This document shows, in pieces, positions 1 through 64,000 of a DNA stretch of 64,000 nucleotides. Both the position numbers and the translations under genes were made by a program. Source of the stretch: Ignavibacteria bacterium RIFOXYC2_FULL_35_21 (GTDB lineage: Bacteria > Bacteroidota > Ignavibacteria > Kapaibacteriales > UBA2268); assembly GCA_001804705.1 (NCBI GenBank), contig MHAY01000028.1, forward strand, positions 1 to 64,000. Reading direction: 5' to 3'. The notes beneath the pieces were generated by a model. It saw nothing but the letters and a program-made list of their open reading frames with translations. It had not been told where the DNA came from and did no database searches. Each line of letters begins with the position of its first letter. Within the stretch, counting starts at the first letter, position 1.

Positions 1-242
1 ATATGAAGTTATATAAATTACTATTAGTTAATCAAAAAAATCATCTTTACGCAATTTTTGCTGATAATGGGGGTGGATATTTTACCGGGAGTCAACATGG
101 TATTTACAAATCTATTGATTCAGGTCAAACATGGCAAAATGTGATTCATTTATATTTTTATGACAATTGTTTATTAACTAAAGACAATCATATATTATAT
201 AGTGACAATGGAGTATGGAGATCAAAATTTAAATTAGAATGA
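1..242 (+). CDS. C-terminal fragment of a BNR/sialidase-like repeat protein (cut by window edge)
   Basis: The reading frame is open to the left edge and ends at 240-242, so this is the 3' end of a longer gene. The visible 79 residues include GIYKSIDSGQTWQNV, an Asp-box (S-x-D-x-G-x-T-W) typical of BNR or sortilin-type beta-propeller repeats, followed by a short strand-rich end. Such repeats are common in secreted proteins of Bacteroidota and also occur in the metalloprotease gene at 19499. There is no T9SS tail. The function cannot be assigned from the fragment. Confidence 0.6.
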   Translation, partial: MKLYKLLLVNQKNHLYAIFADNGGGYFTGSQHGIYKSIDSGQTWQNVIHLYFYDNCLLTKDNHILYSDNGVWRSKFKLE

Positions 243-274
243 TTTAAGAAATTAAAATTTAAATATATATTTTT

Positions 275-1012
275 TTACAATTTCATCTTCTTAAATATCC
301 ATTCCGGTATCATTTTTATTATGAACATAATCAATCTCCAGTAACCCGGTAGATATGCTACTGCTTTTCCTGATAGCATAGCTTTGTAAATTCCTTTCCC
401 AACGACACCGGGCTTGGCAAATAGTGGACTCTTTGGCAAATGTGCTGTCATGGGTGTATCAACCATACCGGGTTTGATTGTTACAACCGAAACACCTGAA
501 TGAGTCATTCGATTTCTCAATCCCTGCAGAAATGTAGTTACTCCGCCTTTTGCGGCACCATATATATAATTACTCTGTCTTCCCCTGTCACCGGCAACTG
601 AGGAAATTACAGCAATGCAACCTTCCTTCTTCTTTTCAAAATAATTTGCCGCTATTGATGCTAACGAAATCACAGAAACACAATTAATATTAAATTCTCG
701 GATTATCATCTCCTGTGCTTCCTGTGTCTTTATCTGGTCGGGGAGAGTGCCATGCGCAATAAGGACAGCATCCAATCCTCCCAGAGTTTGAATTGCTTTG
801 TCGAATAACTCCTGGTGCTTGTCAAAATCCAAAGCATTCATCTCATAAATTTCAATCTTTGTTTTGAATCTTGATAATATATCATCTCTCACGGCTTCCA
901 ACCTGCCGATATTCATATCCACAAGGAACAAATTTTCACCATCCCTTGCGAACAATTTTGCAGTTTCCTGTGCTATTGCCGATGCGGCACCGAATATCAT
1001 TATTTTTTTCAT
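275..1012 (-). CDS. SDR-family oxidoreductase, DprE2-like
   Basis: A 245-residue short-chain dehydrogenase/reductase. The N-terminal dinucleotide-binding turn reads MIFGAASAIAQETA, a G-x-x-x-x-x-A variant, and the catalytic Ser and YxxxK are in ISSVAGDRGRQSNYIYGAAK. Length and motifs fit DprE2, the NADH-dependent reductase that turns decaprenylphospho-2-keto-ribose into decaprenylphosphoryl-arabinose. SDR families are hard to separate by eye. The functional guess rests mainly on the neighbours: a DprE1-like oxidase (1643-2968), a HAD-UbiA prenyltransferase (2965-4407) and Glf (4533-5651), all on the same strand. A RAYT gene now separates it from the oxidase. The C terminus carries a hydrophobic stretch (YWRLIMFIIKMIP), possibly membrane-associated. 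Confidence 0.8.
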   Translation of the reverse strand: MKKIMIFGAASAIAQETAKLFARDGENLFLVDMNIGRLEAVRDDILSRFKTKIEIYEMNALDFDKHQELFDKAIQTLGGLDAVLIAHGTLPDQIKTQEAQEMIIREFNINCVSVISLASIAANYFEKKKEGCIAVISSVAGDRGRQSNYIYGAAKGGVTTFLQGLRNRMTHSGVSVVTIKPGMVDTPMTAHLPKSPLFAKPGVVGKGIYKAMLSGKAVAYLPGYWRLIMFIIKMIPEWIFKKMKL

Positions 1013-1033
1013 ATTTAAGTATCACCATTATAA

Positions 1034-1624
1034 TTAATTGTATTCATCCTTTTCCCAATTAATGGGATTATATTTAATATATTGTCTTATTTTCCATAAT
1101 TCTTTTTCATTACGAATTATATGTTCATAATAATTTCTTTGCCATATTGTTGTTCCGGTTGTGTTTCGCATTTCATTTATTTCCTTTGCGGAAAACGTTT
1201 TAAATTGTCTTACAATTTCTGGTAAACCATGTTTTTTTATTGGTGTAGGGGCAGGTTCACAACCTGCCCCGTTAATGTCGGAAACATTTTCGCAAGTAAT
1301 CTGAACTGTATCTGATATCATAATTGAGTCAGGGGCAGGTTGTGAACCTGCCCCTACATTCGTTTCAATAAAATTTATTATTCCATGAATATGGTTTGGC
1401 ATAATAACAAATGAATCCAATTTAATATTTGAATTGTGATTTGGTAAATCATACCATTTTTGTTTTGCAATTTCACCATATTTATTTAATTTCATTTTAT
1501 AATCTGTAATATTACAAAATAAAATTTCTTTGTTGAAAGTACATATCGTTATATAATAATACACTGGTTTTGAATAATCATAATTTTTCAAACGAATTTG
1601 TTTTCGATTCCTAATAATTTTCAA
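1034..1624 (-). CDS. REP-associated tyrosine transposase (RAYT, Y1 HUH family)
   Basis: A 196-residue Y1-type single-strand transposase. It has the HUH motif in PNHIHGII, the upstream VYYYITICTFNK strand, and the C-terminal WQRNYYEHIIRNEKE helix that should hold the catalytic tyrosine, followed by IRQYIKYNP. RAYTs act on single-stranded REP hairpins bearing a 5' GTAG. The gene is unusual in containing two REP palindromes in frame, at 1245-1270 and 1332-1357. They encode GAGCEPAPTP and GAGSQPAPDS, between the HUH motif and the C-terminal helix. Matching GTAG hairpins occur through the window. The gene lies between the DprE2-like and DprE1-like genes, so it probably entered a former operon. Whether the enlarged loop is tolerated is unknown. 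Confidence 0.85.
   Translation of the reverse strand: MKIIRNRKQIRLKNYDYSKPVYYYITICTFNKEILFCNITDYKMKLNKYGEIAKQKWYDLPNHNSNIKLDSFVIMPNHIHGIINFIETNVGAGSQPAPDSIMISDTVQITCENVSDINGAGCEPAPTPIKKHGLPEIVRQFKTFSAKEINEMRNTTGTTIWQRNYYEHIIRNEKELWKIRQYIKYNPINWEKDEYN
1245..1270 (+). repeat. REP hairpin (GTAG type) inside the RAYT gene
   Basis: GTAG at 1245-1248 leads into arms GGGGCAGGTT and AACCTGCCCC with a CAC loop. It is in frame with the RAYT coding strand and encodes part of GAGCEPAPTP. Confidence 0.85.
1332..1357 (-). repeat. REP hairpin (GTAG type), second copy inside the RAYT gene
   Basis: Arms GGGGCAGGTT and AACCTGCCCC with a TGT/G-type loop, followed by CTAC at 1354-1357, i.e. GTAG on the minus strand. 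It is inverted relative to the copy at 1245 and encodes part of GAGSQPAPDS in the transposase. Confidence 0.85.
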
Positions 1625-1642
1625 ATTGTTAATTGTGAATTA

Positions 1643-2968
1643 TTAATTATTAATTTTCTTTGTTACCCTTCTCCAAAAACTGGAAGAAAATGCAGGGTCT
1701 ATATATTTTTCAAATTCAGTCCACTGAGGATAAAATTTTTGGAAATCCTCTGCAGACATTCGGGCATCTTTTGCCGGATATATGACACCTCCTGATTCTC
1801 GAACAATACTATCCAGGCTTTCAAGAAATTTTAATGTCTTGTCCCCATTCATTCTAAAATCAATTGCCATAGTGACGCCTGGTCTTGGGAATGAGAGCAT
1901 TCCAGGTGATTTCATATCACCGAATGTTTTTAATACGGTAAGAAATGATGACATACCTGAACCTGACACTTGCTTTAAGATTTCTCTTATTGTGTCTTTT
2001 TCATTTCCAAAAGGAACAACAAATTGATATTGCAGAAAACCTTGTTTACCATAAGCTTTGTTCCAGTGTAGTACTGCATCCAGGGGATAAAAGAACGGGT
2101 CATAATGAACAACATTCTTTTCAATTCTATTTATTTGTTTATTAAAATATAACATATTAAAGACATTCACAGAAAAGGAGTTGATGAATGCGGCATCAAA
2201 CGGAAATGATTTTAGTTTCTGATTTGGCAGTTTTGGAATTTCGTATTCTTCAGGATGTGCGTGATTTCCACGATTGTAAATCCCTCTGCCAAGACTACTT
2301 CCGCTTGCTGTACAGTCAACCCATGAAACAGTATAATCAAATGTCTTTTCCGATTTGTCATTAATATCAAAGAACTCATCAACGTTATAGAATTTTTCAC
2401 TTTCCATTGCAAAGAAAGCACTGGGACAAGGTTTGAGTTTAAATTCAACCCATGTGATTAATCCTGTTAAACCAAGACCGCCAATTGTTGCTTTGAATAA
2501 TTCTGTGTTTTCTTCATTTGAACAAATTAATCTTTCACCTGATGAACGTACTAATTCAAATTTCGTAACATGGCAACCAAATGAACCTGAATTGTGATGG
2601 TTCTTTCCATGAACATCATTAGCCACAGCACCTGCAACTGAAATGAACTTAGTTCCGGGAGTAACAGACAGAAACCAGCCCCTCGGTACAAAAAAATCAA
2701 GTATAGATGCGAGTGTTACACCTGCTTCACACCTGAACAGCCCATTTTCTTCATCAAATGAAATAAATTTTGAAAGGTTTTTTGTATCTATTAAAATCCC
2801 ATTCTCATTAAGGCAGGAATCACCATAACTTTTTCCCCAGGCATAGGGAAGTATTTTATTTGGAAATTTACCTAGGTCGGGAATTTCATTTCGCCAATAA
2901 ACAGAAAAAACATCATTTGGTTTATATTTCGGATATCTTCCCCATGACTCATAATCGCCAATAATCAT
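1643..2968 (-). CDS. FAD-linked oxidase, DprE1-like (decaprenylphosphoryl-ribose oxidase homologue)
   Basis: A 441-residue vanillyl-alcohol-oxidase/PCMH-type flavoprotein. The FAD-binding half shows LPYAWGKSYGDSCLNENG, the segment VTPGTKFISVAGAVANDVHG, and then HGKNHHNSGSFGCHV. The last is very close to the HGKNHH-x-x-GSFG stretch of mycobacterial DprE1. In that family the enzyme oxidises polyprenyl-phospho-ribose at C2', and a reductase (here 275-1012) completes epimerisation to arabinose. The start ATG at 2968 overlaps the stop of the HAD-UbiA gene by four bases (ATGA), so the two are translationally coupled. The 3' end runs into heptamer-type repeats (1623-1645). Subclass is inferred from motif and operon, not from an alignment. 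Confidence 0.85.
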   Translation of the reverse strand: MIIGDYESWGRYPKYKPNDVFSVYWRNEIPDLGKFPNKILPYAWGKSYGDSCLNENGILIDTKNLSKFISFDEENGLFRCEAGVTLASILDFFVPRGWFLSVTPGTKFISVAGAVANDVHGKNHHNSGSFGCHVTKFELVRSSGERLICSNEENTELFKATIGGLGLTGLITWVEFKLKPCPSAFFAMESEKFYNVDEFFDINDKSEKTFDYTVSWVDCTASGSSLGRGIYNRGNHAHPEEYEIPKLPNQKLKSFPFDAAFINSFSVNVFNMLYFNKQINRIEKNVVHYDPFFYPLDAVLHWNKAYGKQGFLQYQFVVPFGNEKDTIREILKQVSGSGMSSFLTVLKTFGDMKSPGMLSFPRPGVTMAIDFRMNGDKTLKFLESLDSIVRESGGVIYPAKDARMSAEDFQKFYPQWTEFEKYIDPAFSSSFWRRVTKKINN

Positions 2969-4407
2969 AATGCCGCACCAATAGCCAATATACCCACAAT
3001 TGCACCAACAACATAACTAACCCAATCCTTACCTGTATAGACCAAGGGGTCATCATCCATTTTCCCACGAAAAGCCAACAGCCACATCCTCGAAATCCAG
3101 AATAAAAGGCATAACACAACAAACCACAGTACTTCAGGCCTGTGATAAAGTGAAACTACTTCTTTGCTGTTTACATATAAAGCCAGCACCAGCACAGACA
3201 TATAACCGCTGGCCGGTCCCATATTAGATATAAGACTCATATCTTCAACAATATATCCCCGCCCTTTTGATTCATTCTTGTTCTGTTCTCTCATTACGAG
3301 CAATTCCTGGTAGCGTTTGATGAATGCAAGACTCAGAAATAAGAATATAGAGAAACCAAGAAGCCAGGGCGATGCCTGAACTTGTACAGCCGATGCACCT
3401 GCAACCAGCCTTAATGTATAAAGGCACGCAAGTATGATTACATCAAATATCGGTTGTTTTTTAAGGTAGAATGAATAGGATGTAGTTAGAATGAAATATA
3501 TTAATAAATAATAAAAAAAGTCAATTGGTAATAAATAAATTGATAATAATATTCCTCCTGCTAATAGCAGTGGAGACATAAAAAATCCCCACTCCAAACG
3601 TAAACTACCCGATGCAAATGGCCTGTTCTTCTTTCTTGGATGATGCCTGTCCGATTCAAGGTCGAGTAAATCATTCAAAACATAAACTGATGATGCTATT
3701 AGACTGAATGCAAAGAAAGCAAATATAACATTTACAAATGATTGTATATCTGTAACTTTATGTGCCATTAATAAAGGGAAAAATATCAGAATATTTTTTA
3801 GCCATTGATATACTCTTATTTCCCTGGTAATTAATTTTATTTTATTTATTCTATTCTTGAAAATTATTACTTCATCTTTTATTTTTTTAACTTTATTTTC
3901 AATTGATTTGCTTGGTTCAACTAATATCGCATAATCAGCGGCTTCCCATACTTCATAATCCGCCCCACTGTCACCAATATAACCAAAACCCTTCTCACCG
4001 TACAATTCAACGAGCCTATCTCTTTTACTTCTTGCCCTAAGATTGTTTGAATTTTCACTCGCTATAACTTTATCGAAAATTCCAAGATATGCAGCAACAG
4101 AATCAGCTATTGGTTTGACTGTAGCTGTAGCTAATACTATCTCACGCCCTTTTTGTTTTTCAGACTTTAGATAATTAATTATTTCTGGCCTATAAGGATA
4201 TAACTCAGGTTTTGGTATGACTCTTTTACCTATCTGTGTTTTAAAATAATACCTGCCTCTAATTAACCAAAAGGGGAAAATCAACAGCATTAACGGATTT
4301 TTCTTAACAGCAATTAAAATTGATTCCATCAATGTATCTGTAGCGATGATGGTCCCGTCAAGGTCCACACACAATGGTTTTAGGGTATTTTCTTTTGTTT
4401 CTATCAC
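2965..4407 (-). CDS. HAD phosphatase-UbiA prenyltransferase fusion (5-phosphoribosyl polyprenyl-phosphate synthase-like)
   Basis: A 480-residue two-domain protein. Residues ~1-200 are a HAD hydrolase: nucleophile motif DLDGTIIATD near residue 16, a Thr motif in VLATATVKP, and acidic motif GDSGADYEVW. Residues ~200-480 are a UbiA-type integral membrane prenyltransferase with about eight hydrophobic spans and the Mg-binding motif NDLLDLESDRHHPRKKNRPF (NDxxDxxxD). In mycobacteria, the UbiA enzyme Rv3806c transfers 5-phosphoribose to decaprenyl phosphate, and a separate phosphatase removes the 5'-phosphate. Here both steps could sit in one chain. It is coupled to the DprE1-like gene by a 4-base overlap. 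HAD-UbiA fusions are known as a general architecture; the substrate is inferred from the neighbours. Confidence 0.85.
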   Translation of the reverse strand: MIETKENTLKPLCVDLDGTIIATDTLMESILIAVKKNPLMLLIFPFWLIRGRYYFKTQIGKRVIPKPELYPYRPEIINYLKSEKQKGREIVLATATVKPIADSVAAYLGIFDKVIASENSNNLRARSKRDRLVELYGEKGFGYIGDSGADYEVWEAADYAILVEPSKSIENKVKKIKDEVIIFKNRINKIKLITREIRVYQWLKNILIFFPLLMAHKVTDIQSFVNVIFAFFAFSLIASSVYVLNDLLDLESDRHHPRKKNRPFASGSLRLEWGFFMSPLLLAGGILLSIYLLPIDFFYYLLIYFILTTSYSFYLKKQPIFDVIILACLYTLRLVAGASAVQVQASPWLLGFSIFLFLSLAFIKRYQELLVMREQNKNESKGRGYIVEDMSLISNMGPASGYMSVLVLALYVNSKEVVSLYHRPEVLWFVVLCLLFWISRMWLLAFRGKMDDDPLVYTGKDWVSYVVGAIVGILAIGAAL

Positions 4408-4492
4408 TATTTTTGCTAATATATAAAAATTACAAAATTAATAATAATACAATCTATAACTTTTCTTTTTTTAATTACAGTCAGATTTTGAA

Positions 4493-4563
4493 TCCGTTCC
4501 TACATTCTACATTTTGCATTCTACATTTTACATTATTTGGCAATTTCTTTATCAAATTTCATT
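4493..4563. repeat. Segment B then A (heptamer repeat plus last codons of glf)
   Basis: Two blocks overlap here. B is 46 bases at 4493-4538: TCCGTTCC, then ATTCTAC/ATTTTGC/ATTCTAC/ATTTTAC heptamers. A is 27 bases at 4537-4563, the end of glf, encoding MKFDKEIA. Both blocks recur without mismatch at 5754-5826 in the swapped order A then B, so glf is bracketed by B-A and A-B. Confidence 0.8.
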
Positions 4564-5651
4564 AAAGCCACGCCAACTATCTGGTCCATATTATAATATT
4601 TATATTCGGCAAGCCTGCCTACAAATATTGTGTTCTTTAATTTCTCACTTTCCTTTTTATATCTATTGTACAAGTCATTATTACTCACGTTTTGAATAGG
4701 GTAATATGGCTCATTCTTTCCTAATTCAAACTCTTGTGGAAATTCAAATGCTACAGTTGTTGCCTTTGTTTTTTGTCTGTGAAAATGTTTAAATTCAGTG
4801 ATTCTGGTATAATCAAAATCATTTGGATAATTAACTTGAGCTACTTCCTGAAACCATTCTTTTTTAAAAGTCTTAAAATCGAAATGCAGACTTCTGTATG
4901 GCAGTTTCCCAAATTTATAATCAAAATATTCATCAATTGGTCCTGTATATATTAATTTATTAAATTTAATACTTGATGAATTTATTTTATAATCGGTATT
5001 AAGTAAAACTTCTATATTCTTATTTTTAATAAGTTTATTAAATAATTCTGTGTATCCTTTCTCAGGAATACCTTGATAAGTATCCTGAAAATATCTGTTG
5101 TCGTGACTTATAAAAACCGGCACCCTTGATGTTACTGAAAAATCAAGCTCTTCTGGTTTTAATCCCCATTGTTTCAAAGTATATCCATAGAAAATATTTT
5201 GATAAATAAAATCAGCAATAACTTTTAAATCCTCCTGTTTATTTTCAAGAAGTTTCAGAATTGGTATTTTCAATCCATAACCATATTTCTCCAAAAGCAA
5301 TGCTTGATATTTTGAAGCAATTTTTTTTGGAAATACTTGCTCTATTGAATTTAGATTAAAGGGTACAGGCACTTTTTTACCATTTACAACTGCCATTACA
5401 GTATGTTCATAAGGGATCCATTCTGTAAAATTGGATAAATAGTCCCAAACCTTTTTGGATGATGTATGAAAAATATGAGGTCCGTATTTATGAATGAGAA
5501 TTCCATTATTATCATAATAATCATGAGCATTACCTGCAATGTGATTTCTTCGGTCAATAATCAATACTTTTTTCCCCAGTTGCGATGCTATTCTTTCGGC
5601 AATCACACATCCTGCAAAACCCCCTCCTACTATAAGATAATCATACATCAC
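4533..5651 (-). CDS. glf: UDP-galactopyranose mutase
   Basis: A 372-residue flavoprotein that interconverts UDP-galactopyranose and UDP-galactofuranose. The N-terminal FAD motif is YLIVGGGFAGCVIAERIA, followed by the family signatures IAGNAHDYYDNNG and HKYGPHIFHT, then IPYEHTV. The C terminus has FVGRLAEYKYYNMDQ, which also belongs to the FAD/substrate site. Length matches bacterial Glf. Its position upstream of the HAD-UbiA/DprE1-like genes points to a furanose-containing glycan (Galf plus possibly Araf). The last eight codons are duplicated upstream at 5754-5780. The start ATG at 5651 is preceded by about 100 AT-rich bases. Confidence 0.95.
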   Translation of the reverse strand: MMYDYLIVGGGFAGCVIAERIASQLGKKVLIIDRRNHIAGNAHDYYDNNGILIHKYGPHIFHTSSKKVWDYLSNFTEWIPYEHTVMAVVNGKKVPVPFNLNSIEQVFPKKIASKYQALLLEKYGYGLKIPILKLLENKQEDLKVIADFIYQNIFYGYTLKQWGLKPEELDFSVTSRVPVFISHDNRYFQDTYQGIPEKGYTELFNKLIKNKNIEVLLNTDYKINSSSIKFNKLIYTGPIDEYFDYKFGKLPYRSLHFDFKTFKKEWFQEVAQVNYPNDFDYTRITEFKHFHRQKTKATTVAFEFPQEFELGKNEPYYPIQNVSNNDLYNRYKKESEKLKNTIFVGRLAEYKYYNMDQIVGVALMKFDKEIAK

Positions 5652-5753
5652 TTAGCCAAATACCCGTTATTTTGAATATAAATGTTTATTCTTCTTTTCT
5701 TAAATTTTGTTAAAATTTTCTTACTTTTAATTAATTGAAAAATCAAAATTATA

Positions 5754-5826
5754 TTGGCAATTTCTTTATCAAATTTCATTTCCGTTCCTACATTCTACAT
5801 TTTGCATTCTACATTTTACATTATTT
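5754..5826. repeat. Segment A' then B' (copy of glf 3' end plus heptamer block)
   Basis: 5754-5780 repeats the 27 bases that end glf, and 5781-5826 repeats the 46-base heptamer block found downstream of glf. I see no mismatch in either. The copy lies upstream of glf and downstream of the GH57 gene. Confidence 0.8.
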
Positions 5827-5857
5827 CGACATTACATATTTCCATTAGTAATAAATT

Positions 5858-7588
5858 TCACTTTTCCCAAAAATCATCCCACCATTCGGCTTTTAATTCG
5901 GGAAAGAGCGAATTTCTTTGTTCAGTTTCTTCAAGATATTTCAATTCTTCATTTGTGATTTTTCCATTTTCGTTTGTTTTATCTGCAATTTCGCACAACT
6001 TGTTAAAGTCGGAATGGTGATTAGAAAACCTTTGCTCTGCATAATCCTTTGCCGATTGAGTATGAATAAGAAACTGCCAGTCCGATGACTGGACTAATAA
6101 TAGCTCCCTCATCGCTTGTATTATTATTCTTCTTTCAATTGGCTTTAAATTCATTAAGGTATGTTTCTTAATCAAATTATGAAGTCTGAATTCATCATTA
6201 TATTCCGCTTCCCATGTCCATTTATTTCCCTCATTACACCATACGTCATGATTATTATTTTCTCCCCATGAACCTTCAGGGATGCTCATCACTTCACTCG
6301 GTTTAACTCTAAAAATTTGTTCGGAAGCCGTTGCCGTATTAACATAAGGTGATTGTTGCAATCCTTTAATAACAGCTTTGATAAATTCAGGCCCTTCAAA
6401 CCACCAATGCCCGAATAACTCGGTATCGAATGGAGTACACAGTGAACCGAATTTTCCTGTATTTCTATTGAAATAGTTTAGTGTGTTCTCTATATGGTGA
6501 ATAAAATGATTCGATTGATGGTCAATCTTATCCTGTGTCCAGCTTGGCTCATAAAGGGTTTTATACATCATGTCAGCTTTATTATCTGTTACACGCCAAT
6601 ACCTGAGATAAGAACTCAGATGCTTTTTATGAAAATCAAGATAATCGGGTTGTCCGGGATATCCCACTTCACCGCTCCAGACCTGCATCGATATGTCTCT
6701 GTGCCTCGTCAAAGCTACTGATGTACCGTATCCTGTCTTTTCACTTGAACTTACATGATAGGGTATGAGATGCATATCTTTAAATGTATATGTTTGGTTT
6801 TGGTTAGCAAGTGATTTTGAATCAATGAACTTTTCTTTATCCGCATCAATAAAGGCTCCAAGCGGTTTTGCCCGGTCGGTTAGACTCTGGTCGGTAAAGA
6901 AATAATCCAAACCATATCTCGATAAAAACTGTTCTATTCCGGGCCTCAATCTTGATTCATTAAATGGATGAACAGGAAGCAGTGATTTCCATTCGTAAGA
7001 AGGCCTATATGCACATTCGGGAAGCCAAATCCCGCGTGGTTTTCTTCCAAAATGTTTTTTGTAATTTTCAGTTGCTAAATGTATTTGTAGATTGATACTT
7101 TTATCAAATCCAAGAAGAGGCAAATACCCGTGTGTTGCACCGCATGTTACAACTTCAATCGCACCTTCATCCTGAAGTTTTTTTAAAGCTCCTATAATAG
7201 AAGAACCATAATTGTAAATAAAGTTGTTCTTTCTGTCATCATACCATTTCTGCCAAAACCTGGCTAACCAAATATGATGCTCATTATATCCCCGGTCCGT
7301 AAAATTCTTCTCATCTCTTTGTGCAGCATCAATTTTATCTGAACAGTATTTCTCAAATATTGGTTTGAAATCTTTGTGTTCAAGCTGTTCACACAGTACA
7401 GGCGATATGTCTATGGTTACTTTTGGTAAGATATTTTCGTCGAGAAGTTCATGAAATTTATTTAGCAATGGAATGTAACATTCGGCAACGGCTTCACATA
7501 ACCAGCCAACACCATGAGGTGAATTGCCATGGTGTAGTACCCAGGGAAGGTGTGTATGTAGAGCAAGCAAATAATTACCTGAATGCAT
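5858..7588 (-). CDS. GH57 family 1,4-alpha-glucan branching enzyme
   Basis: A 576-residue cytoplasmic GH57 glycoside hydrolase. Visible signatures are the N-terminal LALHTHLPWVLHHG, the substrate loop VTCGATHGYLPLL, the nucleophile region GIWLPECAYRP (Glu), and the acid/base region TPFDTELFGHWWFEG (Asp). The later EVMSIPEGSWGENNNHDVW is also typical of GH57 branching enzymes. It is expected to add alpha-1,6 branches to glycogen. No other glycogen genes are in the window. It is transcribed toward glf but separated by ~200 bases of repeats, so it is probably a separate unit. Confidence 0.9.
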   Translation of the reverse strand: MHSGNYLLALHTHLPWVLHHGNSPHGVGWLCEAVAECYIPLLNKFHELLDENILPKVTIDISPVLCEQLEHKDFKPIFEKYCSDKIDAAQRDEKNFTDRGYNEHHIWLARFWQKWYDDRKNNFIYNYGSSIIGALKKLQDEGAIEVVTCGATHGYLPLLGFDKSINLQIHLATENYKKHFGRKPRGIWLPECAYRPSYEWKSLLPVHPFNESRLRPGIEQFLSRYGLDYFFTDQSLTDRAKPLGAFIDADKEKFIDSKSLANQNQTYTFKDMHLIPYHVSSSEKTGYGTSVALTRHRDISMQVWSGEVGYPGQPDYLDFHKKHLSSYLRYWRVTDNKADMMYKTLYEPSWTQDKIDHQSNHFIHHIENTLNYFNRNTGKFGSLCTPFDTELFGHWWFEGPEFIKAVIKGLQQSPYVNTATASEQIFRVKPSEVMSIPEGSWGENNNHDVWCNEGNKWTWEAEYNDEFRLHNLIKKHTLMNLKPIERRIIIQAMRELLLVQSSDWQFLIHTQSAKDYAEQRFSNHHSDFNKLCEIADKTNENGKITNEELKYLEETEQRNSLFPELKAEWWDDFWEK

Positions 7589-7643
7589 CTAAACTCCATG
7601 CAGTCACAGAATAATGTTCTGTACCGGCATTTTCAAAATTAAC

Positions 7644-7679
7644 CGTAATTCGTAATTCGTAATTCATAATTCGTAATTA
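7644..7679 (-). repeat. Stop-codon-phased heptamer array
   Basis: Five 7-base units read on the minus strand as ATTACGA/ATTATGA. The first A of the array is the last A of the TAA stop (7679-7677) of the DUF3467 gene. Confidence 0.8.
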
Positions 7680-8000
7680 ATTTACTGTCGGTGCGCCCGG
7701 CATACCAGGAAAAATGTTTTGATTTGCATCAAGTTTAATTTCTCCATACTGCATTTCATACTTATGTATGTTATCTCCGAGAGCTCTTAACAACAATTTT
7801 GCATGTTGAGGAGTCATGACAATTCTTGCATGGACTTTTGCTTTTGGTACTCCGGGTAGAACTCTTGTAAAATCAATTACAAACTCGGCAGGAGAGTGGG
7901 AAATAATCGCAAGGTTGGAATAAATTCCTTCTGCTTCCTTCTCTCCAAGCTCGATGTTAATCTGCTGCTGTATTGGCTTCTCAGGTTTCTTTTCATTCAT
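7677..8000 (-). CDS. DUF3467 family protein
   Basis: A 107-residue soluble protein with the DUF3467 pattern: QINIELGEKEAEGIYSNLA, HSPAEFVIDFTRVLPG, and RIVMTPQHAKLLLRALGDNI. The family is widespread in bacteria and has no assigned biochemical role. The compact strand-rich body resembles small regulatory or chaperone-like proteins, but this is only an impression. The stop codon forms the first base of a heptamer array. No operon partner is evident. Confidence 0.85.
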   Translation of the reverse strand: MNEKKPEKPIQQQINIELGEKEAEGIYSNLAIISHSPAEFVIDFTRVLPGVPKAKVHARIVMTPQHAKLLLRALGDNIHKYEMQYGEIKLDANQNIFPGMPGAPTVN

Positions 8001-8124
8001 AATATCATCTTATGTAAATTTTCAAATAATGTATTGTTAAAAAAATATTTAATCAATTCCCAATACCAATTTCCTAATTCCTGTTTCCTGTGTTCAAAAG
8101 TTTATTAAAGGCAAATTCTATAAT

Positions 8125-8154
8125 TCAACATTCAAAATCTAAAATTCAGAATTA
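8125..8154 (-). repeat. Stop-codon-phased degenerate heptamers
   Basis: On the minus strand TAATTCTGA begins at the stop codon (8154-8152) of the TPR gene and continues as degenerate 7-base units. The phase is the same as at 7677. Confidence 0.65.
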
Positions 8155-9918
8155 TTCATTGGGAGCATATTTCTCTGCTTCTTCTCTGGCTCTGTTCATC
8201 TTATCTGACATCTTCAAATCGCCGTATATTTTTACTAATTTCAAATAATAATCATACTTCTGCTCCAATGGAATCTCGGGTTCTAACTTTTCAAGTTCCT
8301 CAAGTATCCTTGTGCAATCCGCTTTTTTATCAGTTACATTAAAGATATTTGCTAATTCACTAAGCACATAAAAGTCTTTGGAATATTCCTTGAATTGTTT
8401 TGCTTTTAAGAAAAATGCTGCAGATTTATCCAGAAAAGGAATATATAATTCCGGTTTCTTTTTATACTTTGGGTCTTTGTCAGCAGCATCCTGCTGTTCC
8501 CTCTGCATAAGTACAGCTTTATTTTTATAAGCTGCAGCAAGGTTTCTCACAGCAGCGGCAAAGATTTGGTCAATTTGTATTGCCTTCTCAAATTGGTCGA
8601 TTGCTTCCTGGTATTTCTCAACTTTGAAAAGCATTTGTCCATATTGCAGACGGTAGAATTTGTTGTTAGGGTTTGCCTTAACAAGTTCTGCGCTCGACTT
8701 TAAGGCTTCTTCAACTCCGCCTTGGGCTTCATATACATTTATAAGAAATGAGTTAGCATCCACATTGTTTGGGTCAATTGTAAGTATATTCAGTACATAC
8801 TCGATTGACTTCTTATATTCTTTCTTCTGAAATGCTATTTGTGCAAGTTCAGCGATAGGCCCTATAGAAATGATATTTAAATCTGTCTTATCATTTTGAG
8901 GCCAGTTAGAAGGTGGATTAACAGTCCATCCGTCAATATTGAACATACCTTTATTTTTTTCTATTGATGTTACTATAAGTTCAGTGCCATTAATGTTAAA
9001 GAAATCATTAATGATAGAATCACTCATTGGAGAAAACTTTATGCTCTTTGTTTCATTAGGTTTTCCGATTGTTTTTAAAAGTTCATCACGGCTCATGTTG
9101 AGGTAAATATGTTTTTCTTTGGCAAAATTCAATTCTTTATCAATCAGAGTTATGTAATTATTATAGCAGGTTACAGTTTGAATGGTATCGTAAACAGATT
9201 CAAATAGCTGGCCCTTAATCCTTGTTAATTCTGCTTTTTCAGGACGTATGCTGATTGCTACATTCAAGTTATATAATGCTGAATTAAAATATTTCATGTC
9301 TTTCTTTGATTTTTCTTTATTTGGTTGTTCATGGTCAAGCCCAATTTGAGTCTTTGACGATACTTTTTTTCCTGTGAAACTAACAGTAATTATTTTATCT
9401 CCATTTTTCCATGTATAAATTTCAAATTCGCTGGATTGAGAATTTAATTCATATTGATTTCCTAATAAATCTACAACTTGTTTAAAATTATCTCCATCCT
9501 TAATTTTTAAAAAGTTTTCATAAGATACATTATCATACGTTACATCAGAAATACTGGAAATAAATTTGTTATACTCGTCAATACACCTTTGATAAGAAGC
9601 CACCCAAAGCTTTCGTTCCATTTCGTTTAACCGGCTTTTTGTTTCTTTATCTTCAATATTCTTTGATGCTTGTTTAATAATATTAGCTTCTTCTTCATAT
9701 TTACCAAGTTCATCTTTCACCTGTGCAAGTAGAATCCAGGCTTCCTTTTCTTTGGCATTCTTTGAAACTGCAGATTCAAGATTAACCTCTGCTTTTTTCC
9801 ATTCTTTGTTTCTAATCGCAAGTTTCGCAGTTGTAAGTTCAGGGGATGCACACTGAAAGCCTTCGGTCAATAATGCACCTAAGCTCAGAAAAAACAATAA
9901 TGATAATATCTTTTTCAA
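8152..9918 (-). CDS. TPR-repeat periplasmic or lipid-anchored protein
   Basis: A 588-residue exported protein. The N terminus is a signal peptide (KKILSLLFFLSLGALL) with Cys at residue 23 in EGFQCASPE. The -3 to -1 residues are a poor lipobox, so lipid anchoring is possible but unsure. Residues ~27-100 form TPR-like helices (AIRNKEWKKAEVNLESAV, EAWILLAQVKDELGKYEEEA). A middle region has two copies of a small SmpA/BamE-like strand module (MSRDELLKTIGKPNE; KIKDGDNFKQVVDLLGNQYE). Residues ~355-590 hold further TPRs ending in a dimer-like helix. It may act in envelope assembly as a scaffold; no specific role is claimed. Confidence 0.75.
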   Translation of the reverse strand: MKKILSLLFFLSLGALLTEGFQCASPELTTAKLAIRNKEWKKAEVNLESAVSKNAKEKEAWILLAQVKDELGKYEEEANIIKQASKNIEDKETKSRLNEMERKLWVASYQRCIDEYNKFISSISDVTYDNVSYENFLKIKDGDNFKQVVDLLGNQYELNSQSSEFEIYTWKNGDKIITVSFTGKKVSSKTQIGLDHEQPNKEKSKKDMKYFNSALYNLNVAISIRPEKAELTRIKGQLFESVYDTIQTVTCYNNYITLIDKELNFAKEKHIYLNMSRDELLKTIGKPNETKSIKFSPMSDSIINDFFNINGTELIVTSIEKNKGMFNIDGWTVNPPSNWPQNDKTDLNIISIGPIAELAQIAFQKKEYKKSIEYVLNILTIDPNNVDANSFLINVYEAQGGVEEALKSSAELVKANPNNKFYRLQYGQMLFKVEKYQEAIDQFEKAIQIDQIFAAAVRNLAAAYKNKAVLMQREQQDAADKDPKYKKKPELYIPFLDKSAAFFLKAKQFKEYSKDFYVLSELANIFNVTDKKADCTRILEELEKLEPEIPLEQKYDYYLKLVKIYGDLKMSDKMNRAREEAEKYAPNE

Positions 9919-10031
9919 TTCAATACTCCTTTAATTCAATATAAACATCTTACAAAATTATGAAATGCACAAACAGAGAACAAACAATATTAATCAATAT
10001 TTTGATTATTATTTGGCAGTTCGGCATTTCC

Positions 10032-10057
10032 GGACTGACACGCAGGTCTGTCCCTAC
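10032..10057 (-). repeat. REP hairpin (GTAG type) that supplies the rlpA-like stop codon
   Basis: On the minus strand GTAG (10057-10054) leads into GGACAGAC, CTGCGT, GTCAGTCC. The arms pair with one mismatch. The TAG inside GTAG is the stop codon of the gene at 10054-10875. Confidence 0.7.
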
Positions 10058-10875
10058 CTTATATTTCGAACAATTTCTTTTATTTTCTTTTTGGCTCTGG
10101 GGTCAATTACAACCAGATAAAACTTTTCATCAACCTTTTCCTTCTTCATTATTTGTTCAGAAGAAACTGCAATATAAGATATATTCTTAGGATGCCTTGC
10201 CAGGTAATTCTTATAAAGTTTTATACCCTCATTAAAATCTCTTGAAAAACCAATCACTTCCACATCAGATTTATGTATAAAGGCTATTGGCGTTGTAATC
10301 GAATAACAGAAGAAATAATTGTCGGGAACATTCTCCCCAAAATTTACTCTTCCCGGAATAAAACCTTCTATAAGAACCTTTGATAATCCCGTATTTCCTA
10401 TTTCAATTGAAGAAGAATAAGACAAATCCAATATCCTGTTACCTATAAAAGGCCCTCTGTCGTTAATTCTCACTAAAACAGCTAATCCATTATCAACATT
10501 CGAAACTTTTAAAATTGTTCCAAAGGGTAAATCCCGGTGAGCTGCACTATATTCATACATGTTGAAAAGTTCACCGTTAGCTGTTTTTCTCAAATGAAAC
10601 TTTTTACCATACCATGAAGCAGTACCTGTATTAGTGTAAAAATAATCCTCTCCGATTTTCAAATCACTAATATCAACAACATCACGTTCATATAAGGTTA
10701 TGTTAACAACTTCTTCCAATAGGGTTGTGTCTTGAGCAATTGTAAACAGATAAGAAAAAATGAAGATAATTAGATAAACTGCACAAAGTTGAATCAGTTT
10801 GTTACATAATTTGGAACGTGAAATAAATTCAGTTCTAAATAATAAAGAATCTAATATTTCAGGAACTCTTCTCAA
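10054..10875 (-). CDS. RlpA-like double-psi beta-barrel protein
   Basis: A 273-residue envelope protein. A hydrophobic segment at ~28-48 (LIQLCAVYLIIFIFSYLFTI) is the signal or anchor. Residues ~88-175 form the RlpA barrel: GTASWYGKKFHLRKTANGE, then AAHRDLPFGTILKVSN, then VRINDRGPFIGNRILDLS. These are the conserved RlpA motifs, including the Asp of NDRGPF. RlpA proteins bind and in some species cleave denuded peptidoglycan at the septum. The C-terminal ~90 residues do not show a clear SPOR domain. The final codons run into a REP hairpin whose TAG terminates translation, so the C-terminal end may have been changed by repeat insertion. Confidence 0.85.
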   Translation of the reverse strand: MRRVPEILDSLLFRTEFISRSKLCNKLIQLCAVYLIIFIFSYLFTIAQDTTLLEEVVNITLYERDVVDISDLKIGEDYFYTNTGTASWYGKKFHLRKTANGELFNMYEYSAAHRDLPFGTILKVSNVDNGLAVLVRINDRGPFIGNRILDLSYSSSIEIGNTGLSKVLIEGFIPGRVNFGENVPDNYFFCYSITTPIAFIHKSDVEVIGFSRDFNEGIKLYKNYLARHPKNISYIAVSSEQIMKKEKVDEKFYLVVIDPRAKKKIKEIVRNIR

Positions 10876-11029
10876 ATCCGTTTATATTAATCTTTTAAAA
10901 TAACCTAAATCATTTGTTTAATATAATAATAATAAGGATAAAATGAAATTAAAACATTTTAATCATTTGATTGATTGATGAATTACCGGAAAAATTAATT
11001 TGATTTGTTTCATTATAAGAAAATTAATT

Positions 11030-11058
11030 CGTAATTCGTAAATCATAATTCGTAATTA
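11030..11058 (-). repeat. Stop-codon-phased heptamer array
   Basis: Four 7-base units (ATTACGA/ATTATGA type on the minus strand) start at the last base of the TAA stop (11058-11056) of the barrel gene. Confidence 0.8.
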
Positions 11059-11949
11059 AAACAAGACTCCTGCACCAATCCTATAAATTCCTAAATTCCA
11101 GCTATTTTTCCCAAGTAATTTAATGTTATAATTGAATTCTCCATAAATTGATTCCGAGAAAAACATAGAGAATTCAAAACCAATAGCAATATAATCTTCC
11201 TGTGTGACAATCTGGTTGGTTTTAAGAGGTATGACCTCCTTAAAAGATTTCATACTTAAAACGAAATCACTTGTAACGGATAATTTTGAGTTAGGAACTG
11301 TGCAAATTCCCGCTTCTATTCTTATTATGAATTGGTCGGCAAGTTCTTCGTCCCGGTAATTATACAAAAACATTGATTCTAATAAAAACTTATCTGTTTT
11401 AATGCCGAATGCCAGGCCTGATAGTAGTTCAAAGGCTCCATCTCCCAAGAAAAAATTTTTTGAAGTATCAAGCATACCTCTTTTAAATCCGGGCGGAATT
11501 CTTGCTTCAATTAATAAAACACCATAAGACTTTCTTCTAAAGAATTCATATTTTGCCCCAATTCCAAAATATTCAGGATGGGTGAGCGAGTATTTGGCTT
11601 TATCATACCTAACTCCAATACTGTCTCCAATATATTTTTCCTCCAGACTATTAAATGTGATTGGCATGTTACCAAATAATATCAAATTGTCGAATAAAGA
11701 ATATTCACATAATAATCCAATTGTATTTTTGCTTAATTCAATAGTATAGTCTTTTACGGAGTATTTGGAACTGTCGTCAGTTAATTTTGTTAATAAATTT
11801 TCATCCAGGTCAAATATACTTGACCCGGATGAACCTCCTCCATAAAGTTTGATAAAAATAGATTTTTCTTTTCTGAAAACAATTTCAGACGACATATCAT
11901 TAATGCACAAAAAAAACAAAATCACAAGCCACAATACTTTTACCTTCAT
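11056..11949 (-). CDS. Outer membrane beta-barrel protein, unknown role
   Basis: About 297 residues. The start at 11949 is preferred because AAGGAATTGAAA precedes it and it opens a clean signal peptide (MKVKVLWLVILFFLCINDM); an upstream ATG at 11976 adds nine residues. The mature part is a run of alternating strands (YKNSIGLLCEYSLFDNLILFG-like pattern, KYEFFRRKSYGVLLIEARIP, IGFEFSMFFSESIYGEFNY) ending in IYRIGAGVLF. This is typical of a 10-14-strand barrel with a C-terminal aromatic. I do not recognise a family. The stop is embedded in a heptamer array. Confidence 0.7.
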   Translation of the reverse strand: MKVKVLWLVILFFLCINDMSSEIVFRKEKSIFIKLYGGGSSGSSIFDLDENLLTKLTDDSSKYSVKDYTIELSKNTIGLLCEYSLFDNLILFGNMPITFNSLEEKYIGDSIGVRYDKAKYSLTHPEYFGIGAKYEFFRRKSYGVLLIEARIPPGFKRGMLDTSKNFFLGDGAFELLSGLAFGIKTDKFLLESMFLYNYRDEELADQFIIRIEAGICTVPNSKLSVTSDFVLSMKSFKEVIPLKTNQIVTQEDYIAIGFEFSMFFSESIYGEFNYNIKLLGKNSWNLGIYRIGAGVLF

Positions 11950-12073
11950 TTTCAATTCCTTAAATAAAATATTCAAATGATTTAATAATTCTATTCACTA
12001 CCAAATATAATCATTTTCTTTTATTCTATTCCTTACAAATCCTGTGACTCAGCAGATATAGCTGAACGATTTT

Positions 12074-12112
12074 GTTTAAACCATGTCAGGAGTTACTCCT
12101 GACATAATAACG
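12074..12112 (-). repeat. Palindromic repeat, non-GTAG type (copy 1)
   Basis: Ten-base arms ATGTCAGGAG and CTCCTGACAT around a TTA loop (12083-12105). GTTTAAACC lies on the left and AATAACG on the right. The unit recurs at 12331, 12635, 12749 and 13054. Confidence 0.9.
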
Positions 12113-12192
12113 CTTGGATAATTGTTTCTATAAGATTCATCTATAATCAAAGTATGGAAACTTTATGAAAAGTGTAGTAATGTTAAAATAAA

Positions 12193-12223
12193 AACCTCCT
12201 TCTTATGGAAGGAGGTTATCTTT
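12193..12223. terminator. Rho-independent-type hairpin
   Basis: Arms AACCTCCTT (12193-12201) and AAGGAGGTT (12209-12217) with a 7-base loop, followed by a T-rich stretch. No intact gene ends just upstream on either strand. It may be a remnant or terminate readthrough from the dead gene. Confidence 0.5.
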
Positions 12224-12328
12224 TAAAACAAAATTAAAGGTAGTATTAAATATGAAAAAGATTATTTGTCAACGGAAATTTAATATAAATAAATGTTATT
12301 TCCAAATTTATTATGTTTATCGCTTGGT

Positions 12329-12367
12329 TTTTAAACCATGTCAGGAGTTACTCCTGACATAATAACG
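12329..12367 (-). repeat. Palindromic repeat, non-GTAG type (copy 2)
   Basis: Core at 12338-12360 with the same arms and TTA loop as copy 1, flanked by TTTAAACC and AATAACG. It ends the readable DUF5618-like fragment with an in-frame TGA. Confidence 0.9.
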
Positions 12368-12634
12368 TTCGGAATAATGCTTATGGTCAGATATTATTGA
12401 AATTGCACTGTCAAAACCGGCTTTAATAATTACAACCTTTTTCTCTCCTTCATAATACCCATCAGGTTGTAATGCGTGATAGGCATTATTTAAATGATTT
12501 AATAGATTTTTATCAATTCTTGATAATTCATTTTGGTAGTAATCAACGGTTTTTCTACCTCTTCTCTTATGAACGTTTTTTATGTCAAAGAAGAAATCAA
12601 GTCCTTTCGGAACACTTGAATAAACTATAACTTT

Positions 12635-12673
12635 GTTTAAACCATGTCAGGAGTTACTCCTGACATAATTACG
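12635..12673 (-). repeat. Palindromic repeat, non-GTAG type (copy 3)
   Basis: Core at 12644-12666, same arms and TTA loop; flanks GTTTAAACC and AATTACG. It lies inside the DUF5618-like reading frame. Confidence 0.9.
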
Positions 12674-12748
12674 TATTTTTCATCAGAATAGAATTTACCT
12701 TCTCTACCGGTTTTTTCAAAATCTCTTCATCGTTTACAATATAATTTG

Positions 12749-12811
12749 TTTAAACCATGTCAGGAGTTACTCCTTTAAACCATGTCAGGAGTTACTCCTG
12801 ACATAATAACG
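12749..12811 (-). repeat. Tandem palindromic repeats, one truncated (copies 4a, 4b)
   Basis: A truncated unit (12757-12774, lacking the last arm bases) is followed at once by TTTAAACC and a complete core at 12782-12804, then AATAACG. It lies 13 codons into the DUF5618-like gene. Confidence 0.9.
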
Positions 12812-12907
12812 TATGGCTTCCTTGCATGGATTTTCGGATAGCATAATAATTCTTTATTTTAAATTATATTTTTCAAAATTACAAAAGTTTACATAATCAT
12901 TATATTG

Positions 12908-13036
12908 CAAAAAAATTAATTAAGGTAATTTGATTAGTATTACCAGCATCTATAGATATTTTAGTATTTGCAACTTTTTCATTAATAAATCGTATTGAAA
13001 ATTGAGGTTCTTCGACTTCACCGATTAAGGAACATT
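12908..13036 (-). pseudogene. Possible gene remnant
   Basis: The minus strand is open for about 43 codons, with sensible amino-acid content (GEVEEPQFSIRFINEKV, then SIDAGNTNQITLI) and a stop near 12908, but no start codon. A palindrome (13054-13076) lies just upstream. It could be the 3' end of a gene destroyed together with its neighbour. I do not recognise the family. Confidence 0.35.
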
Positions 13037-13053
13037 ATTTATAAAATTTATTT

Positions 13054-13085
13054 ATGTCAGGAGTAACTCCTGACATGGTTTAAAC
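13054..13085 (+). repeat. Palindromic repeat, non-GTAG type (copy 5, inverted)
   Basis: Core at 13054-13076 with a TAA loop, followed by GGTTTAAAC. Orientation is opposite to copies 1-4. It sits 27 bases upstream of the PspC gene and may form the end of its leader. Confidence 0.9.
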
Positions 13086-13102
13086 AAATTTTAAGGATAG
13101 TT

Positions 13103-13564
13103 ATGAATAGAAAATTTTACCGTTCGAAGCAAGACAAAGTGATTGGTGGCGTAGCCGGCGGACTGGCTGAATATTTTGATATTGACCCTGTTATCGTAAG
13201 GGTGGTCTTTGTTTTGGCTGCACTCGGCTGGGGAGTAAGCATTCTTGCTTATATAATACTTTGGATAATAACACCCGAATCACTTGAACCATACAAGGAG
13301 AAAACTCGGGAAGATACCGAGGCCGAAGCGGACTATCTTGCAAAAGTACATGCAGACAAAGAGAGGAAAAGAACTAACATGAAGGTTATTATTGCTGTTT
13401 TATTGATAATAATAGGAGCAACCTGGTTTTTAGGAAATATATTTGATTTTGTCAGGTTTACTCATGTCTGGCCATTAGTTCTGATTGTATTGGGAATTCT
13501 TATTCTGTTTAAGGCACCAATTTTTGGAAACCATAGGAGGGTAAATCATCATGAAGTTCGATAA
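13103..13564 (+). CDS. PspC domain protein with LiaI/DUF5668-type membrane region
   Basis: A 153-residue inner membrane protein. Residues ~3-58 are a PspC domain (FYRSKQDKVIGGVAGGLAEY, then DPVIVRVVFVLAAL, then IILWIITPE). Residues ~60-92 are a charged linker. Residues ~93-145 hold two short hydrophobic segments (VIIAVLLIIIGATWFLGNIF and VWPLVLIVLGILILF) in the pattern of DUF5668/LiaI proteins. PspC proteins sense envelope stress. The ATG is preceded by AAGGATAGTT. It overlaps the next gene by 14 bases, so the pair is coupled. Confidence 0.9.
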   Translation: MNRKFYRSKQDKVIGGVAGGLAEYFDIDPVIVRVVFVLAALGWGVSILAYIILWIITPESLEPYKEKTREDTEAEADYLAKVHADKERKRTNMKVIIAVLLIIIGATWFLGNIFDFVRFTHVWPLVLIVLGILILFKAPIFGNHRRVNHHEVR

Positions 13565-14504
13565 AGACAAAATTAAGACATCATCAATATTTTGGGGAGT
13601 ATTTCTAATATTTCTCGGTTTGTTTTTTTTACTCAATGAACTCAGCCTATGGAATTATGATTTGAGCATCATTCAGTATTTCTGGCCTCTTCTTCTCGTG
13701 ATTTGGGGAATTTCAATTTTAAAAATTCCCGGGATTGCAAAAAAGATACTTGCATCGCTTGCAGCTATTTTACTTGCTTTATTCATTATGAGCCTGGTTA
13801 CTCATCACTGGAGCTGTAATGTAAACCACAATATTGTATCTATTTTTGCTCAAGATGACTCGAACATACCTGATGATTCTATTAAGTATGAATTAGTACT
13901 TAACTATCCTTATGATTCATTGTGCAAGGCTGCTACTCTGAATTTTGATGCCGGTGCAGGCTCATTTAGGATTAAAGATACTTGTTCCGGTATTTTGGAA
14001 GTTTACTCTTATAGTAAACTTGGCGACTTCGAATTGAATAATTCAGGTACAAGAGAGAATGTCAATCTAAACCTCGACATGAGTCTCGATAAATTCTGGA
14101 AGAAAAATAAAATGAAGAGAAAAGCAGAAATTAAGTTTAGTCCTGTGATTCCCTGGGATTTGAATCTTAATATCGGAGCTTCAAATTTTGACTGCGATTT
14201 ATCAAAATATAAAATTAAAAATCTGAATATTGACGGCGGTGCTTCTAATATTGAAATCATGCTTGGAGACTTGTACGATACAACAAATGTGAATATCGAA
14301 GTTGGTGCTTCGAATATTGAGATTGCAATTCCTTCCACATCAGCATGTCAAATTGTTACAAGCACAGGTTTATCGCAAAAAGATTTCAGCGGTTTTAAGA
14401 GGAGCGAAGATACATACACTACCGAAAATTTTTATACAAGCAAGAAAAGGATATTCCTTAATCTTTCTGGCGGTGTGTCAAGCTTCGAAGTAAAAAGATA
14501 CTAA
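13551..14504 (+). CDS. LiaF/toastrack-like membrane protein (envelope stress)
   Basis: A 317-residue protein. Residues ~10-80 carry three hydrophobic stretches in the DUF5668 style (IFWGVFLIFLGLFFLLNEL, YFWPLLLVIWGISIL, ILASLAAILLALFIMS). Residues ~110-317 form a right-handed beta-helix-like toastrack domain with repeats such as LNFDAGAGSFRI, LNIGASNFDCDL, LNIDGGASNIEIML and VNIEVGASNIEIAI, ending LNLSGGVSSFEVKRY. This is the LiaF/DUF4097-type architecture. With PspC in the same operon, the unit resembles the PspC-LiaF envelope-stress modules of Firmicutes and Bacteroidota. Confidence 0.85.
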   Translation: MKFDKDKIKTSSIFWGVFLIFLGLFFLLNELSLWNYDLSIIQYFWPLLLVIWGISILKIPGIAKKILASLAAILLALFIMSLVTHHWSCNVNHNIVSIFAQDDSNIPDDSIKYELVLNYPYDSLCKAATLNFDAGAGSFRIKDTCSGILEVYSYSKLGDFELNNSGTRENVNLNLDMSLDKFWKKNKMKRKAEIKFSPVIPWDLNLNIGASNFDCDLSKYKIKNLNIDGGASNIEIMLGDLYDTTNVNIEVGASNIEIAIPSTSACQIVTSTGLSQKDFSGFKRSEDTYTTENFYTSKKRIFLNLSGGVSSFEVKRY

Positions 14505-14507
14505 TAA

Positions 14508-14535
14508 ATTACGAATTATGAATTACGAATTATGA
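14508..14535 (+). repeat. Heptamer array after stop codon
   Basis: Four 7-base units, ATTACGA and ATTATGA alternating, begin three bases after the TAA stop of the toastrack gene. Confidence 0.8.
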
Positions 14536-14675
14536 ATGAATAAGATATTGGTATATAATAACTTATAAATTCGATTCGATTTTAATGATTTAGTAGAAAA
14601 TTTTTTATAAAATAAAACTTGCATTCAAAAGTTTTTCTTAGTATATTTTGAAGAGCTGAAACGATAAAGTGTTAG

Positions 14676-15491
14676 ATGCAGCAATTTTTATATAAGTTTA
14701 TTATAAGGTTTATATTGATTCTATTAGCTTATAATATGCTATTTTCGGAAGACAGCGAGAACAAGCCGTACTATAAATATAAACATTTTTCATCAATAGC
14801 ATGTATATATACGGGTTTTGGATTTGCAACAAATTCGGTAGAATTTTTTAATGACTACAATACATACTTCAATGAGTATATAGAACAATTTAAGGTAACG
14901 CCTGTTATCGGATTGGCTTTAAAATTCAATTTTCACGAGGATTATCGCTTTGGCTTATCAGTGGATTATGTCGGAGCAAATCTGAAGGATTATTTCAGTG
15001 AATCATTTACAAGTTATGGCCAGGATTACACAAGAGGGATTGGAGAAAATATTAGTATAACATCAATTCCTTTCTTATTAACTGCTGAGTTTAAGCCGAT
15101 TGAACAGCAGTTTCAGGGTTATATAGGCGTTGGAGCAGGTTTTGTTTATAGTGAAATAAATTGGAAAGAGAATGTTGAATCAGGATATTCTGATGACAGC
15201 AGGACAAGTTCAACGGTATTAGACGAGAAAAAAGTTTATCCGGTTTTTAGAATTTATAGCGGTGTTGAACTTGGGTTTGATAAACAACCCGGTTCAAATT
15301 TTCTTGGAAGTTTTATTATTGAGGCTGGTTACACATTTATAGTGAGGTACACAGAAATATATTCAAATTTAACGGAACAATTTTCTCCAGCTCCTGAGGG
15401 ATGGAGTAAAAGTTATGCAATTTTTCCTGGTTATATTAATTTATCAATTGGTTTGTCTTTCAATTTTCAGAGAGGAGGGAAAATAAAATAA
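14676..15491 (+). CDS. Outer membrane beta-barrel protein
   Basis: A 271-residue exported protein with an N-terminal hydrophobic signal (FIIRFILILLAYNMLFSEDS) and a barrel of alternating strands: CIYTGFGFATNSVEF, VIGLALKFNFHEDYRFGLSVD, SIPFLLTAEFKPI, GYIGVGAGFVYSEI. It ends INLSIGLSFNFQRGGKIK. The pattern matches outer-membrane-protein beta-barrel families of Bacteroidota. No substrate can be proposed. The stop codon doubles as the first base of a heptamer array at 15491. Confidence 0.7.
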   Translation: MQQFLYKFIIRFILILLAYNMLFSEDSENKPYYKYKHFSSIACIYTGFGFATNSVEFFNDYNTYFNEYIEQFKVTPVIGLALKFNFHEDYRFGLSVDYVGANLKDYFSESFTSYGQDYTRGIGENISITSIPFLLTAEFKPIEQQFQGYIGVGAGFVYSEINWKENVESGYSDDSRTSSTVLDEKKVYPVFRIYSGVELGFDKQPGSNFLGSFIIEAGYTFIVRYTEIYSNLTEQFSPAPEGWSKSYAIFPGYINLSIGLSFNFQRGGKIK

Positions 15492-15518
15492 TTACGAATT
15501 ATGAATTACGAATTATGA
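15491..15518 (+). repeat. Stop-codon-phased heptamer array
   Basis: Four units (ATTACGA, ATTATGA, ATTACGA, ATTATGA). The first A is the final base of the upstream TAA stop (15489-15491). Confidence 0.85.
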
Positions 15519-15606
15519 ATGAAATAAAATTTGTGATTGGTAATTGATGAATAGGTTCGATTCTTTCGTATTAATTAATTGGATTAATTTTTTTATCGGA
15601 GGATTT

Positions 15607-15894
15607 ATGAAAACAAAGGTAACATTCAGGCACGTCAAAACACAACCGGAACTACAGGAAGCGGCTTTAGAAGCGGCAGAAAGATTCGAAAAGTTTTACA
15701 GCGGTATTACAAGCACCGATATTATTTTTAAAAATGAAGCAGATAAAATTGTGGAATTTACAGTCAGAGTTCAGGGCAATACATTAATTGCCAAGGAAAG
15801 CTCCGATGAATTCCATAAAAGCCTCAATGAGGCTTCAGACAAAATGATTCGACAACTTCGCAAAAGGAAGGAGAAAATATATCAGAATGTTTAA
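15607..15894 (+). CDS. hpf: Ribosome hibernation promoting factor (HPF/RaiA)
   Basis: 95 residues from ATG at 15607, which is preceded by GGAGGATTT; an upstream ATG at 15544 would add 21 residues with no HPF homology. The short HPF fold is clear: beta strand MKTKVTFRHVKTQPEL, helix AALEAAERFEKFYSG, strands STDIIFKNEADKIVEFTVRV, and the second helix SSDEFHKSLNEASDKMIRQL with basic RKRKEK. It binds the 30S decoding site and promotes inactive ribosomes. It lacks the C-terminal dimerisation domain of long HPF. A terminator follows. Confidence 0.9.
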   Translation: MKTKVTFRHVKTQPELQEAALEAAERFEKFYSGITSTDIIFKNEADKIVEFTVRVQGNTLIAKESSDEFHKSLNEASDKMIRQLRKRKEKIYQNV

Positions 15895-15947
15895 AGAAAA
15901 TGTATAAATTGAATGAAAATCGAAAAAGTGTTTTAAAGAATAAAATT

Positions 15948-15977
15948 AATGGGGCTATCAAGCCCCATTTTTATTTT
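15948..15977 (+). terminator. Rho-independent terminator after hpf
   Basis: Arms AATGGGGCT and AGCCCCATT with an ATCA loop, followed by a T-rich run. It separates hpf from hprK. Confidence 0.85.
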
Positions 15978-16056
15978 CCAATTAAGCTAAGAAATGTTTA
16001 ATATTGTAAAATTATTTAATTTGTCAGCTTGAATTTTACTCATTAAAGGAATACAG

Positions 16057-17076
16057 ATGAAACAGTTTGAAGACATCAAAATATTACAACAAAAAAAAAT
16101 AACCGTCGAACAATTATACGAGGCTCCTGTTAAGCTTGAAAAGCTTACAGGCGACATAGGGATTAATAACAACATTGTAGATAGAAATATTTACAGGCCA
16201 CAGCTTGCTCTGACAGGTTATGTAGATTTATTCACATATAAACAGGTTCAGATTCTTGGAAATACCGAGATTTTTTACCTCAAGAGTTTGTCAAAAGACG
16301 AAAGAATCAAGGCTTTTCAGACAATTTGTCATTTTCCTATACCTTGCATGATATTGACAAACAACCATAAACTTGAACCCGAGTTGCTTAATATTGCAAA
16401 GAAAAATAAAATAGCTATTCTTAATACTCCTTACGAAACAACTAAAGCAACCTTTTTATTATCCGAATTTCTGGACGACCAGTTTGCTCCCCAATCAGTT
16501 GTTCACGGTTCATTTGTTGATGTGTATGGTGTTGGAGTACTTTTTGTTGGGAGAAGCGGTATCGGAAAAAGTGAAATAGCTCTCGACCTTGTCGAGAGAG
16601 GGCACAGGCTTGTTGCGGATGATGTCGTAATGCTAACGAAAAAAAGAGAATCAATCATAATGGGTACCGGAACAAGCCTTGTGAAGCATTTCATGGAAAT
16701 TCGGGGTTTGGGTGTTATCGACATACGCCAGATGTTCGGTATAAGGTCAATCAGATTTCAAAAAAGGCTTGAGATAATAGTTGAACTTTTAGAATGGAAA
16801 GAAGCAGAAGAATACACAAGGACCGGATTGGACGAAGCACCAACGGAAGTTATGGGTATTGAAATTTCTACTGTAAAACTTCCCATTTTCCCCGGAAAAA
16901 ACATTACTGTCATTGCCGAAGTTGTCGCCATAAATTACTTGCTCAGGACTTATGGATACAATGCGGCAAGAGTATTTTCCGATAACTTACAGACTGAAAT
17001 TACAAAAAACATAGGCCCTAAGATGGCGTTTCAGGACCAGAGGCACATCTCGTTTTTCCAAAGCGATAATGAGTGA
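16057..17076 (+). CDS. hprK: HPr kinase/phosphorylase
   Basis: A 339-residue HprK. The N-terminal ~130 residues are the family's non-catalytic domain (TVEQLYEAPVKLEKLTGDIG). The C-terminal kinase has the P-loop GRSGIGKSEIALDLVERG, the following LVADDVV, and the family signature MEIRGLGVIDIRQMFGI, then LEIIVELLEW. It phosphorylates or dephosphorylates Ser-46 of HPr; no HPr gene lies in the window. ATG at 16057 has AGGAATACAG upstream. Monocistronic by spacing, with hpf terminated upstream. Degenerate heptamers (ATTACTA/ATTACCA) follow at 17083-17110. Confidence 0.95.
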   Translation: MKQFEDIKILQQKKITVEQLYEAPVKLEKLTGDIGINNNIVDRNIYRPQLALTGYVDLFTYKQVQILGNTEIFYLKSLSKDERIKAFQTICHFPIPCMILTNNHKLEPELLNIAKKNKIAILNTPYETTKATFLLSEFLDDQFAPQSVVHGSFVDVYGVGVLFVGRSGIGKSEIALDLVERGHRLVADDVVMLTKKRESIIMGTGTSLVKHFMEIRGLGVIDIRQMFGIRSIRFQKRLEIIVELLEWKEAEEYTRTGLDEAPTEVMGIEISTVKLPIFPGKNITVIAEVVAINYLLRTYGYNAARVFSDNLQTEITKNIGPKMAFQDQRHISFFQSDNE

Positions 17077-17082
17077 AAATTA

Positions 17083-17110
17083 ATTACTAATTACCAATTA
17101 TTAATTACTA
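17083..17110 (+). repeat. Heptamer array downstream of hprK
   Basis: Units ATTACTA, ATTACCA, ATTATTA, ATTACTA, starting seven bases after the TGA stop. Confidence 0.75.
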
Positions 17111-17247
17111 ATGTTTTGAATAACTATGATAGAAAATCAAAATCTTAACCTGTAACTATTTCCATTAAAAAAGTTTAATATAAAACATAGTAAATAAATA
17201 TACGTCAAAGTAAAAAAATTTTAGTCAATCAGGTTTTGGAATTTCAA

Positions 17248-19221
17248 ATGAAAATAAAATATTTGCTTTTACTTATTATTGGGATATTCTTTTTCTTATC
17301 AATAAATTTATACGGCAAAGATGTAAAGCATGTCAGGTTCACAGCACAGCCATCAAAGCTTGAAGTTAAAAACGGCGAAAAATTCAGTGTTTTATTGACA
17401 ATGAAGCTGGATAAGCATTGGCATTCCTATAGCTTGAATGAGCAAATAGGTAGCGAAGGTATTGGCCCATCAACAACTGAGATAACAGCAGGGCCAAAAA
17501 ATGTAATTGTTATAGCTGGAAAAATTAAAGCACCAAAACCAAAAATCGAATATGATAGTGGTTTTGAAATGAAAGTCGAAATGTATTATAGCAAGGCTGA
17601 ATTTGAAATAATACTAAAAGCAAAAAATGATATCAATTTTAACAAGGATAAAGCATTTATAAATGTAAATCTTGAACTTTGTGATACTGCAAGTTGTTTA
17701 CCTTCTGATGATTATAGAGTAACAATTGGAAATCAAATTTATACTCCCACTGTGGGTCTGATTGAAGAAGCAGATACGAGCGAGATTGCAAAAACGGATG
17801 TAGATTCTTCGTCTTCACTCAGAATTACAAGTAATGAAACAATAAAAAAAAGCAGGGTAGATGCAACAGAATCACAAAAAGAAATAGAATCGAAAAAGGG
17901 TGGAGGAATTCTCTCTTTTCTTTGGTTGGCAATAACAGCAGGAGCTTTGGCATTGTTGACTCCATGTGTTTTCCCTATGGTGCCTATTACAGTGTCATTT
18001 TTTGCTAAAAGGGCAGAAACAACAAGAGGCAAAGGTTTACGGGATGCTTTGGTATATGCTTTTGGAATTATCATAACCTTTACATCTTTAGGATTTTTAT
18101 TTTCAGTTTTGTTCGGAGCATCAGGTATTCAGGATTTTGCAAAAAGTCCGGGAGTATATTTGTTTGTAGCAGGTATATTTTTGTTATTTACATTCAATTT
18201 GTTCGGTGCTTATGAAATTCAAATGCCGGCTGGTTTGATGAATAAACTTAACACCAAAAGTATGCAAGGCAAAGGTGTTGGTAGTGTGATTTTAATGGGA
18301 TTAACTTTTTCACTTGCTTCATTTTCATGCACGGGTCCTCTTGTCGGTGCGGCATTGATTGCGGCTTCCACAGGAGAGTGGTTCCATCCTATAATTTCGA
18401 TGATTGCCTTTTCGGCTACATTGGCTCTGCCATTTTTCTTTTTAGCTTTGTTTCCTTCTGCATTGAGCCGATTACCAAAAGCAGGCGGCTGGATGAATAA
18501 TATGAAGGTGGTATTGGGATTTATCGTGCTTGCTACATCTCTGTATTTTATAAATAATGCTCTGCTCCAGTGGGGTGGCGGCTTATCACGCGAAGTATTC
18601 TTAAGTATTTGGATTGCAATTTTTGTAATGACAACCTTGTATATTCTCGGAGTTTTCAAATTAAAGCTCGACTCAGCCATAGAAACAATAGGTTCTGTGA
18701 GATTGATTTTTGCATTGTCCTTTGCCAGTATTACATTTTATTTGGTTGGCGGTTTATTCGGAATGAATCTTGGAGAGCTTGAAGCTTATGTTCCTCTATC
18801 GGAGAAACCTTTGATTGCGGCTTCTGTTGCTGATGCAGCTTCAGGAACAAAAACTGCTGAAACCGGGGTTTGGCTGGAAAATTATGAGAAGGCACTTGTT
18901 GTAGCTAAAGCCGAGAACAAACCGATTTTTATTGACTTCACAGGTAGAACCTGCACAAACTGTAAGAAAATGGAGAAAAATATGTTTCCAAAACAAAACA
19001 TAAATTCCCTGCTTTCTAAAATGGTAAAAGTCAAGTTGCTCACTGATGTGAATGAAGAACCTTACATTTCCAATAAAAATTTTCAATTAGAAAAATTCAA
19101 TTCTGTTGCTTTGCCATTATATGTAATACTGACTCCCGATGGAAAGGTTATCAGCACAGAAACATATACAAGAGATGAAAAGAAGTTTATTGCGTTTTTG
19201 AATAAAGCGTTTAAAAAATAA
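17248..19221 (+). CDS. dsbD: Thiol:disulfide interchange protein DsbD
   Basis: About 657 residues from ATG at 17248; a TTG at 17236 is in frame but adds four residues before the signal peptide (MKIKYLLLLIIGIFFFL). Residues ~25-180 form the periplasmic alpha domain, with paired cysteines in LELCDTASCLPSDD. Residues ~215-510 are the CcdA-like membrane core with conserved cysteines in LLTPCVFPMVP and SFSCTGPLVG. Residues ~540-657 are a thioredoxin-like gamma domain with CTNC in FIDFTGRTCTNCKKME. It carries reducing power to the periplasm. A short in-frame stretch DSSSSLRIT near residue 188 looks like a dispersed inverted repeat inserted in the linker. The TAA stop starts a heptamer pair (ATTCTGA twice). 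Confidence 0.93.
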   Translation: MKIKYLLLLIIGIFFFLSINLYGKDVKHVRFTAQPSKLEVKNGEKFSVLLTMKLDKHWHSYSLNEQIGSEGIGPSTTEITAGPKNVIVIAGKIKAPKPKIEYDSGFEMKVEMYYSKAEFEIILKAKNDINFNKDKAFINVNLELCDTASCLPSDDYRVTIGNQIYTPTVGLIEEADTSEIAKTDVDSSSSLRITSNETIKKSRVDATESQKEIESKKGGGILSFLWLAITAGALALLTPCVFPMVPITVSFFAKRAETTRGKGLRDALVYAFGIIITFTSLGFLFSVLFGASGIQDFAKSPGVYLFVAGIFLLFTFNLFGAYEIQMPAGLMNKLNTKSMQGKGVGSVILMGLTFSLASFSCTGPLVGAALIAASTGEWFHPIISMIAFSATLALPFFFLALFPSALSRLPKAGGWMNNMKVVLGFIVLATSLYFINNALLQWGGGLSREVFLSIWIAIFVMTTLYILGVFKLKLDSAIETIGSVRLIFALSFASITFYLVGGLFGMNLGELEAYVPLSEKPLIAASVADAASGTKTAETGVWLENYEKALVVAKAENKPIFIDFTGRTCTNCKKMEKNMFPKQNINSLLSKMVKVKLLTDVNEEPYISNKNFQLEKFNSVALPLYVILTPDGKVISTETYTRDEKKFIAFLNKAFKK

Positions 19222-19450
19222 TTCTGAATTCTGAATTAGATTTTATTTTAAATCCCGAACTGTTATCAAATTATCGTCTTAATTAATAAACACTCTATTC
19301 TAAAGTAAAGGATTATATCACATTAATTTTACTTCTTTTTTACCTTATTTTATCCCATAAATATTTTTTTCTTAAATATAAAAATTGTAGCTTTTTATTA
19401 GATAAATGTTTAAATTAAACCTAGAAATATTAAAAGGTGTAATAAAAACA

Positions 19451-19478
19451 ATTCGTAATTCATAATTGGTAATTCGTA
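19451..19478 (-). repeat. Heptamer array upstream of the metalloprotease gene
   Basis: Units ATTCGTA, ATTCATA, ATTGGTA, ATTCGTA on the plus strand. This is the one clear case at a 5' end, 20 bases before the chosen start at 19499. Confidence 0.75.
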
Positions 19479-19498
19479 ATTATTCTTGTGGGGGCTTT

Positions 19499-22400
19499 AT
19501 GAAAAATTTATACTTCTTAGTGTTATTTGTTTTAATAACTACTGCCTATACTAATTTATCAGGTGCAGAGAAATGGTCAAAATTGGCTGTTCCGCCTGAC
19601 CCGTTTGGTAAAATAATATCATTAGCAGTTGAAGGCGACAACATTTTTTTTGGAACAGATATTAGCGGTATGTTTTTCTCAAGTGATGCAGGAAGAACAT
19701 TTAAGAACATAGGAGAGAATCTTCCACAATCAAAAATTGGACATATACTAGTAAAACAAGGGAATTACTATGCAGTTGTTGATGATAATTTGTATAGGTC
19801 TGATGATGTCGGAGTGAATTGGATTTTGATTGGTATGTTCAAGGAAAAAGGAGAAAAAATTACGTGTTTTTATATCAGCGAAAATGTGGAATTATTGGTT
19901 GGGACAGACAAAGCTTTGTATTCATCAAGGGATGGAGGAGCAAACTGGGAAGTACTGACAATTGAACTCAAAACTGTGAATTGTTTTGCTGTAACTGTGA
20001 ATGAGAAAGGTTTTATTTTTCTTTCATTTTCTCGTGGTGGTGAGAGGATTGATTTGTACCGTACGTCTGACAGGGGAGATACATGGGAGGAATCTGAGAA
20101 TGGAATAGAAGGTTTACCTGAGGTGAGTTCTTTCGCTCAATCCGGTAATAATATTTATGCATCAATATACAATAGTGTCTACTTAACCGGAAATAATGGT
20201 ACAAATTGGATAAGAATACCAAGCGAATTTCAATATCCTATTAGAAAATTAGAAATCAGTAAAGATGAATATTTAATCGCAAGATTCGATGATTTCATAA
20301 GCATATATGATAAGGAAAAGAATGAGTGGTTGATTGATGATGAAGAAATGAGGTTTAAAGATACAGTCAAGGCTTCTGATAGGGATGATAATGATAATTT
20401 ATATATCGCTACAGATAAGGAAATTTTCAGGAGCCTTGGTGATATATTAATTTTTGTTGATTTCTACCCGACATATTTCATAACACTTCATGATATTAAT
20501 AATAATCCAATATCAAACAAATTATTTTATATCATTAGGAATGGTTATAATATCGGTTCAGTTACAACAAATTCATTAGGGAAATTCAATTTATCAACAT
20601 CTAATGGTGATAGTTTAAAAGTTGAACATTATCCGGGAGGATTTGCAGCTGTTAAACCCGGGCATAATACCAATAACGGTAATACTATGTATTATCTGAT
20701 TCTCGATAATGCTAAATTTGATGCGAATGGCAACATGTCTTATTTCAGGCTTGATGGGAATCTTAATCCAACAATCATTGTTGACCACACAACAATAAAA
20801 ATGAGCCTGATTGTATCATTGGGGTGGGAGGCTAAACGTTCTTATATGGATAGTGTAGCACAATGGTTCAGGCAGTTGTCAAACTATTATTATGATGTTA
20901 CTGACGGACAATTATTCTTCCATCAAATTGACATTTATGATAATATGCAGAAATGGAATGAATGTGATGTCAGAGTATGGGCTGATAATATGGTATGGCC
21001 TAATGCATCTGTTGGAGGCATATTCAGTAGTAATTCAGACCATCATGCGAATATGCCAAGAAAATGGTATGGTAATTCCGACCCAACGAGAAACGGCACT
21101 GCAAGGAATGACTGGCTTACATCGGGCAATGGAAATCATTGGACTACAATCGGTCATGAATTAGGGCATTACATGATGGCTTTTTATGATGAGTACGTAT
21201 ATGTAAATAGCGACGGTAGCGGCTTGCCTGCAGGATATAATTATGGTTATATGGATTATCAATATCCCAATGGGGGAGATTGGGCAACCGAAATGTCGAA
21301 TGCTACAAGATATCCAAATAATACATATAAAATCACCGCTCAATGGGTTTATAACAACGGGGATTGCTGGACCGATTTTGAAGGAGATTATGAAAAATCA
21401 TATAACGGGGTATTTTGCCCAATTATTAAACCTTCTGAAAGAACATTAAATCCAGGGGCAACATTTTTGTCAGGTCCAATTCGAGATGTTGGGTATAACC
21501 TCATCACAAACATTTATGATGTAAATACCGGTGCAGGTGATGTTGATATAACAGTTCTTGACCCAAATATGACTGTGTTGACAAGAGCAAAAGTTGATTT
21601 ATACAAGCCGGTCGGTATTGTAACCCTTGTTATCAAAGAGGGACAGGCAGCGGACAACGGTAATTTCAAAGTCATTGGAGCTAATGTCGGTGATGCAATA
21701 AGGGTTTCACATTTTTTAAAATTATCCCCGTATTTTACATACCACTACACTTATAATGTCACGGCTGTTACCAATGCAGAAAAAACAAAAGAAAAAATCC
21801 AGCAGGATGATTATATACAAATAAAATTGAGAGAAGTTAACGGCATATTCAACCAGGTCAATACATGGGAATTTGATGATAATGCAAATTTATTTTTCAA
21901 ATCTTATGTAAATAAAGAATTCTCACAAGCTCCAAAACTTGAAGTTCCCACGGGACAGGATATACTCGAAAACCGTGACCTTGCATTTAACAAAGGAAAA
22001 CTTGATTACAATTGCACCCTCGATGAATCCATTAACAAGCAAGGATTATTTTCAATTGCAGCATATGACGATTCTCAAGAGTTATTCTATATCCCCATCA
22101 GTTATTTAATAACAGGATATTCACCCATATTGTCGGGTCCTGACGGAGATGTAAATTTATATCTCGACCAAAGAAATGACAAAATTTCCAAATTTGCTAT
22201 TTTAACATGCGGTTCCCACACAAGCCGGAAAGGATTGGATGCCGATGTAGAGCAGTCGGGTAATGTACATTCAATTACTACTTACCCTTATCCCATAAGT
22301 ACAGAAATACCAACCATTCTGCAAATCGGATATTCTCCCGATGAGCTTGTAAATAAAACACAGGATTTACTGCGTATTTTCTTATGGGATGCTTCGTCTT

Positions 22401-22789
22401 TGCATTGGACTAAGATTGGGGGTATTGTTGATTCAATAAGGAATTATGTTAGAGTGCCTATCACTGCAACCGGAACTTTTGCTGTATTTACTTCAAATGA
22501 GCCCGATGCAGTTGATGAAGGCTCATTATATCACAACCTGCAAATATCACCAAATCCTTGTGATGAACTGACAACTTTGACTTATACTAATCTGAGAGAT
22601 GAGCTTGTATCAATCTCATTAATAAATTCTTTAGGCAATGAATTGTCTGTTCTTTCTGAGAATACTCTACTGGCACCGGGAAATCATAAGCTTGAAATTA
22701 ATACAACTGCTCTACCGGCGGGAGCATATTTCATCAGGTTGAAAACAATATCGAGTTCTCTTATGGTAAAATTTATTGTTGTTAGGTAA
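19499..22789 (+). CDS. T9SS-secreted BNR-repeat protein with CLCA-like zinc metalloprotease domain
   Basis: About 1,096 residues from ATG at 19499, chosen for its GGGGGC ribosome site and signal peptide (MKNLYFLVLFVLITTAYT). Residues ~30-320 are Asp-box repeats (MFFSSDAGRTFKNIG, LYRSDDVGVNWILIG, LYSSRDGGANWEVL). A CarboxypepD-like strand module follows (~325-400). Near residue 552 the motif HELGHYMMAFYDEY fits HExxH followed by DE as in CLCA-type metzincins (HExxHxxxxxxDE). After several beta domains, the last ~85 residues are a type A T9SS sorting domain (LQISPNPCDELTTL ... PAGAYFIRLKT), ending MVKFIVVR. It is probably a surface or secreted protease. Confidence 0.85.
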   Translation: MKNLYFLVLFVLITTAYTNLSGAEKWSKLAVPPDPFGKIISLAVEGDNIFFGTDISGMFFSSDAGRTFKNIGENLPQSKIGHILVKQGNYYAVVDDNLYRSDDVGVNWILIGMFKEKGEKITCFYISENVELLVGTDKALYSSRDGGANWEVLTIELKTVNCFAVTVNEKGFIFLSFSRGGERIDLYRTSDRGDTWEESENGIEGLPEVSSFAQSGNNIYASIYNSVYLTGNNGTNWIRIPSEFQYPIRKLEISKDEYLIARFDDFISIYDKEKNEWLIDDEEMRFKDTVKASDRDDNDNLYIATDKEIFRSLGDILIFVDFYPTYFITLHDINNNPISNKLFYIIRNGYNIGSVTTNSLGKFNLSTSNGDSLKVEHYPGGFAAVKPGHNTNNGNTMYYLILDNAKFDANGNMSYFRLDGNLNPTIIVDHTTIKMSLIVSLGWEAKRSYMDSVAQWFRQLSNYYYDVTDGQLFFHQIDIYDNMQKWNECDVRVWADNMVWPNASVGGIFSSNSDHHANMPRKWYGNSDPTRNGTARNDWLTSGNGNHWTTIGHELGHYMMAFYDEYVYVNSDGSGLPAGYNYGYMDYQYPNGGDWATEMSNATRYPNNTYKITAQWVYNNGDCWTDFEGDYEKSYNGVFCPIIKPSERTLNPGATFLSGPIRDVGYNLITNIYDVNTGAGDVDITVLDPNMTVLTRAKVDLYKPVGIVTLVIKEGQAADNGNFKVIGANVGDAIRVSHFLKLSPYFTYHYTYNVTAVTNAEKTKEKIQQDDYIQIKLREVNGIFNQVNTWEFDDNANLFFKSYVNKEFSQAPKLEVPTGQDILENRDLAFNKGKLDYNCTLDESINKQGLFSIAAYDDSQELFYIPISYLITGYSPILSGPDGDVNLYLDQRNDKISKFAILTCGSHTSRKGLDADVEQSGNVHSITTYPYPISTEIPTILQIGYSPDELVNKTQDLLRIFLWDASSLHWTKIGGIVDSIRNYVRVPITATGTFAVFTSNEPDAVDEGSLYHNLQISPNPCDELTTLTYTNLRDELVSISLINSLGNELSVLSENTLLAPGNHKLEINTTALPAGAYFIRLKTISSSLMVKFIVVR

Positions 22790-22802
22790 TCTCGATAACT
22801 AA

Positions 22803-22825
22803 GGGGCAGATTTGGAATCTGCCCC
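22803..22825. repeat. REP-like hairpin
   Basis: Arms GGGGCAGATT and AATCTGCCCC with a TGG loop. The flank on the minus strand is GCAG rather than GTAG, so it is a decayed member of the GTAG family. It is the inverted partner of the copy at 38058. Confidence 0.8.
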
Positions 22826-22828
22826 TGC

Positions 22829-23017
22829 ATTTTACATTCTACATTTTGCATTCTACATTCTACATTCTACATTTTGCATTCTACATTTTACATTCTACAT
22901 TTTGCATTCTACATTTTGCATTCTACATTTTGCATTCTACATTTTGCATTCTACATTTTGCATTCTACATTTTGCATTCTACATTTTGCATTTTGCATTC
23001 TACATTCTACATTAAAC
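22829..23017. repeat. Tandem heptanucleotide array, 26 units plus one degenerate
   Basis: Twenty-six consecutive 7-base units ATTCTAC, ATTTTGC or ATTTTAC at 22829-23010, then ATTAAAC. It fills the space between two convergent stop codons (22789 and 23019). Because 3 x 7 = 21, several frames stay open through the array; these are not genes. Confidence 0.95.
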
Positions 23018-23018
23018 A

Positions 23019-25763
23019 TCATTCACTCATTTTAAGTTTCTTCGACATTCTCTTACCGGGATTAATCAAATCCCTGTAATACTCTTTTTCTTCAAAATCC
23101 TTATCTGTTACAATATGTATGTCTAATATGTTATTTAATCTGTATCCGGTCTGAATATAATTTATTTCGCTCAAAGAATGATTCCAGCCTTCGAACCACG
23201 GCCACAGCCTTTCTCTCTGTTCATTATTTCCATTAAAATGCACGAGTAAATCAATATCCGAATTTGCTCCTGCAGCTAAATTGAAAACAGTACCAAATAA
23301 ATATATAGCCTTAACACCAAATTGTTTACCGTCCAATTTTGATGCTAACAAATCAGCTATGTGCAATCTCCAATGCAGGGGTTCATTAAATACATTTTCC
23401 TTTTGTAGCATTGTGGATGTGTTGTAAATAGGTACAACCGATGGTTGAGTTAGAATTGAAACGGCTTCCTCATCATCGGCATTCATCAACAGTCTCATAA
23501 CCATTCCGTTTGTGGTTTCAGGAATATTTATAATTTTAATTGTGTCGGACAAATAGGATGCTTCGGGTAATATCCTCGATAAAATATTTTCACTGTTCCT
23601 AAAAAAGTTTTCATTGAAAACAATATCTTTATCGTCGGGGTAAAGAGGTAAATACCTTATAGAAGTTTCAACCAAATCCTGAAAGAAGTGAGTTCCAAAA
23701 GACAAATCGGGAGTATAGTTTCCTTTCTGTTTCGCAATCTCAATCAGAACCGCAGTATTATTAATATCGGAATATGTAACATTCACACCAAGCCTGATAT
23801 CATCCCTGCTTCCCCATCTTCCCGGACCCATTAAAACAAACCTCTTTTTGGGTAAAAGCTGATTGATTTTTCCAATAAATCTGCCGATTGCCTTCAAATT
23901 ATGCAGCTCATGATTTGTGTAATTAACAGGGTCAACATACACTATATAATTAATATCAGGCACAATCCCGTTTGACACATATTTATTAGCAGTAAACAAA
24001 ATCCTTTCTTCGGGAATATCTCTCGGAATCACGGCCGACACACTATCCGACGACGAACTCTGTGGCCTGCATTGCAGCAAATACAAATTATCTCCGTCAC
24101 ATGCAAACTCTATATCGACAGGTGTCCCAAGCTTCTTCCTCAGCACCTTCAATAATCCATGAACCTGTTTTAAATATTCCGTATTTGTTACCATATTATC
24201 AAACGTAACAACCACATCATGCTTCTTAGTATCAATTCCCAAACCAACAGGCTTCCTCAAATGCATTTCCTCCCGAATCGAAAAAACTTCATTTAGCATC
24301 GGGAATTCATCACCGATCTCCCCCAACAATTCACTTATTAATTTTGTTTCAAATGAATTTGTTTCCAGGTTCAACACATCAATATTTCTCGGTGAATACC
24401 TCACCATCTCATCAAATGACAAATTCACCTTCAAATCCGGCTGCCCCGGCACTATCAATATAGGATACTCGCTCGAAACCCTGTCAACTGCCCTCGTCCC
24501 AAGCCCCGCTACCATCCTGATTAATCCGTCATCCCTCTTTATCCTCGGAGACCATCTGAATTCATTGTTGCTGAATGCCGCACCTGCAAAAGCCGGAAAA
24601 AAATACTTACCGATTCTTTTACCTACCACTTCCTGTATCATTATTCCCATCTCTTCATTAAAATCCAGCAATCCTCTTTCAATCCTATAACCGATTGGGT
24701 CAGGGCCAAACGTAGATGCAAACACCTCCGCTATTGCATCCATCAACGCATCTAACCTATCCTCCTTTGTCCCCTGATTTGCAAGAAACAAACTCTTGTA
24801 CTTACCCGCAAACGAAGAACCCATCCTGTCCTCCAGCAAACTCGAACTCCTCACTATTATCGGATTCTCCCACAAATCATCCAAAGCCCTCGACAAACCA
24901 TTCTTCAGCTCCGGCGGAAATTCCGAATTCTTGAATGCCTGTATCATATGCGGATACTCCTCACGGATTTCATCTATATCCTTATACTTCTCCTCTATCA
25001 CCTCTTCCAGGTTATTATAATAAATAAAACTCATTATCCCGTCCGACGTTATATACCATGTTTTAGGAACTTTCACATTTCCAAGCAACGTCTTCTCCTC
25101 ACTGCTCCTCTCGATAACCTTATATGCCAAAAACAAACCCGCACTCTTCCCCCCAACCTTACCATGACTCTCTGCCGGAAATATCAACCTCTGAAGCAAA
25201 TCATAAAAATCCCTTATCCTGCAATAATTCTTCGCCGTATTTATAAACTCCAGCTGCTCCGTCAAAAACCTTCTAATCAGCGCTACTCGTATCCCTTTCT
25301 TCACCGGGCTCGTCTCCTCCTCAATATCTCCCTCCGTTGTATCTACCCCTTCCCCAATGCTATAATAATACCTCCGCACACCCTCCGTCACCTCTCCTAT
25401 CGGCGAATTCTGCTGCACCAGCGCCTTCTCCAGGTAATGCGACTTCTCCTCCCTTATCCACTTCTCCACCATCCCCATCATCTCTCCATCTCCCAGTCTC
25501 TCACGACCCACCCTGAAAATCAAATCACCATGTGCAAACAAATTATCCGACAAACTCCTCCGTGTAGGCATATTAACCTCACCCCGTCCGTCCTCCTTCC
25601 CCAACCGTCCGAAAAGCTCCTTCCCCCCCTTTATCCTCTTCACAAACAAATGATTCAGCAGCTTCCGCGCCACCACCATATACATCTGCCGGTCAGTCCT
25701 CCTCAGCACATCCACCACCACCTCCCATTCAGCTCGCCCATGTTCAGCAATATTACCTTCCAT
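23019..25763 (-). CDS. PEP-synthase-like ATP-grasp protein fused to a nucleotidyltransferase domain
   Basis: A 914-residue cytoplasmic protein. Residues ~1-190 are helical without recognised motif. Residues ~195-570 resemble the PEP/pyruvate dikinase N-terminal domain: SHGKVGGKSAGLFLAYKVIE, NPIIVRSSSLLEDRMGSSFA, and PVDIEFACDGDNLYLLQCRP. A linked domain has FVLMGPGRWGSRDDIRLGV. I see no phosphohistidine domain (GGxxSHAAI) and no PEP-binding TIM barrel. Residues ~800-914 add a Pol-beta type nucleotidyltransferase: AIYLFGTVFNLAAGANSDID, then LLVHF. The activity is unknown; an ATP-dependent transferase is plausible. The start has GAGGAATAA upstream. The 5' half is very G-rich in the coding strand, and the leader is C-free on that strand. 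Confidence 0.8.
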   Translation of the reverse strand: MEGNIAEHGRAEWEVVVDVLRRTDRQMYMVVARKLLNHLFVKRIKGGKELFGRLGKEDGRGEVNMPTRRSLSDNLFAHGDLIFRVGRERLGDGEMMGMVEKWIREEKSHYLEKALVQQNSPIGEVTEGVRRYYYSIGEGVDTTEGDIEEETSPVKKGIRVALIRRFLTEQLEFINTAKNYCRIRDFYDLLQRLIFPAESHGKVGGKSAGLFLAYKVIERSSEEKTLLGNVKVPKTWYITSDGIMSFIYYNNLEEVIEEKYKDIDEIREEYPHMIQAFKNSEFPPELKNGLSRALDDLWENPIIVRSSSLLEDRMGSSFAGKYKSLFLANQGTKEDRLDALMDAIAEVFASTFGPDPIGYRIERGLLDFNEEMGIMIQEVVGKRIGKYFFPAFAGAAFSNNEFRWSPRIKRDDGLIRMVAGLGTRAVDRVSSEYPILIVPGQPDLKVNLSFDEMVRYSPRNIDVLNLETNSFETKLISELLGEIGDEFPMLNEVFSIREEMHLRKPVGLGIDTKKHDVVVTFDNMVTNTEYLKQVHGLLKVLRKKLGTPVDIEFACDGDNLYLLQCRPQSSSSDSVSAVIPRDIPEERILFTANKYVSNGIVPDINYIVYVDPVNYTNHELHNLKAIGRFIGKINQLLPKKRFVLMGPGRWGSRDDIRLGVNVTYSDINNTAVLIEIAKQKGNYTPDLSFGTHFFQDLVETSIRYLPLYPDDKDIVFNENFFRNSENILSRILPEASYLSDTIKIINIPETTNGMVMRLLMNADDEEAVSILTQPSVVPIYNTSTMLQKENVFNEPLHWRLHIADLLASKLDGKQFGVKAIYLFGTVFNLAAGANSDIDLLVHFNGNNEQRERLWPWFEGWNHSLSEINYIQTGYRLNNILDIHIVTDKDFEEKEYYRDLINPGKRMSKKLKMSE

Positions 25764-26650
25764 TTATTCCTCAAATTCCATCAATAAAAACATAAAAAAC
25801 CATTACCATTCCCATCTTCTTCAAACTTATCAACTTCAAACAAATAATCAAACACATTTCATTAAATAACCCTCCACCATTCCAACAAATAAACACCAAC
25901 CCATTCCAATCCCACTATTCAATCCAAAATAAATTTTCAATCATTCCAAACCCCCATTCCCTTCACATTTCTCATACATCCTCATAAAAATAGTTTACTT
26001 ATTATTATTTCATTTTTATTTAATTTGCAAGGTTTGTTTATTCAAAAATCGGATAAACACAAGAGGTTCAGCCTCTAAATAGTTTTATGAATTTAGGAGT
26101 TTATCAATTATGTCAGTTAGTGAATCTTTCAATCCTTTTAAAATGGCACAGCAACAATTCGATGACGTTGCCCAGAAATTAGCCCTCGACCAACCAACTC
26201 GAGACCTTTTACGCAATCCCGACCGGGAGCACCACTTCAACATACCAATTCGCATGGACGACGGCACCTATCGCGTCTTTCGCGGTTTCCGTGTCCAGCA
26301 CAACGACGCTCGTGGCCCCTGCAAAGGCGGAATTCGCTTCCACCCGCAGGAAACAATAGACACAGTTCGTGCACTCGCCATGTGGATGACCTGGAAAACA
26401 GCAGTCGTTGACATACCCCTTGGCGGAGGTAAAGGCGGAGTAATCTGCGACCCCCACAACCTATCAATGCGCGAGCAGGAAGCACTCTGCCGCGGCTGGA
26501 TTCGACAGCTTGCCGCAAACGTAGGTCCCTTGCAGGATGTTCCCGCACCCGATGTCATGACTACAGGCCAGCACATGCTCTGGATGCTCGATGAATATGA
26601 AAGAATACACGGTGCAAAATATCCCGGCTTCATCACAGGCAAACCCGTTG
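24600..26650. other. Strand-asymmetric C-rich/G-poor island over two divergent gene starts
   Basis: On the plus strand C greatly exceeds G from the 5' half of the 914-residue gene through the leader into the 5' half of gdhA. By hand count, 25321-25380 has 23 C and 4 G; 25621-25680 has 25 C and 5 G; 26221-26280 has 20 C and 13 G. At 23101-23160 the counts are 7 C and 8 G, and at 27181-27240 they are 12 C and 15 G. The bias crosses a change in coding strand, so codon preference of one gene cannot explain it. Confidence 0.7.
25748..25992. other. G-free stretch of 245 bases (C-free leader on the minus strand)
   Basis: Not one G occurs on the plus strand from 25748 to 25992. This covers the first codons and the whole proximal leader of the minus-strand gene. 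No ORF, inverted repeat or known riboswitch was recognised here. The minus strand has several GGG runs (complement of CCC at about 25870, 25900 and 25951) that could form G-quadruplex structure in RNA. 25993-26109 is ordinary AT-rich sequence leading to gdhA. Confidence 0.9.
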
Positions 26651-27399
26651 GCCTTGGTGGCTCGCTTGGCAGAACAGAAGCCACAGGCTATGGAGTCATC
26701 TTTACATTAAGAGAAGCATTGAAACATCTTGGAATAAAACTTAACCAAACAACGGCTTCATTCCAGGGATTTGGAAACGTCAGCCAATATTCACTTGATT
26801 TATACACACAGCTCGGGGGCAAAGCCATTGCTGTTTCATGCTGGGACCAAAAAGAACAAAAATCTTACACATACAAAAAATCAGATGGTATTCAGTTCAA
26901 ACATCTAATGGATATAACCAACAGATTTGGAGAAATTGACCGTAAGAAAGCTGTTGATTTAGGATTTGAAATTCTCGATGGTGGTGCATGGATTGAGCAG
27001 GATGTTGATATACTTGTTCCAGCCGCACTCGAAAACCAGGTTAATGCCGAAACTGCACCGAAAATAAGTAAGAATGTAAAAGTCATTGTCGAAGGAGCTA
27101 ATGGCCCGACAACACCTGATGCGGATAAAATTATTAAAGAAAGAAAAATCTGGTTAATTCCTGATTTCCTTGCTAATGCAGGTGGTGTAACATGCTCGTA
27201 CTTCGAACAGGTTCAGTGCAACATGAACTATTTCTGGACAAAGGAAGAAGTTCTCAAGCGCCTCGATGAAAAGATGACTATAGCCTATCATGCAGTATCC
27301 GAACTTGCTATGACAAGGAAAATTTACATGCGCGAAGCTGCTTATATGATTTCAATATCGAGAGTAGCAGAAGCTTGCAAAATGCGCGGCTGGGTCTAA
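26110..27399 (+). CDS. gdhA: Glu/Leu/Phe/Val dehydrogenase (glutamate dehydrogenase)
   Basis: A 429-residue dehydrogenase. The substrate domain shows GPCKGGIRFHPQETIDTVRA and the catalytic Lys/Gly loop VDIPLGGGKGGV, with Asp in DVPAPDVMTTGQ. The nucleotide domain begins ASFQGFGNVSQYSL (GxGxxxx), with VEGANGPTTPDAD and LANAGGVTCSYFEQVQ further on. It interconverts 2-oxoglutarate plus ammonia and glutamate; the NAD or NADP preference cannot be read safely. GAATTTAGGAG precedes the start. The first ~600 bases are about 55% GC and C-rich, unlike the rest of the gene. It faces the glutamate-synthase-like gene across a terminator. Confidence 0.95.
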   Translation: MSVSESFNPFKMAQQQFDDVAQKLALDQPTRDLLRNPDREHHFNIPIRMDDGTYRVFRGFRVQHNDARGPCKGGIRFHPQETIDTVRALAMWMTWKTAVVDIPLGGGKGGVICDPHNLSMREQEALCRGWIRQLAANVGPLQDVPAPDVMTTGQHMLWMLDEYERIHGAKYPGFITGKPVGLGGSLGRTEATGYGVIFTLREALKHLGIKLNQTTASFQGFGNVSQYSLDLYTQLGGKAIAVSCWDQKEQKSYTYKKSDGIQFKHLMDITNRFGEIDRKKAVDLGFEILDGGAWIEQDVDILVPAALENQVNAETAPKISKNVKVIVEGANGPTTPDADKIIKERKIWLIPDFLANAGGVTCSYFEQVQCNMNYFWTKEEVLKRLDEKMTIAYHAVSELAMTRKIYMREAAYMISISRVAEACKMRGWV

Positions 27400-27447
27400 C
27401 CAGTTAAAAGTAAAAAGTTAGAAGTTATAAAGTAAAAACCGAAAATT

Positions 27448-27488
27448 AATCCCTGCTATGTAAAATTCACAGCAGGGATTTTCATTTT
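27448..27488. terminator. Bidirectional-type terminator between gdhA and the FMN glutamate-synthase-like gene
   Basis: Arms AATCCCTGCT (27448-27457) and AGCAGGGATT (27471-27480) with a 13-base loop, then TTCATTTT. A-rich sequence on the left could serve the minus strand. Confidence 0.85.
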
Positions 27489-27489
27489 A

Positions 27490-27518
27490 ATTGTGAATTG
27501 TGAATTGTGAATTTTTAA
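27490..27518 (-). repeat. Heptamer array
   Basis: Three ATTGTGA units and a degenerate unit, immediately 3' of the minus-strand gene ending at 27521. Confidence 0.7.
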
Positions 27519-27520
27519 TT

Positions 27521-29110
27521 TCAAAGTTTCTTAAACATATCTTCGACTTCCTCTTTGTCAACATCCATTATGTATTGAATGCCGCTGATTTCGGAGCCTT
27601 GCTTAGTCAAAGATGCAATGTCGTTTCTCGTGATGTATTCAAGAGAGAATTTCCTTGCTCCTGTCATTAATTGCCTCAAGCCTTGCCCCAGTCTTTCATA
27701 GTATGTATATAAACCAATGGCACCTGTAGGAAGTTTCTCAAATTCATCATCACCAAGCTCTTTTCTGATTTGAGCCGCTGTAACAAATATTTCATCTTTT
27801 GTAGTACCGAATCTTTCAACATACACAGGAACCTGGCCATCATCAATTGACCTTCCGATTGTCTTTCCTACCATTGCCGCCGCAATAGGTGAGCGAGCCA
27901 TACCTATCATTTTCACGAAAGGAGCACCAAGTGATAAGCCTTTGAATATCTGGTCTTCGAAAGTAAAGCCTCCGGCAAGAACGAGTGCCGGGACATATTT
28001 CTTGGCTTCATGTAATCTCTTTGCATATTGATAAAGCAATGAATGAAGCTCGACAGGCGGGACACCCCATTCGTTCATCATTCTCCAGGGGCTCATTCCG
28101 GTGCCGCCGCCGGCACCGTCAACCGTAAGCATATCAATTTTATATTTCGAGGAATAGATAATTGCTCGTGCAAGGTCAGCAGGGCCATAAGCACCGGTCT
28201 TAAGAAATACATATTTTGCTCCTGCTTTTCTCAACTCTTCAACACGCTTGGCAAATGATTCTTCCGCAACCATTCCGACCCTTGAATGCCTTTCGAATTC
28301 TTTGAATGAGCCTCTTTCGAAAGCCTTAATAACATTCGGGTCAGTTGGATTAGGTAAAACAATATAACCTCTTTCATACAACTTCTGAGCTTTCTTGAGG
28401 TCATTTACCTTAACTTCTCCCCCTATGTTTTTTGCACCCTGCCCCCATTTTAATTCGACAATTTCGACACCGAGTTTATCTATTGCATATTCCTGAACAC
28501 CCAACCTTGTATCCTCGACATTCGCCTGAACGATGATTGCACCGTAACCATCACGTTGATTGTCTTTATATAATTTTACTCTTCTTTTCAAATCAACAGT
28601 ATCAGTAATTTTTCCATTAACAATGGTTGCTTCCATATCCATTCCGCCAACATTTTCACCGATAGTTAATCCGGTGCCGGATAGGGCAGAACCTATTGCA
28701 AGGCCTTCCCAGTTGTTCTTGGCAACATTTGTAGAGCCTATTCCGGGAATAATCCACGGGTAACGGAATTTTATTTTCTTATCATATCCGATTTTTACTT
28801 CAAGATTAACGGCAGGGAAAATAGCTTTGTCACTGTCAGCTTCAATGCCTTGTGCACCGACTGCTGTACCCATTATATTAAAATCAGAATAATCAACGGG
28901 ATACTTTTTCTCTGATGCTGTGGTTATCACTCCGAAGGGTTGAGGGTAAATCACTTCATGTCCGCGATACGCAGACTTGCCGATTTCACACATACCTATA
29001 CATCCATCCACACATGTTACACACATTCCTGAAGCCGGGGTAATTGAATCTTCAGTTCTGTTTTTTGTTAAAGTTGCTGCCGATGAATTCACTCTCGAAT
29101 ACATTATCAT
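27521..29110 (-). CDS. FMN-binding glutamate-synthase-like protein (archaeal-type GltB domain)
   Basis: A 529-residue protein corresponding to the FMN/synthase core of glutamate synthase. The N terminus has a Cys cluster (SGMCVTCVDGCIGMCEIGKS). The barrel has DYSDFNIMGTAVGAQGIEAD, VELKWGQGAKNIGGEVKV, the FMN site DMLTVDGAGGGTGMSPWRMM, and FVKMIGMARSPIAAAMVGKT. There is no N-terminal glutaminase domain, so by itself it cannot hydrolyse glutamine. It follows the diaphorase genes on the same strand, 98 bases after the HoxU-like gene, with a REP in the gap. That suggests it accepts electrons from the NuoF-GltD fusion. Whether it makes glutamate from 2-oxoglutarate or has another flavin role is open. 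Confidence 0.85.
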   Translation of the reverse strand: MIMYSRVNSSAATLTKNRTEDSITPASGMCVTCVDGCIGMCEIGKSAYRGHEVIYPQPFGVITTASEKKYPVDYSDFNIMGTAVGAQGIEADSDKAIFPAVNLEVKIGYDKKIKFRYPWIIPGIGSTNVAKNNWEGLAIGSALSGTGLTIGENVGGMDMEATIVNGKITDTVDLKRRVKLYKDNQRDGYGAIIVQANVEDTRLGVQEYAIDKLGVEIVELKWGQGAKNIGGEVKVNDLKKAQKLYERGYIVLPNPTDPNVIKAFERGSFKEFERHSRVGMVAEESFAKRVEELRKAGAKYVFLKTGAYGPADLARAIIYSSKYKIDMLTVDGAGGGTGMSPWRMMNEWGVPPVELHSLLYQYAKRLHEAKKYVPALVLAGGFTFEDQIFKGLSLGAPFVKMIGMARSPIAAAMVGKTIGRSIDDGQVPVYVERFGTTKDEIFVTAAQIRKELGDDEFEKLPTGAIGLYTYYERLGQGLRQLMTGARKFSLEYITRNDIASLTKQGSEISGIQYIMDVDKEEVEDMFKKL

Positions 29111-29177
29111 TGTTTCACCTTAAATTTGTTTTTAATATTTTATTATATAATTAATATTCATTTTTTCTTGAAAATCC

Positions 29178-29206
29178 CTGTCAGGAGTTACTCCTGACAG
29201 ACCTAC
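29178..29206 (-). repeat. REP hairpin (GTAG type) with the TGTCAGGAG core
   Basis: Arms CTGTCAGGAG and CTCCTGACAG with a TTA loop, and GTAG on the minus strand (29206-29203). It joins the GTAG family to the non-GTAG palindromes at 12-13 kb, which share the same core. Confidence 0.85.
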
Positions 29207-29208
29207 AT

Positions 29209-29904
29209 TTATTTTATATTTGAATAATGCGTTCCCGATATTTCACATGCCACACAGGGGTCCATATAACACATCATTTCCTTGAATTGGTCTTTTTCAA
29301 CACAAGGCAAGCTCAGATTCACACATCCATTACAAATAGCATTATCCTTATCTGTATATGTACATCTTAGCTGACAAACAGGACATACATACATACATCC
29401 ACCGCAAAGCCGGCATTCCTCCGATTTCATATCGAATGGTGTTCCGATTCTTCTCGTTTCTCCTCTTCCCTGGTAGCCTATAGCATGTCCTGTCATCTGT
29501 TCGGCACACATTCTTACACATCTTCCGCAAAGAATGCATGTCTCCCATTCTTGTTTGAATCTCTGCTGCCTTACGTCAAATTTAGATGCCAAATCCTGTA
29601 TTGTTTTAGATTGAGGGCACGATGCAAGAAGCAATTCAATCACCATCTTTCTTGCTTTAACTACCCTTGCTGTTGATGTACGCACTTTCATACCTTCTTC
29701 GGCAGGGTATGTACATGATGATACCAACTTTGCTTTAGGGCCTTCTCCGATTTCAACAACACAGAGTCTGCATGCTCCGTAAGGACTCAATCCTTCCATA
29801 TGGCAAAGTGTCGGTATCGGGAATCCAAGGAATTGAGCCGCTTCTAATATTGTCGTACCCTTATCAACCGATAATTGCGCTCCGTTTATAGTTAAGGTTA
29901 TCAT
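29209..29904 (-). CDS. HoxU/NuoG-N-like iron-sulfur subunit
   Basis: A 231-residue electron-transfer subunit. Residues ~1-75 are a plant-type 2Fe-2S ferredoxin (PTLCHMEGLSPYGACRLCVV, then SSCTYPAEEG). Residues ~80-120 are the NuoG-like cluster domain, with LLASCPQSKTIQDLA. The usual His-(Cys)3 start is not fully evident, so that cluster is uncertain. Residues ~135-195 carry two 4Fe-4S motifs: CILCGRCVRMC and CRLCGGCMYVCPVC. Further C-terminal cysteines follow. It matches HoxU or the N-terminal part of NuoG/HydA. Its start overlaps the stop of the NuoF-GltD gene by four bases, so it is translationally coupled. Confidence 0.88.
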   Translation of the reverse strand: MITLTINGAQLSVDKGTTILEAAQFLGFPIPTLCHMEGLSPYGACRLCVVEIGEGPKAKLVSSCTYPAEEGMKVRTSTARVVKARKMVIELLLASCPQSKTIQDLASKFDVRQQRFKQEWETCILCGRCVRMCAEQMTGHAIGYQGRGETRRIGTPFDMKSEECRLCGGCMYVCPVCQLRCTYTDKDNAICNGCVNLSLPCVEKDQFKEMMCYMDPCVACEISGTHYSNIK

Positions 29905-32900
29905 ACCAATACCTCTCCTTTCTGTAAAATATCCTGCTTTAATTCTTCTTGTTCAATTTTTATCTTTTCGGTATAAGTAAATTCAAGGTCACATCTCATA
30001 CAACGAGATGCTTCATAAACTGCAGATTCTTCCGAAAGTGTTTTCTCAACTTCCTCAAGTGTGGTTCTTCTCTTTGCTGCTGAAATTGTAGGAAGTTTAA
30101 TTCTTTTCATTTCTTCCTCACTCTCTTCTCCCACAACTTCCTTTGGTGGAACATAAACCGAAGGCATCTTCCTGTCTAATGGTTTTCCAAGTTCTTCACC
30201 GTTTAAAAATCTATCAATCATAATTGCTGCTTTCTTTCCTGCTGCTATTGCTTCTACAACGGTATTTGGCCCGGTAACTACATCTCCTCCTGCAAATACA
30301 CCGGGGCGGTTAGTCTCCAGTGTGTCTTCATTGACAATCAAAGTTCCCCACTTATTAACATCAATTCCCATATATGTAATATAACCAACATCGGGAGTGT
30401 CCCCAATCGTTACAATAAGATTATCTAACGGCACAAAATATTCACTTCCTTTAATTGCCTGGGGATTTCTTCTACCGCTTGCATCGACATCTCCAAGCAT
30501 ATTTTTAATAAATTCAACTCCTCTCAGCTTTCCTTTTTCCGATTTTATTTTAACAGGAGAAACCAGTGTGTAAAGTATTATCCCTTCTTCCAATGCCGCA
30601 TCAATTTCGTGTTGCAGGGCAGGCATTTCGTTTCGTGTTCTTCTATAGAAAATCGTAACGCTTTCAACATCTTTCTGTCTCAATGCAACACGGGCAGCAT
30701 CAATAGCAGAGTCGCCCCCACCAATGACACCTACATGCCCATGTGCAAGTTTCTTTCCCTCAATATTAAAAGCCTTCAGGAATTCGATTGCTGGGAAAAC
30801 ACCTTCAAGGTCTTCACCTTCTATATTAAGTAATTTGCTCTTATGTGCTCCCATGCCAAGGAAGACTGATTTATATCCATTATTCAATAGATAATCAATC
30901 GTAATATCCTTACCCAGGGCAGTATTACAATGAAGTGTAATATTTTCATCAATCAAGCTTGCAATTTCTTTTCTCAGCACGTCCCTGGGGAGCCTGTATT
31001 CAGGAATACCGCTGATTAGCATACCGCCGGGCTCTGTGTCTTTTTCAAAAACAGTTACCTTATAACCCATGAGTGATAATCTGTGAGCGGCTGTTAAACC
31101 TGCAGGCCCAGCTCCGATTACTGCAACTTTATTATCATCGGCATTTTCTTTTATTTTTCGTACAGGTTTATAAACCGATGGTTCTATCATATCTGTAATA
31201 AATCTTTTCAATGCTCTGATAGCAACAGGTTCTCCCGTCAGAACTCCGGCTTTGCACATCTTTTCGCATGGATGACTACATACCCTTGCACATACAGACG
31301 GGAAAGGATTTGCTTCCCTGAGTGCTATATATGCCTGTTCATACTCTCCCCGTGCAATATGAGCAATATACCGCCATGCTTCTGTACCAATCGGGCAGGT
31401 AGCCTGGCAAGGTGCTCCGACAAGTTCCTTGCAAACTCCTGCTTTACAATGTTTATTTTTTATATGGTCAATATATTCATCCCTGAAATATTTTATGGTT
31501 GATAATACCGGGTTTGATGCAGTCTGGCCCAAGCCGCACATGGTAGTATCTTTTACGACGAGAGCAAGCTCTTCAAGAAGGTCAAGCTGTTCCATTGTAG
31601 CTTTACCTTTAGTGATGTCATCCAGGATTTCATACATACGTTGAGTTCCCTTACGGCAGGTAAAACACTTACCGCAGGATTCGCTTTTAAGAAAATTCAT
31701 AAAATATCTTGCAACATCAACAATACATGTTCTTTCATCCATAACTATCATGCCGCCTGAACCCATGATTGAGCCGACTTCAGAAAGTTTTTCAAAATCA
31801 ATTGGTATGTCGAACATATTAACAGGAATGCATCCACCCGATGGGCCTCCTGTTTGTATAGCTTTTATTTTTACATCACCCGGAGCACCACCGCCAATAT
31901 CATAAACCAATTCTTTTATTGTCATACCTAACGGTATTTCTACCAATCCCGTATTTTTAATCTTTCCAACGAGACTGAATATTTTTGTACCTGTGCTGGT
32001 TTTAGTTCCGATTTTGGCATATTCTGAGCCACCAATATCAATTATAATTGGAATATTAGCCCAGGTTTCAACATTATTAATAACGGTCGGTCTTCCATAG
32101 ACCCCCTTTTCAACAGGGTAGGGAGGCCTTTGTCTTGGTTCACCCATCTTCCCTTCGATAGATTTGATTAGTGCAGTTTCTTCACCACAAACAAAAGCAC
32201 CTGCACCGCGAACAATTTTTATATCGAAATTAAATCCTGTGCCAAGTATGTTATCACCCAGCAAACCGACATCCTTAGCTTGCCGTAATGCAATTGTGAG
32301 ATGTTTGATAGCCAATGGATATTCATTTCTTACATATACAACACCGTTTGTAGCTACGGTTGCATAGCCTCCTATCAGCATACCTTCAATAATACTGTGA
32401 GGATTACCTTCAAGGACACTACGGTCCATATATGCACCCGGGTCACCCTCGTCAGCATTACATATAATATATTTACCTTTGTCGCCAGGCTGCTTCGACA
32501 GAAATTCCCATTTAATACCTGTTGGAAATCCCGCGCCACCTCTACCTCTGATTCCGGAAATTTTTACTTGTTCGATTACTTGTTGGGGTGACATCGAGCA
32601 TAGAATTTTTTCAAGAGATTTATAACCAAAGTTAGTGAAATAGTCGGTTATTCTAATCGGGTCAATGTTCTGATTCTTTTTCAGTATGGTTCTTTGCTGC
32701 TTGCTGAAAAATGGAATATCGTGCTGCTTGTAATATCTCTCTCCGGTTTTCGGGTCAGTGTAAAGTAACTCTTCTACAAGCTTACCTTCGATTGTAGCAT
32801 CAATTATACTGCCAATCGTATCAAGCGTTACTTTGTGATAAAAAGCATCATCTGGCTTGATAAGTATAAATGGTCCCATTTCACAGAATCCATGGCATCC

Positions 32901-33128
32901 GGTAATTTTCAACGTAATTTTGTTTTGAAGGTTATTTTCAATTATATACTTCTTCATGCCGCGAATAATGTCTCCTGTTCCGCTTGCATGACACGCAGTA
33001 CCCGAACAGATTACAAGCTGTGGTTTGTCGTCGTTTTTAATTTTTTCGAATAATGACCAGTAAAGTTTTTTTAAGTCGTCAATCGAATTAAGCTTTTGTA
33101 GTTCTTCTATTGAAGATATATCACTCAT
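29901..33128 (-). CDS. NuoF/HoxF-like subunit fused to a GltD/NfnL-like NADPH module
   Basis: A 1,075-residue fusion. Residues ~30-125 are a thioredoxin-like 2Fe-2S domain (VICSGTACHASGTGDI, ITGCHGFCEMGP). Residues ~165-560 are NuoF: FMN/NAD motifs GIRGRGGAGFPTGIKWEF and CNADEGDPGAYMDRSVLEG, a SLBB region, and 4Fe-4S ligands SCGKCFTCRKGT with TTMCGLGQ. From ~575, a GltD-type unit adds 4Fe-4S cysteines (GAPCQATCPIGTEA, SVCARVCSHPCEKMCKAG). Two nucleotide folds follow (VAVIGAGPAGLTAAHRLS; VGVIGGGDSAIDAARVA) and the FAD end GVFAGGDVVTGPNTVVEAIA. Thus NADH- and NAD(P)H-type flavin sites lie in one chain, as expected for a transhydrogenating or bifurcating machine. Confidence 0.9.
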   Translation of the reverse strand: MSDISSIEELQKLNSIDDLKKLYWSLFEKIKNDDKPQLVICSGTACHASGTGDIIRGMKKYIIENNLQNKITLKITGCHGFCEMGPFILIKPDDAFYHKVTLDTIGSIIDATIEGKLVEELLYTDPKTGERYYKQHDIPFFSKQQRTILKKNQNIDPIRITDYFTNFGYKSLEKILCSMSPQQVIEQVKISGIRGRGGAGFPTGIKWEFLSKQPGDKGKYIICNADEGDPGAYMDRSVLEGNPHSIIEGMLIGGYATVATNGVVYVRNEYPLAIKHLTIALRQAKDVGLLGDNILGTGFNFDIKIVRGAGAFVCGEETALIKSIEGKMGEPRQRPPYPVEKGVYGRPTVINNVETWANIPIIIDIGGSEYAKIGTKTSTGTKIFSLVGKIKNTGLVEIPLGMTIKELVYDIGGGAPGDVKIKAIQTGGPSGGCIPVNMFDIPIDFEKLSEVGSIMGSGGMIVMDERTCIVDVARYFMNFLKSESCGKCFTCRKGTQRMYEILDDITKGKATMEQLDLLEELALVVKDTTMCGLGQTASNPVLSTIKYFRDEYIDHIKNKHCKAGVCKELVGAPCQATCPIGTEAWRYIAHIARGEYEQAYIALREANPFPSVCARVCSHPCEKMCKAGVLTGEPVAIRALKRFITDMIEPSVYKPVRKIKENADDNKVAVIGAGPAGLTAAHRLSLMGYKVTVFEKDTEPGGMLISGIPEYRLPRDVLRKEIASLIDENITLHCNTALGKDITIDYLLNNGYKSVFLGMGAHKSKLLNIEGEDLEGVFPAIEFLKAFNIEGKKLAHGHVGVIGGGDSAIDAARVALRQKDVESVTIFYRRTRNEMPALQHEIDAALEEGIILYTLVSPVKIKSEKGKLRGVEFIKNMLGDVDASGRRNPQAIKGSEYFVPLDNLIVTIGDTPDVGYITYMGIDVNKWGTLIVNEDTLETNRPGVFAGGDVVTGPNTVVEAIAAGKKAAIMIDRFLNGEELGKPLDRKMPSVYVPPKEVVGEESEEEMKRIKLPTISAAKRRTTLEEVEKTLSEESAVYEASRCMRCDLEFTYTEKIKIEQEELKQDILQKGEVLV

Positions 33129-33167
33129 TATTTTTTCTCCTGTGTCTGTTACATTATTTTTAAAAAA

Positions 33168-34004
33168 TTAAAACAGATCCAGTAAATGTCCCTGACAGCC
33201 ACGTTTAGGACATACCTGAACAATTCCCCCTCCTTTTAACATAAGTGGTATCATATATTCTCCGCAATCAGGGCAGATAGTTGGACTTTTCAGTTCTGCA
33301 TGGCAATGAGGACAGAAGAAGTTAACAGTAGTATCTTCCGGCACTTCATACTCTGATTCAATATTATAACTGCCATACATTCCGGAAAGTCTTACTGAAC
33401 CATGTTTATCCTTGAAAGATATGGTTAATCTTATTGAAGGATAATTATCAATTAACACTTCATTGTCCATCAGTGTGTGGTTGCATTTTGTACAACTAAC
33501 CTCGACGGGAAAGATTCGCTTATCTCCCTCGACTCTGACAGCCTCTAATCCTTTCTTTGCTTCTTCAAGGATATGTTTAACTTTAGTTGTCTTAACTTTT
33601 GAAAAGTAATGGCCGTCAACAACTGCAACAGGCCCTAAAGCGCAAGCACCAAGACAATTAACAGTTTCAAACGTAAATTCGTTGTCAGGTGTAGTTTCTC
33701 CGGGTGGGATTTTTAATTGTTTTTGAAATTCATCGGCAATTGACTGGCCACCTCTTACATGACAAGCTGTACCAAGACAGCAATTGACTAAATGTTTCCC
33801 TTTCGGTTTTAAGCTAAAATATCTATAGAACGTTGCCACTCCATAAATATCTACCAGAGATTTGCCTGTTTCATCTGCAACTGTTCTCAGTGCATAATCA
33901 GGCAGATAACTGTACTTTGCCTGGATATCCTCCAGTATGGAGATTATCCCGTCACCATCCTTCTTGTGTTTTTCAACAATTTTAAGAACAGCATCTTCAC
34001 TCAT
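33168..34004 (-). CDS. NuoE/HoxE-like 2Fe-2S subunit with C-terminal zinc-ribbon extension
   Basis: A 278-residue protein. Residues ~1-155 are canonical NuoE: helical DGIISILEDIQAKYSYLPDY, then GVATFYRYFSLKPKG, and 2Fe-2S ligands CLGTACHVRGG and NCLGACALGP. Residues ~165-278 are an extra module with CxxC pairs: SCTKCNHTL, FFCPHCHAEL, TICPDCGEY and a final QVCPKRGCQGH. These look like two or three zinc ribbons. Plain NuoE is about 160-180 residues, so the extension is the notable part. First gene of the four-gene cluster; 39 bases separate it from the NuoF fusion. The start has no strong Shine-Dalgarno (ATTTTTATG). Confidence 0.88.
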   Translation of the reverse strand: MSEDAVLKIVEKHKKDGDGIISILEDIQAKYSYLPDYALRTVADETGKSLVDIYGVATFYRYFSLKPKGKHLVNCCLGTACHVRGGQSIADEFQKQLKIPPGETTPDNEFTFETVNCLGACALGPVAVVDGHYFSKVKTTKVKHILEEAKKGLEAVRVEGDKRIFPVEVSCTKCNHTLMDNEVLIDNYPSIRLTISFKDKHGSVRLSGMYGSYNIESEYEVPEDTTVNFFCPHCHAELKSPTICPDCGEYMIPLMLKGGGIVQVCPKRGCQGHLLDLF

Positions 34005-34652
34005 AAAAATCCATGATTATTGAATAATAACTCTAAAATATATTTATATAAATCTTATTTTTTCTTGTTATTATTTCAAAGTAGTTTCACTTTGTACGAA
34101 TCTTTAAATAACTGTATTATTCAGTTGCCCCGGGTTTAATAATACCCGAAAAACTGTACCCTGGCTATCCAGAGTAATATTTAAACAAATACAGGTCTTA
34201 CTTTTCTATTCATGTTAAAGAACAGAAAATAGATATTCGTATGTATGTTATGTTGTGGTTTAATCAATTGTAATTGAAGTGTACAGCTTTCGCCAAATGT
34301 CTCCCTATAATAAGTTAGAGCAGCTGTTGTTTTGTGAAATTTGTAAAATTCAATAACCATCTAAGCGTTCATCTTCATTATTCCACCCTATATTGACTTA
34401 AAAATTCCCATTCTTTTAACTTTCGTTTTGTCAATATATAAAATCTTCCCGTTCACAAAAGCAAACTAAAAAAAATTCTTTAACTACCAAACAAAAATTA
34501 TATTTATTTTTTTTTAATATTCGATTTTAAATATGTTTTAATACTTCTGAATTTTTGTTATCTGCATTTGTTAAAATTCAATTTAATAATCCATAATTAT
34601 TTTGTATGTTTGTCAATTATTAAAATTCATAATCATTTAAAAATAAAGCTAT
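34005..34652. other. Long AT-rich intergenic region with weak hairpin
   Basis: 648 bases between divergent units. I see no ORF, tRNA or known riboswitch. A small hairpin CGGGT...ACCCG (about 34135-34153) is present. Near the plus-strand gene, TATGTTTG at 34605-34612 fits the Bacteroidota -7 box TAnnTTTG, about 40 bases before the start, but no -33 TTG is at the usual spacing. Promoters for both the NuoE cluster and the HDOD gene are presumably here. Confidence 0.4.
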
Positions 34653-35534
34653 ATGTCAATACTTCAAGAATTGATTGAAACACAAGAATTTGCAACTTTG
34701 CCACCTGTTGCAACAAAAATACTGAAATTACTTGAAAATGATAATATTGACTTCAGGGATATTGCAAGAATAGTTGAAGCTGATGCTTCATTAACATTAA
34801 AGCTGCTTAAAGTTGCGAATTCACCTATCTATGCAACAAGAACGGAAGTATCTTCCGTTCAACAGGCTATTGTTACTCTCGGATTAAACAGATTAACAAA
34901 TATTGTGCTTGGTATTTCAATTTTTTCTCGCTTTTTCTTTAGTTCACAAAAGCAGGCTGCCGATATAATTCAAAAATTCTGGTGGCATTCTTCATGTACC
35001 GGTATGGTGGCAAAATCTCTTGCTATAAAACTAAACAGATTTTTTAAAGAGAATGAGTTTATCGGAGGTTTGCTCCATGATATTGGAAAACTTGCAATGA
35101 TTCAATACAATGCTCAGATGTTCAGAAGTGTTATTGAGCTGGTTGAGACAAAAAACATGATGGATGTAGAAGCCGAACTTTCCGTTTTCGGTGTTGACCA
35201 TATTGAAATTGGAAAAAGCATTGCAGAACATTGGAAATTACCGCACGAACTTTATTCAATAATTTCCGGACATAATAAACCTTCAGAGTTAACTGAAAAC
35301 AGGGAATTGACAGCTATTGTACGTTTTGCAGATGTATTGTGTGAAATTTGGGGTGCTGACGTTTTCGAAGGCTTTAAAACTGTTGATTTACGCGAAGAAG
35401 AATCATGGAAATTATTATGTACATCTTATCCCGAACTTGCAAACTTTGACCTTGAAGCATTTACATTTGAGCTTGAGGAAGATTTTAAAAATTCTTCAAC
35501 CTTCCTTAGCCTGATTTCTCAAAATCAATATTGA
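34653..35534 (+). CDS. HDOD domain protein
   Basis: A 293-residue cytoplasmic signalling protein. The HDOD domain spans ~10-210: LPPVATKILKLLENDNIDFR, RIVEADASLTLKLLKVANSP, SVQQAIVTLGLNRLTNIVLG, and the HD-like LLHDIGKLAMIQ. The C-terminal part (~215-290) contains EIGKSIAEHWKLP and an HD-type tail. HDOD proteins act as non-catalytic or weak phosphohydrolase-like regulators of two-component or c-di-GMP circuits. No partner receiver or cyclase is adjacent. The ATG lacks a strong ribosome site (AAAAATAAAGCTAT). Confidence 0.88.
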   Translation: MSILQELIETQEFATLPPVATKILKLLENDNIDFRDIARIVEADASLTLKLLKVANSPIYATRTEVSSVQQAIVTLGLNRLTNIVLGISIFSRFFFSSQKQAADIIQKFWWHSSCTGMVAKSLAIKLNRFFKENEFIGGLLHDIGKLAMIQYNAQMFRSVIELVETKNMMDVEAELSVFGVDHIEIGKSIAEHWKLPHELYSIISGHNKPSELTENRELTAIVRFADVLCEIWGADVFEGFKTVDLREEESWKLLCTSYPELANFDLEAFTFELEEDFKNSSTFLSLISQNQY

Positions 35535-35552
35535 CTCTTCTTTTCCCCTTTT

Positions 35553-36926
35553 TCAAAGAGCCTGCCCTGAGCAAAGCGAAGGGGGGACTTTAGTGGATTT
35601 ATTCAGAACAGATGCAATCTCATCAACTATAAGTTTTGTTGAACCTGTATGTTTATTTACATAATGAATTGCTTTCAAACCAAGCTCATTTTTCAATTCT
35701 GTTGCTTCAAGCAATTTTTTCAACCATTCATAAAAATCATCTTTATTTTTAATTATTTCTAATCCACCAAGTTTGTGAAGTGAAACTGCATCCGGTGAAT
35801 TATGGAATTTAATACCGGTTGCAAGAGGAATACCATAACCTGCAGGTTCTGTTACACTATGAACACCTGCACCAAAGCCGCCACCAATATATGCGGCATC
35901 TGCTAATGAATATAAGCTTAATAGATGTCCAATGGAATCTACAATAATATGATTCCAACCGAGGAAATTTTTTATTTCGTTCTCATCCCTTTTGAATGAA
36001 AGAAAATTTAAAATTTCACTCAGCAAAAAAGAATTGGGCAGTTTATGCTTAACTTTCTCTATATGTTTCTCAGTTGGTTCATGAGGAACAAGTATTAATC
36101 TGATTGCTTCATGATTTTCTTTTTCAAACTGTTTGACGGTATCAATAATTATGTCTTCGTCTGCATCCCAGGTACTTCCTGCAACAAGAACAAATGTCAT
36201 TCTGAGCGAAGTCGAAGAATCCCCTTTAAACATTTCAGGGGGAATTATTTGTTTTTGCCTGGATTCATTCGCTTTTTCAACAATGCGGTCAAATCTCGTA
36301 TCCGAGGCAGTCATTAGTTCAGTATTTATTTTCATTTTCCTAAACTGCTTGGTTTCAGTCTCAGATGCAGTATAGATTTTATCAAAAAGATTGTAATTCG
36401 ATTTCATAAGAGAACCGATTAGAAGAATTTTCCTAAGTAATTTGTTACGTGGTGCAGTTGCACAAATAAGATAAGTCGGAATGGAACTTTGTTTTAAAAT
36501 CCATAAATGGTTTCTCCAGATTTCATATCTCACAAAAACGGCAAGGTCAGGTTTGATTAATTTGATTATTTTTTTTGCTCCGGATATAGAATCAAAGGGC
36601 ATATATAAAAAGGCATCTGCATATTTGTAATTCTTCTGATTGTTGTAGCCTGAAGGTGAATAAAAAGTAACAATAATTTTTACATCTTTATTATTTTTCT
36701 TCAGCATTTCGATGATAGGTTTTGCCTGCTCAAATTCACCCATCGAGGAAGCATGAAACCAAATATATTTGGAGTGTTCATCACGTTTAATTTTTTCAAA
36801 CTGTAATAATAGCCCTTTCCAATTTCTTTCTCTTTCCTTTACCTTTGGATTTATAAGCTTCATCACCTGCTTAATTAGCCATAGCACAGGTACAAAGAAA
36901 ATATTATAAATTACTGTCCAAAACAC
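35553..36926 (-). CDS. waaA: 3-deoxy-D-manno-octulosonic acid (KDO) transferase
   Basis: A 457-residue GT30 glycosyltransferase that adds KDO to lipid A precursor at the inner membrane. N-terminal hydrophobic anchor FWTVIYNIFFVPVLWLI is followed by the family motif IWFHASSMGEFEQAKPIIE, VTFYSPSGY, KPDLAVFVRYEIWRNH and the C-terminal YIGGGFGAGVHSVTEPAGYG (nucleotide-sugar site). Two dispersed repeats intrude: an in-frame SSTSLRMT block at 36196-36221 just before VLVAGSTWD, and a tail PPSLCSGQAL at the C terminus encoded by a repeat at 35560-35586. The catalytic core appears intact despite this. Confidence 0.9.
   Translation of the reverse strand: MFWTVIYNIFFVPVLWLIKQVMKLINPKVKERERNWKGLLLQFEKIKRDEHSKYIWFHASSMGEFEQAKPIIEMLKKNNKDVKIIVTFYSPSGYNNQKNYKYADAFLYMPFDSISGAKKIIKLIKPDLAVFVRYEIWRNHLWILKQSSIPTYLICATAPRNKLLRKILLIGSLMKSNYNLFDKIYTASETETKQFRKMKINTELMTASDTRFDRIVEKANESRQKQIIPPEMFKGDSSTSLRMTFVLVAGSTWDADEDIIIDTVKQFEKENHEAIRLILVPHEPTEKHIEKVKHKLPNSFLLSEILNFLSFKRDENEIKNFLGWNHIIVDSIGHLLSLYSLADAAYIGGGFGAGVHSVTEPAGYGIPLATGIKFHNSPDAVSLHKLGGLEIIKNKDDFYEWLKKLLEATELKNELGLKAIHYVNKHTGSTKLIVDEIASVLNKSTKVPPSLCSGQAL
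35560..35586. repeat. Dispersed inverted-repeat fragment forming the waaA 3' end
   Basis: GCCTGCCCTGAGCAAAGCGA followed by AGGGGGG. The same type of sequence is common in genomes carrying this repeat family. Here it encodes the last residues of KDO transferase. Confidence 0.6.
36196..36221. repeat. Dispersed imperfect inverted repeat inside waaA
   Basis: GTCATTCTGAGCGAAGTCGA followed by AGAATC. On the coding strand it gives SSTSLRMT. Relatives occur at 17803-17829, 43996-44023, 44047-44082, 46107-46133, 56893-56918 and 62657-62683. Confidence 0.75.
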
Positions 36927-37086
36927 TAAATAATCACCATAAATTTCTTATTCAAAATTATGAATATACGAGTTAATAAACAGAATTATTTCTAATTCGG
37001 ACAAATTTGTCCTTTTTTATGTTTTTGAAAAGAATTAATTTGCATTAAGTAAAAATTGAATGTTTAAAAAGTTAAATAGGATTAAA

Positions 37087-38028
37087 ATGAACAACAATTA
37101 TCTTGATGTTTTAACTAATGACCATCTTCTGATTGAAAAGGCTTTAATACTCGTAGAAAAGGAAGCCAAAAAAGAAGAGAAAATGAATGTCAGCATGGTA
37201 AAAACACTTATTGAATTTCTTGATGATTATGGCGACAAATGTCATAACATGAAAGAAGAGAAAATATATTTTCCATTACTTCTCGAAAGAGGGTTACCGC
37301 CACAGGGACCTATCGGCGTCATGCTCCAGGAGCACCAGATGGAGCGTGAATACCTCGATAAACTTAAAGAATCCATTAATGATATTGAGAAGTCAGGAAA
37401 ATTTATTACCGAATTTGCTAATCTGGTAGCCGGATATGAGGAGCTAACCAAGAGCCACATCTGGAAGGAAAATGATATTCTTTACCCGATGGGTAAACAT
37501 GTAATCACTCCTGAGGATGAAACATATCTTTACAATGAGTTCATCAAAATCGAGAGTGAAACTGCAGGTGCAGGTGCCTATGAAAGGTATGTCGTGCAAA
37601 TCAATACTTTTGAGAAACAGACAGGGCAGAGGATTGACCTTCTTTCAGCCATATCAACTGAGATAATGACAAATATGCTCGATTCAATTCCGGTTGAATT
37701 GTCGTTTGTTGATGCAGACAACAGAGTTAGATACTTTAATAAGATTTATGAAAAGAAAATATTCACACGTACACTATCAGTAATCGGCAGGACAGTACAG
37801 CAGTGCCATCCTCAGAAAAGTGTTCATCTTGTTAATCAAATCATCGAGGAAATGAAGACGGGTAAGCGTGACCAGGCTTCGTTCTGGATTAATTTCGAGA
37901 GCATGTTCGTTCACATTTCATATTATGCAGTACGTAATGAAAAAGGCGAATACCAGGGAGTTGTCGAAATGGTTCAAGATGTCAAGCCTTATCGAGACCT
38001 GGAAGGAGAGAAACGGCTGCTTGATTAA
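37087..38028 (+). CDS. Hemerythrin-like (HHE) domain protein with PAS domain
   Basis: About 313 residues from ATG at 37087, which has TAGGATTAAA upstream; a frame-open ATG at 37060 adds nine residues. Residues ~1-160 form a four-helix HHE cation-binding domain with ligand-type residues in NDHLLIEKALIL, CHNMKEEKIYFPLL, MLQEHQMEREYL and SHIWKENDILYPMG. Residues ~205-310 are a PAS domain (DSIPVELSFVDADNRVRYFN ... VEMVQDV). The pairing resembles DUF438/PAS proteins thought to sense oxygen, NO or iron. No output domain is present, so it probably signals through an unlinked partner. A REP follows. Confidence 0.88.
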   Translation: MNNNYLDVLTNDHLLIEKALILVEKEAKKEEKMNVSMVKTLIEFLDDYGDKCHNMKEEKIYFPLLLERGLPPQGPIGVMLQEHQMEREYLDKLKESINDIEKSGKFITEFANLVAGYEELTKSHIWKENDILYPMGKHVITPEDETYLYNEFIKIESETAGAGAYERYVVQINTFEKQTGQRIDLLSAISTEIMTNMLDSIPVELSFVDADNRVRYFNKIYEKKIFTRTLSVIGRTVQQCHPQKSVHLVNQIIEEMKTGKRDQASFWINFESMFVHISYYAVRNEKGEYQGVVEMVQDVKPYRDLEGEKRLLD

Positions 38029-38057
38029 TTCAAAATGCATAATGTAGAATTTTAAAT

Positions 38058-38082
38058 GTAGGGGCAGATTCCAAATCTGCCC
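38058..38082 (+). repeat. REP hairpin (GTAG type)
   Basis: GTAG (38058-38061) leads into arms GGGGCAGATT and AATCTGCCC(T) with a CCA loop. It lies between the hemerythrin gene and the toxin-antitoxin island. Confidence 0.85.
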
Positions 38083-38164
38083 TTGTTTTAACATTGAAAT
38101 TTAATTTTTGATTGCAATAATAAATCAGAAATTCCGACTTTAAATAAAAAATTTGGAGATAAAG

Positions 38165-38386
38165 ATGAAACCTCTATATACTGCAATACTCGAAAAAGAA
38201 AAAGATATGTATGTTGCAAATTGTCCTGAATTCGATATTGCAAGTCAGGGCTACACTATAGAAGAGGCTAAAGCTAATCTGCGTGAAGCTGTAGAACTTT
38301 TTCTTGAAACTGCAACTCAGGAAGAAATTAAAAGAAGGTATAAACCTGAAATTTTGATATCCAAATTCGAGGTTAGCTTTGGGTAA
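38165..38386 (+). CDS. hicB: HicB-like antitoxin
   Basis: 73 residues from ATG at 38165, preceded by GGAGATAAAG. The sequence YTAILEKEKDMYVANCPEFD followed by ASQGYTIEEAKANLREAVEL is the partial RNase H fold of HicB family proteins. The C terminus lacks a clear DNA-binding segment, so it belongs to the short HicB group. The toxin gene overlaps by eight bases. HicB neutralises HicA and usually autoregulates. Here antitoxin precedes toxin, the reverse of the commonest hicAB order. Confidence 0.88.
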   Translation: MKPLYTAILEKEKDMYVANCPEFDIASQGYTIEEAKANLREAVELFLETATQEEIKRRYKPEILISKFEVSFG

Positions 38387-38600
38387 GCTCAAAGTCCTCT
38401 CAGGTGAAGAAGTTTGTAAAATTCTTATGCTTAATGGTTTTGAACGGATTCGCCAAAGAGGCAGTCATATTATAATGCAGAAGAAATTTGAAAATACCAG
38501 TATAACAGTTCCTGTACCGAATCACAAAGAATTGATGAGCGGCACATTAAAATCAATCATAAAACAATCAGGCTTATCAAAAGAAATATTTGAGACATAA
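38379..38600 (+). CDS. hicA: HicA-like mRNA interferase toxin
   Basis: 73 residues, starting at TTG 38379 inside the end of hicB. The dsRNA-binding-like HicA fold is seen: KVLSGEEVCKILMLNGFERI, then the active-site stretch RQRGSHIIMQKK with the catalytic His, then VPVPNHKELMSGTLKSIIKQ and SGLSKEIF. It cleaves mRNA when free of HicB. Both key elements (GSH and NHKE) are present, so it looks active. Confidence 0.9.
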   Translation: MGKLKVLSGEEVCKILMLNGFERIRQRGSHIIMQKKFENTSITVPVPNHKELMSGTLKSIIKQSGLSKEIFET

Positions 38601-38627
38601 AATCAAATAATTTTTTAAATTTGAATT

Positions 38628-38918
38628 ATGAGCGAAAAGGAGAACATATCGAAAATATTTAAGTCTTATAAAGACTATCTTTGCAATAAGTACAGTCTTA
38701 AATATATCGGTTTGTTCGGTTCTGTATGCAGAGATGATTTTAATGATACAAGTGATATAGATGTACTTGTTGAGTTTGACAAGACAATTGGTGTTGAATT
38801 TATTGACCTTGCCGATGAACTGGAATCACTTTTGAAAAGAAAAGTTGACCTTGTTTCAAAAAATGGTATAAAGCCAAAGTATTTTGCTGAAATTGAAAAA
38901 GATTTAGTATATGTCTAA
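38628..38918 (+). CDS. MNT-type nucleotidyltransferase antitoxin
   Basis: A 96-residue minimal nucleotidyltransferase. The signature YIGLFGSVCRDDFNDTSDID then VLVEFD gives the GSxxRxxxxxxSDIDLxV pattern with two catalytic Asp. In MNT-HEPN (HepT) modules the MNT protein AMPylates and silences the HEPN RNase. It overlaps the HEPN gene by eight bases. A second, diverged pair lies at 40275-40941. Confidence 0.92.
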   Translation: MSEKENISKIFKSYKDYLCNKYSLKYIGLFGSVCRDDFNDTSDIDVLVEFDKTIGVEFIDLADELESLLKRKVDLVSKNGIKPKYFAEIEKDLVYV

Positions 38919-39252
38919 ACGCACTCCCAAACTTGTTCTCGAAGATATATTTGAAGCTGCTGAAAGCATCATTACCTATACAGAAAAAATTACTTATGAA
39001 GAATTTGTAAATGATAAAAAGACTATTGATGCTGTTATCAGAAATTTTGAAATTATTGGGGAAGCTGTCAAACTCTTACCACTAGTTTTGAAAAATAAAT
39101 ACACAGAAATAAATTGGCAAAGAATCAGAGGATTCCGTAACAGAATAATCCATGACTATTTCGGTGTTGATTTAAGCATAGTATGGACTATTATCGAAAC
39201 TCAAATAATGGATTTGAAAAATAATATTAATCAGATTCTAAGTGAGATATAA
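38911..39252 (+). CDS. HepT-like HEPN ribonuclease toxin (DUF86)
   Basis: 113 residues, all-helical. The RX4-6H motif is in FRNRIIHDYFGVDLSIVWTI, where R-N-R-I-I-H and the following Tyr (the AMPylation target in related HepT toxins) are intact. Partner of the MNT gene upstream. The antisense repeat R1 starts nine bases after the stop. Confidence 0.92.
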   Translation: MSKRTPKLVLEDIFEAAESIITYTEKITYEEFVNDKKTIDAVIRNFEIIGEAVKLLPLVLKNKYTEINWQRIRGFRNRIIHDYFGVDLSIVWTIIETQIMDLKNNINQILSEI

Positions 39253-39260
39253 TAAATTCT

Positions 39261-39283
39261 TCTCACTTCAGCACCACAAACAA
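39261..39283 (-). repeat. Cassette-boundary repeat R1 (degenerate)
   Basis: CACTTCAGCACCACAAAC on the plus strand. On the minus strand it reads LFVVLK and stop, a decayed form of the PFVVLR-stop tail found in R2-R4. Confidence 0.7.
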
Positions 39284-39300
39284 TTACTATAATTTGATAA

Positions 39301-39460
39301 AATCGAAAATTATCGAGGAAAGCGAATTGTTCGCATAAAAACAACAATACCTTGCAAGCTATTTACGAGGAACCATACGGAGCCCCACCTGCAAGGATTT
39401 ACTTGTTGATTGCAAATTTAGTAAACAAGACAAGAAAAAGCAAGAAATATTTTATAAAGT
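39301..39460 (+). pseudogene. Possible decayed cassette between R1 and R2
   Basis: A protein-like stretch without start codon: KIIEESELFA ends at 39338, and the +1 frame continues NNTLQAIYEEPYGAPPARIY and then LLIANLVNKTRKSKKYF into repeat R2. A frameshifted, truncated accessory gene is likely. The family was not recognised. Between 39253 and 39610 I see nothing else besides R1 and R2. Confidence 0.4.
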
Positions 39461-39470
39461 TTATCTTTTC

Positions 39471-39511
39471 CTTATCACCTCAGCACCACAAACGGTTTTG
39501 AATAGGTTTTG
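39471..39511 (-). repeat. Cassette-boundary repeat R2
   Basis: CTTATCACCTCAGCACCACA, then AACGGTTTTGAATAGGTTTT. The minus strand reads KTYSKPFVVLR then TGA, the usual end of a T9SS type A sorting domain. Confidence 0.85.
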
Positions 39512-39610
39512 CGGTTGTTTTGGAAAATTCAGTTTTTATAAACGGAATTAAAATATTAATTTTTCTATATCGTGATTTATAAAAATTAAATTAATTATAG
39601 GAACTAAATT

Positions 39611-39844
39611 ATGCACGCTACATATCAGATAAATGCAGATGAATTGAATTTCGATTTTTTTCAATCCGTCAAAGATACCTTTAAGGGAAAAGAAATTGAG
39701 ATTTCTATTATGGATTTTGATGAAACTGAGTATCTGCTTCGTTCGCCTAAAAATAAAGAAATTCTCTTGCAGCGTATAAAGGATGTGGAAGAAGGAAAGA
39801 ATCTGATTGAAGTTCCAATCGAAGAATTTGAAAAGGTATTATGA
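39611..39844 (+). CDS. Putative antitoxin of a YoeB-type pair
   Basis: 77 residues: MHATYQINADELNFDFFQSV, then KDTFKGKEIEISIMDFDETE, ending IEVPIEEFEKVL. The N-terminal strand and helix and the C-terminal acidic helix are typical of small antitoxins that wrap RelE/YoeB toxins. The classical YefM/Phd DNA-binding pattern is weak. The 4-base overlap (ATGA) with the toxin gene is the main support. Confidence 0.8.
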   Translation: MHATYQINADELNFDFFQSVKDTFKGKEIEISIMDFDETEYLLRSPKNKEILLQRIKDVEEGKNLIEVPIEEFEKVL

Positions 39845-40098
39845 GGAATATCTTATTTCAGAAGGATTCATTCGAGGAATTTCTTGAATGGGGAAATACA
39901 GACAAAAAGAAACAAAAGAAATTAGGAAAACTAATCGTAGAAACTATAAAAAATCCTTTTGAAGGATTAGGTAAACCAGAGCCATTGAAAGCAGATTTAA
40001 AAGGTTATTGGTCAAGACGTATAGATGAAGAACACCGATTGGTTTACAAAGTAACCGTTACATCAATTATTATAATTTCCTGCAAAGAGCATTATTAA
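39841..40098 (+). CDS. yoeB: Txe/YoeB-family ribosome-dependent mRNA interferase
   Basis: 85 residues of the YoeB fold: LFQKDSFEEFLEWGNTDKKK, IVETIKNPFEGLGKPEPLKA, then the signature GYWSRRIDEEHRLVYKV and the C-terminal SCKEHY. The Glu/Arg/His catalytic residues (E of DEEHR, R of HRLVY and C-terminal H) are present. It cleaves mRNA in the ribosomal A site. The repeat R3 follows 23 bases after the stop. Confidence 0.92.
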   Translation: MRNILFQKDSFEEFLEWGNTDKKKQKKLGKLIVETIKNPFEGLGKPEPLKADLKGYWSRRIDEEHRLVYKVTVTSIIIISCKEHY

Positions 40099-40120
40099 TC
40101 ATTAATTATACTAATTCCTT

Positions 40121-40157
40121 CTTACCTCAGCACCACAAACGGTTTTGAAATGGTTTT
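40121..40157 (-). repeat. Cassette-boundary repeat R3
   Basis: CTTACCTCAGCACCACAAAC then GGTTTTGAAATGGTTTT. The minus strand reads QSKTISKPFVVLR then TAA. Confidence 0.85.
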
Positions 40158-40274
40158 TGACTGTAGAAGTTGTTGAAAAGATAAAAAATCTGTTTACATT
40201 AATAGTTACTCAAACTGTTTTATATTAAAGAAAAATTATTTAAATTGATTTATCTTTCTAATCATTTATGAATA

Positions 40275-40580
40275 ATGAAAGTAAATAGTAAAAGAGAAAT
40301 ATTGGAATTAATAAGTATGAATAAGCAGAAATTCCATGAGTATGGTATTCAAAGAATTGGCTTATTCGGTTCTTTTGTACGCAATGAAAATAATGATAAA
40401 AGTGATATTGATTTTATAATTAAGTTTGACATTGGAAAAAAGAATTATGATAACTTTATACACCTGTCTTTCTTTCTCAGCGAACTTCTCGAACGAAAAA
40501 TCGAGCTTATAACAGAAGAATCTCTTAGCCCATATTTGAGAGAACACATTATGAGTGGAGTAGAGTATGTCTCCTTCTAA
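40275..40580 (+). CDS. MNT-type nucleotidyltransferase antitoxin, second copy
   Basis: 101 residues with RIGLFGSFVRNENNDKSDID then FIIKFD, the GSxxRxxxxxxSDIDF motif. Only modest identity to the MNT at 38628 (GLFGS, SDID), so it is not a recent duplicate. It overlaps its HEPN partner by 14 bases. Confidence 0.92.
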   Translation: MKVNSKREILELISMNKQKFHEYGIQRIGLFGSFVRNENNDKSDIDFIIKFDIGKKNYDNFIHLSFFLSELLERKIELITEESLSPYLREHIMSGVEYVSF

Positions 40581-40941
40581 TGTAGAAATCACAAAGCATA
40601 TCTTTGATGAAATCGAATTTATTTTAAAGCAAACATCAGGAATTGACTTTTTAACATTTTCCAAAGATGGTGTTTTACAAAGAGCAGTAATCAGGAGTTT
40701 TGAAATCATTGGTGAAGCATCCAAAAAATTATCTGTTGAGTTCAAATCAAAATACCAAGCAATTCCATGGAAAGAAATGGCAGGTTTCAGAGATGTACTG
40801 ATCCACGACTATTTTGGTGTTGATATTGAAATTGTTTGGGACATAGCCGAAAATCAGATTCCTAAAATTGAGCCTCAAATCAAACAATTAATTGATGCAG
40901 AGGAAGGAAGGTCCGGACAGCAGGAAAGAATAAATTATTAA
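40567..40941 (+). CDS. HepT-like HEPN ribonuclease toxin (DUF86), second copy
   Basis: 124 residues. The active site is FRDVLIHDYFGVDIEIVWDI (R-x4-H with Tyr after). Compared with the first HEPN, the motif region is nearly identical and the rest is diverged. A short tail EEGRSGQQERINY follows the fold. Repeat R4 starts 21 bases after the stop. Confidence 0.92.
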   Translation: MSPSNVEITKHIFDEIEFILKQTSGIDFLTFSKDGVLQRAVIRSFEIIGEASKKLSVEFKSKYQAIPWKEMAGFRDVLIHDYFGVDIEIVWDIAENQIPKIEPQIKQLIDAEEGRSGQQERINY

Positions 40942-40961
40942 TAATCTTCCTGTATCTATAT

Positions 40962-41002
40962 CTTATCACCTCAGCACCACAAACGGTTTTGAATAGGTTT
41001 TG
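40962..41002 (-). repeat. Cassette-boundary repeat R4
   Basis: CTTATCACCTCAGCACCACA then AACGGTTTTGAATAGGTTTT, identical to R2 over about 40 bases. The minus strand reads NDKTYSKPFVVLR then TGA. Confidence 0.85.
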
Positions 41003-41089
41003 TCATTGATATTGGCAAAAAGGAAATAGATAAAAATTGTTTACTAAAAAAAATATTAATAATTTGAGAAAATAAATTAATTTATACCT

Positions 41090-42184
41090 TTGAAATCAAA
41101 TTATAAGCAATTTTATTTATTAGTGAACAATATGAAGCAATTAATTGGTGTTAGAGGATTACATACATTATTAATAGAAGATCTTAAAAAAGATTTATTA
41201 TTTTTTGATAAATTATATATTATCGGGCTAAAGGATTTTAAATATGAAGTTCAAAAGGAATATCCTTATAAAAAAGTTAGAACTTATAAAGATTTGGTAA
41301 TATTTTCATTCTATCATAACCTTTATGAAAAAATTAAACACGGAGGGTTACCAGAATATTTAGAATATCTCAATAAGGAATTGGATTATTTAATTGAAAA
41401 TGATAAAATCATTATGGATGCTCCAACTTATTTAGAATTACAAGATGAAAAAATAGAAGAATGTAGACAAATAAGTCATGCATTGAGTGATAGTATCTTA
41501 CATTATTCAAAATCAAAAAGTGAATCACAGCAATTGTATTCAAATACTGAATTTAGTTCTGAGAAAATGCAAGATATAGCAAATTTCTTTGCAAGAAGAA
41601 AACAACCAATTGTTTTTGATAATGATTTAATTGTATATGCTCATAATTTAGCAATAAGAGAAGAGTCTATTTATTTTAATTATACAAATCATTTTAATTC
41701 TACTCCAATTATTCAAAAGTTCAATGAATTTGAAGGATATGAGACAAAAAAGCAAAAAATAATTAACATTTTTTATAACAAAATTCCTTTACCATCGGAT
41801 CAATGCCCTTGGGAAGAAATATTTAATTTTAAAAATGATGAAACTTCAATAGGTTTTTTAAAAGGTTTAAAACATTTTATTAATTGTCTCTCAAATGACA
41901 TAAGACCAATCAATGAAATAGAGGATGAATTAGAATGGAGATTATTTAAATATGAAGAAGCATTACGATTGCATAGACTAAAAACAGAAAACTCTACGCT
42001 AAAAATAATTTTAATGATTGGAGCAGAAATTTTAGAAAATTTACCAAGATTAAGATTTAGTAAAATCATTCAATCTTTTTATAAATTAAAAGAAAATAAA
42101 ATAGAACTTTTAGAAGCTGAATTGAAAACAGAGGGTTCAGAATTAGCATATATTTCAAGAGCCAAAAAAAGATTTATAAAATAA
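41090..42184 (+). CDS. Hypothetical protein of the accessory island
   Basis: A 364-residue soluble, mostly helical protein that I do not recognise; the start may instead be ATG at 41132 (MKQLIGVRGLHTLLIEDLKK). Features seen: an N-terminal alpha/beta segment (DLLFFDKLYIIGLKDF), acidic LDYLIENDKIIMDAPTYLEL, the loop PLPSDQCPWEEIFNFKND, and a basic C terminus (ISRAKKRFIK). Codon use is markedly more AT-rich than in the housekeeping genes, which fits recent acquisition. It follows R4 as the last item of the repeat-bounded array and converges with the 266-residue gene. A role in defence is possible but unsupported. Confidence 0.65.
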   Translation: MKSNYKQFYLLVNNMKQLIGVRGLHTLLIEDLKKDLLFFDKLYIIGLKDFKYEVQKEYPYKKVRTYKDLVIFSFYHNLYEKIKHGGLPEYLEYLNKELDYLIENDKIIMDAPTYLELQDEKIEECRQISHALSDSILHYSKSKSESQQLYSNTEFSSEKMQDIANFFARRKQPIVFDNDLIVYAHNLAIREESIYFNYTNHFNSTPIIQKFNEFEGYETKKQKIINIFYNKIPLPSDQCPWEEIFNFKNDETSIGFLKGLKHFINCLSNDIRPINEIEDELEWRLFKYEEALRLHRLKTENSTLKIILMIGAEILENLPRLRFSKIIQSFYKLKENKIELLEAELKTEGSELAYISRAKKRFIK

Positions 42185-42306
42185 AATGATATTTTAAAAT
42201 ATATGAAAATCAATTTTAGAATAAAATTAAGAAAAAAATTTAATCATCCCAGTAATTTATTGAAAAATAATAAATCCTTATATTATTTTTTGGACTGTTA
42301 ATATTA

Positions 42307-43095
42307 TTAATAAGAATTAGTCATACGAAGTAATCTATCTTTGATTTCATTTGGGAAAAATTTTTCAATAAATTGACTTAAAATTTCAGGATCATATCCT
42401 AATTCTTTTGCTTCTAAAATTATATCTCCATCAATATACTTTTTATCTTTATCTTTAAACCATAACTGTATTAATCCAATACCATGTATTTGAGCTTCTT
42501 GCTCTATCCTTTGATAATCAATATTATCATAAAAATCATCATCTTCAGGCCATTCGAAACAATAATAAGTATATTTACCATATTTTGAATGAGATATTGC
42601 CTCAAAAATTCCATTCAATTCAAAAGCTGATTTTTTTCGTTTTACTTCAAAAGATATAGTATTAAAGTTTAATTCTGGTGTATAACGGTATTTAACAAAT
42701 GAAATACTTATCAAATCTGGTATGTCCCATCTTCTTTTTTCTTTTGGTCTTTTATCAGCAGATATAATCACATCAAAAAGATCTCTTTCTTTAACTAAAT
42801 CACTAGGTCTGAACTCTTCTAAAATCCAATTTTTAAATGGTTCATATAATTCTTTTTCAGATAAAGATATTATTATACTTTTAGTTTTTTTTATCCCTTT
42901 TTTATGAATTTTTCCAAATGGTCCGCCAAATGATGGTTTTATCTCAACTAATCCAGATTCTCTGAGTTCAAACTTTGCTTTTTTAACTCTTTCAAAATCC
43001 CAACCAGTTATATTCATTGCCGTCCTATTTAGTATTCTACCTGTTTCAGGTAATAATTCTAATAGTTTTTGTGCATCTTCTGATAGATTACTCAT
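42307..43095 (-). CDS. Winged-helix plus PD-(D/E)XK-like protein
   Basis: About 262 residues from ATG at 43095 (MSNLSEDAQKLLELLP); ATG at 43107 adds four. Residues ~1-70 look like a winged helix (LPETGRILNRTAMNITG, then RELRESGLVEIKPS-like wing). Residues ~110-220 contain RRWDIPDLISISFVKYRY, then TISFEVKRKKSAFELNG, giving a D ... E-x-K arrangement as in PD-(D/E)XK nuclease-like folds, then FEAISHSKYGKYTYYCFEW. It may be a restriction-like or regulatory DNA-binding protein. AT-rich like its convergent neighbour. The stop lies 123 bases from the neighbour's stop, with no clear terminator. Confidence 0.6.
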   Translation of the reverse strand: MSNLSEDAQKLLELLPETGRILNRTAMNITGWDFERVKKAKFELRESGLVEIKPSFGGPFGKIHKKGIKKTKSIIISLSEKELYEPFKNWILEEFRPSDLVKERDLFDVIISADKRPKEKRRWDIPDLISISFVKYRYTPELNFNTISFEVKRKKSAFELNGIFEAISHSKYGKYTYYCFEWPEDDDFYDNIDYQRIEQEAQIHGIGLIQLWFKDKDKKYIDGDIILEAKELGYDPEILSQFIEKFFPNEIKDRLLRMTNSY

Positions 43096-43156
43096 AATGA
43101 ATTCCATTCTGAATTAATTTAGAAATTTATTTTATGTTTTTACTATAAGTTTTCCC

Positions 43157-43939
43157 TCACTTCCCTTTAAAATCCGCCTTCCTTTTCTCTAAGAACGCAG
43201 ACGTTCCTTCCTTGAAGTCGGCAGTGCCGCAGACTTCACCGAATTTGCGGGATTCGAATGCCAATCCTTCAAGTGGTGATAGCTCTTCGGCGGCGTTGAT
43301 ACATTCTACTGCGGCGGATACAGCAAGCGGACCTTTTGTGAGAATCAGCTTCATAAATTCTTCTGTTTTGGGGAGCAGTTCTTCAGGTTTATATACAGCA
43401 TTGACGAGACCTATTTTTTCTGCTTGCTCTGCATTGAGCATGTTAGCTGATAATATCAATTCCATTGCTTTTGCCTTTCCCACAATACGTGTTAGTCTCT
43501 GTGTACCGCCATATCCGGGAATGATGCCGAGATTAACTTCCGGCTGTCCCATCTTCGCATTTTCGGAAGCGAATCTCATCTGGCAGGCAAGTGTCAGCTC
43601 ACAGCCGCCGCCGAGTGCGAAACCGTTAATTGCGGCAATGGTGGGTATTCTCAATTCTGCAAGTCGTTTCATAACCTTAGAACCGTACTCTGAAAATAAT
43701 TTGCCTGAGCGGTCATCCGACTCATGCAGTTCTTTAATATCGGCACCTGCGGCAAATGCTTTCTCACCCGAACCTGTTAGGATTAAACCATGTACATCAC
43801 GGTCTAATTCTATTTTTTGGAATGCATCGTCTAAGTCGTCGAACATTTGTTTGTTTAGTGCATTCAGCTTGTCAGGGCGATTGAGTGTGATTACAACATA
43901 GTTCTCTTTTTTTTCAAAAATGATGGTTTGGTAACTCAT
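43157..43939 (-). CDS. Enoyl-CoA hydratase/isomerase (crotonase)
   Basis: 260 residues. The crotonase signature is complete: LNRPDKLNALNKQMFDDLDD, oxyanion hole AFAAGADIKELHES and AINGFALGGGCELTLACQMR, catalytic Glu region MGQPEVNLGIIPGYGGTQRL, and the second Glu in that loop. It hydrates trans-2-enoyl-CoA in fatty-acid or amino-acid degradation. No other beta-oxidation genes lie nearby. Its codon use is that of the housekeeping genes, so it marks the right-hand border of the accessory island. Confidence 0.92.
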   Translation of the reverse strand: MSYQTIIFEKKENYVVITLNRPDKLNALNKQMFDDLDDAFQKIELDRDVHGLILTGSGEKAFAAGADIKELHESDDRSGKLFSEYGSKVMKRLAELRIPTIAAINGFALGGGCELTLACQMRFASENAKMGQPEVNLGIIPGYGGTQRLTRIVGKAKAMELILSANMLNAEQAEKIGLVNAVYKPEELLPKTEEFMKLILTKGPLAVSAAVECINAAEELSPLEGLAFESRKFGEVCGTADFKEGTSAFLEKRKADFKGK

Positions 43940-43995
43940 GTTAACTCCGTAATATATAATTGATAATGAAAAATGTAAAATTCAAATTTCCTAAT

Positions 43996-44082
43996 GTCAT
44001 TCTTAACGAAGTGAAGAATCTCACTATTCTTCAAATCAACATTTTTAGATTCTTCATTCCACTTCGTTTCATTCAGAATGAC
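43996..44082. repeat. Pair of dispersed imperfect inverted repeats
   Basis: GTCATTCTTAACGAAGTGAA at 43996 and a reversed relative ending in TTCAGAATGAC at 44082, facing each other. It could fold as a long hairpin between the crotonase and glycosidase genes. Confidence 0.65.
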
Positions 44083-44211
44083 TTTGATTTTTAACTTAAA
44101 TATTATTAATACAAACATAAAATATAAACACTAAAATAATCATTGAAATTTTCAGGTAAAAGCAAATTCAATTATATTTGTTATAGGATGAATAATTTAT
44201 TTTGAGACAGG

Positions 44212-45726
44212 TTGAATAAGGAATACGGAAATAAAATAAAAATCAGGAAATATTTTCTTAAAGCGGCGGTTTTACTGCTTCTGATTTCTTTTCTCATTAC
44301 GACAGATGTAATTTCATTTCAACAATTTGAACTTTTTGCAAAAGTTACTGCAAAAAAGAAAGTTGTTACAAAGAAAAAACCTGCTATAAAGAAACCAGCC
44401 AAAAAATCAACGAAAAGTAAATCCAAAAGTAAGAGGGGAAGAACAAGGTACAGCACTAAGTTTTCGATTAACGTAGCCACAGATTCAATCCTGTCCGATG
44501 GTGTAAAATATAAACATATTTATTTTGTTAAAGGGAAGTTGAAACACTCGGTACATGTTCTCGAAGCAGATTTAACAAATCCGAATGTTGATGTGGCAGT
44601 ATTGAAAGGGAAGAATCTTACATTTGAACTGGAAAAACTTCATGACATGATTAGAAAATATGATTCAACAAACCACAGCATAACGTTTGGTGGTGTGAAT
44701 GGAAATTTCTGGCGTGCATATAGCAATACTCCTATTGGCCCAACTATTGTTGACGGGGAAGTGGTCGAAATGAAAACTCACAAGAAATGGAGCAGTGGCT
44801 TCTTCGATGAATACTCGCGTTTGACGATTGACAATTTTTTCATGGATGGTATTGTGTATAAAAAGGGAGTTTCTAAATTTAATATTAGCAATGTTAACCG
44901 TAGATTAGATTCTCTCGGAGTTGTAATGTACAACAAGTTCGGCGGCGATACAATTCCATACATTACTAAGAGAGAATTAGATAAAGCTTTGATGGCGGCG
45001 TTTGAAACAGCAATCGAGTCTGCCTTGCAGGATACATTATTTAATGATACTACAGAAATTCCATTTGACACAGTTGCATTAAAATATGACTTGACTATTG
45101 CAAACAGACTTTCGAAAATTGAACATTCATTGAAGAAGATAACTTTAAGATATATTGATAAACCTCTTGTCAATAAAGAGTGGAGATGTGTCGTTACTTC
45201 GATTGACACAGGAATAGTACCAATGCCAGATAACGGATGTATTATTTCTTTCGGAATGGATTTTCCTTTAAATAAAATCCCACAATCAAAAGATACATTG
45301 TTTGTGAAATTTTCAACTAATGTTAAACAGGATATTAAATTTTATAATTCTGTTTCGGGAACTCCCCGGCTTGTCAGAAATGGCTTGGCAAGGCATGAAG
45401 CTTATATGGAAGGTTCAAAAGGCCGGCGATTTATAGGTAAACAATTATCGCGAACTGCGATAGGAACAGACAAGTCACGAAGCAAGGTTTATCTGGTAGC
45501 AATTGAAACCTCAAGTAAAAGCGAAGGAAAGATTGGAGCAAACCTTAAAGAACTGGCAAGTATTATGAGACAGGTTGGTGCATATAATGCAATGAACCTC
45601 GACGGCGGCGGCTCTACAATTATGGTAATTGGAAATAAGAATATTTTTTACAAGAGCAGGCCTGATATATCGAGAAGGCTGTCAGTTGGTGTGGCTGTTA
45701 TTAAGAAGAAAGTGACGGAGAAATAG
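44212..45726 (+). CDS. Exported phosphodiester glycosidase family protein (NAGPA-like)
   Basis: 504 residues, starting at TTG 44212, since the upstream ATG at 44188 runs into a stop. Residues ~12-45 are an N-terminal hydrophobic anchor (FLKAAVLLLLISFLITTDV). A Lys-rich linker (KKPAIKKPAKKSTKSKSKSK) follows. The catalytic region contains SVHVLEADLTNPNVDVAVL, FGGVNGNFWRAYSNTPIGPT, RTAIGTDKSRSKVYLV and NAMNLDGGGSTIMVIGN, the NAGPA/DUF2233 motif set with the acidic DGGGST. It should cleave a GlcNAc-phosphodiester or related glycan linkage outside the cytoplasm. The TATATTTG at 44173-44180 resembles a Bacteroidota -7 box. Confidence 0.85.
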   Translation: MNKEYGNKIKIRKYFLKAAVLLLLISFLITTDVISFQQFELFAKVTAKKKVVTKKKPAIKKPAKKSTKSKSKSKRGRTRYSTKFSINVATDSILSDGVKYKHIYFVKGKLKHSVHVLEADLTNPNVDVAVLKGKNLTFELEKLHDMIRKYDSTNHSITFGGVNGNFWRAYSNTPIGPTIVDGEVVEMKTHKKWSSGFFDEYSRLTIDNFFMDGIVYKKGVSKFNISNVNRRLDSLGVVMYNKFGGDTIPYITKRELDKALMAAFETAIESALQDTLFNDTTEIPFDTVALKYDLTIANRLSKIEHSLKKITLRYIDKPLVNKEWRCVVTSIDTGIVPMPDNGCIISFGMDFPLNKIPQSKDTLFVKFSTNVKQDIKFYNSVSGTPRLVRNGLARHEAYMEGSKGRRFIGKQLSRTAIGTDKSRSKVYLVAIETSSKSEGKIGANLKELASIMRQVGAYNAMNLDGGGSTIMVIGNKNIFYKSRPDISRRLSVGVAVIKKKVTEK

Positions 45727-46306
45727 ATTATATTTAAATCCACAATGAATAGCCTCTATCTTTAGATAGCGGGGAGTTTAATTTTCGTTTAAATTTGACT
45801 TTAGTCACTTATTTTTATTAGGGGATAAATCCCGATATGTGGTGGTTATTTTATCCCACTATTTAAAAAATAGTGCCTATTCATCTTACATACATTCAAT
45901 GTTTCTTTAACAGCCTGTCGAAGAATAACAAAGATATTCCCGGAAATAAAAAAAAAATATTATTTGCTCTCAATCCTTTTTTTAATTAAGTTTAACCTTA
46001 ATTATATGAATCATTTTATATTGTTGGTTAGGTATAAATTTTGGTATTGCTAAAATATATACATTTTCTAATCACTCTTCGATAAACTCAGAGTGACAAC
46101 ACTGTTTGTCTTACTGAGCCTGTCGAAGTATGTCATTAATATGATTAAACTTCATTTTAAATGGTTTGTTTACCAATTTAGCAATACCGAAATTTTATTT
46201 ATAAGTAGGGACACAGAATTCTGTGTCTCTACAAAAGTTTGTAATCAAAACAGCTCTTTGATTTGAAAGAAAAATTCTTTTATTATTAATAAAATTGAGG
46301 AGAGCC
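45727..46306. other. Intergenic region filled with dispersed repeats
   Basis: No ORF or RNA gene recognised. It holds a GGGATAAATCCC hairpin near 45833, two imperfect inverted repeats of the TTCGACTTCGCTC family (46074-46100 and 46107-46133) and a REP at 46205-46232, followed by the leader of the next gene with GAGGAGA before ATG 46307. Confidence 0.6.
46205..46232. repeat. REP hairpin with GTAG at both ends
   Basis: GTAGG then GACACAGAA/TTCTGTGTC, closing with CTAC at 46229-46232. It is a near-perfect palindrome that reads GTAG on both strands. Confidence 0.85.
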
Positions 46307-48778
46307 ATGAAAAGGTTAATACTCATAATACTGCTGCTTGGAGCTTTGCCCATGCTTCTCTATCCTCAGCTAAACAATGCTGTTTTCAACCGCTCCGATT
46401 GCGGCTTGAATTATGTTATGAAATCAGTTCAGGTAACAGCCAGATGTCCTGCTCATGCAGGGAATACATTGCCGGTAACGATAAATATTTCTGAACTGCC
46501 AGCAAATTGCTTTACTATTGAAAGTGCATATATATGGTGGACAGTATCTTACTCTGCAGGTTCACCTGCGTCGGGGATTGTTACGATAATTAATCCTCAG
46601 AGTCAAAATCAAAATATACCGGCTATTCTTGCAGGCCAAGCAGGTACAAAATGCTGGTCTGAAATAGGAACACGATGTTTCAGAGCAGATGTTACTAATT
46701 TAATCACAGGTAATGGAAATTATTCTGTTAATGTTAACACTTCAAGATATGAAACCGATGGCTTGACACTAATGATTATTTATAAAGACAAGCTTGCGGT
46801 TTATGAAGGAAGCTTCGTTATTTATGATGGTATAATAACTTCAACAGGTCCAAATAGTAACCAAACACTTGGTGGTTTTAATGCATGTGCCAATGCGACC
46901 TTTGCACAAGCATTTTCAATTGTTTCCGATATGCAGGCAACAATTACTGTTCCTTGGATTTTGACTGTTAATGGAACCCCAAATAATGTACCCAGGTTAT
47001 TTTGGAACTCAACTGTAGTCAATACTAATATATCTAAGAATCAAACCAATGTGAATTTTGTTGTTTCACCTGGTCAATCGGATTGCTATTCATGGGCAAT
47101 GAAGGGTGTTTATTATCAGACGACGACATGCAGGACCTGCCCGACTGGACAGATAAATGTTACTGCAGGACCACGTATTCAATCTGTATGCCCGGGTGGT
47201 ACGGCTACAATTACTGCATCAGGTGCCGCTACATATAGCTGGACATCGAATCCCCCGGGATTTACATCTACAAATGCAAGTATAACGGTTAATCCACTGG
47301 TAACAACTACTTATACTGTAACAGGCACATCAGCAGACGGATGCTTTACTGATGTTGAAACTGTAACTGTAAATGTCTATCCCACACCTACTGCAAATGC
47401 AGGAACGGATGTTGGAATATGTCTTGGTTCAAGTACCCAGATTGGAGGTTTGGCAAGTGGGGGGGATGGCAATTATACTTATTCGTGGTCGCCTCCAACG
47501 GGGTTGAGTGCTACTGATGTTGCAATGCCGACTGCGAATCCATTGGTTACAACTACCTATACGGTTCTAGTTACTGATGGTAACGGATGTACGGGTCAGG
47601 ATGCTGTTACCGTAACAGTTTATCCTCTTCCTGTTCTTGACGTTGGATTGGACAAGGCTATATGTTATGGAACAAATACAATGCTTGGAAATACTTCAAG
47701 CGGTGGTACACCACAATATACTTTTTCATGGACTCCGCCGACAGGCTTGGATAATCCTAATAGTGAATATCCACAAGCCACTCCTGCTGTTACTACAACA
47801 TATATTTGCACAATGACTGATGCTAACGGATGTGTGGATATTGATACTATAGTAATTACCGTTAATCCACTGCCTCAGCCTGTTATAACAGCATTGGGTC
47901 CCACGACATTCTGTTCCTGCGACAGTGTTACTTTGGATGCAGGGAATTTGGGATATGACTCTTACCTATGGTCAACAACAAATGAAACAACCCAAACCAT
48001 AGTCGTGAGAAATCCGGGACAATATACAGTTACTGTTAGAGATACGAACGGATGTTTTAATACTTCTCCGCCAATTACTATTACAGTGATTTATCCTTCT
48101 GCCGAAATTGCTTTGCCACAAAATCCTATACATGCAGAACCGGGTGAGAGTGTTAGAATACCTCTTTACATCAGAAATTCTCAATACCTCGATACATGTA
48201 ATGTGAGAAACTTTCATGCAGTGATTAATTTTAATAAAACGCTTCTTGTACCAACAGATTCGACACCGCAGGGAATAATGCCGCCTGCAGGACAACCGAA
48301 CAGGACACTTGATTTTACGGGTACCAGAGGAGCAACGGATACATTAATTTATCTTGATTTTATAGCGACTCTTGGTAATGCACCACAAACATCATTAAAC
48401 CTCAGCTTATTTGAGTGGACTGATTGTTCGATACCTGATTCTTTGTTCAGTTCTGAATTCAGACTTGATAATCTATGCATAGCAGATAGTATTACAAGAT
48501 TATATAACTATGAAGGTGTTCCGACAAGCCTGATGTTTATGCCTAATCCGGTTGAAAGCAAAGCGACAATTGAATTTTCACTTGCTGAAAGCGGTCAGAC
48601 ACAACTGATTATTTCAAATATATTAGGACAAGTAATCAAAAAATTTATTGATGAAAATTATGAAAAGGGTTCATACAGACTCGATTTCGAGACAATTGAA
48701 ATACCTTCCGGAGTTTACTATCTGACACTGAAGACTGAGACAAAAGTTATCAGCAAAATTATGGAGGTGAGAAAATGA
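46307..48778 (+). CDS. T9SS-exported PKD/Ig-repeat surface protein with cohesin-like domain
   Basis: About 823 residues from ATG 46307 with a signal peptide (MKRLILIILLLGALPMLLYP). Residues ~20-270 are an all-beta domain with disulfide-type Cys pairs (RSDCGLNY, TTCRTCPTGQ), DUF3344-like. Residues ~280-590 are gliding/PKD-type repeats (TTTYTVTGTSADGCFTDVET, SPPTGLSATDVAMP, TTYTVLVTDGNGCTGQDAV, YLWSTTNETTQTIVV). Residues ~595-720 resemble a cohesin fold (HAEPGESVRIPLYIRNSQYL, VINFNKTLLVPTD, LDFIATLGNA). The last ~80 residues are a T9SS type A tail (FMPNPVESKATIEFSLAESG ... PSGVYYLTLKT). The stop overlaps the next ATG by four bases. Confidence 0.85.
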   Translation: MKRLILIILLLGALPMLLYPQLNNAVFNRSDCGLNYVMKSVQVTARCPAHAGNTLPVTINISELPANCFTIESAYIWWTVSYSAGSPASGIVTIINPQSQNQNIPAILAGQAGTKCWSEIGTRCFRADVTNLITGNGNYSVNVNTSRYETDGLTLMIIYKDKLAVYEGSFVIYDGIITSTGPNSNQTLGGFNACANATFAQAFSIVSDMQATITVPWILTVNGTPNNVPRLFWNSTVVNTNISKNQTNVNFVVSPGQSDCYSWAMKGVYYQTTTCRTCPTGQINVTAGPRIQSVCPGGTATITASGAATYSWTSNPPGFTSTNASITVNPLVTTTYTVTGTSADGCFTDVETVTVNVYPTPTANAGTDVGICLGSSTQIGGLASGGDGNYTYSWSPPTGLSATDVAMPTANPLVTTTYTVLVTDGNGCTGQDAVTVTVYPLPVLDVGLDKAICYGTNTMLGNTSSGGTPQYTFSWTPPTGLDNPNSEYPQATPAVTTTYICTMTDANGCVDIDTIVITVNPLPQPVITALGPTTFCSCDSVTLDAGNLGYDSYLWSTTNETTQTIVVRNPGQYTVTVRDTNGCFNTSPPITITVIYPSAEIALPQNPIHAEPGESVRIPLYIRNSQYLDTCNVRNFHAVINFNKTLLVPTDSTPQGIMPPAGQPNRTLDFTGTRGATDTLIYLDFIATLGNAPQTSLNLSLFEWTDCSIPDSLFSSEFRLDNLCIADSITRLYNYEGVPTSLMFMPNPVESKATIEFSLAESGQTQLIISNILGQVIKKFIDENYEKGSYRLDFETIEIPSGVYYLTLKTETKVISKIMEVRK

Positions 48779-50862
48779 AAAAGAATTTCAACATATCCGA
48801 TAAATTCCCCCTTAATAAAGGGGGCAAGGGGGTTGTTAAATTAATTAACAGTGCCACTTCTTATTTGTTTTTCATACTGATTATATCAGCCTTAGCTTAC
48901 TCATCTGTTTACTCACAGTTAACCGATAATCCTCTCATTCCTTTGAAGAAGCAGCACGATTATCAAAGGTTCGGGATTTTCGGCAGTTTCAATTTGAATC
49001 AGCATCCTTCGGAGTTCCAATCACTACCGGGTGTAGCCTCTTGCTGCCAGGATTTTACTAATGGTTCCGGTACGGGGTTTATGGTTGGATTGCTTTATGA
49101 ATATCCTTTGCAAGATAATTTGTTTCTTGGGATTAGAGCCGGGTATTTAACAAGGGATGGGAAATTCTCAAGAGATGAGAATGAGATAGTAAATGTATTT
49201 GGACGTGATACATTGGGTCTGATTAGACACACTCTGGAAACAAAATTGGCTGACATTGCTATTGAACCTACTATCAACTACAGATTCTTTGACAGATTTC
49301 TTGTACATGCGGGTTTACAATTCATTCCTTTTTCATTAAAGAAATCTTTTAGTCATCATGAGGATTTAATTATACCGGAAATTGGTACTTTTGAAAATGA
49401 TTCCAGGAGAAGACTTGATAGCTCAGGCAATATTAGTAATTTTTCTCCTTTTAAATTATCTCTTCTTGCCGGATTAAGTTATGAACTCCCGTTGAATAGT
49501 GATGGAAGCTGGATTCTCGCACCTGAGATTTTCTATACTTATGGATTACTTCCGGAAATAAAGGATTCAACATGGAAAGTCAATATGCTTAGGTTTGGAT
49601 TGGCACTTAAATATTCGCCAATTCCCAAACCAAGATTTGACACCATTACTGACATTAAGAAAGTGCCTCATCTTGCCGCTGATGTCAATGCAACGGGTGT
49701 TGACCGTGAGGGAGTGGAAGCACCTGTTGTTCAGGTTAAGGTTGAAGAATTTTTATCAACGAGAATGCACCCGCTACTTACTTATGTTTTTTTTGATGAA
49801 AATTCTTCTGTAATACCTGACAGATACAGGCGAATCACAAAAGAGCAGACTGCAACTGCCAAAGTTGAGCAGTTCCATGATTTTAATGCACTCGAAACAT
49901 ATTATCATTTAATGAATATTGTCGGCAAAAGAATGTTGATGTATCCCGATGCAAAGATTGTTCTCGATGGATGCAATTCAAATGAAGGAAAAGAAAAGAA
50001 TAACATCGAACTTTCAAAGAAAAGGGCAGAGGCTGTTAAGGCTTACCTGACGAGCGTATGGGGAATTGACCCTGAACGGATAAGATTGAATCCGCGTAAT
50101 CTGCCCAATGAACCATCTAATCCTCAGAAGGAAGATGGGGTAGTGGAAAATCGAAGAGTTGAGATACTTTCAAATACAATGGAAATTATCGCTCCTGTGA
50201 TTACTGTTGATACACTCAGGGTAACGAATCCTCCGTCAGTCCGTTTCAGGACTGATTATAGAGGCGAAGCCCCTCTGCGAAGCTGGACACTACTGGCAAA
50301 GCAGAAAGGAAAAACCTTGAAAACATTTGAAGGTGATAATGCGATGCCAAAAGAGACGGACTGGATTTTTGCAAATGATGAAAAGAGCATTCCAAAGACT
50401 CAGGACCCGCTTGAGTACCAGCTAATAGTACATGATAATACGGGACAGATGTTTGAATCGCAGGTGAAATCACTTCCTGTCGAAGTTATTACTTTGCAAA
50501 AGAAACGAAGGGAATTATTTGCCGATAAGCTGATTGACCGCTTCAGCCTTATACTTTTCACATTTGATGAAACCAAGCTGACTTATTTCAATACAAAAGT
50601 TCTGGACATTATTCAAAGCTACATCAAGCCTGAATCGAATGTTAAAGTTATGGGCTATACTGACAGGATGGGTGAAGCGGATTATAATTTAACTTTATCA
50701 CAACAGAGGGCACAAGGAGTAGCGAATACACTCCATTCGGATAAAAAGACGATTACCGGAATCGGAGCAAACGATTTTCTATATGACAACAATTCACCCG
50801 AAGGCAGGTACTATTGCCGCCGTGTGGACGTAACAGTGGAGACACCAATAGAGTTTAAATAA
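48775..50862 (+). CDS. Outer membrane beta-barrel protein with two OmpA domains
   Basis: 695 residues, coupled to the upstream T9SS gene by ATGA. The N terminus is unusual: 30 residues including FPLNKGGKGVV, from a dispersed CCCC/GGGG inverted repeat, precede the signal peptide core (SYLFFILIISALAYSSVYSQ). Residues ~50-290 form a barrel. Residues ~330-480 contain an OmpA-like peptidoglycan-binding domain (LTYVFFDENSSVIPD, LSKKRAEAVKAYLTSVWGID, VENRRVEI). Residues ~580-695 hold a second (LILFTFDETKLTYFNTKV, VMGYTDRMGEADYN, LSQQRAQGVANTL, YYCRRVDVTVETP). It probably anchors the outer membrane to peptidoglycan. Its last ~27 codons are copied downstream at 51162-51243. Confidence 0.88.
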   Translation: MKKNFNISDKFPLNKGGKGVVKLINSATSYLFFILIISALAYSSVYSQLTDNPLIPLKKQHDYQRFGIFGSFNLNQHPSEFQSLPGVASCCQDFTNGSGTGFMVGLLYEYPLQDNLFLGIRAGYLTRDGKFSRDENEIVNVFGRDTLGLIRHTLETKLADIAIEPTINYRFFDRFLVHAGLQFIPFSLKKSFSHHEDLIIPEIGTFENDSRRRLDSSGNISNFSPFKLSLLAGLSYELPLNSDGSWILAPEIFYTYGLLPEIKDSTWKVNMLRFGLALKYSPIPKPRFDTITDIKKVPHLAADVNATGVDREGVEAPVVQVKVEEFLSTRMHPLLTYVFFDENSSVIPDRYRRITKEQTATAKVEQFHDFNALETYYHLMNIVGKRMLMYPDAKIVLDGCNSNEGKEKNNIELSKKRAEAVKAYLTSVWGIDPERIRLNPRNLPNEPSNPQKEDGVVENRRVEILSNTMEIIAPVITVDTLRVTNPPSVRFRTDYRGEAPLRSWTLLAKQKGKTLKTFEGDNAMPKETDWIFANDEKSIPKTQDPLEYQLIVHDNTGQMFESQVKSLPVEVITLQKKRRELFADKLIDRFSLILFTFDETKLTYFNTKVLDIIQSYIKPESNVKVMGYTDRMGEADYNLTLSQQRAQGVANTLHSDKKTITGIGANDFLYDNNSPEGRYYCRRVDVTVETPIEFK

Positions 50863-50901
50863 TTATTTTTGAAAATGTAGGGGTAATTCATGAATTACCC
50901 C
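50781..50901 (+). repeat. Tail-plus-REP repeat, copy 1 (3' end of the OmpA gene)
   Basis: Last ~27 codons of the OmpA gene, its stop, and a GTAG REP (50877-50901; arms GGGGTAATTC and GAATTACCCC). Copied at 51162-51283. Most of the differences are at third codon positions. Confidence 0.85.
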
Positions 50902-50923
50902 AATTATTTTATGGAAAAAAGTT

Positions 50924-51154
50924 ATGAAGAATCAACATAAAAAGAAAGTTCCAGATAATTTTATGAGAAAAGAATATGATTTCGATTACAGCACCGGTAC
51001 TCGTGGAAAATATGCACGTAAAGCTACTGAGAAGAATGGATATGTCAAATTAACAGATGATGTTCACAAATATTTCAAAACATCAGAAGACGTTAACAAC
51101 GCTTTGAGGGCTGTAATCGAGGCTTTTCCAAAAGCAAGGCAACGGGCAGTATAA
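50924..51154 (+). CDS. Lone BrnA-like antitoxin
   Basis: 76 residues: MRKEYDFDYSTGTRGKYARK then NGYVKLTDDVHKYFKTSEDV and NNALRAVIEAFPKARQRAV. It is close to the antitoxins at 52989 and 62896 (YDFxxS, Y-V-K-L-x-x-D-V-x-K-x-F-x-[TS]-S-E-D-V-N). These are ribbon-helix-helix type antitoxins. No BrnT toxin is adjacent. It sits exactly between two copies of the OmpA tail-plus-REP unit (50781-50901 and 51162-51283). Confidence 0.8.
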   Translation: MKNQHKKKVPDNFMRKEYDFDYSTGTRGKYARKATEKNGYVKLTDDVHKYFKTSEDVNNALRAVIEAFPKARQRAV

Positions 51155-51161
51155 TCAATAA

Positions 51162-51283
51162 ATATGCACAACAATTCACCTGAAGGCAGGTACTACTGCC
51201 GCTGTGTTGACGTAACAGTCGAGACACCGATAGAGTTTAAATGATGATTTTTGAATTTGTAGGGGTAATTCATGAATTACCCC
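51162..51283 (+). repeat. Tail-plus-REP repeat, copy 2 (OmpA tail remnant)
   Basis: Reads NNSPEGRYYCRCVDVTVETP then IEFK and TGA, without its own start, followed by a GTAG REP at 51259-51283. Relative to copy 1, I count five silent changes, one R-to-C replacement and TAA to TGA in the last 23 codons. Confidence 0.85.
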
Positions 51284-51367
51284 TTTTATTTCATCATTAT
51301 TATATTGTATTATTCATTATTATTCTTTATTTTTGTTGAGTATTGTTTATTATTGTTTAGTTTTGTT

Positions 51368-51649
51368 ATGGAAAAATATTTAACACCGGAACAGGTTGCT
51401 GAACGGCTAATGGTAGAAAAGACAACGGTTTATACCTGGCTCAGACAACATAAAATTAAAGGAATCAAGTTTGGTAAATTCTGGAGAGTACCTGAAAAAG
51501 AGCTTGAAAAAACTACTAATTCTCAGAAAGATGATGAAAATAAAAAGCTGGATTTTTCCAAGTGGATTACTTTTGATTTTAAAGTGAGAGATGAAAATGA
51601 AAGATATGACAGAGAATTCTTGTATTCTGATACTGACCGTGGAACTTGA
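51368..51649 (+). CDS. Excisionase-type HTH antitoxin
   Basis: 93 residues from ATG 51368; the upstream open frame encodes only low-complexity hydrophobics. Residues ~1-50 are a helix-turn-helix of the excisionase/MerR type (YLTPEQVAERLMVEKTTVYT then WLRQHKIKGIKFGKFWRVPE). The acidic C-terminal half (KLDFSKWITFDFKVRDENER) probably binds the toxin. Stop and PIN start overlap as TGATG. Confidence 0.85.
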   Translation: MEKYLTPEQVAERLMVEKTTVYTWLRQHKIKGIKFGKFWRVPEKELEKTTNSQKDDENKKLDFSKWITFDFKVRDENERYDREFLYSDTDRGT

Positions 51650-52065
51650 TGGACAAGCTTTTTATTGATACAAACATTTTAATATATTCAAATGATTGGA
51701 AATCACCTTTCAATGAACTTACATTAAAAACACTAATTGATTTGTCCAAATCTCACAATATTGTTATTAGTACACAAACAATAAGAGAGTATGCAAAATT
51801 TGTAACAGTTACCTCAAATTTTGAAAACGCATTAAAGGGAATCAATATCTACATAAATCAATTTAAAATTCTATACGAAAGCAGGGAATCATTTGAAAAA
51901 TGGTTTGAGTTGATAGAGCAATACAAGATAATCGGGAAATTAGTATTCGATTGCAACATTGTTGCAACCATGTTAGTGAACGATGTGAAAAAAATATTGA
52001 CAAACAATCCTAATGATTTTATTAAATTCAAGAACGAAATTACAGTGTTACCATTAGTCAAATAA
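51649..52065 (+). CDS. PIN-domain toxin
   Basis: 138 residues from ATG 51649. The PIN fold shows the acidic residues of the active site: FIDTNILIYS (Asp), QTIREYAKFV (Glu) and KLVFDCNIVATMLVND (Asp). The final Asp region is NPNDFIKF. It is a probable ribonuclease paired with the HTH antitoxin upstream. Confidence 0.88.
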   Translation: MDKLFIDTNILIYSNDWKSPFNELTLKTLIDLSKSHNIVISTQTIREYAKFVTVTSNFENALKGINIYINQFKILYESRESFEKWFELIEQYKIIGKLVFDCNIVATMLVNDVKKILTNNPNDFIKFKNEITVLPLVK

Positions 52066-52066
52066 C

Positions 52067-52105
52067 TATTTCAATCAAAGAAAAGAAAGTTCATAAATTT
52101 ATTTT
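52067..52105. repeat. 39-base repeat L', right after the PIN gene
   Basis: TATTTCAATCAAAGAAAAGA then AAGTTCATAAATTTATTTT. It matches 52837-52875 with a few differences. The two copies flank the lipoprotein gene on both sides. Confidence 0.8.
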
Positions 52106-52791
52106 CCAAGAAGATCCCATCCATCGCCATTACTCCACCACCAGCTATATTGTGATGTTTTTACAATTCCATACTTTAAAGAATAAACATATGTTTTCCC
52201 TCCACCATCACGTGCCATAGGCCCATTATTTACTATAATGTTCAATCTATCATACATTTCACTAAATAATTCATAGTTCTCAGTATATCCCTGTCTATAA
52301 TTTTCTTTATATGGCAGGTCTGTTTTCCAACCAAATATATTGATATATTGGTCAAAAAAGTCATTAGCAGACAAGATAAAAGGATTCATATAGTAAACAC
52401 CTAATAAATAAGAATGCAGGTAATATGTATCAGAAATAAAAAAAATAGTATCATTTTCAATCCTTACAGTATAATAAATAATTGAATTATAATTTGGTCC
52501 GATGCCACCATTAAATACTTCGGAGTAAGGAGAAAGGAATTCTTTTATTGTGTATCCACTATCATTTTTATCTACAACTTGAACAATAAGGGTATCTTTA
52601 TAATATCGGAATTTTGAACTATCTGGATTTCTGTAATCTTCACCTTTTAAATATATATATTTACTTTCCTGACCAACTTGCAAATTTGAAAAAGATATTT
52701 TTTGCTTACCTTGTTGGTTATTTACGGAATTGTTATTGTTACAACTTGAAAAAAGCAAAATACCGATGAAAAGGAATAATAAGTTTTTCAT
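52099..52791 (-). CDS. Lipoprotein of unknown function
   Basis: 230 residues. A lipoprotein signal peptide MKNLLFLFIGILLFSSC has lipobox LFSS-C, followed by a poly-Asn linker. The mature part is strand-rich (FSNLQVGQESKYIYLKGEDY, TYVYSLKYGIVKTSQYSWWW). No family is recognised. It is flanked on both sides by the 39-base repeat and sits among toxin-antitoxin genes, so it may be part of the mobile patch. Confidence 0.7.
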   Translation of the reverse strand: MKNLLFLFIGILLFSSCNNNNSVNNQQGKQKISFSNLQVGQESKYIYLKGEDYRNPDSSKFRYYKDTLIVQVVDKNDSGYTIKEFLSPYSEVFNGGIGPNYNSIIYYTVRIENDTIFFISDTYYLHSYLLGVYYMNPFILSANDFFDQYINIFGWKTDLPYKENYRQGYTENYELFSEMYDRLNIIVNNGPMARDGGGKTYVYSLKYGIVKTSQYSWWWSNGDGWDLLGK

Positions 52792-52836
52792 TTTATTGCC
52801 TTACAAACAATGATTTTTTATTTTAAATTTAACTAA

Positions 52837-52875
52837 TATTTCAATGAAAGAAAAGAAATTTATAAATTTATTTTT
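52837..52875. repeat. 39-base repeat L, upstream of the lipoprotein gene
   Basis: TATTTCAATGAAAGAAAAGA then AATTTATAAATTTATTTTT. It joins directly to the end of the glycosyltransferase tail copy at 52889. Confidence 0.8.
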
Positions 52876-52966
52876 TATTAAAACGAAAACACAACGAATC
52901 ATCTCCATCCCCGTGATAAATGTAGGTCTGCTCTTCGGTTTTCATAATTCTGAAATTGTTTTTAAG
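52868..52966 (-). pseudogene. Diverged copy of the 3' end of the glycosyltransferase gene
   Basis: The minus strand reads KNNFRIMKTEEQTYIYHGDG then DDSLCFRFNKK and stop, without a start. It matches the end of the GT2 gene (53605-53682), with three silent changes and V-to-I, R-to-G and E-to-D replacements. It lies just 3' of BrnA, so BrnTA is bracketed by the real GT tail and this copy. Confidence 0.85.
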
Positions 52967-52988
52967 AACTCTAATTTTGGTACTATTT

Positions 52989-53207
52989 TTAAACAGTCTT
53001 AGTAGATTTTTTTCTATGCCGTGGTAGAACTTTTATTATTGCTCTTAAAACATTATTAACATCTTCAGAGCTTTTAAATACTTTTCTAACATCAGGAAGA
53101 AGCTTAACATATCCGGCTTGTTCAGTTAGATATGTTGCGTAAATATTTGGTTGCGCCTTGCTATAATCAAAATCATAGTGGGGTAGCAAATCATCATCAT
53201 TATTGTT
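52989..53207 (-). CDS. BrnA-like antitoxin
   Basis: About 72 residues from ATG 53207, which has AAAGAATTC upstream; ATG 53237 would add ten. The sequence PHYDFDYSKAQPNIYATYLT then GYVKLLPDVRKVFKSSEDVN and NVLRAIIKVLPRHRK is ribbon-helix-helix-like. It overlaps BrnT, the usual BrnTA order. Paralogues at 50924 and 62896 stand alone. Confidence 0.85.
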   Translation of the reverse strand, partial: NNNDDDLLPHYDFDYSKAQPNIYATYLTEQAGYVKLLPDVRKVFKSSEDVNNVLRAIIKVLPRHRKKSTKTV

Positions 53208-53499
53208 CATGAATTCTTTTTTTGATGAATTCTTCATGTTTTCTTCTCTCTTTTTTATTTGCTAAACGGGAACTAATTATTCTTATTTTATTATTTCTTA
53301 AAGTGAAGGATACAATTAATAATCTATTAATATTCGAGTATCCAATTATTAATTTTCTTATTTCATTCAACGAATGTTTTTTATCATTAAAAATAAATGC
53401 ATAAATATCAAAAAAAACTGTCTTTGCTTCATCAAAACTTACACTATGTTTCACAAGATTATTTTTATCTTTGTTTATATCCCATTCAAATTTATCCAT
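53200..53499 (-). CDS. brnT: BrnT-family ribonuclease toxin
   Basis: 99 residues of the BrnT/RelE-like fold: FEWDINKDKNNLVKHSVSFD then EAKTVFFDIYAFIFNDKKHS, and the motif LLIVSFTLRNNKIRIISSR with ANKKERRKHEEF. This matches BrnT (WDxxKxxxNxxKHGVSFxEA ... IRIISARxAxxxERxxYE). It is the toxin of a type II pair and precedes its antitoxin. Confidence 0.92.
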   Translation of the reverse strand: MDKFEWDINKDKNNLVKHSVSFDEAKTVFFDIYAFIFNDKKHSLNEIRKLIIGYSNINRLLIVSFTLRNNKIRIISSRLANKKERRKHEEFIKKRIHEQ

Positions 53500-53583
53500 A
53501 TATTGATTTTTTTTTATACGTGTAATTATTTATAATATATGATATTTGATTCAAAAGTAAGGAATATATTAAACTTAACAAAA

Positions 53584-54231
53584 TTATATTTGAATTATAC
53601 TATCACACAATGAATCCTCTCCATCCCTGTGATAAACGTAGGTCTGTTCTTCGGTTTTCATTATTCTGAAATTGTTTTTTAATGCTTTTTGATAGAATTC
53701 GTAATCCTCACCGAATCTCATATCTGCAATTCCTCCGATTCGCATAGCTGATTCTCTTTTGATAAATAATGTTCCTCCTATGATGCAATTATCAAGATGA
53801 ATTTGTTTACACTGATTTTCAATGTCCGGAACGTAAGGATTGCCAATGATTTTTGCTCCTCCAAAAATTAATTCGAGAGATGGATTTTCTAATAATATTT
53901 TTTTTCTTAATGCAAGATGTTCAGGCATGTATTCATCATCTGAATCGAGAAATGTAACATATTTCCCCGAACTAAGCTTCAGTCCTTCATTCTTTGAATA
54001 GCCTGAGCCATGATTGTCATGGTAGAAATATTTGATGTTTTGATTTTGTTCTAAATAATTAGTAATAATTTCTTTCGTGTTGTCAGTACTTCCGTCATCA
54101 ATGATTATTGCTTCCCAATCTGATTCGGTTTGATTGAGCAATGAATCAAGAGCCCTACAGAGAAGGGCAGCACGGTTCAATGTGCAGATAATGATTGAGA
54201 AGAATGGCGATTGCTTATTTGAATCATTCAA
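53584..54231 (-). CDS. Family 2 glycosyltransferase
   Basis: 215 residues. The GT-A fold has FSIIICTLNRAALLCRALDS, the nucleotide motif IIDDGSTDNTKEI, and the metal-binding DSDDEYMPEHL (DxD). The C-terminal part (GGIADMRFGEDYEFYQKALK) also fits. It makes a sugar bond to an unknown acceptor. The gene is short for a GT2 and might be missing a C-terminal extension. Its 3' end is duplicated at 52868-52966. The repeat upstream of the start (AACCCCCTTAATCCCCCTTT around 54240) is another dispersed inverted repeat. Confidence 0.88.
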   Translation of the reverse strand: MNDSNKQSPFFSIIICTLNRAALLCRALDSLLNQTESDWEAIIIDDGSTDNTKEIITNYLEQNQNIKYFYHDNHGSGYSKNEGLKLSSGKYVTFLDSDDEYMPEHLALRKKILLENPSLELIFGGAKIIGNPYVPDIENQCKQIHLDNCIIGGTLFIKRESAMRIGGIADMRFGEDYEFYQKALKNNFRIMKTEEQTYVYHRDGEDSLCDSIIQI

Positions 54232-54237
54232 AAGAAA

Positions 54238-54272
54238 ACCCCTTAATCCCCCTTTGAAAAAGGGGGCTGAAA
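54238..54272. repeat. CCCC/GGGG dispersed inverted repeat
   Basis: CCCCTTAATCCCCCTTTGAA then AAAGGGGGC. Relatives lie inside the OmpA gene (48806-48832) and after rsmG (near 55003-55031). Confidence 0.7.
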
Positions 54273-54333
54273 AAATCTTTAACCAGTAAGAACGTTTTAT
54301 AAATTGTTTAAAGCATACAATCGAAAGAAGTGG

Positions 54334-54993
54334 ATGGATATTGTTGAATTCTGGACGATTTGCTCGGCTAACGGGATTGTTCTAAGCAAAGAACAGATTA
54401 GACAGATTGAAAGATACAGGGATGAGCTTGTTTATTGGAATGAGAAGGTGAATCTGATTTCACGCAAAGATGTAGAGAATGTTCTCGAAAATCATATACT
54501 CCATTCCCTTTCGGTTTTGAAATATGTGAATCTGCCATTAAAGTCGAGATGCCTTGACTTAGGCACAGGAGGAGGATTGCCGGGGATACCGGTTTCAATA
54601 GCGAATCCGGAAGCAAGAATGTTGCTGGTGGATTCAATCGGGAAGAAGATTAAAATTACGGATATGCTGGCAAAGCATACAGGTAATAAATATATAAAAG
54701 CAATGAACGCAAGGGTAGAAGACCTTGCTAATAAAAAAGAGTATAATTCGTATTTTGATTTTGTTTTTGCTCGTGCTGTTTCTGATGCCGAACAAATTGT
54801 AAGATGGACGAAGAATTTGCTTAAACAAAATGGAAAAATTGTTCTTTTCAAGGGTGGAGATTTGTCAGAGGAGATTGAAAAACTGAAAAAGAGTTTTCCT
54901 AAAATCATCATTAAAGAACAAATTATTTCCTTAATTGGATATGATAAATTTGAGAAGGAAGAGAAGAAATTATTGGTGTGTTCTTTTAGTTAA
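54334..54993 (+). CDS. rsmG: 16S rRNA (guanine-527 N7) methyltransferase
   Basis: About 219 residues from ATG 54334; the longer reading frame begins with a TTG ten codons earlier. SAM-binding motif RCLDLGTGGGLPGIPVSIA, VDSIGKKIKITDMLA, and the C-terminal FARAVSDAEQIVRWTKNLLK are the RsmG signatures. It methylates G527 in 16S rRNA and belongs to the conserved housekeeping set. Divergent from the GT2 gene. Confidence 0.93.
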   Translation: MDIVEFWTICSANGIVLSKEQIRQIERYRDELVYWNEKVNLISRKDVENVLENHILHSLSVLKYVNLPLKSRCLDLGTGGGLPGIPVSIANPEARMLLVDSIGKKIKITDMLAKHTGNKYIKAMNARVEDLANKKEYNSYFDFVFARAVSDAEQIVRWTKNLLKQNGKIVLFKGGDLSEEIEKLKKSFPKIIIKEQIISLIGYDKFEKEEKKLLVCSFS

Positions 54994-55063
54994 TTACACA
55001 CCCCATAACCACCTCCTTATAGAGGGGGAGAATATATAATAAGATATTTAATATAAATAGATT

Positions 55064-55759
55064 ATGAGTAAATTCTCGATAAAATATAAAATAAAATTAT
55101 TAATATTATTAGTATTAATAAGTTATATCTGTTTTCATTCTGATTTAATTGCTCAAAAAACAGAAAGTAAATTTCGTATTGCAAGAGTTAAATATTCGGG
55201 TGGTGGCGACTGGTATAATGACCAGACAAGCGAACCGAATTTACTGAAATTTATTGCACAAAATACCAATCTTCCGATTGACCCGGTTTATGAATTTGTT
55301 GACCTTGCCTCCGATAATCTTTTTGCATACCCTGTTATTTATTTAACGGGTCATGGCAATGTGAATTTTACAAATACCGAATCTCAGAAGCTTAGGTCAT
55401 ATCTGCAAAACGGCGGATTCTTATATATTGATGATGACTATGGATTGAATGAATACATTCGCAAAGAGATGAAAAAAGTATTTCCCGAGCAGGATTTTGC
55501 AGAGATACCATTCAGTCACGGTATTTATTCCTGCCATTTCAAATTTCCTAAAGGCCTTCCGAAGGTTCACGAGCATGACGATAAAGCACCTCAGGGATTC
55601 GGACTTTTCTATAATGGCAGACTTTGTGTTTTTTATTCTTATGAATCCAATTTGGGTGACGGATGGGTTGACCCTGATATATATAAAGACACGGAGCAAA
55701 TAAGAGATGCAGCCTTTAAGATGGGAACTAATGTGGTAGTGTGGGCGCTAACAAATTAA
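55064..55759 (+). CDS. DUF4159 domain protein
   Basis: 231 residues with an N-terminal signal or anchor (KLLILLVLISYICFHSDLIA). The DUF4159 pattern is RIARVKYSGGGDWYNDQTSE, then LTGHGNVNFTNTESQKLRSY, LQNGGFLYIDDDYG and IPFSHGIYSCHFKFPKG. It resembles a class I glutamine-amidotransferase-like fold without a clear catalytic triad. DUF4159 is commonly encoded with DUF4175/BatA-type membrane genes, as here. Its TAA stop starts a heptamer array, 33 bases before the next ORF. Confidence 0.88.
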   Translation: MSKFSIKYKIKLLILLVLISYICFHSDLIAQKTESKFRIARVKYSGGGDWYNDQTSEPNLLKFIAQNTNLPIDPVYEFVDLASDNLFAYPVIYLTGHGNVNFTNTESQKLRSYLQNGGFLYIDDDYGLNEYIRKEMKKVFPEQDFAEIPFSHGIYSCHFKFPKGLPKVHEHDDKAPQGFGLFYNGRLCVFYSYESNLGDGWVDPDIYKDTEQIRDAAFKMGTNVVVWALTN

Positions 55760-55786
55760 TTACGAATTACGAATTATGAATTACGA
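55759..55786 (+). repeat. Stop-codon-phased heptamer array
   Basis: Units ATTACGA, ATTACGA, ATTATGA, ATTACGA. The first A is the last base of the TAA stop at 55757-55759. Confidence 0.85.
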
Positions 55787-55792
55787 GTTTCG

Positions 55793-58700
55793 GTGATGGA
55801 AAATTATAATTTAAAATATAATCAGATATTAAATAGGATTTTTGCAGTAAGAAGCAAGGAGACTATAAGCTTGTTTATGTCGGGCTTTTTGAAAACCTTG
55901 TCATTGCTGATGATTTTAATACTGTTTGTTTCCGTAGTTGAGATGATTGCTAATGGAGATGAGGTATTCCGTACTATTCTTATCGGATTACTTCTGATTC
56001 TATCAATTATTGCAGGCTCGATTTTATTGAATGGCTCACTTTTGAGACTTTTAGGAATTAAAAAACCGGGAATTGAAAATATTGCTCTGAGAATCGGAAA
56101 TGCGTACCCGGAACTTAAAGACAGATTATGCAATGGAATTCAATTAATCAAGAATTTAACAAAGAAATCAGGGACATCGCCTGAACTTGCAGTTGCGGCA
56201 TTTGGGAATATTTCTGAGGATGCAGCAAATAAAGATTTCACCGTAATTATAAATAGAAAGGAAACAAAAAAATCTCTTCTATATTTCTTAGCTGCTTTTG
56301 TAATCACAATTTTATCGCTTGGAATTTTTCATTCATCGCTCGGAGCAGCTTTTTATAGAGTTCTGAATTTTAATGAATCATTTTTGCCACCTGCACCATT
56401 TACGCTTTCAATTAAACCCGAAAAGGCATCAGTTATCAGAGGTACAAATGTAATAATAACCGTAACTTCAAAAGGTACGGCACCCGAAAAAGTAATTTTA
56501 TATATTCGCGAAAAACAGCAGGAAACTTATGATACATATACTTTGAGGTCTGATTCTGTTGGTGTATTTCAATATGAAATAACTTCTATCAGGCAGTCAG
56601 TAGTGTTCTATGCAGAATCACCCTGGCTCAATACATCAGTCAAAACCGAAGAAGGCACAATTGATGTAGTTGATAAGCCTTCGATTCGTTCAATGATAGG
56701 GAAGCTGATTTATCCTTCATATACGAAGCTTTCTGCCAGAACACTGGATGAACAGAGTGCAGATATTGCGGCTCTGAAAGGCTCAGTTGTAAGCTTGCAG
56801 ATTCTGTCGAATAAAGAATTGTCATCGGCTTTGATTGTAATTGAGAATGAACCTTCGACAATGCTCAGTGCAATTGAAACCGAAGTGAAAAATCCTTCGA
56901 CTTCGCTCAGTGTGACAGGTAAAGTTAAGATTGATACAAGCTTTGTATCCATGAAGACAGATGGGAAAAAGGCTTATGGTAGTTTTCGGGTATCGAGAAA
57001 TGGGAATTATTACATCAGGATAAAAGATAGAAACAGAGAGTATAATTCAGAGCCGATTAAATACAGCATAGTTGCTTTGAATGATGATTATCCTTCAATA
57101 TCGTTAATATCTCCGACAACGGATATTCAGGTAACAGATGAAGCACTCTTGCCAATCAGAGTTTCAATATCTGATGATTATGGATTTTCCGGATTGAAAC
57201 TGTTCTACAGGATGGTTGAATCGCAATATGCGCAGCCTGAACAGAAGTTTTCTTCAATCAATATACCTATGCTGTCGAATGAGAATACAGCGGACATACC
57301 TTATTTGTGGAATCTGAATAAGATAAATATTGCTCCTGAAGACAGGTATGAGTTCTATCTTGAAGTTTATGATAATGATATTGTTTCAGGGCCTAAGTCA
57401 GCGAGGACACAGACTTTATCTGTCAGGCTTCCTTCACTCGATGAAGTGCTTAAAGATGCAGATAAATCTCAGGATAAGCTTCAGAAAGACTTGCAGAATG
57501 TTCTTAAGCAGGCAGAAGATGTAAAGAAAGATATGGATGAATTGAATAAAGAGATTCTCAAGAATGAAGGCAAAAAAGAGATGGATTGGAAAGAAAAGAA
57601 AAGCCTTCAGGACATTCAAAAGAAGCAGGAAGCAATTCAGCAGAAACTTTCGGATGTGCAAAAGAATATGGAGCAGGTAACAAAACAATTGCAGGAAAAT
57701 AATGCACTTTCACCTGAAACACTCGCAAAATATTTGGAACTACAGAAACTGCTCAATGAAGTAAATTCTCCTGAACTTAGAAAACTCCAGGAAAGAATGC
57801 AGCAGATGCTTGAATCTATTCCGAAGGAACAACTTCAGAAGGCTATGGAGGAGGCTAAGTTCAATGAAGAGAATTTCCGAAAGAGCATTGAGAGAACTAT
57901 TAAGATTCTTAAAAGATTACAGGCGGAGCAGAAGGTAGATGCTCTCACAAAAAGGGCAGAGGAATTGCAAAACAAACAGGAAGATTTACAGAAAAAACTT
58001 AGTAATACAAATCCATCGGATGAGAAAAAAAGAAATGACCTTGCAAAACAACAGAATGAGTTGAAAAAAGATTTGAAAGATATTGGCGAGGAACTAAAAG
58101 ACCTCGAAAAATTGATGAAAGAAATCGGCGATGACATGCCGCTCGATGAACTCAATAAGGCAGAGCAGGAGCTTAGCCAGAATGAAACTTCCCAGGATAT
58201 GCAGGAAGCACAGGAATCAATGGAGCAGGGTCAGTTCAGCAAGGCACAGAAATCTCAAAGTTCTGCTTCGCAGAAACTACAAAAATTTGCCAAGCAAATG
58301 AAAAAGCTGAAGCAGGAAATGGAAAGCAAAGTTACAAAAGAAGCAATCCGCAAGATGCAGAAAGCAATTTCGAATATGCTTGAACTGTCCAAGAAACAAG
58401 AGCAATTAAAATCGAAAACATCGTCTGCTGATTATAATTCTACTCAGCTTCCAAAGTATGCACAGGAGCAATCTGATATGCAGGAAGCTCTGGCTAATAT
58501 AGCTAACAGCCTTATGGAACTCTCTCAGAAATCATTTGCCGTTACACCTGAAATGGGTAAGGAAATCGGAGATGCTTTAAATTCAATGAGAAATTCAATC
58601 AGCAAGCTATCTGAAATGCAGACTCTGGCTTCTGCCCAAGAGCAAGGGAGATCCATGGCGGCGATGAATAATGCAATTATTCAGATGCAGTCTATGCTTT

Positions 58701-59323
58701 CGCAGATGCAAGGCTCCGGTAGCTGCAACAATCCCGGTGGCAGTGGTGAAGGCCAGGGAATGGGTCAAGGACAAGGAAGCTTTTCGCAAAGGTTACAACA
58801 GCTTGCAAGCCAGCAGCAATCTATTAATCAAGCTATGCAGCAGATGGGTGAACGCGGGAAGATGACACCCGAAGAGCAGGCAAGAATGGGCAGAATAGCC
58901 GGTGAACAGGGAAAAGCACAGAAAACACTCGAAGAATTAGCGAGAGAGCAAAAACAAAATCCACAGACTGACAGAAAAACACTTGGCGACCTTGAAAAAA
59001 TTGCACAAGAAATGAAAGAAGTAGTAACAGACATGAAATCGAGTAATATAAATGAGAATACTTTGAAAAGGCAGGAGAGAATTTTGTCAAGACTTCTCGA
59101 TGCAACCAAATCCATACACGACAGGGATTATGAAAAAACCAGGGAATCCAAAACCGGTAAAGAATTTAGTAGGCAATCTCCCGGCGAGATTGATTTGAAA
59201 TCCCAGGAAGGCAGGACAAAAGCTATGCAAGACCTTCTCCGTTCAATTCAGGAAGGCTACACCAAAGATTATGAAGAATTAATCAGAAAGTATTTTGAGA
59301 CATTGCAGAACGGGAATAATTAA
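55793..59323 (+). CDS. DUF4175-type membrane protein with long coiled coil
   Basis: 1,176 residues. Three hydrophobic segments near ~28-105 and ~165-185 (LLMILILFVSVVEMI, TILIGLLLILSIIAG, LYFLAAFVITILSLGIF). A beta-rich region spans ~200-560. From ~560 to ~930 runs a Lys/Glu/Gln heptad coiled coil (KLQKDLQNVLKQAEDVKKDM, QEAIQQKLSDVQKNMEQVT). A Gly/Gln-rich patch (GSGEGQGMGQGQGSFSQRL) and a C-terminal helical end follow. The layout matches DUF4175 proteins encoded after DUF4159 in many Bacteroidota and Proteobacteria. One block (NPSTSLSVTG at ~367) looks like a TTCGACTTCGCTC repeat in frame. The function is unknown; envelope stress or complex assembly is suggested by gene context. Confidence 0.85.
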   Translation: MMENYNLKYNQILNRIFAVRSKETISLFMSGFLKTLSLLMILILFVSVVEMIANGDEVFRTILIGLLLILSIIAGSILLNGSLLRLLGIKKPGIENIALRIGNAYPELKDRLCNGIQLIKNLTKKSGTSPELAVAAFGNISEDAANKDFTVIINRKETKKSLLYFLAAFVITILSLGIFHSSLGAAFYRVLNFNESFLPPAPFTLSIKPEKASVIRGTNVIITVTSKGTAPEKVILYIREKQQETYDTYTLRSDSVGVFQYEITSIRQSVVFYAESPWLNTSVKTEEGTIDVVDKPSIRSMIGKLIYPSYTKLSARTLDEQSADIAALKGSVVSLQILSNKELSSALIVIENEPSTMLSAIETEVKNPSTSLSVTGKVKIDTSFVSMKTDGKKAYGSFRVSRNGNYYIRIKDRNREYNSEPIKYSIVALNDDYPSISLISPTTDIQVTDEALLPIRVSISDDYGFSGLKLFYRMVESQYAQPEQKFSSINIPMLSNENTADIPYLWNLNKINIAPEDRYEFYLEVYDNDIVSGPKSARTQTLSVRLPSLDEVLKDADKSQDKLQKDLQNVLKQAEDVKKDMDELNKEILKNEGKKEMDWKEKKSLQDIQKKQEAIQQKLSDVQKNMEQVTKQLQENNALSPETLAKYLELQKLLNEVNSPELRKLQERMQQMLESIPKEQLQKAMEEAKFNEENFRKSIERTIKILKRLQAEQKVDALTKRAEELQNKQEDLQKKLSNTNPSDEKKRNDLAKQQNELKKDLKDIGEELKDLEKLMKEIGDDMPLDELNKAEQELSQNETSQDMQEAQESMEQGQFSKAQKSQSSASQKLQKFAKQMKKLKQEMESKVTKEAIRKMQKAISNMLELSKKQEQLKSKTSSADYNSTQLPKYAQEQSDMQEALANIANSLMELSQKSFAVTPEMGKEIGDALNSMRNSISKLSEMQTLASAQEQGRSMAAMNNAIIQMQSMLSQMQGSGSCNNPGGSGEGQGMGQGQGSFSQRLQQLASQQQSINQAMQQMGERGKMTPEEQARMGRIAGEQGKAQKTLEELAREQKQNPQTDRKTLGDLEKIAQEMKEVVTDMKSSNINENTLKRQERILSRLLDATKSIHDRDYEKTRESKTGKEFSRQSPGEIDLKSQEGRTKAMQDLLRSIQEGYTKDYEELIRKYFETLQNGNN

Positions 59324-59350
59324 TTATGAATTTTGAATTCTGAATGCTGA
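59323..59350 (+). repeat. Stop-codon-phased heptamer array
   Basis: ATTATGA, ATTTTGA, ATTCTGA, ATGCTGA, starting at the last base of the TAA stop (59321-59323). Confidence 0.75.
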
Positions 59351-59480
59351 ATTTAAAGTTTTGAGTGTTGGGAGTTAAGTGTTGAATTGCAGTAAAAATT
59401 TTTATAAAATGCTGAATTCTGAATCGAAGTCTAAAATAATTTATTCCTATATGTATAAAATTGATTAAAATTTTGTTTGA

Positions 59481-59867
59481 ATGTTAAGCATATTAAATAA
59501 TATTGCAAGAAATAAAGAAAGAGTTAGTATCATTTCTCTTTTCTTAATTATTTTTTATTTGAACCTGAGTTTCCTTTCAGTATGGCATTATCATTCGCAT
59601 CATTTCAATCCTGCAAATTATTCAAATTCGGAAAATCCTGAACAAATTGCTTCTTTTAATATAAAACATTCAAACATTACTAATCAAAGTGAATGTTTAA
59701 TTTGCTTATTCCTTTTGCAATTTAACAATGCATTTATATTAACTGAATATTCTCAGAATTTAATTTTATCAATTATTGGAATCATTAGCTGTTTAATCAT
59801 CAGTTTATTCCGAATTTACCCTACAAACTATAACACCAGGGCTCCTCCTTTCTTGCTGTTTACATAG
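59481..59867 (+). CDS. Small membrane protein with His-rich segment, metal-linked
   Basis: 128 residues with two hydrophobic segments (VSIISLFLIIFYLNLSFLSV and LILSIIGIISCLIISLF). Between them lie WHYHSHHFNPANYSN and SECLICLFLLQF, i.e. clustered His and a CxxC, and the end is TRAPPFLLFT. This pattern (HxHH ... CxxC ... RAPP) occurs in small proteins encoded next to TonB receptors for zinc or copper, resembling DUF2946-like proteins. That family link is from memory, not a search. Next gene is a TonB receptor; the operator-like palindrome at 59946-59969 lies in the gap. Confidence 0.65.
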   Translation: MLSILNNIARNKERVSIISLFLIIFYLNLSFLSVWHYHSHHFNPANYSNSENPEQIASFNIKHSNITNQSECLICLFLLQFNNAFILTEYSQNLILSIIGIISCLIISLFRIYPTNYNTRAPPFLLFT

Positions 59868-59945
59868 AAAAATTTAAATAATATCATAATAATAACATTT
59901 AGAACGACAGGTGAATTCCTGTTCTTATCTTACGCTTGACTTGAT

Positions 59946-59969
59946 AACAGTAAACCAAAATTTACTGTT
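59946..59969. promoter_or_regulatory. Perfect 9-6-9 inverted repeat (candidate operator) before the TonB receptor
   Basis: AACAGTAAA (59946-59954), spacer CCAAAA, TTTACTGTT (59961-59969), 49 bases before the receptor start. The size and symmetry are right for a dimeric repressor such as Fur or Zur. It is not followed by a U-run, so a terminator is less likely. It does not match a Fur box I know well. Confidence 0.45.
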
Positions 59970-60017
59970 TGTTATTAAATATCTTTTATCATGAATTAAA
60001 ATTATGAGGCAAAAAAA

Positions 60018-62444
60018 ATGATTAAAAATAAATTATTACTAATATTTATAATTAGCATGTTTTTATTTATGTTAACAAACGCATCAGCAAATAATAGCCT
60101 TTCAGGGAAAGTAACCGACACTACCGGTAAACCCATATCGCATTGCACTGTTTACATTCATGACCTGAAACGAAGTGCAGGTACTAATTCGGAAGGGAAT
60201 TACTCATTTAATAATTTACCTGAGGGAACTTTCCTTGTTGAGTTCAGGTACCTTGGATATATGAAACAATCTAATTGGATTTCAATTAAAGACAATACAA
60301 AACTTGATGCAACATTAACCGAAGAAGTAGTAGAATTGCACGAAGTTGTCGTTACGGGTGCATCAGGTAGTAAGGTTATTAATAAAAATCCGCTTGCTCT
60401 TTCAAGTATTGATGAGAAAGCTATTAGAGAAGGTTCTTCAACAAACCTGTTTGATGCGATTGCTAAAGAGCCGGGTGTATCACAAATAACCACCGGGGCA
60501 TCAATTTCTAAACCAATAATAAGAGGTTTGGGTTATAACAGGGTAGTTGTCATAAACGATGGTGTTCGCCAGGAAGGACAGCAGTGGGGTGATGAGCATG
60601 GTATTGAAATTGATGAAAATACTGTTAACCATGTCGAATTATTGAAGGGCCCCGGAAGCCTGATGTATGGCTCTGACGCAATTGCGGGTGTGGTGAACCT
60701 TATCCCATCAAGTCCTTTACCTGAAGGTGAAGTGAAAAGCAACGTAATACTAAATTATCAAACGAACAACGGATTAATGGGTGCATCAATTTCAAATGAA
60801 GGTAACATTGATAATTTTGTTTGGTCTCTCAGAGGTAGCGGAAAATTAGCCGGGAATTATCAGAATCGGTATGACGGCAGGGTTTTTAATTCCGGTTTCA
60901 ATGAAATTGATGCTGATGGACGCATCGGATTAAACGGGAAATGGGGATATACTCATTTTGATTTGAGCTTGTTTACTTTAAATGTCGGTATGGTTGAAGG
61001 TGCAAGGGACAGCCTTGGAAATTTCACAAGAGAAGTCGTTAATAATACTGAAATAACTGATGAAACAGTGAATCAGGATGAACTAACAAGCTATGATTTA
61101 TTTGTGCCAAAGCAGAATATAAAGCATTATGGAATTTCAAATAATTCACGTATATATTTCGATAATTCAATTATGGAATTTAATCTCGGTTATCAGCAAA
61201 ATTTGCGTAACGAGTTTGCTAACGCGTTTAACGAAGAAGAAACGGAATTATCAATGGAATTAAATACTTTAACATATTCTTCAAAATATATGATGAATAC
61301 AAATAGCGGATGGATGCCCACAGTAGGTATAAGTGGAATGTTCCAGTCAAATCATAATAATGGGACTGATGCCTTAGTGCCGTCTTACAATCTTTTTGAT
61401 ATTGGTGCTTTTTTTCTGTTTGAGAGAGAATTTGGAGATGTTAATTTGAGTTTGGGCATACGATATGACATACGTAATTTAAATTCAAAAGGGCTTTACT
61501 ATGCTGAAGATAGTTCTTTTACTGAAAGTCCAACTAATCAAATTAAATTTTCTCCGTTCAAAAATACATTTAAGGGACTTTCAGGAAGCATTGGTTTATC
61601 TTATATTTTAAATAATAATTTTTCAACCAAATTAAATTTATCGCGTGGTTTTCGTTCGCCGAATATTGCAGAACTTGGTTCGAATGGCCTCCATGAAGGA
61701 ACTTTTCGTTATGAAATAGGAAATAACGGCTTAAAACCTGAATTCTCATCGCAGATAGATTTAGGCTTTGATTATAACATCGAGCATTTATCAGCGAGAT
61801 TGAGTTTGTTTTATAATAATATTGAGAATTATATTTTCACCCAAAAATTGTATAATAGTTTAGGTCAGGACAGCATACCTGACTTGAAAGACCCTGTCCC
61901 CGCTTATAAATTTGTTCAGGGTAATTCATATTTATATGGAGGAGAGCTGAATATTGACATTCATCCTCACCCTTTGGATTGGCTTCACTTCGAAAATTCA
62001 TTCTCAATTGTAAGGGCAAGACAAACAGGACAGCCGGACAGCAGTAAATACCTTCCATTTATTCCCGCACCACGACTCCTGTCCCAATTACGAATTACGA
62101 ATTACGAATTACGAATGGAGGATTTGGGATTGGCAATAATGGAAGGGTACATCTATATAGAAGGAGATTATCATTTTGCTCAGGATGAGTTTTTCAACGC
62201 ATACAAAACAGAAACATATACAAACGATTATTTAATTTTTAATTTTGGTGTTGGAGGAAGCATAGCAAACCAAAGTGGAAAAACATTATTGAAAATTTTT
62301 ATCACACTTAATAACATTTTCGATAAAGCATACCAGGACCATCTGAGCAGGCTGAAATACACTGCCGAAAATTTAGTAACCGGAAGGCGCGGTGTGTTTA
62401 ATATAGGCAGAAACCTTAGTATAAAAGTTAATTATGAATTATGA
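60018..62444 (+). CDS. TonB-dependent receptor, probably metal or siderophore type
   Basis: 808 residues. Signal peptide LLLIFIISMFLFMLTNASAN, then a CarboxypepD_reg-like domain (NSLSGKVTDTTGKPISHCTV ... GTFLVEFRYLGY). The plug begins LHEVVVTGASGSKVINKNPL and has PGVSQITTGASISKPIIRGL, NRVVVINDGVRQEGQQWGDE and GPGSLMYGSDAIAGVVNLIP. A 22-strand barrel follows (SRGFRSPNIAELGSNG). The protein carries ITNYELR, encoded by four ATTACGA heptamers (62087-62114), in a late strand/loop. The C-terminal NYEL and stop are also formed by heptamers. Metal specificity is inferred from the small His-rich neighbour. Confidence 0.9.
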   Translation: MIKNKLLLIFIISMFLFMLTNASANNSLSGKVTDTTGKPISHCTVYIHDLKRSAGTNSEGNYSFNNLPEGTFLVEFRYLGYMKQSNWISIKDNTKLDATLTEEVVELHEVVVTGASGSKVINKNPLALSSIDEKAIREGSSTNLFDAIAKEPGVSQITTGASISKPIIRGLGYNRVVVINDGVRQEGQQWGDEHGIEIDENTVNHVELLKGPGSLMYGSDAIAGVVNLIPSSPLPEGEVKSNVILNYQTNNGLMGASISNEGNIDNFVWSLRGSGKLAGNYQNRYDGRVFNSGFNEIDADGRIGLNGKWGYTHFDLSLFTLNVGMVEGARDSLGNFTREVVNNTEITDETVNQDELTSYDLFVPKQNIKHYGISNNSRIYFDNSIMEFNLGYQQNLRNEFANAFNEEETELSMELNTLTYSSKYMMNTNSGWMPTVGISGMFQSNHNNGTDALVPSYNLFDIGAFFLFEREFGDVNLSLGIRYDIRNLNSKGLYYAEDSSFTESPTNQIKFSPFKNTFKGLSGSIGLSYILNNNFSTKLNLSRGFRSPNIAELGSNGLHEGTFRYEIGNNGLKPEFSSQIDLGFDYNIEHLSARLSLFYNNIENYIFTQKLYNSLGQDSIPDLKDPVPAYKFVQGNSYLYGGELNIDIHPHPLDWLHFENSFSIVRARQTGQPDSSKYLPFIPAPRLLSQLRITNYELRMEDLGLAIMEGYIYIEGDYHFAQDEFFNAYKTETYTNDYLIFNFGVGGSIANQSGKTLLKIFITLNNIFDKAYQDHLSRLKYTAENLVTGRRGVFNIGRNLSIKVNYEL
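62087..62114 (+). repeat. In-frame heptamer array inside the TonB receptor
   Basis: Four ATTACGA units. Twenty-one bases encode seven residues, giving the LRITNYELR peptide within the barrel region. Confidence 0.9.
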
Positions 62445-62465
62445 ATGTTGAATTATGAATGTTGA
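62431..62465 (+). repeat. Heptamer array forming the receptor's C terminus and stop
   Basis: ATTATGA twice, ATGTTGA, ATTATGA, ATGTTGA. The TGA of the second unit is the receptor's stop (62442-62444). Confidence 0.8.
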
Positions 62466-62895
62466 TTGGAAATAGAAATTTGGAAATAGAAGATAAAAGG
62501 TAATTAAAAAAAATTATCGCGTAGCGATTAAATTTCGGTAACAGTGAATTACCCTTACCACTCTTATCCCGTAGGGATTATATCATTTCCTGAATGAAAT
62601 GACACATTGAGCCTTTCGCTATGTTCAAGATAAACTCCGTAGAAATTTACAATAAAAATTCTTCGACTTCGCTCAAAATGACAATTTATGACATTATAAT
62701 ATGGTAATTATATTTCATAAATATTGTTGGCAAAGAATTATAAATGATATTTTTAATTGTTTATACAATTGATAAAAAAAGGTCATCCTGAGATTATTGA
62801 AGGGGGGATTAAACTCGCAAAATACATTTAACCCAAATTAAAAAAAGCCAATTCTACATTATAGTGGAACTGGCTTATTAATGTCAATTTCAAAT
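62445..62895. other. Repeat-filled intergenic region
   Basis: No ORF or RNA gene recognised. Besides heptamers, it has two small hairpins with a GTA loop (ATCGC-GTA-GCGAT near 62518 and ATCCC-GTA-GGGAT near 62568), a TTCGACTTCGCTC repeat (62657-62683), a related fragment at 62782-62806, and a minus-strand terminator at 62839-62876. Confidence 0.6.
62839..62876 (-). terminator. Terminator of the lone antitoxin gene
   Basis: On the minus strand AAGCCAGTTCCAC pairs with GTAGAATTGGCTT (G-U pairs allowed), followed by a run of T. Confidence 0.75.
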
Positions 62896-63084
62896 CTAAG
62901 CTGATTTAACTCTTTTCTTTTTTGTGTAAGCTGAAATAATTGCTTTTAAAACAGTATTTACTTGCACTGATGTATTAAAAACTTTATATACATCAGGTTC
63001 AAGTGATATTAAATGTTCCTGCCTTTTCATTTGGGCTGCAAACCAATTGGGAACTGAATCTGAAAAATCGTATTCAGCTCTCAT
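62896..63084 (-). CDS. Lone BrnA-like antitoxin
   Basis: 62 residues: MRAEYDFSDSVPNWFAAQMK then LISLEPDVYKVFNTSVQVNT and VLKAIISAYTKKKRVKSA. It is a third member of the family at 50924 and 52989, with no toxin next to it. The N terminus is the shared RxEYDFxxS motif. It has its own terminator. Confidence 0.75.
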   Translation of the reverse strand: MRAEYDFSDSVPNWFAAQMKRQEHLISLEPDVYKVFNTSVQVNTVLKAIISAYTKKKRVKSA

Positions 63085-63181
63085 TCCATTTTTTTGAGCA
63101 TCTTTTTAGATGAATTCTTTATATTTTTTTTAACTTTCCTAATTAATGTTTTATCTACTTTTTTTAATTAATCTTTTTATT

Positions 63182-64000
63182 TCAAGATGATTTCTTGAGA
63201 AAAATCATCATATTTAAAGGAGAATGAATCTTCGTAATAAAATCCTTTAACTTGGTAAAATCACCCGGCTGTACAAGCATCTGAGGAATTACCACTTCCC
63301 TTGTTAACATTAATTGTTGATTTGCTTCCTGGAAATCAACACTATACAAAACATTTTCATTCCCGATTTTCAAAACTTCCATGATTTTTGAAGATGGTTT
63401 CACAACCTTATATCCGGGCGGAATATTTATAAAATAATACTCCTCCTTTGTCTTAAAATTTTCAAAAATTTGCAAAGGATTTTTACGCTCCTTATCTGTG
63501 ATGGTTATTGGCAAAGAGACTTGCGGTAGTTCAAAATATATATAATCATCCTGTTCCACATAAAAATTCTGAACATCTGCTTTAAATCTGATTGAAAGCG
63601 GCTTATCAAGATTTTCAATATTATCGAAATATGGCCCATCTGTAATTGTCAGGTTTTTTTCTCCAATATTTTCAGAAAACCAAATTTTGCGTTTCTGCTC
63701 GGTTTCATTCCTGAATTCACTCCTAAGGAGGTTGTCTGCCGAGCCATAATAGAGCGTAGAAAAGTCAAGTGCCGCATCTTTATTTTCATTTATTTTAATT
63801 TTTATAATTTTAGTTTTTAATGCAATTTGTGGGAACAAATATTTTTCTATTACAGGTTTATCTTTTCCTATAATTATATTGCAATTTTCAAGTCCTGTAA
63901 AGCCAAAAGGCATATCGTTCGAACCGACAGAAATCAACATACCATTAAAATATACCAGAAGTTGTCGAAAGAATTGCCTTGCCGGTATTTTCATTTGTGA
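63182..64000 (-). CDS. C-terminal part of a DUF3857-type protein (cut by window edge)
   Basis: At least 272 residues; the frame stays open past ATG 63994 to the right edge, so the start lies outside. The visible part is beta-rich with YYFINIPPGYKVVKPSSKIM, VLYSVDFQEANQQLMLTREV and a final helix VQPGDFTKLKDFITKIHSPL. This is the C-terminal layout of DUF3857/transglutaminase-like exported proteins of Bacteroidota. No transglutaminase residues are in the visible portion. The family assignment is tentative. Confidence 0.6.
   Translation of the reverse strand, partial: SQMKIPARQFFRQLLVYFNGMLISVGSNDMPFGFTGLENCNIIIGKDKPVIEKYLFPQIALKTKIIKIKINENKDAALDFSTLYYGSADNLLRSEFRNETEQKRKIWFSENIGEKNLTITDGPYFDNIENLDKPLSIRFKADVQNFYVEQDDYIYFELPQVSLPITITDKERKNPLQIFENFKTKEEYYFINIPPGYKVVKPSSKIMEVLKIGNENVLYSVDFQEANQQLMLTREVVIPQMLVQPGDFTKLKDFITKIHSPLNMMIFLKKSS

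Follow-up and report, generated by a model that had tools for sequence, protein, structure and literature searches.

In the stretch of DNA analysed here (64,000 nucleotides, referred to below as the window), palindromic hairpin units landed more than once in a single dispensable gene, a member of the DUF5618 family, and helped to break it. The unit is probably a repetitive extragenic palindrome (REP) of a REP/RAYT system, RAYT being the REP-associated tyrosine transposase, and a local cluster of such units would have broken a DUF5618 paralogue together with a separate frame break. Many bacteria carry small hairpin DNA repeats in dozens of copies, probably spread by a transposase gene close by, and an element of this kind, a mobile hairpin repeat, is already known; here it comes with a non-canonical foot. 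REPs and RAYTs are well described in the excerpted text of PMC2817692.

Between positions 12071 and 13088 the window holds five full hairpin copies, four of them in the same orientation, and one truncated tandem copy. The features to which the text refers are the following:

12071..12112, plus strand, further hairpin copy, same orientation, about 220 bp past the DUF5618 gene
12330..12367, plus strand, hairpin site 3, at the 3′ end of the DUF5618 gene
12365..12631, minus strand, DUF5618 pseudogene piece 3, covering PF18498 positions 42-117
12632..12673, plus strand, hairpin site 2, where about four codons present in homologues are missing
12670..12740, minus strand, DUF5618 pseudogene piece 2, which holds the frame break, in an A-run near 12711
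12745..12811, plus strand, hairpin site 1, a full putative REP unit and a 25-bp partial tandem copy
12806..12844, minus strand, DUF5618 pseudogene piece 1, from the start codon to a conserved R-Y
13052..13088, minus strand, further hairpin copy, inverted, upstream of a pspC-like gene
29178..29200, plus strand, single intergenic full copy of another stem class, CTGTCAGG..CCTGACAG

The plus-strand palindrome ATGTCAGGAGTTACTCCTGACAT occurs exactly at 12083, 12338, 12644 and 12782, and also on the opposite strand at 13054, with a truncated tandem copy of the unit, 25 bp in length, at 12757. With up to three mismatches allowed, the window gave seven palindrome matches and 100 shuffled windows gave none, which bears out the statement of a first-pass annotation of this DNA that a palindromic unit is repeated here. 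The five window copies have common flanks that go beyond the general family consensus, and because these flanks are absent in the rest of the family, the window copies probably derive from one another. At the place corresponding to the inverted copy at 13052-13088 the sister species G001 and G002 have no hairpin, and the region aligned to the copy at 29178-29200 has a hairpin in G001 too.

On the minus strand three DUF5618 pieces follow one another (12844-12806, 12740-12670 and 12631-12365), and the earlier reading of them as DUF5618 in the right order has proved correct. The PF18498 match at 12389-12622 (minus strand) reaches 49.5 bits with a cut-off of 33, and by blastn the three pieces are collinear on the paralogue L011, at its nucleotides 6-36 (piece 1, 93.5% identity over 31 nt), 33-107 and 130-380; piece 3, which is open for 101 codons, has 60% amino acid identity to L011 over 86 aa. 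Site 1 splits the gene behind a conserved Arg-Tyr and site 2 behind a conserved Lys-Tyr-Val. Three interruptions and a fourth unit ending the gene had been claimed, of which two internal sites stand; a terminal copy does exist, but it is the third (12330-12367), the fourth copy of the same orientation (12071-12112) lying well past the gene. The tandem copy claimed for one interruption is present at site 1, in truncated form.

Two features go beyond the first-pass annotation, namely the break of the reading frame in the A-run of piece 2 and the loss of codons at site 2. The frame break is away from any hairpin, and the DUF5618 gene is therefore a pseudogene, broken even without the inserts; DUF5618 occurs at nine further places in the source genome, in keeping with a dispensable gene. 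Orthologues carrying the same inserts had been named as the finding that would speak against serial insertion, and in the comparison of orthologous places, which covered G001 and G002 (the G003 match being split over contig ends), neither a DUF5618 gene nor hairpins were found upstream of the pspC-like gene. The DUF5618 alignments consist of paralogues and of homologues from other places only; 33 loci went in, 5 of them without a protein, and the alignment shows 26, with site 1 readable in 24.

The placement of the unit behind CGT on the minus strand, another claim made from the letters, was recovered, with CGTTATTATG or CGTAATTATG before the unit at all four minus-oriented window sites, and the further claim of a preferred target held in part. 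CGT TA[T/C] is present at site 1 in 16 of 24 DUF5618 homologues and [T/C]ACGT at site 2 in 4 of 26, and the CGT is, by comparison with these homologues, native codon sequence at both internal sites, which are the homologue-testable ones; this argues for sequence-guided entry there. The preference does not extend to the whole family: CGT at window offset −9 is found in four of the five window copies, in none of the 47 other source-genome copies and in 1 of 28 copies of G001, and it is a local feature rather than a family target. On the plus strand site 1 reads TTTG TTTAAACC-hairpin-AATAACG, and TTAT stands on both sides as a four-base repeat, but at site 2 there is a deletion, so that a target duplication was rejected. 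Three comparisons around other copies yielded no clean insertion edge, and the cleavage dinucleotide predicted from the AACC guide was, on our reading, absent at the edges of the hairpin in an aminotransferase gene described below; as the guide-pairing prediction misfits these edges, no claim on cleavage sites is made.

In the source genome, a 4.15-Mb draft of 105 contigs, the family amounts to about 55-60 dispersed copies, which are spread across the genome and are mostly intergenic, long open frames containing 4 of 52 by our criterion. A 23-mer with up to three mismatches matches at 56 places, as against none for the reversed control pattern, and the exact 13-base core AGGAGTAACTCCT at 59. 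Foot and flanks were counted on copies with at most one mismatch in a 19-mer and with full flanks (52 in the source genome and 28 in G001, where the loci come from the pattern scan rather than from the whole G001 sequence), while covariation was read from a set with a looser core (68 and 36 copies, respectively, including a few rows without the GTCAGG stem). The outermost stem pair is A-T, G-C and C-G in 13 of 52 copies each. This pair, stem pair 11, is paired in 48 of the 68 source-genome copies of the looser set (shuffled mean 19.2, maximum 32) and in 29 of 36 copies of G001 (shuffled 10.3). Since pair 11 covaries and pair 12, the next outward, is paired at chance level, the stem ends there and is kept as a stem.

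The foot, AACC or a close variant, stands directly 5′ of the 11-bp hairpin on the plus strand of the window, the conserved side being GGTT on the minus strand, and the opposite side of the hairpin is not conserved in the copies outside the window cluster. All 47 of these copies have G at R4, and 37 of the 47 have it at R3; many copies have a T-rich 3′ side. A second dispersed palindrome, GAATAGCCACTACTTTTAAGTAGTGG, with its variants, often adjoins the hairpin (several loci, e.g. L027, L098 and L106). A viral origin was considered and rejected: a search of viral contigs for TCAGGAGTNACTCCTGA returned 21 stretches, and as the 16 inspected, those with a central A or its complement, had no GTCAGG..CCTGAC stem with a GGTT side, these were taken as chance or coding matches.

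The transposase gene of the system lies on contig C72, at 31240-31773 on the minus strand, and scores 111 bits with the NCBIfam model NF047646 for the REP-associated tyrosine transposase (cut-off 80) and 37.3 bits with PF01797 (cut-off 23). Hairpins of the family and variants of them are found on both sides of this gene, one of them 16 bases upstream of its start, and of the 59 cores about 0.02 would be expected within about 500 bp of it, whereas 6 are found there. Among the six Y1 genes of the source genome it alone has family hairpins in the fetched flanks, and its product aligns, HxH motif included, to homologues of G001, G046 and Zixibacteria. The other Y1 genes were rejected as a source, four of them being over the IS200/IS605 cut-off and none having family hairpins in the fetched flanks. 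A Y1-type ORF of 196 aa with a weak PF01797 match is present in the window itself (1034-1624, minus strand), with no family hairpins nearby. About 4 kb from the RAYT gene, an IS200/IS605-type Y1 gene (1323-2199 of L113, i.e. of C72:34167-36476) is accompanied by two other palindromes, CCCCATGCTTCAGCATGGGG and CCTCACACTAAAGTGTGAGG, which alternate in an array.

In the sister species G001 a hairpin likewise lies 16 bases ahead of the start of the RAYT orthologue (79% identity, 118.6 bits), and the opposite side of the gene has an array. Forward matches number 46 in the source genome and 30 in G001, both of which have a RAYT, and 4 in G002 and 5 in G003, for which a RAYT protein search gave no match at E 0.001; hairpin copy number tracks RAYT presence among these four congeneric genomes. 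Hairpin matches were present in 5 of the 60 genomes searched, which are the source genome, G001, G002, G003 and G015. In G046 a RAYT homologue (45%, 80.8 bits, just above the cut-off of 80) is flanked by AGTCAGGTGTTACACCTGACT and AGGTCAGTTGTAACAACTGACCT, and because the core of AGTCAGGTGTTACACCTGACT has one occurrence in that genome, copy number there lends no support to the rule that it tracks the RAYT. A 36% RAYT homologue on the Zixibacteria contig L210 (3560-4361) has an identical 19-mer about 55 bases upstream and GTCAGGAGTAACTCCTGAC and GTGTCAGGACCTAGTCCTGACAC just upstream, so that the same hairpin type accompanies a RAYT in another phylum. Tandem arrays occur in both sister species, one of five copies with a 51-bp period on C30 (L107), the G001 counterpart of which is a single copy, and one of at least five copies with a 41-bp period in G001 (L195), with a single copy on C34 of the source genome.

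Mobility of the hairpin family, which had been proposed, is supported by an aminotransferase gene (PF00155) with a site that is filled in some genomes and empty in others. In the source genome and in G001 this gene contains the hairpin in frame, where it encodes MSGVTPD.., and these residues are present in none of the 19 other aligned homologues (24 of 26 loci were submitted, 21 were aligned and 3 had no row). The gene is eight residues longer than in G002, G003 and G015, a net gain of 24 bases with the frame kept; the codons that flank the insert differ between homologues too. A subtilase-type ORF (PF00082) has SGVTPDRD ahead of its catalytic domain, the residues being absent in G002 and G003, and comparison of L059 on contig C2 with L249 of G001 revealed that G001 has a different palindrome-like sequence there, which makes the place a possible hotspot for in-frame palindromes. 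These two genes account for two of the four copies in long open frames. Contig C20 (5500-6000, L019) contains a repetition of the 3′ end of the aminotransferase gene, accompanied by hairpins spaced 236 bp apart.

By analogy with Escherichia coli and with group 3 enzymes, as treated in the excerpted text of PMC8266576, the C72 RAYT (TnpA-REP) probably acts on the REP in trans and mobilises it in single-stranded form. A longer variant of about 40 bases would recently have multiplied over about 1 kb in the source lineage, giving the five full copies, two of which would have entered the DUF5618 paralogue and one its 3′ end, so that together with the frame break a pseudogene would have resulted; slippage or a template switch, occurring at the hairpin, may have produced the partial tandem copy. 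We infer that the C72 RAYT moved the window copies, and the strand, the sites of cleavage and the sequence in which the events took place are on the same footing. REP insertion is favoured for the window copies and slippage for the tandem copy, and the proposal of a hairpin element that moved repeatedly into one gene draws support from the homologues, the family and the cognate transposase gene. Several observations count against the RAYT model: the shared window flanks are compatible with template-switch copying without a RAYT, the edges are inconsistent between the four-base repeat of site 1 and the deletion of site 2, the aminotransferase edges lack, on our reading, the cleavage dinucleotide expected from the AACC guide, and G046 has a RAYT homologue, yet the exact core adjacent to it is single.

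An alternative is that template switching or fork slippage, primed locally by short homologies such as CGT-TA, copied a single earlier REP insertion to give the window copies, with no RAYT taking part. The non-family flanks common to the window copies only, with CGT at −9 in four of five against none of 47, speak for such copying, as do the 25-bp partial tandem copy at site 1, the TTAT on both sides of that site and the arrays that face a single copy in the other species (C30/G001 and L195/C34); it is nevertheless considered rather unlikely, as simple slippage leaves unexplained the non-tandem copies, in both orientations and up to 1 kb apart, and as the whole family tracks the RAYT among four congeners. 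Short-range hopping driven by the RAYT, in which, after a REP has entered a gene, single-stranded copies would re-enter the same fork region by a CGT-type site and one gene would thus be struck repeatedly in one orientation, is put forward tentatively and is on balance doubtful.

It is very unlikely that the hairpins are selected RNA elements (terminators or stability hairpins) whose presence in the gene is incidental: the covariation of the stem, the T-rich 3′ side of many copies and the finding of only 4 of 52 copies in long open frames would agree with such a role, but the in-frame entry into open genes, the array around the RAYT gene and the lack of the window-site copies in two sister species would all go unexplained. 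The probability that the DUF5618 gene still works, through excision of the inserts from its transcript or through ribosomes that bypass them, is close to negligible. Even with a last piece open for 101 codons and TAT on either side of the insert at site 1, this would have to contend with a frame break away from the hairpins, the loss of about four codons at site 2, stops within the inserts and the nine other DUF5618 places in the source genome.

The preferred reading, that of a REP/RAYT system, is in keeping with what was found in the source genome and G001: a RAYT-type Y1 HUH gene with flanking REPs in both, a foldable hairpin in many dispersed copies and a copy number that tracks the RAYT in four congeners. 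The family resembles the REPtrons of Escherichia coli, Stenotrophomonas and Pseudomonas, as presented in excerpts of PMC2817692 and PMC8266576, in its short, dispersed and mostly intergenic palindromes, in the single RAYT with arrays on both sides and a copy number that tracks the gene, and in the conserved foot 5′ of the hairpin. It differs from them in the foot itself, which is AACC or a close variant instead of GT[AG]G, in having about 55-60 copies instead of hundreds and in its host, which is of the Bacteroidota/Ignavibacteria type. The super-families outlined in the excerpted part of PMC3733652 were both rejected, the GTAG-footed one because no GTAG is present at the palindrome end, and the CGTC-footed one, which has no dedicated transposase, because a CGTC foot is lacking and a RAYT is present.

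REPs without a GT[AG]G foot are reported, in the excerpted text of PMC6006769, for TnpA-Y1 subclass 2.6 (mostly Bacteroidetes) and class 3, and in-frame REPs for genes of subclass 2.4. As in subclass 2.6 and class 3, the source genome has a RAYT-like gene whose flanking structures lack GT[AG]G, and, as in subclass 2.6, copies recur elsewhere in the genome; the structures described for those groups are weaker, whereas the stem here is 11 bp, and the likeness to subclass 2.6 is limited to the non-GTAG foot and the phylum (PMC6006769, in part). REPs inside genes, even two in one gene (uvrA, uvrB), are described in the part of PMC3733652 available, and the window cluster is like these and like the Rickettsia palindromic elements in that palindromes lie in genes, sometimes two in one; those elements are reported as coding inserts, a condition matched by the two other source-genome genes that carry the hairpin in frame, whereas the window gene is broken instead. 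With the IS200/IS605 family, as excerpted from PMC8266576, and its minimal derivatives the system has in common a related Y1 transposase and the recognition of a single-stranded hairpin, but the four source-genome Y1 genes over the IS200/IS605 cut-off are not near family hairpins. Literature searches with sequence strings of the palindrome found no publication, and one that combined repetitive extragenic palindromes with Ignavibacteri returned a single paper, on Caldithrix.

The value of the finding lies mainly in the pile-up in a single gene, which is a good example of its kind, and in the filled and empty site. A single genome displays two fates of intragenic insertion, one in frame and apparently tolerated, the other destructive. 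The mechanism by which REPs spread is said, in the excerpted text of PMC8266576, to be unresolved, and it is for this reason that the combination in the source genome matters, as it joins a recent cluster of near-identical copies in one gene, a filled and empty site within a conserved gene, by which the added length comes to 24 nt, and sister species that differ in having the RAYT or not. If short-range hopping were true, the window cluster would record the donor, the strand and the target of REP dissemination.

Follow-up and report, generated by a model that had tools for sequence, protein, structure and literature searches.

Putative T9SS sorting-tail relics between toxin-antitoxin pairs at a species-variable site in an Ignavibacteria genome

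The window analysed here comprises 64,000 nucleotides of contig MHAY01000028.1 from Ignavibacteria bacterium RIFOXYC2_FULL_35_21 (genome G000 below). Between a hemerythrin/PAS-like gene and an enoyl-CoA hydratase (ECH) gene it contains an array of predicted toxin-antitoxin (TA) pairs with four short repeats, R1 to R4, among them. The site was compared with its counterparts in three congeneric genomes (G001, G002 and G003) and in a genome of a sister genus (G015). The features of the window are as follows.

37060-38028, plus strand: hemerythrin/PAS-like gene, the fixed left flank, its orthologs occupying the equivalent position in G001, G002 and G003
38174-38600, plus strand: HicB-like/HicA pair, the first cassette (HicA, E 3e-19, Pfam)
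38628-39252, plus strand: MNT-HEPN (HepT) pair 1 (Pfam)
39259-39322, minus strand: R1, T9SS tail relic that stops within the motif, where it is joined to the DUF3800 remnant
39279-39338, plus strand: DUF3800 3' remnant, NNYYNLIKSKIIEESELFA-stop, its first part overlapping the stretch aligned as R1
39350-39396, no strand assigned: dispersed hairpin element with a covarying stem, found 3' of DUF3800 genes
39471-39534, minus strand: R2, T9SS tail relic ending KTYSKPFVVLR-stop
39611-40098, plus strand: YefM-like/YoeB pair (YoeB, 39841-40098, E 1.9e-31; YefM, weak match)
40118-40181, minus strand: R3, T9SS tail relic
40275-40941, plus strand: MNT-HEPN (HepT) pair 2 (Pfam)
40962-41025, minus strand: R4, T9SS tail relic, YFLFANINDKTYSKPFVVLR-stop
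41132-42184, plus strand: inserted gene, 350 aa, no Pfam, PADLOC or NCBIfam match
42307-43107, minus strand: inserted gene, 266 aa, no Pfam or NCBIfam match
43157-43939, minus strand: ECH gene, the fixed right flank

The toxins of the array (two HepT-like proteins, YoeB and HicA) score over their curated cut-offs, and the antitoxin genes overlap or adjoin the toxin genes, the pairs themselves being predicted from sequence. For the first cassette, HicA (38379-38600) exceeds the Pfam cut-off and the UPF0150 (HicB-like) match at 38174 is under its own; the hemerythrin/PAS-like gene has weak matches to FeS-repair/PAS profiles. The two MNT-HEPN pairs are not a recent tandem duplication, as their MNT proteins are 36% and their HEPN proteins 43% identical. 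No prophage or satellite genes were recognised between the two flanks. It is important to point out that the HicBA pair, which is part of the same variable site, and the two inserted genes at 41132-43107, between R4 and ECH, were absent from the original prediction. A relative of the 350-residue gene adjoins an MNT-HEPN pair in G001 (contig C139), and the gene may thus be TA- or defence-linked.

We now turn to the repeats. They share a 13-nt core, CAGCACCACAAAC, with exact copies at 39269, 39481, 40128 and 40972. The mean in shuffled sequence was 0.05 copies and no shuffle reached four, so the four repeats originally placed at 39261, 39471, 40121 and 40962 are real. Over 50 nt, R4 is 94%, R3 82% and R1 60% identical to R2. 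R2 and R4 have an identical block of 36-41 nt (the 41-nt block reads CAAAACCTATTCAAAACCGTTTGTGGTGCTGAGGTGATAAG on the minus strand), and as near-identical repeats they are long enough for homologous exchange; identical repeats of 41 nt also make a mis-assembly within the array possible, the orthologous sites in other species supporting the overall picture. R1, R3 and R4 begin shortly 3' of the stops of HEPN1, YoeB and HEPN2, respectively, and on this point Pfam and the coordinates agree with the earlier description.

Read on the minus strand, R2, R3 and R4 end in SKPFVVLR-stop, preceded by residues that are not the same in the three copies, and R1 is broken off within the motif. Eight tails with FVVLR or FVVMR at their end, chosen in this genome and in related ones and not including the R copies, were used to build a tail HMM. 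It gives 24.9 bits for R4, 21.2 for R2, 16.0 for the R copy of G001 and 14.1 for R3, compared with 7.4 bits for the best non-T9SS piece of the control (1963 pieces from 36.9 kb of control window sequence, one genuine T9SS gene being left out), although the model leans towards R because its training tails were picked for their resemblance to it. With a general tail HMM, R4 is the top match in the island at 13.7 bits (control pieces, 9.1), and the weaker copies are separated less well. The standard Pfam and NCBIfam models gave no report on such short pieces. The R matches start at profile position 58-68 of 80 and always end at the last position, which is the stop. They thus carry the C-terminal motif of a T9SS type A domain ending at a stop codon, but a complete domain has about 75 residues and sits on a secreted protein, and of this they cover only the last ~13-23 positions.

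The 3' ends of intact T9SS proteins in G015 carry the R DNA with 2 mismatches in 22 nt. Taken together with the HMM scores, this argues that R is what is left, some 60 nt, of a truncated T9SS type A tail, and the HMM and the KPFVVLR-stop reading concur with the original assignment of the repeats, R1 in decayed form, to such a tail end.

Contigs C331 and C451 of G015 hold T9SS paralogs in tandem, which have TTDGG.TW-type repeats and near-identical tails about 1.56 kb apart, and this is likely to be the source family of R. Orphan T9SS tails that have no protein body were also seen, one at L156:2552-2740 (G001:C58), with no TA genes adjoining, and one at about 1786-1840 of L157 (G003:C24:43785-43839); gene-end debris of this kind occurs beyond the TA site too.

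R4 is 83% identical to the R copy of G002 and 82% to that of G001, and is probably their ortholog. Over a 36-nt core, R2 and R4 are the same, whereas R4 differs from the G001 and G002 copies at 4-5 of the 36 positions. This points to a recent duplication or exchange of R in the lineage of the window, and is the sole direct hint of R-mediated recombination. It also bears on the option that R1-R4 are the ends of separate T9SS genes that once stood in tandem, their bodies lost and TA pairs later filling the gaps, which we regard as unlikely. The tandem paralogs of G015, with the same tail, speak for that option, as does the variation upstream of SKPFVVLR in R2-R4, which is of the sort found among paralogous tails. 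However, all relics are truncated near the same place in the profile, where varied lengths might have been seen, and R2 matches R4 at each of 41 nt while R4 is unlike its orthologs. The similar starting place suggests, instead, copies of one truncated relic.

The gap closed by R2 does hold a decayed gene, as had been noted: the C-terminal residues of a DUF3800 protein, assigned by aligning them by eye to Pfam-identified DUF3800 proteins in L285 and L288, and then the hairpin element. The hairpin has six copies (window 39335-39450; L284:1178-1300, L285:1070-1192, L287:1062-1183, L288:1045-1168 and L286:758-870), with the stem CCTTGCA..TGCAAGG or CCTTATA..TATAAGG, a conserved GCTATTTACGAG and compensatory changes at four pairs. 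Three of the six lie directly 3' of DUF3800 genes elsewhere, in at least three genomes. Named DUF3800-associated RNA motifs exist in the literature; an Rfam search of the hairpin gave no credible match, and it is possibly an undescribed RNA or DNA element associated with DUF3800.

The hemerythrin/PAS and ECH flanks are syntenic in the three congeners, whose same-site ECH orthologs are 98, 96 and 93% identical. Between them, G001 has a YefM antitoxin without YoeB, followed by R; G002 has a RelB/RelE-type pair, followed by R; and G003 has HicBA, followed by two relics (Ra and Rb). The names YefM and RelBE are here based on translations and on homology to the window genes and not on profile searches. 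Different TA content among related genomes, anticipated in the original prediction, is thus what we find. In G015, HicAB and a RelBE-type pair come next after ECH, with a degenerate R between them that 2 of 2000 shuffles align equally well. An R relic is accordingly present at this site in four of four congeners, the window genome included, and in degenerate form in the sister genus, while the more distant family members examined showed no recognisable TA pair immediately 3' of ECH. In the single-cassette species, the TA genes stand directly behind the left flank and there is no R on the left side; HicBA is followed by R in G003, but in the window by MNT-HEPN with no R between. The locus is a natural series of four species and a sister genus in which the gain and loss at a TA hotspot can be followed over time.

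Divergence in the shared TA genes is similar to that in the flanking genes. At the nucleotide level, the YefM-like antitoxins of G000 and G001 are 85.7% identical (ECH, 86.7%), the HicBA pairs of G000 and G003 85.2% (ECH, 83.9%), and the RelBE pairs of G002 and G015 79.0% (ECH, 82.4%). The nearest relative of MNT-HEPN pair 1, at 80%, lies at an unrelated site in G003. Such divergence is better explained by an old array from which each species lost its own members than by fresh insertion. Either an ancestral array with differing losses or an old same-site exchange between lineages would fit these data, which consist of one MAG per species. The proposal that cassettes move in and out between the tails is, on the other hand, disfavoured by TA genes that have diverged as much as the genes around them.

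We have also considered how widespread R is. In 54 family genomes, strong matches to an R model are confined to this site of the four congeners and to the T9SS tails of G015; one weaker match, from G001, is an orphan tail at another place, with no TA genes adjoining. The genome of the window has R only as R1-R4, despite at least 150 T9SS tails, which does not support the original interpretation. DNA nearly the same as R does end intact T9SS genes, namely in G015, a point that the original prediction had asked to be checked; R borders TA genes at this locus only. The exact 22-nt core of R had no match in the genome and viral contig collections.

The same picture is obtained from the side of the TA genes. 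Among the 60 HEPN/HicA loci listed for five genomes, R is found at four, all of this site (three window matches and one from G003); the G015 site, as a fifth locus, has the degenerate R only, and R is absent from the other 55 matches listed, which lie at other sites. Elsewhere, the relatives nearest to the window pairs are in unrelated contexts with no R beside them. R is therefore a feature of the locus and not of the TA cassette. A general link between T9SS and TA genes was rejected, as no confident T9SS tail in convergent orientation follows the TA gene at any of the 60 listed loci. Of six further HEPN loci, two have such a tail downstream (G000:C77 and G003:C82), with no enrichment apparent by inspection.

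It is highly improbable that R is retained for the function of the TA operons, for example in transcription end or 3' end protection. Its position shortly after three TA operon stops, and after TA genes or pairs in the other species, would agree with such a role, but its RNA folds are not clearly above those of shuffles (z -0.9 and -1.7) and at other sites of these genomes the TA operons are without R. No terminator-like site was found in the region.

Another option considered was that R is a true recombination site, TA-R cassettes being inserted and excised by a recombinase in integron fashion. The repeated TA-R layout, and four species with different cassettes each followed by R, are in its favor. 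However, a search with TIGR02249 gave no integron integrase over the cut-off in G000-G003 and G015, which are incomplete MAGs; tyrosine-recombinase matches under the cut-off occur in these genomes with the same background in all control genomes. The attC boxes RYYYAAC and GTTRRRY are absent from R1-R4 and their flanks on both strands, and the folds of R2-R4 on both strands lie at z -0.63 to 0.31 relative to shuffles; R was rejected as attC on these two grounds. In addition, TA genes as old as the flanks, and closest TA relatives that lack R, are not what this option calls for, and we consider it very unlikely. Cassette content does vary at one site between relatives, as in integrons, but cassettes carrying the site elsewhere were found neither among the 55 TA matches listed nor among the nearest relatives. 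The label "integron-like without an integrase or attC" thus fits as a description of the layout and of nothing beyond it.

The reading that we prefer, with a probability of roughly 55%, is an old, species-variable TA hotspot, the 3' edge of which would be a truncated and duplicated relic of a T9SS tail that provides short homology for recombination. An ancestral array would have held several TA pairs, different members of which were lost in different lineages. The tail relic would have become duplicated inside the array, its copies acting as short homology only, with which ordinary recombination could duplicate, homogenise or delete the intervening DNA. We do not invoke a dedicated recombinase, nor do we take R to be a functional part of the TA genes. 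The repeats may have caused the differences between the species. It is important to note that the R-less left edges and the window HicBA without R fit poorly with pure R-by-R deletion; with no R on the left edge of the single-cassette sites, the losses cannot all be of this kind.

It is doubtful that leftover T9SS gene ends serve as ready homology by which TA arrays gain, lose and exchange members with no recombinase of their own. If R-mediated exchange does take place, it would offer a simple route from gene debris to a TA array that looks like an integron, and repeated TA layouts should then not be called integron-like without tests for the enzyme and the site. For this Kapabacteria-like uncultured group, the R scraps are real, and nothing shows a general machine for moving TA genes. 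The wider claim that TA cassettes are generally bordered by T9SS tails is not supported, as R stands beside TA genes at this locus only among the 54 family genomes. In the open-access literature, we came across no account of a connection between T9SS tails and TA cassettes.

Finally, the locus can be compared with known systems. With the T9SS type A sorting domain (Por_Secre_tail, PF18962/TIGR04183), R has in common the last ~13-23 residues, ending at the stop, and the DNA of intact sister-genus tails. T9SS type A proteins have a domain of about 75 residues, whereas R has neither signal peptide nor protein body and is frameshifted or broken in some species, as expected of a relic and not of a gene. 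Chromosomal integron cassette arrays and CALINs (attC clusters without an integrase) likewise consist of small cassettes, often TA, with a repeated 3' sequence between them and a content that differs between relatives. Unlike in those, no IntI, attC motif or hairpin was found here, the repeats are confined to a single locus and come from the end of a coding gene, and the shared cassettes are as old as the flanks. A third comparison is with the defence and TA hotspots, variable loci between conserved genes, such as those of P2 and P4 phages, where TA and defence content varies between fixed flanks (PMC9122126). The present locus has the same fixed flanks and variable content, but it is a chromosomal site, and short direct repeats derived from a gene relic lie between its modules.
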